The notes under the pieces: generated by a model
Told to the model about the DNA's origin: nothing
The model's input: only the letters and a program-made list of their open reading frames with translations
The model's database searches: none
NCBI GenBank assembly: GCA_905612535.1
Contig: CAJQSJ010000039.1
Coordinates: 1 to 34,964 of the forward strand
Source of the DNA: an uncultured Pelagibacteraceae bacterium
GTDB taxonomy: Bacteria; Pseudomonadota; Alphaproteobacteria; Pelagibacterales; Pelagibacteraceae
Length of the DNA stretch: 34,964 nt
Direction: 5' to 3'
Part shown: positions 1 through 34,964 of the stretch, piece after piece
Position numbering within the stretch: the stretch's first letter is position 1
How the letters are laid out: each line of letters starts with the position of its first letter
Translations under genes and position numbers: made by a program

Positions 1-876
1 TACCTCCCTGATGGTACCACTTAGATCTTTAGTACCAGTAATAAACATTTTTAATCCAGAAGTACTAAATGCAATACCAGATGGGTTTCTTTCCTCATTA
101 TCTAATCTTAAAAAACCTACATGAGATAAAGTTGATATATTAAAACCTGTAGATAAATCGTATTGATCAACATCATTATGGCTTGTTCCTATTATAAACA
201 TTCTGGTACCATCAGGATTAAACTCTATACCAAACGGTTCACCATCCTGAGCACTCACATCTTTTGTTCGTAACAAATTAACTCCCTCTGAAAGATCAAA
301 ACCTACATCTAATTTATATTGGTATATGGTATCATTCTGACCTCCAGCAACATACATCATTGTTCCATCATTATTAAAATCAAAAGCAAAAAGTGTACTA
401 TCATCGTTCTGAACACTAAAAAAACTTTCATAAGTTGCTGATGACAAATCAAAATTTGCAGTAAGTAAATATTCGTGCACTCGATCATTTGTTGTCTCAC
501 TAACAAACATTTTTGATCCATCATTGTTAAATTTTACAGACATTGGATCGCCGACACTAATAGCCAAACTATCTACATAAGAAGCTGTCGATATATCAAA
601 GGCAGTAGATAAAGTATATTCATGTAAATCATCATCAGCATTACCAGAAGTTGAAGAATTATTTTCTTGTCCACCAACAACAAACATTTTTGTTCCATCG
701 TTATTAAAGGTAAGACCTCTAGGCTTAGTTTCTTCAGTTTCAACTGAAAAGTTTTGCACAAAGAGTGGAGTAGCATTATCACCGCTTTCTAAAGCAGCAG
801 CATCTTCTTTAACAAAAGTTAGAATGCATAATACAATACTAAAAATACCAAAAAATTTTCTTAAACGAATCGCCAT
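1..876 (-). CDS. Secreted beta-propeller-repeat protein, partial (runs off left edge); paralogue of 1252..3393
   Basis: Reverse frame open from ATG (complement of 874-876) to the window edge. Starts MAIRLRKFFGIFSIVLCILTF (signal-like), followed by repeats such as PRGLTFNNDGTKMFVVGGQ...DDLHEYTLSTAFDISTASYV. Not in the ORF track, presumably because it is truncated. Confidence 0.8.
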   Translation of the reverse strand, partial: MAIRLRKFFGIFSIVLCILTFVKEDAAALESGDNATPLFVQNFSVETEETKPRGLTFNNDGTKMFVVGGQENNSSTSGNADDDLHEYTLSTAFDISTASYVDSLAISVGDPMSVKFNNDGSKMFVSETTNDRVHEYLLTANFDLSSATYESFFSVQNDDSTLFAFDFNNDGTMMYVAGGQNDTIYQYKLDVGFDLSEGVNLLRTKDVSAQDGEPFGIEFNPDGTRMFIIGTSHNDVDQYDLSTGFNISTLSHVGFLRLDNEERNPSGIAFSTSGLKMFITGTKDLSGTIREV

Positions 877-1240
877 TATTTACCTTAATAAAAAATTAAC
901 AATATTGATTCATCAGCCTGTCTTTGTATTTACTCTGGCGCTGGTTTGAAGAGTGTTTTTTTGTGAGTCTTTATGCGGTTAATTTTTATGAATTTTAAAG
1001 TTATCCACATACCATTTTCATTTGTGTGGCTTTTCATAATGTTAACTATTTCAGTTCTACATTTCTTCATGCACATGATACTTATGGATTCAGACAATGA
1101 ATTAGCGATGAATTTAGGAGAAATCTATCTTGTAACTGAGAATGGTAACGAGAGATTAGGTAAGAAGAAACTTGATTTAGTGGTCGGATAGGATGAATTC
1201 CGTTAGTTTGTCGACTAGTCTCAATAAATAACCCCGTCTT
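861..1240. repeat. Duplicated intergenic/small-ORF module, copy A
   Basis: Near-identical to 3380..3715: cgaatcgccattatttaccttaataaaaaattaacaatattgattcatc...gagtctttatgcggttaatttttatgaattttaaagttatccaca...gatgaattccgttagtttgtcgactagtct. Confidence 0.9.
973..1191 (+). CDS. Small ORF (72 aa) divergent from the repeat-protein gene; paralogous to 3490..3669
   Basis: Translation ends MILMDSDNELAMNLGEIYLVTENGNERLGKKKLDLVVG; the C-terminal half is conserved in the second copy and the 39-nt indel preserves frame. Confidence 0.45.
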   Translation: MRLIFMNFKVIHIPFSFVWLFIMLTISVLHFFMHMILMDSDNELAMNLGEIYLVTENGNERLGKKKLDLVVG

Positions 1241-1251
1241 TTCTCCTTTTC

Positions 1252-3393
1252 TTAAAATAGACTACTTAAAGATAAGTTGAGATTATTATTTTTTTGACTA
1301 AATAGATCGTTTTCTAATTGAAACCCTAGATTAAATGGACCTAAAGGTTTAGCAATTTTTATACTTGAACTAAGAGATTCTTCACCTTTAAAGGAAAGTA
1401 AATATTCTGTTTCTTTCCTTGATAAAAAACTCGCTGTAAAATAAATGGTATTCATATAACCTTTGTTAATAATTTTTTCATGCTCAAGTTCACCACTTAA
1501 AGTTAATCCTTTTTCATTAGTAAAATCAAAACCGAAGCTACCTTTCAAAATATCTTGGGTATTTTCATTAGCTTTATAAGCGTAAGTTTTACTGCTATCC
1601 GATACATAGTATGAATGTGCCTTAGAGTTAGAGGCAACTTCTTTACTATATCCAAAATTTACTTTTTGTTTTAAAATTCCAGTTTCCAAAATATAATCTC
1701 GATCAGTCATCACGCCTAAAGATCCCATGAGAGAATTTATGTCTTGATCATCGTATCTAAGAGCTTCAATTCCGCTTTCTGTATAACCTTCAAGCCTAGT
1801 ATGACTTACTTCAATTCGACTTGTCGGTACTACATTTGTTTCATTATATTCAAATTCTCGTCCAAATTTTATAGATCCAAAAACTTGCTTACCTTTTCGC
1901 TCACCCTTATTTGTATCTGTATCTCCACTATTTCTTCTAACAAGATCAGTATCTAAATGACTTGCGCCAATTACACCGTCAATAAATCTACTTTCATCTG
2001 AGTAATGAGTTCCATAAATTGATAAACTTATTGCATTCGTATCAACTTTTGAACCATATGTTCCAATATCAACCTCATCACGTCCAAATCTTAAAGCCGC
2101 TCCATATACCGTATTGAAAAATCTTGATGCTTTGCTGCTATCAATTTTTTTATCAGCACCAATTGAAATACCCAGAGCACTAATATCTTGAGCTGAACTT
2201 AAGCTCGTCTCCCCAGCTTTTCCAAAACTCACACTCCCTTCACTCCATAACGCCCAATCTTTTGGAAAAATTTTTTGAAGTGAACGAATAGATAATTTTG
2301 GTGCAAGATTAGTTAACTGATCTAAAGTTGTATTTGAAACATTAACATCAATATCTTGCCTATTAAGGCTTCCATCTTTTTTATGAGTTTTTATAAAAGA
2401 TAATCTTTTTAAGGCCGCTTCCGATGATTTTTTTGCAAATATTTTAACAATTTCTACTTGAGCTTCTATAGAAGCCACCACATCTTTAATTTGTGAAGGA
2501 TCATCACATGTTGATGAACTGGTTACTTTAAAAGCACAGCTTAAGGTATATTCATTTACATCATCTCCCGCATTACCCGTCAGAAACATTTTAGTTCCAT
2601 CGTTATTAAATACTAATTCTCCTGGTTTTGTCTCTTGACCGCTAAAACTAAAACTAGCTAAAAAAGAGGCGCTGGAGACATCAAAGCCAGTTGATAAGGT
2701 ATATTCATGTACTTTATCTGCCCCCTGACCAACCACAAACATTTTAGTTCCATGGTTATTAAATGCTAAACCTCCTGGATGTTCATCTTCACTTTGAACA
2801 CTAAAAGCATCAACAAAAGAAGCAGTTGATACATCAAAACCAGTTGATAAGGTATATTCATTTACAGCATCATTCTCCTTACCCGTCACAAACATTTTAG
2901 TTCCATCGTTATTAAATGCTAAACCTGTTGGAACATCCTCTTCATTACTAATATCAAAACGTTCGGCATCTCCCGCATCAGTAGCAGTTGAAACATCAAA
3001 ACCAGTTGATAAGGTATATTCATGTACTTTATCTTCCGTCTGACCCAATATAAACATTTTAGTTCCATCGTTATTAAATACTACACTTGATGGAACTGTA
3101 TCTTCATTTTTAACATCAAATAAAACAACAAAAGAAGCTGTTGATACATCAAAGGCAGTTGATAAGGCATATTCATTTACTTCCTGTCCATCAAAACCCG
3201 TCACAAACATTTTAGTTCCATCGTTATTAAATGCTACACCTCTTGGATCATGCTCTTCACTTTGAACACTAAAAGCATCAACAAACACACCCGCTGCTTG
3301 CGCTGTGCTAACAAAAGTTAGATTAAAAATTAAGAAAATTGAGAATAATTTCTTTAAAAACGTAGTTAATTTTTTTATTAAACGAATCGCCAT
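1252..3393 (-). CDS. Secreted beta-propeller repeat protein with C-terminal autotransporter-like beta-barrel
   Basis: 713 aa; N-terminal signal; five repeats of the type FNNDGTKMFVTG...EYTLSTGFDVSTASF; C-terminal ~300 aa with alternating beta-strand pattern ending in LSLSSLF (terminal aromatic). Confidence 0.75.
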   Translation of the reverse strand: MAIRLIKKLTTFLKKLFSIFLIFNLTFVSTAQAAGVFVDAFSVQSEEHDPRGVAFNNDGTKMFVTGFDGQEVNEYALSTAFDVSTASFVVLFDVKNEDTVPSSVVFNNDGTKMFILGQTEDKVHEYTLSTGFDVSTATDAGDAERFDISNEEDVPTGLAFNNDGTKMFVTGKENDAVNEYTLSTGFDVSTASFVDAFSVQSEDEHPGGLAFNNHGTKMFVVGQGADKVHEYTLSTGFDVSSASFLASFSFSGQETKPGELVFNNDGTKMFLTGNAGDDVNEYTLSCAFKVTSSSTCDDPSQIKDVVASIEAQVEIVKIFAKKSSEAALKRLSFIKTHKKDGSLNRQDIDVNVSNTTLDQLTNLAPKLSIRSLQKIFPKDWALWSEGSVSFGKAGETSLSSAQDISALGISIGADKKIDSSKASRFFNTVYGAALRFGRDEVDIGTYGSKVDTNAISLSIYGTHYSDESRFIDGVIGASHLDTDLVRRNSGDTDTNKGERKGKQVFGSIKFGREFEYNETNVVPTSRIEVSHTRLEGYTESGIEALRYDDQDINSLMGSLGVMTDRDYILETGILKQKVNFGYSKEVASNSKAHSYYVSDSSKTYAYKANENTQDILKGSFGFDFTNEKGLTLSGELEHEKIINKGYMNTIYFTASFLSRKETEYLLSFKGEESLSSSIKIAKPLGPFNLGFQLENDLFSQKNNNLNLSLSSLF
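2520..3290 (-). repeat. Five in-frame imperfect tandem repeats (~140-150 bp) encoding propeller blades
   Basis: Recurring + strand motif acaaacattttagttccatcgttattaaat, about every 150 bp. Confidence 0.8.
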
Positions 3394-3715
3394 TATTTAC
3401 CTTAATAAAAAATTAACAATATTGATTCATCCGTCTGTCTTTGCACTTACTCTGGTGCTAGTTTGAAGAGTGTTTTTTTGTGAGTCTTTATGCGGTTAAT
3501 TTTTATGAATTTTAAAGTTATCCACAGAACTGCTAATGTCTTCTTCAAGCATATGATATTAATGGATTCAGACAATGAATTAGCGATGAGTTTAAGAGAA
3601 ACCTATCTTGTAACCGAGAACGGTAATGAGAGATTAGGTAAGAAGAAACTTGATTTAGTTGTTGGATAGGATGAATTCCGTTAGTTTGTCGACTAGTCTA
3701 CAAAAATAACTCCGT
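3380..3715. repeat. Duplicated intergenic/small-ORF module, copy B
   Basis: See copy A; internal segment is 39 bp shorter. Confidence 0.9.
3490..3669 (+). CDS. Small ORF (59 aa), paralogue of 973..1191
   Basis: Manual translation: MRLIFMNFKVIHRTANVFFKHMILMDSDNELAMSLRETYLVTENGNERLGKKKLDLVVG*. Just below the apparent 60-aa cutoff of the ORF track. Confidence 0.45.
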   Translation: MRLIFMNFKVIHRTANVFFKHMILMDSDNELAMSLRETYLVTENGNERLGKKKLDLVVG

Positions 3716-3883
3716 CTACTCAACCATCAGTATTTAACTTAGTTAGTATTAGCTATATATATACTTGGTTTTCGACATAGAGCCGAGTTCAAACCGTTTT
3801 AAGGTTTTAAGTACCTAGATCAAAAAAAAATTATAAAAAAAAATCACAAAAAATGGTACCTTAATCAAGAAAGGAAAAATATT

Positions 3884-4021
3884 ATGTATTTAGCGTTGGG
3901 CTGGGCTGGTGCCATCTCGTGTGTTCTCTGTTATGCTTATAACTATATTAGTTATGCTTATATTGCATTATTTTTTGCAGTAGCAGGATTTATTACCCAC
4001 CATAAAGAATCAAATAAATAA
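3884..4021 (+). CDS. Small hydrophobic (single-TM-like) protein, 45 aa
   Basis: MYLALGWAGAISCVLCYAYNYISYAYIALFFAVAGFITHHKESNK*; preceded by aagaaaggaaaaatatt (purine-rich, RBS-like). Confidence 0.5.
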   Translation: MYLALGWAGAISCVLCYAYNYISYAYIALFFAVAGFITHHKESNK

Positions 4022-4277
4022 AAAATAGCGAACAAAAGAAAGGAGAAAATATTTAGGATAGAGCTCCAGTTACAAGTCTGTTGCAAGTTTCAAAAAATAA
4101 CCCCCTACCGTTCACTGTGTGCTATATAAGGATACCTTCGTGTTGGTTCATGCTGAATAGGATCGTGGCTTCTAATCACACGCTTACGATTAATTTCATC
4201 TTTTCTTAATAATTTTGAAGCAGTTCAGTTTTTTTTTGTTTATTAATAAATAATTATAATTTTAAAGCCTAAATTTA

Positions 4278-5324
4278 TCAAAAACTATAAATTAACTCCT
4301 CTATTATTTTTTTTGTATTATATTTTTGTTTCCAATTGGGATAGTGTTTTCTAAATTTTTTAGTGTCTGATACATACCAAATATGATCACCTATTCTATT
4401 TTCTTTATGATAATTTTTTTTTATTTTAACATTAGTTATTGATTCCACTAAATTTAAGGCTTCTATTACAGAACAATTAGATGTTCTGCCTCCACCAATG
4501 TTATAAACTTCACCTGTTTTAGGTTTTTTAAAATAGTTCCAGAAACATTCAACTAGATCGTGACTGTGAATATTATCTCTTACCTGCTTGCCCTTATAAC
4601 CAAAAATAGAATATGTTTTTTTTACTAATGATGACTTAACTAGGTAAGATAAAAATCCATGTAGCTTTACTCCCGAATGATTGGGGCCGGTAATACATCC
4701 CGCTCTAAATGAAACTGTTTTTAATCTTTCATTTTTACCATACTCTTGTACAATTAAATCTGCATAACTTTTTGATGCTCCAAAAAAACTATGAATACAA
4801 TTATCTATATTCATGCTTTCGTTTATTCCTTTAAAATACTTGTGTTTTTTTGAAATTTCCCATCTTGATTTTAGTTCCTGTAAAGGCAATAAATTTGGGT
4901 TGTCTCCATAGACTTTGTTGGTTGACATAAAAATAAATGACGCATTTTTAGAATATTTGTTGGTTAAATTTAAAATATTTAATGTTCCTAAAGCATTTAT
5001 ACCAAAATCAACAAACGGTTTGGTTTTAGCCCAATCATGGGAAGGTTGGGCTGCTGAGTGTATAACTAATTTAATTGAATTTTTATACTTTTTAAAAATA
5101 TTTTCTAAAGCTGAATAATTTCTTATATCAATATTTTTATGTGTATAATTTTTATGCTCTTTTATTAATTTTCTTTTTATCCAATCAATATCTCCATCTT
5201 TACCAAATAATTTTAATCTAAAATTATTGTCAATACCAATTACATCAAATCCTTTTGATGAAAAAAATTTTACTGACTCTGAACCCACAAGTCCGCAAGA
5301 ACCTGTTATTAGAACTACGCTCAT
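4278..5324 (-). CDS. NAD-dependent epimerase/dehydratase, CDP-paratose 2-epimerase-like
   Basis: Extended SDR: N-terminal GSCGLVGSE Rossmann motif, GIDNNFR, HSAAQPSHDWA, NIGGGRTSN. Confidence 0.75.
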   Translation of the reverse strand: MSVVLITGSCGLVGSESVKFFSSKGFDVIGIDNNFRLKLFGKDGDIDWIKRKLIKEHKNYTHKNIDIRNYSALENIFKKYKNSIKLVIHSAAQPSHDWAKTKPFVDFGINALGTLNILNLTNKYSKNASFIFMSTNKVYGDNPNLLPLQELKSRWEISKKHKYFKGINESMNIDNCIHSFFGASKSYADLIVQEYGKNERLKTVSFRAGCITGPNHSGVKLHGFLSYLVKSSLVKKTYSIFGYKGKQVRDNIHSHDLVECFWNYFKKPKTGEVYNIGGGRTSNCSVIEALNLVESITNVKIKKNYHKENRIGDHIWYVSDTKKFRKHYPNWKQKYNTKKIIEELIYSF

Positions 5325-6325
5325 TTTATATATTTTTTTAATTCTTTTTGGTTATCTAACATCCATTTATAAACGTCTTGTAAAATATTTAAAAAAGATT
5401 TTCTATTTCTCCACTTGTAAATTTTTTTAACTTTTGAATTGTCGGTAACATAGTAAGGTATATCATATTCAGAGGTGCTTTTTTTAGAACCTATTTTGAT
5501 ATGATTTGATGTCACTTGTTGACAAAGCGTTGTTAAATTTTTAAGAGAAGTGGCATTTTTTTTTCCACCTCCAACATTTACTAATAAATTAAAATTCTTG
5601 TTAATTTTTTTCACTTGCAACGCAATTAGTTCACATACATCATCTATATGAATTACATCTCTAATTTGTGATCCATTACCCCCGAATCCAATATAATTTA
5701 ATTTTTTCTTGTTCAAATGTTTCCAAACCCAAAGACTTACAAAACCTTGGTCTTGTTTACCAAACTGCCACGGTCCAGAAATCACTCCAAATCTATTTAC
5801 AATATATTTAATTTTATATAAAAAAGAAAATTCTCTAATTAAATGTTCTGAACTATATTTGCAAAAACCATAAACTGATTTTGGTCCAGCGGTGCTAAAC
5901 TTTTCATTTATAGTTTTATTATTATTTTTTAGTTTATGTAGTTCATCTATAGAGTACACTCTACTTGATGAAAGAAAAATTAATTTTGATTTATCTTTCG
6001 TGCATTTTTTTAAAACATTCAAAGTACCAACCAAATTTGTATTAAATACCTTGTTGATATCTTTTTTTGATGTTTCAACAGCTGCTTCTGCGCAACAATC
6101 AATTATTAAATCATATCGTGGCAATCTTTTTACTAATTTGTTGTTTGCTATGTCTATTTTAAAATTTTTTATTTTTTTTTTCTTTAGTCTTTGAAGGTTT
6201 AATCTGGATCCGCCTCTACTCAAATTATCTAAGGAGTTAATTAGAGTGCCAATTTTATTATTTTTAAAAAATATTGCTAGATTTGAACCTACAAATCCAC
6301 AACCACCTGTAATAAGTATTTTCAT
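5321..6325 (-). CDS. NAD-dependent epimerase/dehydratase (extended SDR)
   Basis: GGCGFVGSN, DNLSRGGS, CAEAAVETS, YGFCKYSSE; overlaps the downstream SDR gene by 4 nt. Confidence 0.8.
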   Translation of the reverse strand: MKILITGGCGFVGSNLAIFFKNNKIGTLINSLDNLSRGGSRLNLQRLKKKKIKNFKIDIANNKLVKRLPRYDLIIDCCAEAAVETSKKDINKVFNTNLVGTLNVLKKCTKDKSKLIFLSSSRVYSIDELHKLKNNNKTINEKFSTAGPKSVYGFCKYSSEHLIREFSFLYKIKYIVNRFGVISGPWQFGKQDQGFVSLWVWKHLNKKKLNYIGFGGNGSQIRDVIHIDDVCELIALQVKKINKNFNLLVNVGGGKKNATSLKNLTTLCQQVTSNHIKIGSKKSTSEYDIPYYVTDNSKVKKIYKWRNRKSFLNILQDVYKWMLDNQKELKKYIK

Positions 6326-6377
6326 GTTGGTAAAAATTATCTATTATCACTAATAATTAGAAAATAAAACTAATATT

Positions 6378-7088
6378 ATGAAACTTTCAATAATAATCCC
6401 AGTGAGAAATGAAGAATCTTCAATTAAAAAAACAATCGATCAATTACTAACTAAACTAAAAATTTTGTCTTATGAAATAATTTTTATTAATGATTTTAGC
6501 ACTGACAATACCTTTGAGGTTATTAAGGCTTCAATTGAAACAAAACCTCAAATTAATATTTATAATAATCAGAGAAAAGGATTGGGTGGAGCAATAACGC
6601 AAGGTATTGTTAAAGCAAGTGGAGAAGCTTTATGTATTATGATGTCAGATTTATCAGACAGCATTGAAGATTTAGAAAAATACTATAGCATTATTAAGGA
6701 CAACAATGTTGATGCCGTATTTGGTTCCAGATTTATAAAAAGATCAAATGTTGTTGATTACCCTAAAAAAAAATTAATACTAAATAGAATTTTTAATACA
6801 ATAACCAAATTGGTTTTTTTAAGTGATTATAATGATTTTACAAACGCCTTTAAAATTTATAAGAAAGAAGCTTTATTAAATACTTTTCCATTAGTTTCGG
6901 AAAGTTTTAATATATTTTTAGAATTGCCTTTAAAAATTATTTCAAGAAAAATGAAATACAAAATTATTCCAATTTCATGGATAAATAGAAAAGAAGGATC
7001 TTCTAAATTTGATACAAAAGAATTAAGAGCAAAATATTTGTTTACTTTAATCTACTGTTTTCTTGAAAAAATACTTTTAAAAAAATAG
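6378..7088 (+). CDS. Glycosyltransferase family 2 (dolichyl-phosphate mannose synthase-like)
   Basis: LSIIIPVRNEESSIKKTI, FINDFSTDNT, GLGGAITQGI, MMSDLSD, FGSRFIKRS, INRKEGSSKF. Confidence 0.85.
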   Translation: MKLSIIIPVRNEESSIKKTIDQLLTKLKILSYEIIFINDFSTDNTFEVIKASIETKPQINIYNNQRKGLGGAITQGIVKASGEALCIMMSDLSDSIEDLEKYYSIIKDNNVDAVFGSRFIKRSNVVDYPKKKLILNRIFNTITKLVFLSDYNDFTNAFKIYKKEALLNTFPLVSESFNIFLELPLKIISRKMKYKIIPISWINRKEGSSKFDTKELRAKYLFTLIYCFLEKILLKK

Positions 7089-7135
7089 TTTATTTAAACT
7101 AAATAGTTTTAAGATGATTCTAAAACAAATTTTTC

Positions 7136-7453
7136 TTAATTAGCTTTAGATTTTAAATGATATTGTAAACCATCAAATTTAGTGAAAAGAGAATTAATAA
7201 GCGGATGTTGTATGGCTTTGAGATTTTCTTCTAAATCAAGATTTTGTTCAGCAACGTATGTTGTGTGTGCAGCTGCATGTACCAAAACGTGATACCATGG
7301 TTTACTTTTTAGAGGACGTGATTGGGCAACTTGTTCGTACCACTCGTCTGTGCTTTGAAAGAAAGGATCAATGTCAAACACCACTCCCGCATAATCAAAT
7401 AACTTATGATGTACAATCTGACCTATTCTAAATTTAGCTTTATAATCAATCAT
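7136..7453 (-). CDS. hspQ: Heat shock protein HspQ / YccV family
   Basis: FRIGQIVHHKLFDYAGVVFDIDPFF...WYHVLVHAAAHTTYVAEQNL. Confidence 0.85.
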   Translation of the reverse strand: MIDYKAKFRIGQIVHHKLFDYAGVVFDIDPFFQSTDEWYEQVAQSRPLKSKPWYHVLVHAAAHTTYVAEQNLDLEENLKAIQHPLINSLFTKFDGLQYHLKSKAN

Positions 7454-7458
7454 TTTAA

Positions 7459-7785
7459 TTAATGATTGTGTTCTTCAATTCCATTTTTTTTTAATAAATG
7501 ATGCATTCTTTCATGCTCTTTATAGGTAAAACCATAAAATACAATTGTGGTCACAATTGAACCAATCACAATTCCTTGAACAAATCTAAATATTGTTTTT
7601 TTATTTCGTTGTTTGGTTTCTTTTGTCATTTTTTTTCCACGTTTTTTTGCTTGGTAAAATTTAAAAACTGAATAAATAATTAGAGCAAAACCTATAATCC
7701 AAGAAATCGGATGGTTAACAACTGCAATAAAAGACCCCCCAAACAAAACGGCAATGAATCCACTGATCCAACATATAGGGCACAT
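7459..7785 (-). CDS. Small two-TM membrane protein, hypothetical
   Basis: 108 aa, MCPICWISGFIAVLFGG..., second TM segment IVIGSIVTTIVFYGF; immediately downstream of the thioredoxin-like gene. Confidence 0.65.
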   Translation of the reverse strand: MCPICWISGFIAVLFGGSFIAVVNHPISWIIGFALIIYSVFKFYQAKKRGKKMTKETKQRNKKTIFRFVQGIVIGSIVTTIVFYGFTYKEHERMHHLLKKNGIEEHNH

Positions 7786-7788
7786 AAT

Positions 7789-8160
7789 TTAAATACCTTT
7801 TTGAATTGTAGAATAAATAGTTTCTTTATCCGTTTGACCAACTATACGAGATACCTCGTTATCACCCTTATAAACAACAATGGTTGTCCAAAACTTAATA
7901 CCAAGTAATTGAGCTATATCTTTGTTTTTGCTTTGCTCATAGCTTAAAAAAATAATATTTTTAAATTCTTTTTCAGCCTGATCTAAAATTTTAGTTTGTT
8001 TGCTGCAAGTACCGCACCAAACTTCATAAGAGTTAATAACCATTGTCTTTCCTGAAGCCTTTGCTTTTTCAAAAATCTCGATGGAAAAATTATTCTTTTT
8101 CTCAACCGCATTTGCAGATAAACAAACAAATAAAAATAAAGTAATTAATATTTTTTTCAT
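7789..8160 (-). CDS. Secreted thioredoxin-fold protein
   Basis: Signal peptide MKKILITLFLFVCLSANA; WCGTCSKQTKILDQAEKEF active-site-like motif; IKFWTTIVVYKGDNEV. Confidence 0.8.
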   Translation of the reverse strand: MKKILITLFLFVCLSANAVEKKNNFSIEIFEKAKASGKTMVINSYEVWCGTCSKQTKILDQAEKEFKNIIFLSYEQSKNKDIAQLLGIKFWTTIVVYKGDNEVSRIVGQTDKETIYSTIQKGI

Positions 8161-8488
8161 AATTCAATGTATCAAATTTTATATGCTATTTAGTCAACAA
8201 AATAGTAGCATCTTTTGAAAATAGTTTAAGACGCAACTGTGGCGAAAAGATTTTTAATTTTTGTTAATTTATCTAACTTATTTGAGTTGTATTGTTAATT
8301 TTATGTTTAAAAAGAGACGTGCGTTAAGCTTCTAAACTTAAGTAAAGCTGGGATTATTTAATTGCTTGGTGGACACTCTGGTTGACTCTACTTCACACTA
8401 GTTGTTGAGGACAATTGATCATTTATTCATATTAACGTTATTTCAACTATCATTAATATTGAGACAACAAGGAAAGGTTTAAATATTT

Positions 8489-9226
8489 TTAATGAAATTT
8501 TTTTCCTAAATATGAAAAAATAATACTATATTTTTTTTTCCAAACAATTTTATACTTCTTTTTTTTTAAAAAAAGATAAACAGGGTGCTTTTTAAGTTCA
8601 TATTTATTTTTTGGAGAAGAGCCGCGATGATGTATTTCAACGCAAATTAACTCTGGTTGGTATTTTTTAAAATTTAAAGATTTTAAAACATCAAGCTCGG
8701 TTTTTTCAGTGTCAATATTTAAAAAATTAATTTTTTTATTTTTAAAAATTGATTTTGCGATAATATCATTAAGCTTAAAACATCTAATTAATCTAATATC
8801 ATAACCATTTAAATAAGCAGTCTTTGCTGCAGAAACATTGGTAGTGCTCATAGTATTAATCATGTTTTTTGTATAATATTTTTTAATCTTTTTGCTGCTA
8901 TTGGATACCGCTGCGTTCACATTATAATCATTTGACCTGGCCATATTAAATAAATCAACTGATAATGGATTAATATCAATGTTAATACCTTCCCACTTTT
9001 TTTTAAAAAGTAAATATGTGTTGCTCCAAAAAAAAGGATGGTAAGCCCCAACGTCAACATAAAAACCTTTATTGAGCATTTTAAAGTATTTTTCTGTAAA
9101 AATGTCTTCGCCAAAAATTGACTGAGATTTTTTTAGAATAAATGAATTGTGCTTAATATACAGGGCATAAAGTTTATAAAGAAAATTAAAATTCTTGTAA
9201 AAGTAATGTCCTCTTGTTTTTTTCAT
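8489..9226 (-). CDS. FkbM-family methyltransferase
   Basis: FYVDVGAYHPFFWSNTYLLFKKKWEGINIDINP...NFLNIDTEKTELDVLKSLNF. Confidence 0.85.
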   Translation of the reverse strand: MKKTRGHYFYKNFNFLYKLYALYIKHNSFILKKSQSIFGEDIFTEKYFKMLNKGFYVDVGAYHPFFWSNTYLLFKKKWEGINIDINPLSVDLFNMARSNDYNVNAAVSNSSKKIKKYYTKNMINTMSTTNVSAAKTAYLNGYDIRLIRCFKLNDIIAKSIFKNKKINFLNIDTEKTELDVLKSLNFKKYQPELICVEIHHRGSSPKNKYELKKHPVYLFLKKKKYKIVWKKKYSIIFSYLGKKFH

Positions 9227-9335
9227 TTAAATTTATATTTTAAAATTAGATAATTTGTATATCTTTATTATGAAAGATTGCAAATAGTTTTCAATTTAGG
9301 TACAAAAAAGTTGGATTTGGAGATAGGATAATTAA

Positions 9336-10259
9336 TTGAAAACAGGAATAATAACTACAGATACTTATTTAAATCATGATACGGGACAAGATCATCCTGA
9401 AAGAGCAGAGCGCGTAACTGTTGTTATTGAACATTTAAAAAAATTAAAATCTAAAAATTTAGTTTGGAAGAAACCAACAAAGTTCGATCTTAAATATTTA
9501 CAACTTGCTCATGACAATAATTATTTAAAAAGTGTAAACGATTCTTTCCCAAGGGAGGGTGTTCACTTTCTAAATGGAGACACAATCCTGTCTCCTGGAA
9601 GCAAAGAAGCAACGATAGATGCTGTTGGGTCAATAATTACAGCAATTGATGGTGTGATGAAAAAAAACTTTAGAAATGCCTTTTGCGCAGTGAGGCCACC
9701 AGGACATCATGCAGAGAAAAAAAAAGCTATGGGTTTCTGTGTTTATAATAATGTGGCAGTTGGTGCTTATTATTTGCTAGAAAAGTATTGTTTATCCAAA
9801 GTGGCTATTATTGATTTTGATGTTCATCATGGTAACGGAACACAAAATATTTTTTATAACAATGAAAATGTTTTATATATTTCAACTCATCAATATCCTT
9901 ATTATCCAGGCTCCGGTGCGGCAAATGAAAAAGGCATCAAGGATAATGTTCTAAATATTCCTTTAGCAGCTGGTACGCGAACTCATGAGTTCTTGAATGC
10001 CTACGATAGAGTTTTTAAAAAACTTAAAAACTTTAATCCTGAATTTATTTTATTATCAGCTGGTTTTGATGCTCATAAGGATGATCCTCTTGCTCAAATT
10101 AATCTAGAATCTAACGATTATTATACTTTGACAAAAAGAATAATGACTCTATCAAAAGAGCTTTGTGAAGAAAAATTAGTTTCTATTTTAGAGGGTGGCT
10201 ACAATTTAAAAGCTCTTCAAGAAAGTGTTAATTACCACGTAAAGTCTTTAATGGAATAG
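9336..10259 (+). CDS. Histone deacetylase / acetoin utilisation-family deacetylase
   Basis: GQDHPERAERV, RPPGHHAEKKKAMGFCVYNNVAVGA, IDFDVHHGNGTQNIFY, LSAGFDAHKDDPLA; TTG start. Confidence 0.92.
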   Translation: MKTGIITTDTYLNHDTGQDHPERAERVTVVIEHLKKLKSKNLVWKKPTKFDLKYLQLAHDNNYLKSVNDSFPREGVHFLNGDTILSPGSKEATIDAVGSIITAIDGVMKKNFRNAFCAVRPPGHHAEKKKAMGFCVYNNVAVGAYYLLEKYCLSKVAIIDFDVHHGNGTQNIFYNNENVLYISTHQYPYYPGSGAANEKGIKDNVLNIPLAAGTRTHEFLNAYDRVFKKLKNFNPEFILLSAGFDAHKDDPLAQINLESNDYYTLTKRIMTLSKELCEEKLVSILEGGYNLKALQESVNYHVKSLME

Positions 10260-10997
10260 TTAGTATTTAATATTTTTTAAATAAAGGCCACAGGCAGGAG
10301 CTGGTGGAGCACATTTTGATCGACTCTTTGATTTAAATGATTTTTTAAAATCGTTAATATTCCACTTTCCTTCACCTAAATATTTAATACAACCAACCAT
10401 AGATCTAACTTGATTTTGTAAAAAGGACTTAGATGTAAATTTTAAAATTATATTATCTTTATTTTTTTTAATTGAAATATTTTCCATAGTTTTAATCGGG
10501 GATTTTGCGCTGCACGAAGATGATCTGAAAGTAGAGAAATTATGAGTTCCTAATAATAAATTTGCACCTTTTTTCATTGTTTCGATGTTTAGCTTTTTAC
10601 GAATATGCCATGCTTTATTTTTTTGTAGAGCTAACGATGATTCTCTATTAATTATTATATACTCGTAAGTTCTTTTTTTTGCATTAAATCTTGAATGAAA
10701 ATTTTTGCTAATTTTATTTACCTTTAAAATAGCAATAGGTTTGCTACCAATATGTTGATTTAGACCTGGTAAGAATTTTTTTTTCCCTATTTTTTTTTCT
10801 AAATCAAAATGAGCAATTTGACCAAGTGCATGTACACCAGCATCCGTTCTTCCCGCTCCTATTACAGCTACTTTTTCATTAGATAGATTAAATATTGCTT
10901 TTTGAAGCACCTCTTGAATTGACAACCCATTTTTTTGAAATTGCCATCCTACAAATTTTGTTCCATCATATTCTATTTGGAGTTTATATCTTTGCAT
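10260..10997 (-). CDS. truA: tRNA pseudouridine(38-40) synthase TruA
   Basis: LQIEYDGTKFVGWQFQKNGLSIQ, GAGRTDAGVHALGQ, FLQNQVRSMVG. Confidence 0.95.
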   Translation of the reverse strand: MQRYKLQIEYDGTKFVGWQFQKNGLSIQEVLQKAIFNLSNEKVAVIGAGRTDAGVHALGQIAHFDLEKKIGKKKFLPGLNQHIGSKPIAILKVNKISKNFHSRFNAKKRTYEYIIINRESSLALQKNKAWHIRKKLNIETMKKGANLLLGTHNFSTFRSSSCSAKSPIKTMENISIKKNKDNIILKFTSKSFLQNQVRSMVGCIKYLGEGKWNINDFKKSFKSKSRSKCAPPAPACGLYLKNIKY

Positions 10998-11917
10998 TAA
11001 CTTAAAAGGTAATCCTTGTTAATTTTTTTTCCTAACAAAAAGTCTTTAGCAGTTTGCTTAGTTTTGCCTTCGCGTTGCAATTCTAAAATTTGAATAGAAT
11101 TAGTCTTGCATGCAACTGTTAAATTTTCATTAATAATTAAACCTTGTTTTCCGTTTTGTGATGATATTTTTGCTCTTAAAATTTTAAATCTTTCGTTTTT
11201 ATAATTAAACCACGCTCCTGGTCTTGGACTTAAACCATGGATATGTGCTAACACTTTATTTGCATCTAAGTTCCAATTAATCTTTGTTTCATTTTTATCA
11301 ATTTTCTTAGCATATGTTGCGTCTACATGTATTTGCTCTGTAAATTTTGAAATACTACTTTCAATATTTGTTAGGGTATCAATTAATAAATCCGCACCTA
11401 TTAATGAAAGTTTTTTTTCTATTTCTCCATGAGTTTCGTTTTGGTTTAAATCTATTTCTTTTGAAGCCAAAATAGGACCGCTATCTAATTTTTCTTGAAT
11501 TTTCATAATAGTTAAACCTACTTTTTTATCACCATTTATGATTGCCCTTTGAATAGGCGCTGCCCCTCTCCACTTTGGAAGTAATGATGCGTGAATGTTA
11601 ATAAAACCAAATTTTACTACTTCCAAAAAGACTTTGGATATTATTTGACCATAAGCAACAACCACCACAACATCAGGCAATAATAACTTAAAATTTTTTA
11701 AAACTTCGTGGGTATTTAAATTCATAGGATTATCAAAATTTACATTATTTTTTTTACAAAAATCTTCTATCGGCGATGCATTGACTTTTTGACCTCTTTT
11801 AGATTTTTTGGGAGGTTGAGTATAAACTTTTAAAATATTAAATTTTTTTTTAATCAATATTTCTAAAGTTGGTACTGAGAACTCTGGAGTTCCCATAAAT
11901 ACTATTTTAAGTGGCAT
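10997..11917 (-). CDS. fmt: Methionyl-tRNA formyltransferase
   Basis: IVFMGTPEFSVPTLE, GFINIHASLLPKWRGAAPIQRAI, LSPRPGAW. Confidence 0.95.
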   Translation of the reverse strand: MPLKIVFMGTPEFSVPTLEILIKKKFNILKVYTQPPKKSKRGQKVNASPIEDFCKKNNVNFDNPMNLNTHEVLKNFKLLLPDVVVVVAYGQIISKVFLEVVKFGFINIHASLLPKWRGAAPIQRAIINGDKKVGLTIMKIQEKLDSGPILASKEIDLNQNETHGEIEKKLSLIGADLLIDTLTNIESSISKFTEQIHVDATYAKKIDKNETKINWNLDANKVLAHIHGLSPRPGAWFNYKNERFKILRAKISSQNGKQGLIINENLTVACKTNSIQILELQREGKTKQTAKDFLLGKKINKDYLLS

Positions 11918-11933
11918 TATTATATTTTTTGAA

Positions 11934-12464
11934 TTAAACTATAATTCTTTCAATTTCTTTTTTTTGCTTAGAAAGTTTTTTTACAATCATTGTTTTTTTT
12001 AATTTTGATAAATAATCAATAAATAATATACCTTCTAAATGATCAATTTCATGCTGAATACAAGTTGCAAGCATTCCTTCTGCTTCTATTTCTTGTGGGT
12101 TCCCATTATAGTCTAAAAATTTAATTTTACATTTCGCTGGCCTTTCAATCTCAGCAAACTGTCCTGGTAGCGATAAACATCCCTCTTCATATATAGAATT
12201 GCTATTAGATTTACTTATAATTTCAGGATTAACAAAGTGCATGGGCAACTTTTCGCCTTCTTTCTTTGAAGTGTCCATAACTATAACTCTTTTCGGTACC
12301 CCAACTTGAATTGCAGCAAGGCCAATTCCTGGAGCCGCATACATTGTCTCTAACATATCATCTATTAGTTCACGGATTTTTTCATCGACAATCTCTACTG
12401 GTAAAGATTTTTGCCTTAAAACATCATTAGGTTCTTTTAAAATTTCTCTTAAAGCCATATGCAT
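11934..12464 (-). CDS. def: Peptide deformylase
   Basis: GIGLAAIQVG, EEGCLSLPG, QHEIDHLEG; true start may be the second Met (MALREILKEPND). Confidence 0.95.
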   Translation of the reverse strand: MHMALREILKEPNDVLRQKSLPVEIVDEKIRELIDDMLETMYAAPGIGLAAIQVGVPKRVIVMDTSKKEGEKLPMHFVNPEIISKSNSNSIYEEGCLSLPGQFAEIERPAKCKIKFLDYNGNPQEIEAEGMLATCIQHEIDHLEGILFIDYLSKLKKTMIVKKLSKQKKEIERIIV

Positions 12465-12519
12465 ATAAATAAATTATAAAATAATTATAGTCAAGCATGG
12501 CTACTACCAAACATATAAA

Positions 12520-14307
12520 TTAAACTTTTGGATTAAGCACTATATTCAAAATATTATTTCTAACTTTTTTTAAATTTAATTGATTTAAAGTTTTAATTAA
12601 AAAATAAACAGTTTCCTGATCTAAATCTTCTATTTTGTCTTCACCTATTATTTCTATAATTTTTAGCAGCACCATTCCTAGTTGCTCTTGATTAACAAGA
12701 TCATCTAAAATTTTAGGGATTGTTAATTCTGGAGAATGTGATGTAAAATTTAAACCATTAGGTATTTTTATTCCATCAGCAACTAAAGATTCCAAAACTA
12801 TAATATCCATAATTGAGATAAAATATTTTTTATTTTTTTTAATTTTTTTATAAACTATTTTTAAATCTTTTTCTGTTCTTGATGTTTTTTTATAATTATC
12901 TAAAAAATGTCTTACAATTTTTGATTTGTGAAATACAGCGTTGTCAAATTTAACCTTTTTTGTACTAGCAGAGTTTGGGTCAATATTTTGATTTACTATT
13001 TCTTGATACTGTTCAGGAATCTCAGCAAAGTTTATTTTTTTAAGAATGCTAGATAGTTCATCTTCATAAACACTAAAGATTTTATCTTCTACAAATAAAT
13101 CTTTTAATAGAAAAGATAAATAGATTTTTTTCCTTGGGTCATCTGTCAGCAACATACTTTGGTAAATTAAAGCTCTAGCTTTATAGTTGGGAAAATTTTT
13201 ATAAGTTTCCACTGAATTGACTAACTGATTAAAAGTAAAAGACATTTGTAAATATACTTTAAATATCTCATCATACTCAAAAGATTCTTCAGAAGCCGCT
13301 TTTTCATATGTCAATATAATTTCTTCATTTTCTAAGTCTTTTGTATTAATTAAATTTTCTGAGGACATATATTTCCAAATATATTTATCTGTATTATTAG
13401 AAGGCTGATAGTTAAACTCATTAGCTGTTATGTGGGAAAGATAAAAATTTAAAAGATTATTGTCTAAAACTTTTTCGGTTGTTTTCTGAGTTATGCCCAA
13501 TAAGTAATAAAACTTATTTGTAAAAAAAGCATCGTCGAAACCTCTTTCTATCATCAAATCAAAAAGTAGTTGTGCTTCTTCTTTTCTTTCGTCTTTAATT
13601 AAACAATAAATTATAAATTTATCTATATAATCATTTTGCATGTCTTTGGATAAAAATTCTGTCCTAGTGCAGGCTGACTCGATGTCTGAAGAAGACAGAT
13701 ACTCATCAACTAATATTTTTATTGGTCTTGGATCTTTTATTAATCCTGGGTTTTTACTCAACAAAACGTCGAGATCCTTAAATCTTTTTTTTTTAATCAA
13801 CCAGTCAATTTTAATTTTTAAAAACTCTTCAACACCTAAATTTTTTTGAGGAGAATATGAGTTTGTGAACAAAGCTTGAAAAAGCAAATCTTCAGAAAAC
13901 TTTGATAACTTTATTTTATCGATCCTGTTTAATATTTTTTTTATATCTTGGCCATCTGATTGAACCCACATATCTAAACTAAAATTATTTTTTTCTGGAT
14001 CGAATATACCGATTAAGTTTTGATCAAAACTTTCGATTTTCTCCTCATTGATTAATAATTTTTTTACACTTATATTTTCTAAAGGAATAGAGCTTTTTAT
14101 ACCTAGCTCATTATCTTGCATAATTTCTATTTGTTCTTTTTTTTCTTTTTTCCAGATATCTTCAGCGGAATATGAAAGACTAGAGAAAAAAACTAATATA
14201 AAAAATAATAATATATGTAAAATTAATTTATTTAATTGTAATAAGTTTGTCATTACTAAGTTCTTGCTTAATAAATTTAGTAGGGCCTGACGTATTAAAT
14301 TGATCAA
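12520..14307 (-). CDS. Hypothetical secreted/anchored helical repeat protein (TPR-like)
   Basis: 595 aa, alpha-helical repeat-like; hydrophobic leader LILHILLFFILVFFSSLSYSA suggests the start is M19 at ~14253. Confidence 0.65.
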   Translation of the reverse strand: MINLIRQALLNLLSKNLVMTNLLQLNKLILHILLFFILVFFSSLSYSAEDIWKKEKKEQIEIMQDNELGIKSSIPLENISVKKLLINEEKIESFDQNLIGIFDPEKNNFSLDMWVQSDGQDIKKILNRIDKIKLSKFSEDLLFQALFTNSYSPQKNLGVEEFLKIKIDWLIKKKRFKDLDVLLSKNPGLIKDPRPIKILVDEYLSSSDIESACTRTEFLSKDMQNDYIDKFIIYCLIKDERKEEAQLLFDLMIERGFDDAFFTNKFYYLLGITQKTTEKVLDNNLLNFYLSHITANEFNYQPSNNTDKYIWKYMSSENLINTKDLENEEIILTYEKAASEESFEYDEIFKVYLQMSFTFNQLVNSVETYKNFPNYKARALIYQSMLLTDDPRKKIYLSFLLKDLFVEDKIFSVYEDELSSILKKINFAEIPEQYQEIVNQNIDPNSASTKKVKFDNAVFHKSKIVRHFLDNYKKTSRTEKDLKIVYKKIKKNKKYFISIMDIIVLESLVADGIKIPNGLNFTSHSPELTIPKILDDLVNQEQLGMVLLKIIEIIGEDKIEDLDQETVYFLIKTLNQLNLKKVRNNILNIVLNPKV

Positions 14308-14413
14308 GTATAAAAATTGCTATAAATAAAACCGAAACTATTAAAATTCCTTTAAATAAAATACTTTTGATTGTGGATTCCCTTCTAAATTTTGGGTTTA
14401 ATCTAAGTTGCAT
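14228..14413 (-). CDS. Small single-TM protein, hypothetical
   Basis: 61 aa, TM segment GILIVSVLFIAIFIL; overlaps the probable start of the 12520..14253 gene by ~26 nt. Confidence 0.5.
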   Translation of the reverse strand: MQLRLNPKFRRESTIKSILFKGILIVSVLFIAIFILDQFNTSGPTKFIKQELSNDKLITIK

Positions 14414-14487
14414 AATTTGTAATTTCTATTTAGACTTGCAAATTAAGACAAAATTGTGAAAAATCAAATTTAAAATTTAGGCTATTA

Positions 14488-14997
14488 GTGGAAAAAAACC
14501 TCGTTTTACTTGGAATGATGACAGTTGGTAAAACAACTATAGGTAAAATTGTGGCTAAAAATCTAGGTTTGTCATTTGTAGACACAGATAAATACATTGA
14601 AGAAAAAAATTCTATGACCGTAAAAGAAATTTTTGAAAAAAAAGGAGAAAAATTTTTTAGGCACCAAGAAAAAAAAGAAATACGTGAAATTTTAAAAACA
14701 AATGAATGTGTTATTTCATTGGGTGGAGGAGCGTTTATAGATAAAAGTTTAAGAAAAAATATCTTAAAAAACTGTATTTCAGTTTGGTTAGATCTTGACA
14801 TAAAAACCTTGAGCAATCGAACGAAGTGGAATCAAAAAAGACCTTTGTTAAAAAAAAACAATAACTTTGAAAAAATTAAATATATTTATGCAAAAAGACG
14901 GAATATATATAAAATGGCAAACCATAGAGTTTTATGCGATAACCTTACTAAAAAAAAAATAGCCAGTAAGATAGAATCAATATATGAAAAGTACTAA
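14488..14997 (+). CDS. aroK: Shikimate kinase
   Basis: NLVLLGMMTVGKTTIGK, SFVDTDKYIE, VISLGGGAF; GTG start; overlaps aroB. Confidence 0.93.
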   Translation: MEKNLVLLGMMTVGKTTIGKIVAKNLGLSFVDTDKYIEEKNSMTVKEIFEKKGEKFFRHQEKKEIREILKTNECVISLGGGAFIDKSLRKNILKNCISVWLDLDIKTLSNRTKWNQKRPLLKKNNNFEKIKYIYAKRRNIYKMANHRVLCDNLTKKKIASKIESIYEKY

Positions 14998-16096
14998 AAT
15001 AGTTGTTAAAACTCCTAGCAAATCTTACCCGATTTATTTTGGAGATAAAATTATAAATTTAACAGGTTCTATAATCCAAAAAAATTTGCCAGATGTAAAA
15101 AAAATTTGTATTATTGTCGATAGGAATATTCCTTCTAAAATATTAAAAGAATTAAATCTATCTTTAAAAAAGTATAAAATTAAAATTTATAAACTTGCAT
15201 CATTCGAAAAAACAAAAGAATTCAATACAGCAAACAAAATGGTTGAAAGTTTAATTAAAGAAAACTTTAATAGATCAGATTGTATAATTGCACTTGGTGG
15301 AGGCATCATAGGAGACTTTTCATCTTTTGTAGCAAGTATAACCAAAAGAGGTTTAAAATTTATTAATATTCCTACAACGCTTTTAGCTCAGGCAGATTCT
15401 TCAATTGGGGGAAAAACTGGAGTTAATTCAAGTCAAGGTAAAAATCTTATAGGAACATTTTATCAGCCAGATTTTGTTTTGTCGGATACATCCGTTTTAA
15501 AAAGTTTACCAAGAAGAGAGGTAATTTGTGGATATGCAGAAATTTTAAAACACGCACTAATAGATGATAGAAAATTTTTTTTCTGGCTATGTAAAAATGC
15601 TAAAAAAATAATAAGCCTTGAAGAAGATAATATATTAAAACTTGCAATTATGAAAAGTTGCAAAATAAAAACTAAAATTGTTAACAAAGATGAAAAAGAA
15701 AAAAATATAAGAATGACTTTAAACTTTGGACATACATTTGCTCATGGCTTTGAGGGTGCTAAAAAATTTTCAAAAAAACTAAATCATGGCGAAGCTGTAC
15801 TTTTGGGAATGATGATGGCTAGTAAGCTGGCCCTCAAAAAAAAAATTTTATCAACAAAAGAATTTGTATTAATTAGAGAGCATTATTTAGATTTAAATCT
15901 GCCAAGAGATTTTAAAAAAAATTTTAAAAAGAAAGATATAAATAAAATAATTAACTTTGTAAAAAAAGATAAAAAAAATTTAAACGAAAGAATTAATTTA
16001 ATTTTTATCAATAAAATAGGCTCAGTGACAAGACCTGGGAAATATAATATTAGTAAAAATGAATTTAGAAAATTTTTAATTTCTCAACAAAAATGA
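14984..16096 (+). CDS. aroB: 3-dehydroquinate synthase
   Basis: IALGGGIIGDFSSFVAS, NIPTTLLAQADSSIGGKTGVN, LNFGHTFAHGFE, LNHGEAVLLGMM. Confidence 0.96.
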   Translation: MKSTKIVVKTPSKSYPIYFGDKIINLTGSIIQKNLPDVKKICIIVDRNIPSKILKELNLSLKKYKIKIYKLASFEKTKEFNTANKMVESLIKENFNRSDCIIALGGGIIGDFSSFVASITKRGLKFINIPTTLLAQADSSIGGKTGVNSSQGKNLIGTFYQPDFVLSDTSVLKSLPRREVICGYAEILKHALIDDRKFFFWLCKNAKKIISLEEDNILKLAIMKSCKIKTKIVNKDEKEKNIRMTLNFGHTFAHGFEGAKKFSKKLNHGEAVLLGMMMASKLALKKKILSTKEFVLIREHYLDLNLPRDFKKNFKKKDINKIINFVKKDKKNLNERINLIFINKIGSVTRPGKYNISKNEFRKFLISQQK

Positions 16097-16100
16097 ATTC

Positions 16101-16355
16101 TTATTTTATCTCTATTTCTAAAGCATGAATATTATTCTTCATTTCATAATTTAATATTGAAAAAATAACTTTATGGGCTTCTATTTTTGTTAACTTTCTT
16201 AATTTTTTAGATTCTATTATAATTTTAAGATGATACTTGCCTGGACTAAATGATTTGTGTTTTTTGTGAAGATGCGTGTTATCAATTAAAGATATATTTT
16301 CTGGCCTAATTTCATCAACAACTTTTTTTTTAACATTGTCTAAAAAATCTATCAT
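16101..16355 (-). CDS. BolA/IbaG family protein
   Basis: 84 aa; HLKIIIESKKLRKLTKIEAHKVIFSIL, position next to the aroB-J domain-cobS-cobT block. Confidence 0.75.
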   Translation of the reverse strand: MIDFLDNVKKKVVDEIRPENISLIDNTHLHKKHKSFSPGKYHLKIIIESKKLRKLTKIEAHKVIFSILNYEMKNNIHALEIEIK

Positions 16356-16394
16356 TTGCTTCTAAAATACTAAAACATATAATAGCTTTAAACA

Positions 16395-16910
16395 ATGGAA
16401 AATATTTGTGAATGGGACTCGTGCAAAAAAGCGGGTGGTTTTAAAGCTCCAACTGAAAAAGACAATAACAAAAAATTTAAATGGTTATGCAAAGATCATA
16501 TTAAATTATTTAATAGTAAGTGGGATTATTTTGAAGGTATGTCTCAAAACCAAATTGAAGGTTTTTTGAAATCAGATATCACTTGGCACAGACCAACGCA
16601 AAAATTTAGTTCTACAGATAATTTTTTTAATATACTCTGGAATAATGCTTTAAGTGATAAATTTAAATTTTTTAATACGAATTCAGCTCATGATACAAAT
16701 ACTATTAAATTATCTGAAAAAGATAGGTCTGCGCTTAAAGTTTTGGAGCTAGAATATAATGTCGACTGGACAACGATACAAAATAAATTTAAAATCTTAG
16801 TAAAAAAATTTCACCCTGATAAAAATGCAGGCAGTAGAAAATTTGAAGATAAGTTAAAAAAAATTACTTTGGCCTATAGCCATTTAAAAATGTCAATGAT
16901 GAAAAAATAA
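16395..16910 (+). CDS. J-domain (DnaJ-like) protein
   Basis: C-terminal [34 protein letters not shown] with HPD; N-terminal [15 protein letters not shown]. Confidence 0.88.
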
Positions 16911-16911
16911 T

Positions 16912-17886
16912 ATGCCTAGCTTAAATGAATTAACTCCAGATATTAAAATTTCAGTCAGTCAAGTTTTTGGAATAGATACTGAAATGAAAATTGACGGTTT
17001 TTCAAAAAAAAGCGAATTTGTTCCTGAGATAGATGAAAATTATAAATTTGATAGAGATACAACTTTAGCAATTATTTCTGGCTTTGCATTTAATAAAAGG
17101 GTTCTAATACAAGGATACCACGGCACTGGAAAGTCTACACATATCGAGCAAGTTGCTGCGCGATTAAATTGGCCATGCGTTAGAGTTAATTTAGATAGTC
17201 ACATAAGTAGAATAGACTTAATAGGAAAAGATGCAATCGTAATTAAGAATGGAAAACAAATTACAGAATTTAAAGAAGGTATACTTCCATGGTCAATTCA
17301 AAATCCTATGGCATTAGTTTTTGATGAGTATGACGCGGGAAGACCGGATGTAATGTTTGTAATACAAAGAGTGCTTGAAAAAGAAGGTGACTTTACATTG
17401 CTGGATAGAAACAAAGTTATAAAGCAAAATCCATTTTTTAGGTTATTTGCAACAACAAATACTATTGGTTTGGGAGACACTACGGGTCTTTACCAAGGTA
17501 CGCAGCAAATAAACCAAGGACAAATGGACAGGTGGAATATCGTCACAACTCTAAATTATCTTAAATTTGAAAAAGAGTTAGAAATTGTTTTAGCAAAAGT
17601 AAAAAGTTTTAATAATAAAGAAGGAAAAGAAATAATTTCGAATATGATAAAAGTTGCTGATTTAACTAGAAAAGGATTTGTAAACGGGGATATTTCTACA
17701 ATAATGAGTCCTAGAACAGTTTTACACTGGGCTGAAAATTCTGAAATATTTAAAGACACAGGTTATGCTTTTAGAGTAACCTTTCTGAATAAATGTGAAG
17801 CTCTAGAAAAAAATATAATTGCAGAATATTATCAACGATGTTTTGGTGAGGACCTCCCAGAGTCATCTGTTAATATAAAAATATAA
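16912..17886 (+). CDS. cobS: CobS-type AAA+ ATPase (cobaltochelatase CobS family)
   Basis: [62 protein letters not shown]. Confidence 0.93.
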
Positions 17887-17896
17887 ATTCTTATAT

Positions 17897-19702
17897 ATGG
17901 ATGAGAGTGAACTTTTAAAAGAAAGATTTAAATTAGCCGTTTCATCTGCCGCTAAAGTTATTTCTGAAAAATCGGACATTGAGGTCAATTTTGGAAATAA
18001 TAATATATCTAAAGAAAACTCTTTAAATTTGCCTGAAATCTCTGATTTAAAAAATTTACAAGATTTTACAAATCTCAGAGCTTTTGCGGACTCTGCTGCT
18101 TTAAAATTAAAGCATTCTAATAAAAAAATTTACAGCAAAAATGAACCAGGTGGTACTATGGGTCAATCCTTGTATTCAATTGCTGAAAAAATTAGATGTG
18201 AAAAAATTGGATCTAATAATCTTAAAGGCGTTAAGAGTAATATTTTCCAATATTACCAAAATATCTATAAAAATAAAAAAATTAGTACAGAATCTGATGT
18301 ACCAATCACTGAAGCCTTTGAGGCTTATTTAGTAGATTATTTTTTTAAAATAAAAACCAAAAGTAACACAAGTAAAATTTTGACCCACTGGCAAAAAATT
18401 TTTGATAAGTCGCTTAAAAATAAACTTAGAGTATTAGATAATTGTATAGAAGATCAAAATGAGTTCAGCCATACTATTTCTAAACTAATTAGTAATTTTA
18501 ATTTTAATGACTCTGACGTAAAAGATAAAGATAAAAACGCTGAAAATGAGGAGCCTGCATCTGGAAACAATCCTGAGGAAAATAGTAGTGATAGCAAAAG
18601 TCAAAAAGATCAAGAAAATGAAGCTACTTTTGATATGGCTGACAGCAGCATGGATGTTGTTGATGTTGATGATAATGAAAAATCAAATCAAGCGGAAACC
18701 CAAGAAATTGAAAGCGATTTAAGCAACCCTTCCAATAATAATAAAAAATTATTTAATAATAAATATAAAATATTTACAAATGAGTTTGATGAAGTTCAGG
18801 CAGCTGAGAAATTGGAGTCAGAAGAAGAAATTGCTAGACTAAGAAAGAACTTAGATCAACAACTTACTAGTTTACAAAACATAATAACAAAGTTAGCTAA
18901 TAAATTACAAAGGCAATTGCTTGCAAAACAAAATAGATCGTGGGAATTTGATTTAGAAGAAGGCATGATAGATGCATCAAAACTTTCAAGGGTAATAATT
19001 GATCCTTTCCATTCTCTTTCTTATAAAGCTGAAAAAGAAACTGACTTTAAAGATACGGTTGTTAGTTTATTAATTGATAATTCTGGTTCAATGCGAGGCA
19101 AGCCAATTTCTGTTGCTGCTATTTGTGCCGATATTCTTTCCAGAACACTAGAGCGATGCTCAGTAAAAGTTGAGGTCCTTGGATTTACAACTAAAAATTG
19201 GAAAGGTGGAAAAAGTAGAGAGAAATGGAGCACCGAAAATAAACCAAGCAACCCCGGAAGATTAAATGATTTGAGACACATTGTTTACAAATCTGCCGAC
19301 AAACCGTGGAGGCAATCTAAAAAAAATTTAGGTATAATGCTTAAAGAAGGTCTTCTAAAAGAAAATATTGATGGTGAAGCACTTATATGGGCTTTTCAAA
19401 GAATTTTAAAAAGAAAAGAAGAGAGAAAAATTCTAATGGTTATATCGGATGGCGCTCCAGTTGACGATTCTACTTTATCAGTCAATTCTGGAGATTACTT
19501 GGAAAAACATTTGAAACAAACTGTTAAATGGATAGAGAATAATTCTGATGTTGAAATGCTGGCTGTAGGAATTGGACATGATGTAACTCGATATTATAAA
19601 AAAGCAATAAAAATTACTGATGTTCAAGAGTTGGGGGATGTGATGGTTAACCAACTAACTAAGCTTTTTTCTGAAAATACATCTAAAAAAACTATACATT
19701 AA
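17897..19702 (+). CDS. cobT: CobT-type VWA protein (cobaltochelatase CobT family)
   Basis: MIDAS-like [15 protein letters not shown]; acidic linker; [28 protein letters not shown]. Confidence 0.93.
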
Positions 19703-20279
19703 TTTTCCTTTTTACAATTGAAATATCTTTAGTATAAGAAAGTAAAATTTTAAATGGTATTAACATTATTAAAGCAATAATTATTTTAACAGCTAAATCT
19801 CCTAAGCCTAAAGTTATCCAGTTTACGTTCGTTCCATAAAATGAAATTGAAAAAAATAAAAAAGTGTCTATGATTGATCCCACCAAAGAAGAAACTAAAG
19901 GAGCAAGAAACCATACTTTTTTTCTTAATTTATCAAAAATATTAACATCCACTAACTGGGCAAAAAGAAACGCTACACCAGATCCAAATACAATCCTTAT
20001 AGATATAAGATCTGAAAAATTTGTAGAAAAATAAAAGGTTAAACACAATCCAAAAGCAAAACCTAAGTATACTATTTTTTTTGCAATAGCCTTGCCGCAG
20101 GTTCTATTAGACAAATCTGTTATCAAAAATGCCACTGGATAGCTTAGGGCACCATAAGTCAGTACATTTTCTAAACCAAATTTATTTATAGGAAATTGAA
20201 CAAGATAATTTGATAAAGCAATTACACTTGCCATAGCAAGTACAAAAAAATAAAAAAAATTATTTTTTACTTTCGGCAT
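19692..20279 (-). CDS. Queuosine precursor transporter-like VUT/YhhQ family protein
   Basis: [49 protein letters not shown]. Confidence 0.82.
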
Positions 20280-20285
20280 TAATAA

Positions 20286-20564
20286 TTAGATCTTAAGAAA
20301 TATTTTTTTTTTAAGTTTCTTTGCTCTTGCAGATAATTTAAACGATTTCACATTCTTCAAATAAGAGTCGATTCCACCTTTGTAGTCAACGGATCTTAAG
20401 GCTGCGTTGGTCACTTTAAGTTTAATGTTTCTTTTAAGAATCAGACTTTTAAAAGTAACTTTTTTTAAATTTGGAAGAAATTTTCTTTTTGTTTTGTTAT
20501 TAGAGTGACTCACCGTATGACCTTTTAACGGTGACTTCCCTGTAAGTTCGCATTTTTTTGGCAT
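20286..20564 (-). CDS. rpmB: 50S ribosomal protein L28
   Basis: MPKKCELTGKSPLKGHTVSHSNNKTKRKFLPNLKKV. Confidence 0.95.
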   Translation of the reverse strand: MPKKCELTGKSPLKGHTVSHSNNKTKRKFLPNLKKVTFKSLILKRNIKLKVTNAALRSVDYKGGIDSYLKNVKSFKLSARAKKLKKKIFLKI

Positions 20565-20694
20565 ATTAAATTTCTAAGTCAGTATATAGATCTAGCAAGA
20601 AATGGAATCAAGTTAATATATTAAAATATTGACAGCTTTAATATCAAAGAATAGTTATATTTTAGAGTTTTAAATGAATTTTGATTACGTATAA

Positions 20695-21402
20695 ATGAAT
20701 ATAACAATATCTATAGCTTTTTTTGCTGGATTAATTAGCTTTTTGTCTCCTTGCGTGCTTCCTTTGATCCCTGGATATATTTCATATATTTCCGGAACGT
20801 CCCTTGAGGATAAGAAAAAAAATCTTATCTTTATTAAAACTATTTTTTTTACAATTGGTTTTTCTATTGTATTTATAGCTTTAGGTTCGGCGGCCTCATT
20901 TATAGGAAGTTTTTTTTTATCAAACTCTTATACTCTAAGAATCGTTGCGGGCATAATTATAATATTTTTTTCGTTTCAGTTAATGGGTATTGTTAATTTA
21001 AGTTTTATGAATAAAGATTTTAGATTTTTTACTAAATCATATAACAATAATATAGCTTTCCCAATACTAGTTGGGGCTTGTTTTGGTTTTGGTTGGACTC
21101 CATGTATAGGGCCAATTCTTGGATCAATTTTAACTATTGCAGCGATAGAAGGAAGCAGTTCTACAAGTATTTTTTTACTTTCATCATACTCTTTGGGCTT
21201 AGCGATACCGTTTATTATTTCAGGAATACTAATTGATAAGTTTTTAATTTTTTCGAAAATTTTAAGAAAATATCTAAATGTAATTAATAAGACTGGTGGA
21301 CTAGTATTGTTATTAACAGGAATAGCGATAGTAACAGGTCAACTTCAAAAATTAGGTTTTTTTATTTTAGAGTATTTACCTGGATTAGGTAATATTGGTT
21401 AG
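20695..21402 (+). CDS. ccdA: Cytochrome c biogenesis protein CcdA
   Basis: GLISFLSPCVLPLIPGYISYISG, FGFGWTPCIGPILGSILTIA. Confidence 0.92.
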   Translation: MNITISIAFFAGLISFLSPCVLPLIPGYISYISGTSLEDKKKNLIFIKTIFFTIGFSIVFIALGSAASFIGSFFLSNSYTLRIVAGIIIIFFSFQLMGIVNLSFMNKDFRFFTKSYNNNIAFPILVGACFGFGWTPCIGPILGSILTIAAIEGSSSTSIFLLSSYSLGLAIPFIISGILIDKFLIFSKILRKYLNVINKTGGLVLLLTGIAIVTGQLQKLGFFILEYLPGLGNIG

Positions 21403-22449
21403 CTAAACTTTTGATCCAATTGCGTCTTTTATATTTTTTATTCCTTCGTTTTTTAAAATTTGAATTAAATCTTTTTTAATATCTTTTGCGACTGTTGGTC
21501 CTTTATAAACAAAACCTGTATATAATTGCAAAAGTGAAGCTCCTGCACATATTTTTTCATAGGCCGATTTTCCAGAGTCTACACCTCCTACACCAACTAT
21601 TGGAATTTTAGAATTTAGCTCTTTATAAAATTTTTTAATTAGTTTAGTCGATATGCTTTGTAAAGGAGTTCCAGACAATCCTCCTTCTTCTTTTTTGGAT
21701 TTACTAATTAATTTATCTCGGTTAATATTAGTTGTATTCGTAAGTATAATTGCAGATATTTTGTTTTGTAGAGCAACATCTGAGATCTGAGAAATATCTT
21801 CTTCCCTCATGTCTGGAGACATTTTTAACAAAAGTGGTACTTTTGTTTTTTTTTCCTTTTTAATTTTATTAAGACTGCTTAAAAGTTCATTTAACTTTTT
21901 GTGATCATGAAAATCTCTTAATTTTTTTGTATTTGGAGAAGAAATATTAATTGTAATGTAATCGGCAGTACTAAAAAAACTTTTGAGTCCTAAGCAAAAA
22001 TCTTCTTCTTGCTTTTTAGTATTTTTATTAGGCCCAATATTTATCCCTATTATTCCATTTTTCTTTTCTTCAATAATTCTATTTTTTATGATTTCAATTC
22101 CATCATTATTGAATCCCAGTCTATTTATCAATGCAGTGTCTTCTTGAAGTCTAAATACCCGTGGCTTAGCATTTCCAAGTTGTTTTAAGGGCGTTACAGT
22201 GCCGACCTCTACAAATCCAAAACCTAATTTAAGTAAAGAATTATAAACCTCTGCGCTTTTATCAAAGCCGGCAGCTAATCCTATTGGGTTTGGAAAATGT
22301 TTACCCAATAAGTCAATACTCAACATTTCTTCATTTTCGACCTCGAACATACTTTTTGGCAAATAGTTTAATTTTAAAGCATTAATTGCTAAATCGTGCG
22401 CAGTTTCTGGATCAAAATTAAATATGAAAGGTTTTATGATGGAAAACAT
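21403..22449 (-). CDS. pyrD: Dihydroorotate dehydrogenase (quinone, class 2)
   Basis: NPIGLAAGFDKSAEVYNSLLKLGFGFVEVGTVTP, NINISSPNT-type motif, GGLSGTPL, GVGGVDSGKSAYEKICAGASLLQLYTG. Confidence 0.95.
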   Translation of the reverse strand: MFSIIKPFIFNFDPETAHDLAINALKLNYLPKSMFEVENEEMLSIDLLGKHFPNPIGLAAGFDKSAEVYNSLLKLGFGFVEVGTVTPLKQLGNAKPRVFRLQEDTALINRLGFNNDGIEIIKNRIIEEKKNGIIGINIGPNKNTKKQEEDFCLGLKSFFSTADYITINISSPNTKKLRDFHDHKKLNELLSSLNKIKKEKKTKVPLLLKMSPDMREEDISQISDVALQNKISAIILTNTTNINRDKLISKSKKEEGGLSGTPLQSISTKLIKKFYKELNSKIPIVGVGGVDSGKSAYEKICAGASLLQLYTGFVYKGPTVAKDIKKDLIQILKNEGIKNIKDAIGSKV

Positions 22450-24011
22450 TATTCAATACATTCGTTAATTAGCTTAATAGTTTCTTCAATTCCAAAAAAA
22501 CTTATAAAAAATCCCATTCTAGGGCCGTCCTGGTCACCAAACAATATTTCGTATATCGCTTTAAACCACTCTCTTAAATTATCTTGATAGCCATTATCTT
22601 TTCCAACTGAATAAACAATTGTCTGAATGGCTTCTGGGTCTGGATTACTTTCACAATCTTTTAGTCTTTTTGATAGATCCTTTAATGCTATTTTTTCTTT
22701 ATCAGTTGGTTTTCTATATTTTTTATTTGGTTTAACTATTTCATTAAAATACTTTAAAGCATATTCCACTAAACTATCTAATATTGGATGATCAGAGATA
22801 TTTATTTTTGCATTATATTTCTTAATAAATTTCCACAAAACATCTTTATCGGTAGCGTTGCTTGTTCCCACCAAATTTAATAAAACAGAAAAAGGCATGA
22901 TTGACTTTTCTTTTGGAGGTTTTCCTTTATGAATATGCCAAACTGGATTTAATAATTTATTTTTATCATCTTGTTGATCAAATTTATCAATACAAATTAA
23001 ATATTCATCAACTGCTTTTGGAACAACATCTGCATATAATTTTTTAGCTCTTTTTGGATTTTGATACATATACAAAGCCAAACTTTCTGGGGAAGCATAC
23101 TTAAGCCACTGCTCGATAGAAATACCATTACCTTTTGATTTTGATATTTTTTCTCCTTTTTCATCAAGAAATAATTCATAAGCAAAACCATTTGGACTTT
23201 TTTTACCCAAAGTTTTACAAATTTTACTAGATAGAATGGCGCTTTCAATTAAATCTTTTCCATACATTTCGTAATCTACATCAAACGTATACCAACGCAT
23301 TGCCCAGTCAACTTTCCACTGTAGTTTACATTTTCCATTAGTGATCTCTGTTTCAATATCTTTGCCATTATTCTTATAAATAATTTTTCCCTCATTTTTA
23401 TTAAACTCAATAATAGGAACTTCTAAAACTTTTCCTGTTTCATTGCATATAGGTAGAAAGGGACTGTAAGTTTTTTGTCTTTCTTTGCCTAGAGTCGGCA
23501 TTATAATTTCCATAATTTGCTCATACTTTTCTAGTACCAGTAACAGGGTTTTGTTAAATATACCTTTTTTATAATTTTCAGTCGAACTCTTAAAGGTATA
23601 ATCAAAATTAAATTTATCTAAAAAACTTTTAAGCATTTCATTATTGTGTTCTCCAAAACTTGGGTATTTATTAAAAGGGTCAGGAATGCTAGTTAAAGGT
23701 TTGTGTAAATTATTTTCTAAAATTTCTTTATTGGGAATATTATCTGGAACTTTCCTTAAGCCATCCATGTCGTCAGAAAAAGTAATAATTTCTGTTGGTA
23801 TGTCAATAATAGTTTTAATTGCATTTACCATCATTGTTGTTCTCGCAACTTCAGCGAATGTTCCTATATGAGGCAAACCACTGGGGCCGTATCCTGTTTG
23901 TAGAATTATTTTACCTTTTTTTTCAAAAATTTTTAACCTCTCTTTGACTAGCTTTCTAGCTTCCACAAATGGCCAAGCTGATGTATTTTGAATTATTGAT
24001 TTATCTATCAC
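22449..24011 (-). CDS. lysS: Lysyl-tRNA synthetase, class I
   Basis: GYGPSGLPHIGTFAEVARTTMM (HIGH-like), EKISKSKGNGISIEQWL (KMSKS-like), VDWAMRW. Confidence 0.93.
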   Translation of the reverse strand: MIDKSIIQNTSAWPFVEARKLVKERLKIFEKKGKIILQTGYGPSGLPHIGTFAEVARTTMMVNAIKTIIDIPTEIITFSDDMDGLRKVPDNIPNKEILENNLHKPLTSIPDPFNKYPSFGEHNNEMLKSFLDKFNFDYTFKSSTENYKKGIFNKTLLLVLEKYEQIMEIIMPTLGKERQKTYSPFLPICNETGKVLEVPIIEFNKNEGKIIYKNNGKDIETEITNGKCKLQWKVDWAMRWYTFDVDYEMYGKDLIESAILSSKICKTLGKKSPNGFAYELFLDEKGEKISKSKGNGISIEQWLKYASPESLALYMYQNPKRAKKLYADVVPKAVDEYLICIDKFDQQDDKNKLLNPVWHIHKGKPPKEKSIMPFSVLLNLVGTSNATDKDVLWKFIKKYNAKINISDHPILDSLVEYALKYFNEIVKPNKKYRKPTDKEKIALKDLSKRLKDCESNPDPEAIQTIVYSVGKDNGYQDNLREWFKAIYEILFGDQDGPRMGFFISFFGIEETIKLINECIE

Positions 24012-24110
24012 AATATAAAGATTTATTAAATTTCATGGGTAAAATACAGATATAATAAGGTCTTATTATGTTGAATTTCTATTTTTTTTAAATAACCTCC
24101 AATTACATAA

Positions 24111-25559
24111 ATGAATAACTATAAAACTGTTTTTTTTTCAATTGGTATACTCCTTATAATATTAGGGGTCTTTATGATTATACCATTTTTTATACAAATT
24201 ATATATGACCAGAAAAATAGTACTTTTTTGTCATCAGCATCGATTACAATTTTTATCGGAATATTACTAGTACTTACAAATCTTGAAGAAAATAGGAAAC
24301 TTAGTTTACAACAGGCCTTTATTTTAACTACACTTGCTTGGATCAGTATAGCAATTTTTGGCTCCTTGCCTTTTGTTTTGTCTGATTTGAATCTCTCCCT
24401 TGTAGATTCTTTTTTTGAAAGCATGTCTGGAATAACAACTACTGGATCAACAATAATCATAGATGTGGATAACGCTCCTAAAGACATTCTTATCTGGAGA
24501 GCTATTTTACAATGGCTTGGTGGCATTGGTGTTATTGTAATGGCTATAACTGTGTTGCCTTTATTAAATATTGGTGGAATGCAATTATTTAAAACCGAAG
24601 GTCCTAATGAAGCTGGAAAAATTTTACCTAAAGCAAGCGAGGTAACAATAACAATTTCAACAATTTATTTATCCTTAACTACGGCATGCGGATTAGCATA
24701 TTGGTTTTTTGATATGAATATTTTTGATAGTGTAGCACATGCAATGACTACAATTGCAACGGGTGGCTTTTCAACTTATAGTAGCTCCATTGGTTATTTT
24801 CAAAATTCCAATATTGAAGTAGTTGCAATAATATTTATTATTTTGGGTAGTATACCTTTTTTTTCTTACTTAAAATTTGCAAAAGGTAATAAAAAAATAT
24901 TTTTTACTGACGTTCAAATTAGGGGTTTAATATATATTTTAACTTTTTCAATAGTCTTAATGTTTTTTTATTTGTTGCTAACAAATAAGGAATTGGGCTT
25001 TTTAGAAAATTTAAGAATCTCAACTTTTAATATTGTTTCTATTTTGTCAGGAACGGGTTACGTGACTGAAGATTTTAGTTTGTGGGGTAAATTTCCACTT
25101 GTTTTTTTTCTATTTTTAATGTTTATCGGAGGGTGTGCGGGGTCTACCACTTGTGGAATTAAAATATTTAGATTCCAAATAGTTGGTTATTTTATTATAA
25201 ATCAAATAAAAAAAATTGTTTACCCCCATGCGATACTTCCAATTAAATATAATAACGAAAAAATCAGCGATCCTTTTATATATTCAATTATTGCATTTAT
25301 CTTTCTGTATTTTTTTATTTTTTTTATTCTTGCTGCACTTCTATCTCTTAATGGGCTAGATTTTATGTCAGCTCTTTCGGGAGCAGCAACAGCAATATCT
25401 AATGTTGGGCCTGGTTTGGGAAGTATTATAGGGCCAGACGGTAATTTTAGTAGTTTACCTGATTTCTCTAAACTGATTTTGTGTTTAGGAATGTTGCTTG
25501 GTAGACTTGAATTATTTGCAGTATTAGTTTTATTTTTTCCATCTTTTTGGAAAAATTAA
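24111..25559 (+). CDS. trkH: TrkH-family potassium uptake protein
   Basis: FESMSGITTTGSTII, ATGGFSTYSSSIGYF, LSGTGYVTEDFSLWG, GGCAGSTTCGIKIFR selectivity-filter repeats. Confidence 0.93.
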   Translation: MNNYKTVFFSIGILLIILGVFMIIPFFIQIIYDQKNSTFLSSASITIFIGILLVLTNLEENRKLSLQQAFILTTLAWISIAIFGSLPFVLSDLNLSLVDSFFESMSGITTTGSTIIIDVDNAPKDILIWRAILQWLGGIGVIVMAITVLPLLNIGGMQLFKTEGPNEAGKILPKASEVTITISTIYLSLTTACGLAYWFFDMNIFDSVAHAMTTIATGGFSTYSSSIGYFQNSNIEVVAIIFIILGSIPFFSYLKFAKGNKKIFFTDVQIRGLIYILTFSIVLMFFYLLLTNKELGFLENLRISTFNIVSILSGTGYVTEDFSLWGKFPLVFFLFLMFIGGCAGSTTCGIKIFRFQIVGYFIINQIKKIVYPHAILPIKYNNEKISDPFIYSIIAFIFLYFFIFFILAALLSLNGLDFMSALSGAATAISNVGPGLGSIIGPDGNFSSLPDFSKLILCLGMLLGRLELFAVLVLFFPSFWKN

Positions 25560-25563
25560 TTTT

Positions 25564-26934
25564 ATGGAAATATATAAAAAACAAAGTTTATCAGAAAGTT
25601 TTTCTATTTACTTTGAAAAACGAATGGCAAAAATTATTTTGCTTGGAATTATAAGTGGATTTCCGTGGGTTCTTATTGGGAGCGGGTTAAGTTTGTGGCT
25701 TAAGGAAGACGGGCTTAGCCGTAGCACGATTGGCTGGGCCGGTTTAATATTCAGTGTTTATGCATTTAATTATCTTTGGGCTCCGGTGGTAGATAGAATA
25801 CGTATCCCTTGGTTGACAGATAAAATAGGACACAGACGAGCCTGGATAGTAAGCATGCAGCTTATTATTTTAATTAGCTTAATTTCTTGGAGCTTAATAA
25901 GTCCCACAACAAACCTTTCGCTGGTAATTGCAGTTGGTTTAATTATTGCTATTGCTTCAGCCACTCAAGACATAACTATTGATGCGCTAAGAATAGAACA
26001 GATTGGACCAAATGAAGGTAAATCAATGCAGGCAGGAGCTGCTATGGCTGTTGTTGGGTGGTGGACAGGGTATAAATTAGGTGGTGTTACAGCATTAAAT
26101 TTAGCTGAATATTTTGAGCAAGCAGGATTTGAAAATTATTGGCAAATTACTTTTTTAATACTTGGAACGGTCATTATCGCTTGCAGTATTGGTCTAATGT
26201 TCATTCATGAGACGAGTTCTGATCAAAGGAAAGATTCTCAAAAGCAAATTGATCAAATAATAATAAAAAAATTAGGATCATCAAGTATTGGAGCTAAATC
26301 TGTAGCGTGGATTAGCGCAACAATCGCCGGACCTGTTATGAGCTTTTTTAAACAGAATGGATTTAAAATCGCCTTAGGGATTTTAGCTTTTGTTTTTCTT
26401 TTTAAAATTGGAGAGGCTTTTTTAGGTAGAATGTCTATAATATTTTATAAAGAAATGGGATTTTCTAAATCAGATATTGCTCTTTATTCTAAGGGACTTG
26501 GTTGGATAACTACTGTTGTGTTTACGCTTTTAGGAGGTTTGTTTGCTATACGCTCAGGTGTAATAAAAGCAATGTTTCTATCTGGGATATTAATGGCATT
26601 AACTAATATTTTATTTTCTATACTTGCTTGGTCAGGAAAGTCTGAATGGCTTTTTGCTGTCGCAGTAATTTTTGATGATATGGCTGCCGCCTTTGCCACT
26701 GTTTCATTTGTTGCATTTATTTCACTGCTAGTAGATCGAACTTATACTGCAACACAATATGCTCTACTTGCATCAATTGGAACGGCCGGTCGAACTATGA
26801 TGGCCTCTTCCTCTGGTGCATTGGTAGATTGGCTTAACGGTGATTGGGGCATATTTTTTGTCTTAACAGCTGTAATGGTAATACCTTCCTTAATTTTTTT
26901 ATGGCTTATAAAGGATAAACTTAACTTAAAATGA
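25564..26934 (+). CDS. MFS transporter, AmpG-like (muropeptide permease family)
   Basis: GFPWVLIGSGLSLWLKEDGLSRSTIGWAGL, WAPVVDRIRIPWLTDKIGHRRAWIV, ASATQDITIDALRIE. Confidence 0.82.
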   Translation: MEIYKKQSLSESFSIYFEKRMAKIILLGIISGFPWVLIGSGLSLWLKEDGLSRSTIGWAGLIFSVYAFNYLWAPVVDRIRIPWLTDKIGHRRAWIVSMQLIILISLISWSLISPTTNLSLVIAVGLIIAIASATQDITIDALRIEQIGPNEGKSMQAGAAMAVVGWWTGYKLGGVTALNLAEYFEQAGFENYWQITFLILGTVIIACSIGLMFIHETSSDQRKDSQKQIDQIIIKKLGSSSIGAKSVAWISATIAGPVMSFFKQNGFKIALGILAFVFLFKIGEAFLGRMSIIFYKEMGFSKSDIALYSKGLGWITTVVFTLLGGLFAIRSGVIKAMFLSGILMALTNILFSILAWSGKSEWLFAVAVIFDDMAAAFATVSFVAFISLLVDRTYTATQYALLASIGTAGRTMMASSSGALVDWLNGDWGIFFVLTAVMVIPSLIFLWLIKDKLNLK

Positions 26935-27665
26935 AAAACCATTTATCTTTTATAAATGTCTATGAAAAAAAAAACTTAAAATCTCAAGTTGTTACTCAGC
27001 TTTTGTATGGCGATACATTTAAAAATATTAAACTATTAGGATCTTGGATAAAAATAAAAAATGATACTGATGGTTATATCGGCTACATTAAAAACAAAAA
27101 TTTTCCACAATATTGTCAAAATACTCATAAAATTTGGTCTTTGTCTTCACACATTTATTCAAAACCAAACATAAAATATAAGACTAAAAAAAAGCTTAGT
27201 TTTGGCTCCAAAATAGAAGTTGTACAAAAAAAAATTAATTTTTATAAGTTTGATAATTCCTGGATTAAAAAAAAAGACTGTAAAAAAATAAATTATAAAG
27301 AAAACAATATATTTAAAAATATTAAAAATTTTATTAATATAAAATATAAATGGGGAGGTAAACATTACACCGGGATTGATTGTTCAGCTTTAATACAACT
27401 GCTTTTAAACAATAATAATAAATTTTGTCCAAGAGATGCTAAAGATCAAATAAAATATTTTAAAAATAAAGTTAGTTTAAAAAATATTAAAAGGTATGAT
27501 CTAATTTTTTGGAAAGGGCATGTAGCCTTAGCTTTATCAAAAAATAAACTTATCCATGCATATGGTCCATTTAAAAAAGTTATTATAATGCCAATTCAAA
27601 CTACTATTAAAAGAATCGAGAAAACTGCAAGTTTAAAAGTTATAGGAATAAGAAGAATTATATAG
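26931..27665 (+). CDS. NlpC/P60 (C40) peptidase with bacterial SH3-like region
   Basis: KYKWGGKHYTGIDCSALIQLLL, CPRDAKDQ, DLIFWKGHVALAL; overlaps the AmpG-like gene by 4 nt. Confidence 0.88.
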   Translation: MKNHLSFINVYEKKNLKSQVVTQLLYGDTFKNIKLLGSWIKIKNDTDGYIGYIKNKNFPQYCQNTHKIWSLSSHIYSKPNIKYKTKKKLSFGSKIEVVQKKINFYKFDNSWIKKKDCKKINYKENNIFKNIKNFINIKYKWGGKHYTGIDCSALIQLLLNNNNKFCPRDAKDQIKYFKNKVSLKNIKRYDLIFWKGHVALALSKNKLIHAYGPFKKVIIMPIQTTIKRIEKTASLKVIGIRRII

Positions 27666-27671
27666 TGACCT

Positions 27672-28025
27672 TTAAAAATTTGCTGGGAGCTTATGTTCCC
27701 CATTTTTTTTCAAAATTATTTGAAATACTTTTTTTACATCTTTTAAGTTTAAATAAGAATAAAGATGTGGAAATAGCAAACCATCTCTTGATTTTTCCCA
27801 GAAAAGATTGTCGAGCTTAGACGTGCTTACTTTTAACAAAATTAATTTATCTTTTTTATTATAAAAATATTTTTTTAATGTTGAAGATGCCTGTTTTTTA
27901 TTTGAAAAATGAATATAGCCATCAAGTTTATCTTTTTTTGATCCATTAAATTTTCTTTTATTTTTTGCTTTTACCCAATCTTTTGCATAGCAAATTTTGT
28001 ATATAAATTTTTTCATCTTTACCAA
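27672..28025 (-). CDS. DUF952 family protein
   Basis: IYKICYAKDWVKA...DGYIHFSNKKQASSTLKKYF...LFPHLY. Confidence 0.75.
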   Translation of the reverse strand: MVKMKKFIYKICYAKDWVKAKNKRKFNGSKKDKLDGYIHFSNKKQASSTLKKYFYNKKDKLILLKVSTSKLDNLFWEKSRDGLLFPHLYSYLNLKDVKKVFQIILKKNGEHKLPANF

Positions 28026-28086
28026 TTAATACTAAAAACTAAATTTTTTAAGTATAATTAACAAGCCCATACATAAAAATTTTTAA

Positions 28087-28746
28087 TTAGATCGTCTTAC
28101 TAATTTCTTCTAGTTGATCTGATTCAAAAAAAAAATTTTGCTGTTTTTTTTTGGCAATAATTACCATAGCTTTTGCAACATATTGAGCTTGTATAGGCTT
28201 ATATTTTTTTAAATTTCCTAAAAAAATAAAAGATAATTTTCTCATTACATACTTGCCAATACTTTCTCCCAATCTATATTCTTTCCTTTTCCCCAATAAA
28301 ATCGAAGGACGAATTACCGCTAAATTAGGAAAGTTTAGATTATTTAATTCTTCTTCTACTTGACCTTTGTTTTTTAAATAAAAACTAGAACTATTAGAGT
28401 TGGCACCCAGAGAAGATACATAAACAAAAGTTTCTACTGAATTTGATTTTGCTATCTTGGCAACATCTATGGGAATATTATATTCAACCTTTCTGTACTC
28501 ATCCATATCTGGAGTATTTTTTTTAGTCGTTCCTATGCAAAAGAAGCATTCATTTCCGACGATTGAATCCTTGTGTTTTTTTAAATTTGTAAAATCAGTT
28601 TGTATAATTTCAACTTTTGAGTTGTTGTTTTTTAGCACCGAACGAACAAAAAGTTTTATGTGATTGTAGCTATTGTTTTTCACAATAATATTTAAAAGCT
28701 CGTTACCAATTAACCCTGATGAGCCAAATATCAATGCTGTTTTCAT
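28087..28746 (-). CDS. NAD(P)-binding (HTATIP2/epimerase-like) protein
   Basis: ALIFGSSGLIGNELL, FFCIGTTKKNT, FVYVSSLGAN, VIRPSILLGKRKEYR. Confidence 0.8.
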   Translation of the reverse strand: MKTALIFGSSGLIGNELLNIIVKNNSYNHIKLFVRSVLKNNNSKVEIIQTDFTNLKKHKDSIVGNECFFCIGTTKKNTPDMDEYRKVEYNIPIDVAKIAKSNSVETFVYVSSLGANSNSSSFYLKNKGQVEEELNNLNFPNLAVIRPSILLGKRKEYRLGESIGKYVMRKLSFIFLGNLKKYKPIQAQYVAKAMVIIAKKKQQNFFFESDQLEEISKTI

Positions 28747-28757
28747 TTTTTAAAGCT

Positions 28758-29126
28758 CTAAAACCTTTCAATAATTTTTAAATCAGTTACTGCTACTTCT
28801 AGTGATAATTTTTCTTTGTCTGATAAATGTGATAAAGTTTTTTTATAACGCCTTCTAATGCTTTTTTTTAAACTACCAATATTCTTAATGTTGCTTAAAC
28901 TATGCTTAAAGTATTTTGCTTTTAACTTTGGATAACTAATATTATTTTTTGAATAAGTGCAATTCGCAAGAATAAAACTATCGCCATCAAGGATAGATTC
29001 TTGATAAAATTTTCCATCATAAAATCCTCTTTTGTGTATTTTGAATATTAAGTATTTTTTTCCGACTTTGTGCATTGTGTTCTGTATATTAAAATGAGTA
29101 AACATTTTCATATCTTTTTTAATCAA
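28758..29126 (-). CDS. Hypothetical protein
   Basis: 122-aa ORF directly downstream of an AT-rich intergenic gap; basic C-terminus. Confidence 0.5.
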   Translation of the reverse strand: MIKKDMKMFTHFNIQNTMHKVGKKYLIFKIHKRGFYDGKFYQESILDGDSFILANCTYSKNNISYPKLKAKYFKHSLSNIKNIGSLKKSIRRRYKKTLSHLSDKEKLSLEVAVTDLKIIERF

Positions 29127-29392
29127 CTTAAAATCAGTAGGTAAAATTTGTATTATGGCCGCAATATTATTTTTTTTAGTAAAAAGTTTGTAATTAATAG
29201 AAATAATTTTATTTTTTTTTTTTAGCTTTACTGTTGTGCACTTCTTGGATGTCTGTTAAAATTTTTTTTCATATATAGGTTCTATATACAATTTCTACAT
29301 GCGTACTGTTATCACAGACATTGGGGCATAAACTAGATATTATAATTATTTTAAGTCCCGCCCCAAATGTTTTGAAATTTATTGAAATACGA

Positions 29393-29596
29393 TTAAGCTT
29401 TTTGCAGATTAACTGCGGAAGGGCCTTTATCACCATTCTCAACATCAAATGTCAATTCTTCGCCTTCGTTTAATTCCATGTTAGCTGCTTGAGCTGCAGA
29501 AGAATGAACAAAAACATCTTTTTCTTTATCTTCACGTTCGATGAAGCCGTAACCCTTAGTTGGGTTAAACCACTTAACTTTTCCTTTTATACTCAT
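29393..29596 (-). CDS. Cold-shock (CspA-family) protein
   Basis: [38 protein letters not shown] (RNP1/RNP2). Confidence 0.96.
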
Positions 29597-29628
29597 GTTA
29601 TTTATCTCTCTTTTTTAGTTTGTTTTTA

Positions 29629-29650
29629 TTGTTAGAAAAAAAACTAACAA
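29629..29650 (-). promoter_or_regulatory. Leader hairpin in the csp 5' region
   Basis: ttgttag-aaaaaaaa-ctaacaa perfect 7-bp inverted repeat ~32 nt upstream of the csp start. Confidence 0.4.
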
Positions 29651-29739
29651 CAACCAACCTTTTAAGTCGATTTAACAGGAAATGTCAAATTAATAAATGA
29701 ATTTTATGCTTTTAAATATCGGGCAAATGGTCAAATTAA

Positions 29740-29808
29740 TGGCGTAGTGAGTGAGATTCAAACCCAAGATACGATTGCTCGTATACACACTTTCCAAGCG
29801 TGCGCCTT
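29740..29808 (-). repeat. Degenerate 3' fragment of tRNA-Ser(GGA) (att-like copy 1)
   Basis: Minus strand GGCGCACGCTTGGAAAGCGTGTGTATACGAGCAATCGTATCTTGGGTTTGAATCTCACTCACTACGCCA; anticodon loop TTGGAAA. The 5' half does not form a tRNA and the T/acceptor arms carry mutations. Confidence 0.85.
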
Positions 29809-29917
29809 CAACCACGAACAATAATACCAACGCTTATTTAAACACACAACAGCAATAATTGAACTGAGCTCCGATTTTAGATTCAAATTGGATCGCAAAT
29901 TATAGTAGTATTTAAGT

Positions 29918-31105
29918 ATGAAAAAGCTTTTAGGGATCTTGGTTCTGGGTTTGTTGTGGTGCAATGTTGGGTTTGCAAGTGAAGCCGGTGGTATAAGAGA
30001 GCCCGGGAACAATACAAAATGTTTATATGTATTCGAAAAAGAAAATATATTTAAAAAAGAATTTTTACCAAATGTTAACAAGAAAAAAGGAGCTTTTATT
30101 ACTTATATAGGTTGTAATAAATATTATGATAATTGGGGTTGGTGGAATTCTTTTAACTCAGACATAGATGTAGCACATCAAAAAGCATACCAAGGATGTG
30201 TTGATCAGCAAATGAAGAAACACAATCTTACAGGTTGCCATTTATTTTCAATCGATGACGTAATTGTTTGGGGTAAAGATGCTGATTTTGTAACCGAAGT
30301 TGAAAGCAAAATTGAGAAAAAATTGACAAAAATTAATAGTAAAAAGAAAAAAGCAAGTGGTAGTTTTGTATATGAATTTCTTTTATGGGACGATAAAGTC
30401 TTCACAAAAAAAAGTCCAACAACTTTTAAAAAACTTACATTTAATAAAGAAGAAAACATCAGTAAAGTTATGAAGAAGGTACAACGCGGTAGCTCTAAAA
30501 AAAAGAAAAATTTTAAATCATTTAGTTTTATAGCGGAATACGAGAACAATATTACAATAGAATTGCTTATCGAACAAGATAAAGATAAAAAAGATTTTGA
30601 AAAAGCAGAACAGGAAGCATTATTATTTGCTATTATGTATGGTCAAATGCCTAATTTTTTAAAAACTTATAATAGAAAAATATATGTACATAATGACGTG
30701 GAATTTGATGATGGATTAGGAATATGGTGGGTAATGTATCAGAAAAAAGAATTCCATATTAACGCACCTAAAATAAACAAAAAACAAGCATGTGCAAAAA
30801 TTATAAGATATTCTAATTGTGCTGTAGTAATGGCTCATGAATTGGCACATGTTATTCAGCAACTTACTGGAGTGATCTCGCCATCAAAATGGAAAAAAGC
30901 AATAAAGTTAGATAAAAAAAAGTATTGTTCAAAGTATGCTAAGAAAAATTCAAAGGAAGATTTTGCAGAGTCGATCACATGTTGGATTGCCGCAAGACAT
31001 AAATCAGATAAAATTAAAAAAAGTGATCTTGCAAAAATTAATGAATTCATCCCAAACCGTCTTAAATTTTTTGATGAAATGAATTTTAATATGTATCCTT
31101 TATAA
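29918..31105 (+). CDS. Secreted protein with HExxH zinc-peptidase-like motif
   Basis: Signal peptide MKKLLGILVLGLLWCNVGFA; VVMAHELAHVIQQLTG then EDFAESITCWIA (possible gluzincin third ligand). Confidence 0.75.
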   Translation: MKKLLGILVLGLLWCNVGFASEAGGIREPGNNTKCLYVFEKENIFKKEFLPNVNKKKGAFITYIGCNKYYDNWGWWNSFNSDIDVAHQKAYQGCVDQQMKKHNLTGCHLFSIDDVIVWGKDADFVTEVESKIEKKLTKINSKKKKASGSFVYEFLLWDDKVFTKKSPTTFKKLTFNKEENISKVMKKVQRGSSKKKKNFKSFSFIAEYENNITIELLIEQDKDKKDFEKAEQEALLFAIMYGQMPNFLKTYNRKIYVHNDVEFDDGLGIWWVMYQKKEFHINAPKINKKQACAKIIRYSNCAVVMAHELAHVIQQLTGVISPSKWKKAIKLDKKKYCSKYAKKNSKEDFAESITCWIAARHKSDKIKKSDLAKINEFIPNRLKFFDEMNFNMYPL

Positions 31106-31210
31106 AACTTCTAATCTGATTTTATTATGGTGCACGGATCAATAAATCATCTCCAAATGTGATCAGATTTAGGACTTAAATGTGATCGCAAATTATAGTA
31201 AGATTTAAGC

Positions 31211-31387
31211 ATGAAAAAGCGTTTATCCAGTTGCTTAGAATGTGGAGACAATACCTCTATTTTAACTCAAGTAAGCAGCGGTCCAGAAGTGACACTTCTT
31301 TGTACCAATTGTTATAGCCTTAAGCATTCAAAAGAGAGCCGAAGTGAGATTGACCATAACGAAGAAGAAAAAAGTTACATTAAATAA
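31211..31387 (+). CDS. Small zinc-ribbon-like protein (58 aa)
   Basis: Manual translation: MKKRLSSCLECGDNTSILTQVSSGPEVTLLCTNCYSLKHSKESRSEIDHNEEEKSYIK* with CxxC...CxxC; promoter-proximal repeat shared with the 29918 gene. Below the ORF-track length cutoff. Confidence 0.5.
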   Translation: MKKRLSSCLECGDNTSILTQVSSGPEVTLLCTNCYSLKHSKESRSEIDHNEEEKSYIK

Positions 31388-31535
31388 TATTAAACCCATA
31401 AATATGTTTGGAGTAGCTAGGAACCGGAGGTGCCTTTTGATAACATTTAATCATGAAAAAATTTTAAGGTTCTGGGTTAAGTGTGTTTTGTTATCCCTCC
31501 GCCAGAGCACGATTTTAAAATATTAACTTATTTTT

Positions 31536-31970
31536 TTAACTAGTTATGAATTTTTGTAAGTCATTTATAAGTTCTTTTTGTTCTTCGATCATAATTTTTA
31601 ACACATCACGGATTGAAATGATTCCAACAATTTTTTTATTTTCTACCACTGGAAGGTGTCTAATTCTTTTTTCATTCATTATTTTCATACACTGATCAAT
31701 TTTATAATCTCTAGTAATGGTGATTAATTTTTTAGTCATAACTTCATCTAATAATGTATCTTTGCTGCTCTTACCTTTTAAAATAATTTTTCTTGCATAA
31801 TCTCTTTCTGAAAATATACCTATAGGAAAATCATTAGTATCAACGACAATGATTGCGCCTATATTCTTTTCTGACATTAAAATAAGCGCTTGTATTACAC
31901 TTTGGTTTTTTGAAATAGTCCAAATTTTTCTATTTCTATTTAGTTTTAAAAAATCTTCTAATCTAGTCAA
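31536..31970 (-). CDS. CBS-domain-pair protein
   Basis: QALILMSEKNIGAIIVVDTNDFPIGIFSERDYARKI...MKIMNEKRIRHLPVVENKKIVGIISIRDVLK. Confidence 0.92.
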   Translation of the reverse strand: MTRLEDFLKLNRNRKIWTISKNQSVIQALILMSEKNIGAIIVVDTNDFPIGIFSERDYARKIILKGKSSKDTLLDEVMTKKLITITRDYKIDQCMKIMNEKRIRHLPVVENKKIVGIISIRDVLKIMIEEQKELINDLQKFITS

Positions 31971-32126
31971 AATTAGTTACAATTTATTAATTATACCAGA
32001 TAAGTGTAAAGTGGTAATAATTTCATAAACGCACTCCTATTGTAATAAATTAATGCTAACATGTCAGGGGAAATTTTCAAAGAATTTATAAATTTTTATA
32101 GTTAAATTATTCTGTAATTTTTTAAC

Positions 32127-32154
32127 AAAAAAATCCCAGCCTGAAAAACAGGCT
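32127..32154 (-). terminator. Intrinsic terminator (minus strand)
   Basis: Minus strand AGCCTG-ttttt-CAGGCT-ggga-TTTTTTT: 6-bp perfect stem followed by a T7 tract. Confidence 0.65.
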
Positions 32155-32256
32155 ATAAAAATGTAGCTGATGGTAATTAGGCTATCATTTAATTTTATGA
32201 TATACTAATCTTCAATAAAGATTACACAAATTTTTCAGCTACATGCTGAACATCAG
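32127..32256 (-). ncRNA. Candidate structured RNA ending in an intrinsic terminator
   Basis: Perfect inverted repeats: TGTAGCTGA (32162-32170)/TCAGCTACA (32235-32243) enclosing TATCAT..ATGATA (32183-32202) and AATCTT..AAGATT (32207-32223), then the terminator. Confidence 0.4.
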
Positions 32257-32288
32257 AAAAAATATTAATTAAAAAAAGTGTCTAAATT

Positions 32289-32438
32289 ATGAAGTTTAGT
32301 TTGTTGTGTTTGCTGTGTTATTTGGGATTCCATCAACATGAGGTTGTAGATGTCAAGTTTGGTTTTGGCAAATCTGGAAAAATAATGACGGTTAAATGTA
32401 AAAATTGCGGTACCGTTGAAATTAAAACAGGTGATTAA
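32289..32438 (+). CDS. Small zinc-finger-like protein (49 aa)
   Basis: Manual translation: MKFSLLCLLCYLGFHQHEVVDVKFGFGKSGKIMTVKCKNCGTVEIKTGD*; CxxC near the N-terminus and CKNC near the C-terminus; 12 nt before the next CDS. Confidence 0.5.
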   Translation: MKFSLLCLLCYLGFHQHEVVDVKFGFGKSGKIMTVKCKNCGTVEIKTGD

Positions 32439-32450
32439 AAAAATTATTGA

Positions 32451-32972
32451 ATGAATATAGATGTAACAAAAAATATTGATATAAGAAGATATGTAAGTTG
32501 GAAAAAAGTAGTTAAAGGAAAACCAATACACATAAGGTTATATGAATTAATTTATTATGAGTTATTAATTGCTTGGATTGAAATAGATAAACCTTCAATT
32601 CGTTCAGCGATTTATGAGATGATGAATCGAAAAGAATTTAATGAAGATTTTGTTAAAGGACAGAAAATACAACAATTTATTGATGAAATTAAAGATAACC
32701 CATGCGATGACGGATCTGGTTATTATATTTCAAGTTCAAATGAGGTGCTGGCGAAAGAAGATATTAAAAACCTCTATAAAATTAAACACGCAATGAAAGA
32801 TAAGTTAAGCACAAAGAATATGATTAATAGATATAGATCAATATTTGTTTTTTGTAAAATATATGAATCTTGGGCATTATTAAAAAAAGATGAACAGATT
32901 CATGATATAACTAAAAAAGAAAGATTTGATGTGACACCGGACTTGCCTTTAAAAATTATTGGCGTAAATTAA
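32451..32972 (+). CDS. Hypothetical protein (173 aa)
   Basis: Long ORF in the accessory segment; no recognised motif. Confidence 0.6.
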   Translation: MNIDVTKNIDIRRYVSWKKVVKGKPIHIRLYELIYYELLIAWIEIDKPSIRSAIYEMMNRKEFNEDFVKGQKIQQFIDEIKDNPCDDGSGYYISSSNEVLAKEDIKNLYKIKHAMKDKLSTKNMINRYRSIFVFCKIYESWALLKKDEQIHDITKKERFDVTPDLPLKIIGVN

Positions 32973-32995
32973 AGTAAAATAAATCATCTTCGGGT

Positions 32996-33012
32996 GTGAC
33001 CAGAGAGTGACC
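32996..33012. repeat. Paired direct repeats (integrase arm-site-like)
   Basis: GTGACC-agaga-GTGACC, 11-bp periodicity, ending 47 bp before the tRNA-Ser fragment at 33059. Confidence 0.5.
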
Positions 33013-33058
33013 AAACCACTTTTTGCAATCTAAAAAATTCTGCAAAATCTTAAATTAA

Positions 33059-33125
33059 TGGCGGAGAGAGTGGGATTCGAACCCACGATACGATTGCTCG
33101 TATACACACTTTCCAAGCGTGCGCC
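33059..33125 (-). repeat. 3' fragment of tRNA-Ser(GGA) (att-like copy 2)
   Basis: Minus strand GGCGCACGCTTGGAAAGCGTGTGTATACGAGCAATCGTATCGTGGGTTCGAATCCCACTCTCTCCGCCA: intact anticodon, variable and T arms, unrelated 5' third. Confidence 0.9.
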
Positions 33126-33154
33126 GTGAACCTGGCGGCTTGATACCAACACTT

Positions 33155-33919
33155 TTAATTATTTGTAAGATTTACAAACATAGTAAATTCTAGACTTATT
33201 CTTGTAGCTTCACCCTCATTTAAAGCTGCGCCATGAAGAACATTGTCATGAAAAATCACGGCTGTAGTTGGTAGAGAATCTAGAGAATCAACTTTTAAAT
33301 TATATTTAGAAGTATCAAAAATTGGTTTTCTTATACCCTGTCTTATTTCGGTTTGATAATCAAATTCTTTTAGCTGTGAAAAGGGAACAATTTTTAATCC
33401 CATATATTTACTACAATGCAATGGAATCCAAACTTTGATTCTCTCTTTGTTTTTTGGTGGTATAAAATCTTTTCTTTCATTCAGATCCCAAAACCATTTA
33501 TCAGCATGGAGTGAAGCGCGATCTGTATTTTGATTAGGCCGTACAATACGCCAATACATTTCTTCATGGCCAATTTTTTCTCCGTCAAAAGTGCCAGAAA
33601 TTAGTATAGGTCCAAATATTTTTTCTAAAGTTTTAAAAAATTGCAATTTCTTAATTTTTTCAACGTCTTTTTTAGATAATATTCTTGTTTTTTTTACCCA
33701 AAATTTTGAATGGTCAATTTTATCAGAATTTTTGTGATAATTTATTATTTTATTTTCTTTGAATATATTTTTTAGCGCTGGGTAATTTTTTTCTATTTTT
33801 TTAATATAATGTTTTTCTACAAGATTACGCATTGTATTTAAATCAAGATTAGTGATATTAATTATGAAATATCCTTCTTTCTTATTTAATATTTTGTAAT
33901 ATTCTTTGTTATTGAGCAT
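33155..33919 (-). CDS. Fe(II)/2-oxoglutarate dioxygenase-like (PhyH-like) protein
   Basis: HxD in ASLHADKWFWDL; distal VIFHDNVLHGAALNEGEATRISLEF (H...R). Confidence 0.7.
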   Translation of the reverse strand: MLNNKEYYKILNKKEGYFIINITNLDLNTMRNLVEKHYIKKIEKNYPALKNIFKENKIINYHKNSDKIDHSKFWVKKTRILSKKDVEKIKKLQFFKTLEKIFGPILISGTFDGEKIGHEEMYWRIVRPNQNTDRASLHADKWFWDLNERKDFIPPKNKERIKVWIPLHCSKYMGLKIVPFSQLKEFDYQTEIRQGIRKPIFDTSKYNLKVDSLDSLPTTAVIFHDNVLHGAALNEGEATRISLEFTMFVNLTNN

Positions 33920-34023
33920 TTTTGTTATGTTGAATATACATCTTACATTAATTATTTTTATCTTAGCCTAAAAGCTATTTCTATAGTATTAAACAGGTGC
34001 TAATTATTAATTAATAGAAAAAA

Positions 34024-34039
34024 GCGCCCTTAGCTCAGT
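34024..34039 (+). other. 5' fragment resembling a tRNA (Arg-like) start
   Basis: GCGCCCTTAGCTCAGT matches the canonical acceptor/D-arm start, then diverges (ATTTATAATGG...); no anticodon or T arm follows. Confidence 0.4.
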
Positions 34040-34127
34040 ATTTATAATGGAAGGTGAAACGGAAAATATGAATACTTCATCTTATTGCAAAAAAAAGACA
34101 TAAAAATTTTAAAAATCACCTCTACGA

Positions 34128-34144
34128 GCGACACAGGAGCGACA
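34128..34144. repeat. Paired direct repeats (integrase arm-site-like)
   Basis: GCGACA-cagga-GCGACA, 11-bp periodicity, ending 47 bp before the tRNA-Ser fragment at 34191. Confidence 0.5.
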
Positions 34145-34190
34145 GAACCTCTTTTCGCAACTCAAAAAATCTTCCAAAAAGTTAAATTAA

Positions 34191-34257
34191 TGGCGGAGAG
34201 AGTGGGATTCGAACCCACGATACGGTTTCCCGTATACACACTTTCCAAGCGTGCGCC
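34191..34257 (-). repeat. 3' fragment of tRNA-Ser(GGA) (att-like copy 3)
   Basis: Minus strand GGCGCACGCTTGGAAAGCGTGTGTATACGGGAAACCGTATCGTGGGTTCGAATCCCACTCTCTCCGCCA. The 5' part (GGAGATTTACCGAGGAATGTGAA) is tRNA-reminiscent but the acceptor pairs only 5 of 7. Confidence 0.85.
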
Positions 34258-34360
34258 TTCACATTCCTCGGTAAATCTCCAACACTTACCCTAAGAAATC
34301 TTCAAATAACATTATATTTTTAAAACAAGAATATTGCAAATATTTTACTTGTTATTCTCT

Positions 34361-34379
34361 GGACGACATATGGACGACA
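34361..34379. repeat. Paired direct repeats
   Basis: GGACGACA-tat-GGACGACA, 11-bp periodicity. Confidence 0.6.
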
Positions 34380-34661
34380 GAGATTCCTTAATTTAATTCT
34401 GTAGTACCTTGAATCACATTCCTTTGAAATGATTCTCTACGTGACTCTTAGATTCCCTAGCGTGGATGTTTGAATATACTTTAGAGTGAAATTAAATTTA
34501 TGTTTGGGGGTATGCGGGGTGAACCCCTAGGGTATCCTATTTATATATTCCAAGGTATGCTCTGAAACAGAATTTGAGTGTTAATCACAATTGATGTTGA
34601 GTTTAAATAGTTTTTATTTTTCTTATTACAAAACTATACAAAATCTTGCTCTCCTTAAAAA

Positions 34662-34695
34662 TCAGGTGTTCTTAGTATTCAGGTGTTCTTAGTAT
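34662..34695. repeat. Perfect 17-bp tandem duplication
   Basis: TCAGGTGTTCTTAGTAT x2. Confidence 0.95.
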
Positions 34696-34744
34696 GATAA
34701 TAGGGAATTAGTATAGCCCCTAATATATAGTCTAGAGAATAATA

Positions 34745-34964
34745 CTATTTAATTAAAGGAATAGATTTAAGCTTATGTTTCCTAAAAACATGGTTCATAA
34801 ATTTATGCAATAGCTTCTTATTTCTATATTGAACTATAAATGAATCATGAACGACAAGGATTGGTATTCTCATACTAACCATTCTCTCAATAATACTTTC
34901 AGCTATACAACTATCCTTAAACTGTAATTTCGTACCCACTTTAGTAAATAAATAATGCTTAATA
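34745..34964 (-). CDS. Partial phage/plasmid-type protein C-terminus (runs off right edge)
   Basis: Frame open to the edge: IKHYLFTKVGTKLQFKDSCIAESIIERMVSMRIPILVVHDSFIVQYRNKKLLHKFMNHVF; the IPxLxVHDSFIV motif is typical of phage/plasmid replication-associated proteins (family recall only). Confidence 0.45.
   Translation of the reverse strand, partial: IKHYLFTKVGTKLQFKDSCIAESIIERMVSMRIPILVVHDSFIVQYRNKKLLHKFMNHVFRKHKLKSIPLIK

Follow-up and report, generated by a model that had tools for sequence, protein, structure and literature searches.

A conserved structured RNA, predicted to adopt either of two mutually exclusive folds, lies on the minus strand of the window (the whole 34,964-nt stretch of DNA analysed here, taken from contig 39 of a 0.76-Mb, 57%-complete MAG). 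On the sequence evidence, its family is absent from Rfam 15, has seven distinct members and is bistable in silico. The RNA is always found beside the same two plus-strand genes, encoding proteins of 49 and 173 aa, and therefore probably regulates these neighbours rather than the CBS-domain gene downstream. The comparison of homologous loci supports conservation of both the structure and its strand, competition between two helices, linkage to the two-gene operon and independence from the CBS gene. From these patterns we infer transcription of the RNA and its start site, an effect on the operon and a relevance of the switching.

Table 1 Features of the structured RNA and its surroundings in the window.
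Feature	Position	Strand	Basis and remarks
Structured RNA	32127-32256	minus	Seven-locus alignment; RNAalifold z -9.8; CM R2 match 76.7 bits
P1, 5' strand ATGTAGCTGA	32244-32235	minus	Contains b' GCTGA (32239-32235)
P1, 3' strand TCAGCTACAT	32170-32161	minus	Contains a' TCAGC; followed by TTTTT
Hairpin H, TTCAGC-ATGTA-GCTGAA	32250-32234	minus	c' TCAGC (32249-32245) with b' (32239-32235); excludes P1
P2, 5' strand UGUG	32228-32225	minus	UGCGG/GCGG in homologues; 27/28 cells paired
P2, 3' strand CAUA	32199-32196	minus	CCGUA/CCGC in homologues
P3 hairpin, AATCTT-TATTG-AAGATT	32223-32218 with 32212-32207	minus	Alignment; inside P2
Distal intrinsic terminator	32155-32127	minus	Stem 32155-32137; seven T at 32133-32127
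Candidate operon promoter, TTAGGC-18-TATACT	32177-32206	plus	Prediction from sequence and alignment
Weak -35-like TAGACA, possible RNA promoter	32279-32284	minus	Alignment; TTGACA in L075/L077
CBS-domain gene	31536-31970	minus	ORF; start 157 bp beyond the RNA terminator
P0001, 49-aa CxxC (zinc-ribbon-like) protein	32289-32438	plus	ORF; starts 33 bp from the RNA 5' side
173-aa helical protein, second operon gene	32451-32972	plus	ORF; homologues in linked loci

Identification of the RNA and its homologues

Folded alone, the minus strand was more stable than its shuffles (z = -3.35 for 130 nt and -3.12 for 143 nt), and the plus strand reached z -5.6 as a single sequence, so the strand had to be tested by other means. 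The window contains 32 perfect 9-bp inverted repeats at such spacing, nearly all of those printed being AT-rich. Since such repeats are not rare in an AT-rich window, the single sequence is only suggestive, and it is the comparative data that give the structure its significance. We place the 5' end of the RNA at ~32256-32262 and its 3' end at the distal T-run, for a length of ~100-130 nt.

A search with the 173-aa protein recovered the nearest homologue, L072, a record named 'uncultured Pelagibacteraceae bacterium', to which window positions 32113-32961, covering the RNA and both protein genes, align at 83.6%; the homology stops at 32113, just beyond the terminator. Further searches added L075, L076, L077, L078 and L083, giving seven distinct loci with the window, four of which are close to one another (L046 is the same DNA as L077, and L079-L082 are known loci under other handles). 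The homologous loci are from SAR11 (Pelagibacteraceae) genomes, most of them in genus g3, which belongs to the same family as the window MAG; the host of the window is accordingly taken to be a Pelagibacteraceae (SAR11) bacterium too. In all seven the layout was constant: the 49-aa gene and, after it, the 173-aa gene follow the RNA, which lies on the opposite strand.

Searches by other routes yielded no further members. When the RNA was compared by blastn with its own genome and those of 60 relatives, the only matches were short AT-rich stretches or coding sequence, and a single-sequence covariance model (CM) matched only the window among 397 family genomes, the best other hit (L059) having an E value of 0.014. 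With the seven-sequence model, the best sub-threshold hit (L148, E 0.03) was rejected as lying inside a coding sequence. Phage records showed no match by DNA or protein. Viral contigs contained no protein relative and no exact terminator or P2 motif, and none of their 37 gapped-pattern matches passed the CM. The Rfam search proposed in the initial annotation likewise found no known family, as neither the window nor the six homologous loci had a match above the gathering threshold in Rfam 15; the best sub-threshold match was psRNA14, at 22.5 bits against 60 required. 6S RNA (RF00013) was considered and rejected, with no CM match at the locus or in the rest of the MAG, which is 57% complete.

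Helices and strand

Structure statistics were obtained from the seven-sequence alignment A4 of the minus strand. All 56 of the 56 cells of the eight-pair P1 core were paired, and five of the eight pairs vary. P2, a conserved inner element of four pairs, carries a double change from C-G to U-A in the window. The covariation sought by the initial annotation is seen across the seven loci, with changes on both sides in three pairs in all. When one partner was slid by 1-3 columns, pairing fell to 35-45%. RNAalifold without an imposed structure returned P1 and P2, with z -9.8 on the minus strand versus -4.8 on the plus, and none of 1000 column shuffles scored as well. In the window alone, energy minimisation does not pick P2 (P(P2)=0.00).

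The helix changes keep pairing on the minus strand only, which identifies this strand as the RNA. Pairs retained as G-U on the minus strand become A·C on the plus strand in P1 (L072, L076), H (L083, L076) and P2 (window, L072, L083), and no change in the core helices showed the opposite pattern, kept on the plus strand and broken on the minus. Without the positions shared with the U-tract, about five independent changes favour the minus strand and none the plus, a count that treats changes shared by sister sequences as single events. Judged by these alignments, the conserved RNA structure on the minus strand is genuine.

The position and minus strand of the closing helix described in the initial annotation held up, while its length in the window is 10 bp (P1) rather than 9. 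One of the two 6-bp hairpins reported inside it, AATCTT/AAGATT, is present as P3, which is retained in L072 and shortened or lost in the other homologues; the second, TATCAT/ATGATA, is not kept (TACCGT/ATGAGA in L072). An additional pairing of CTGATG with CATCAG is not conserved in the seven-locus alignment and was dropped.

The intrinsic terminator seen earlier is borne out by the distal stem and its seven T. L072 has CTTG/CAAG in place of CCTG/CAGG there. Most homologues have a U-tract after P1, in several cases T5-T7 directly after the 3' strand, and a second T-tract ~25-45 nt further, at which a strong GC stem occurs in the window and L072 only. Conservation of the structure on a single strand, with a stem and U-tract at its end, fits an intrinsically terminated sRNA. 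This half of the earlier proposal, a cargo-encoded sRNA or an attenuator of the CBS gene, gained ground through the minus strand, the RNA's own terminator, the covarying structure, its rarity and its tie to the accessory gene pair; the attenuator half did not.

Competing folds

The segments c' (TCAGC), b' (GCTGA) and a' (TCAGC) are all conserved, and b' can pair with c' to form H or with a' to form P1, never both. A local hairpin sharing bases with the closing helix had been predicted, and it recurs as H in every locus, with 35/35 cells paired and only two one-sided changes; it thus appears conserved rather than covarying. In silico, P(H) was 0.81-0.99 before a' is transcribed. In constrained folds of the full RNA, P1 was favoured by 1.1-2.4 kcal/mol in six of the seven homologues, and H by 3.4 in L078. 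H and P1 are both conserved and close in energy, as alternative antiterminator and terminator helices would be. The folding models support a conserved competition in which switch-like folding would be possible, yet not as a CBS leader. Switching may be used by the RNA, or may simply follow from two helices sharing a segment.

Linked operon and candidate promoters

The plus-strand genes for the 49-aa and 173-aa proteins, the first of them starting 33 bp from the RNA, were absent from the initial annotation. P0001 shows a weak match to PF19769, below the cut-off, and its relatives occur in 75 of the 397 genomes of the family. The 173-aa protein belongs to no Pfam or NCBIfam family. Its first structure model was poor; a 14-sequence alignment raised the AF2 pLDDT to 83.7, and the resulting model matched no fold in PDB or BFVD. 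Full-length matches to it were found in 5/399 genomes of the genus, and the pair is rare. Across 48 loci, 36 relatives and 40 genus g3 genomes, CM R2 matched only two-protein loci, and among the 49-aa homologues that were read, those without the 173-aa gene had no RNA. Such strict linkage of RNA and operon is not proof of regulation.

The 49-aa CxxC family is frequent in genus g4 (L029-L057), where neither the RNA nor the 173-aa gene accompanies it. In addition, two unnamed SAR11 families of ~147-186 aa (L084-L093) may be distantly related to the 173-aa protein (E 7e-4 to 4e-6); they have no RNA upstream.

A plus-strand -10-like box occurs in all seven loci (TATACT at 32201-32206 in the window; TATAAT in L072 and L083; TATGAT in L075-L078), and -35-like boxes for the operon are arguable in all but L083. 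In the window and L072 the candidate minus-strand promoter is weak; its TAGACA may instead belong to the translation start region of P0001, and the conserved GACACTTT beside the start codon might be part of the plus-strand gene. If the plus -10 box and an RNA 5' end at ~32256 hold, the RNA and operon transcripts are predicted to overlap by ~45 nt. The overlap would stop ~33 nt short of the start codon and leave the ribosome-binding region uncovered.

Possible modes of action

We give about an even chance to the RNA being a cis-encoded, independently terminated antisense and/or transcriptional-interference regulator of the plus-strand operon. Its 5' segment would fold first into hairpin H; once a' is made, b' could switch from H to the long-range P1, which with its U-tract would act as the terminator, or just before it. 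With the operon promoter inside the RNA gene, the two promoters would face each other and the 5' ends overlap, and the bistable 5' region would be a possible control point. The predicted overlap and facing promoters, an arrangement like that of RnaG/icsA, are the reason why we favour the cis reading.

A somewhat unlikely alternative is a trans-acting sRNA or RNP partner of the 49-aa or 173-aa protein, co-inherited with the operon and using its fold to control its own ending or protein binding. The RNA's own terminator, conserved structure and strict co-occurrence with both proteins would suit such a partner, as would an overlap that stops short of the start codon. However, an overlapping layout on opposite strands is typical of cis regulators, and no orphan RNA copies were found in the genomes searched.

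It is unlikely that the conserved function is the switch itself, the choice between H and the terminator-forming P1 deciding the end of the RNA and repression of the operon. A duplex with the overlapping operon mRNA, an operon protein or a signal could then be the trigger. If true, the switch would set repression of a pair of accessory genes in the streamlined genomes of SAR11.

Conservation acting mainly on the plus strand, for the operon promoter and a 5' UTR hairpin (b-c), would make the minus-strand structure an inverted-repeat by-product. The TATNAT -10-like box and the b-c hairpin are indeed conserved in the plus leader, and the plus alignment, too, is more stable than its shuffles (z -4.8). 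However, P1 takes in sequence upstream of the plus promoter, the changes in P1, P2 and H break pairs on the plus strand while keeping them on the minus, the spacing inside P2 varies, unlike in a DNA operator, and the T-tracts make sense on the minus strand only, so we consider this reading quite improbable.

Neighbours downstream of the RNA

No credible minus-strand CDS ends at the site, as had been noted before, and the next minus-strand gene is that for the CBS protein. A riboswitch-like leader or attenuator of the next minus-strand gene, with H as antiterminator and P1 as terminator, is very improbable: the H/P1 competition and the U-tract after P1 are attenuator-like and a same-strand gene lies downstream in three of four contexts, but that gene differs among loci (CBS in the window, a 52-aa ORF in L072, a 56-aa ORF in L075-L078) and is convergent in L083, and the window has another, strong terminator further on. 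The switch-like CBS attenuator originally suggested is refuted. The alignment with L023, which carries the nearest full-length CBS homologue (82% aa), goes no further than 31992 in the window, and L023 has no RNA; CBS homologues L023-L027 align only within or just upstream of CBS, with no RNA upstream. CBS homologues without the RNA, together with the changing downstream neighbour, show that the RNA is not a CBS leader.

In L019, the CBS homologue is truncated to its C-terminal half (90% aa identity, residues 74-143) and joined to other sequence. The same two proteins, a GYIHFS...NLPANF protein, which we take to be DUF952-like, and a CBS-domain-like protein, occur near the RNA module in both L083 (reverse, 761-1104 and ~2170-2620) and the window (27672-28025 and 31536-31970), in differing order and orientation, as might be expected of a shuffled accessory region. 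On the plus strand, positions 29918-31105 encode a protein of 395 aa that is probably secreted, has a HELAH motif and shows a weak, sub-cut-off Peptidase_M91 match. At 34745-34963 on the minus strand, the C-terminal piece of a protein runs off the contig and matches phrog_4756 (E 9.7e-16); it adjoins a tRNA-Ser(GGA) at 34191-34280 (minus), and the two together may mark an integrated phage-like or mobile element.

Comparison with known systems

SAR11 genomes are very compact and have few known regulators, and a conserved, strand-specific, bistable RNA that accompanies a pair of accessory genes would add a rare example of RNA-based control in this abundant ocean group. For metatranscriptome searches, the seven-member alignment with its covariance model offers a starting point.

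Plasmid countertranscript RNAs and type I antitoxin RNAs are short, structured, intrinsically terminated and encoded opposite a small gene. The putative cis regulator described here resembles them as a short terminated RNA opposite a small accessory gene, with loop-loop complementarity available. Unlike type I antitoxin systems, it is accompanied by no toxin-like protein, the 49-aa product being CxxC/zinc-ribbon-like, and the ribosome-binding region would be uncovered.

Structured RNAs in intergenic regions of Pelagibacter were described by Meyer et al. 2009, including one regarded as a separate ncRNA and a hairpin frequently followed by poly-U, in the contexts of rhtB, pntA, rnhB1/DNA methylase and SAR11_0635/0636 (PMC2704228). 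The present RNA is likewise a structured RNA in a SAR11 intergenic region, and differs from those candidates in its context, in its shape as compared with those described and in its lack of an Rfam match.

In Shigella, the antisense promoter of the 450-nt RnaG is convergent with that of the regulated gene icsA, 120 nt apart, and RnaG triggers a terminator in the icsA leader (PMC5394118). Convergent promoters and overlapping 5' ends, which in RnaG/icsA go with hairpins and transcriptional interference, are predicted from sequence for the SAR11 RNA as well. Unlike in the RnaG system, the plus-strand leader has no terminator of its own for an antisense RNA to trigger, and the bistable fold and the terminator would instead reside in the putative SAR11 antisense RNA itself.
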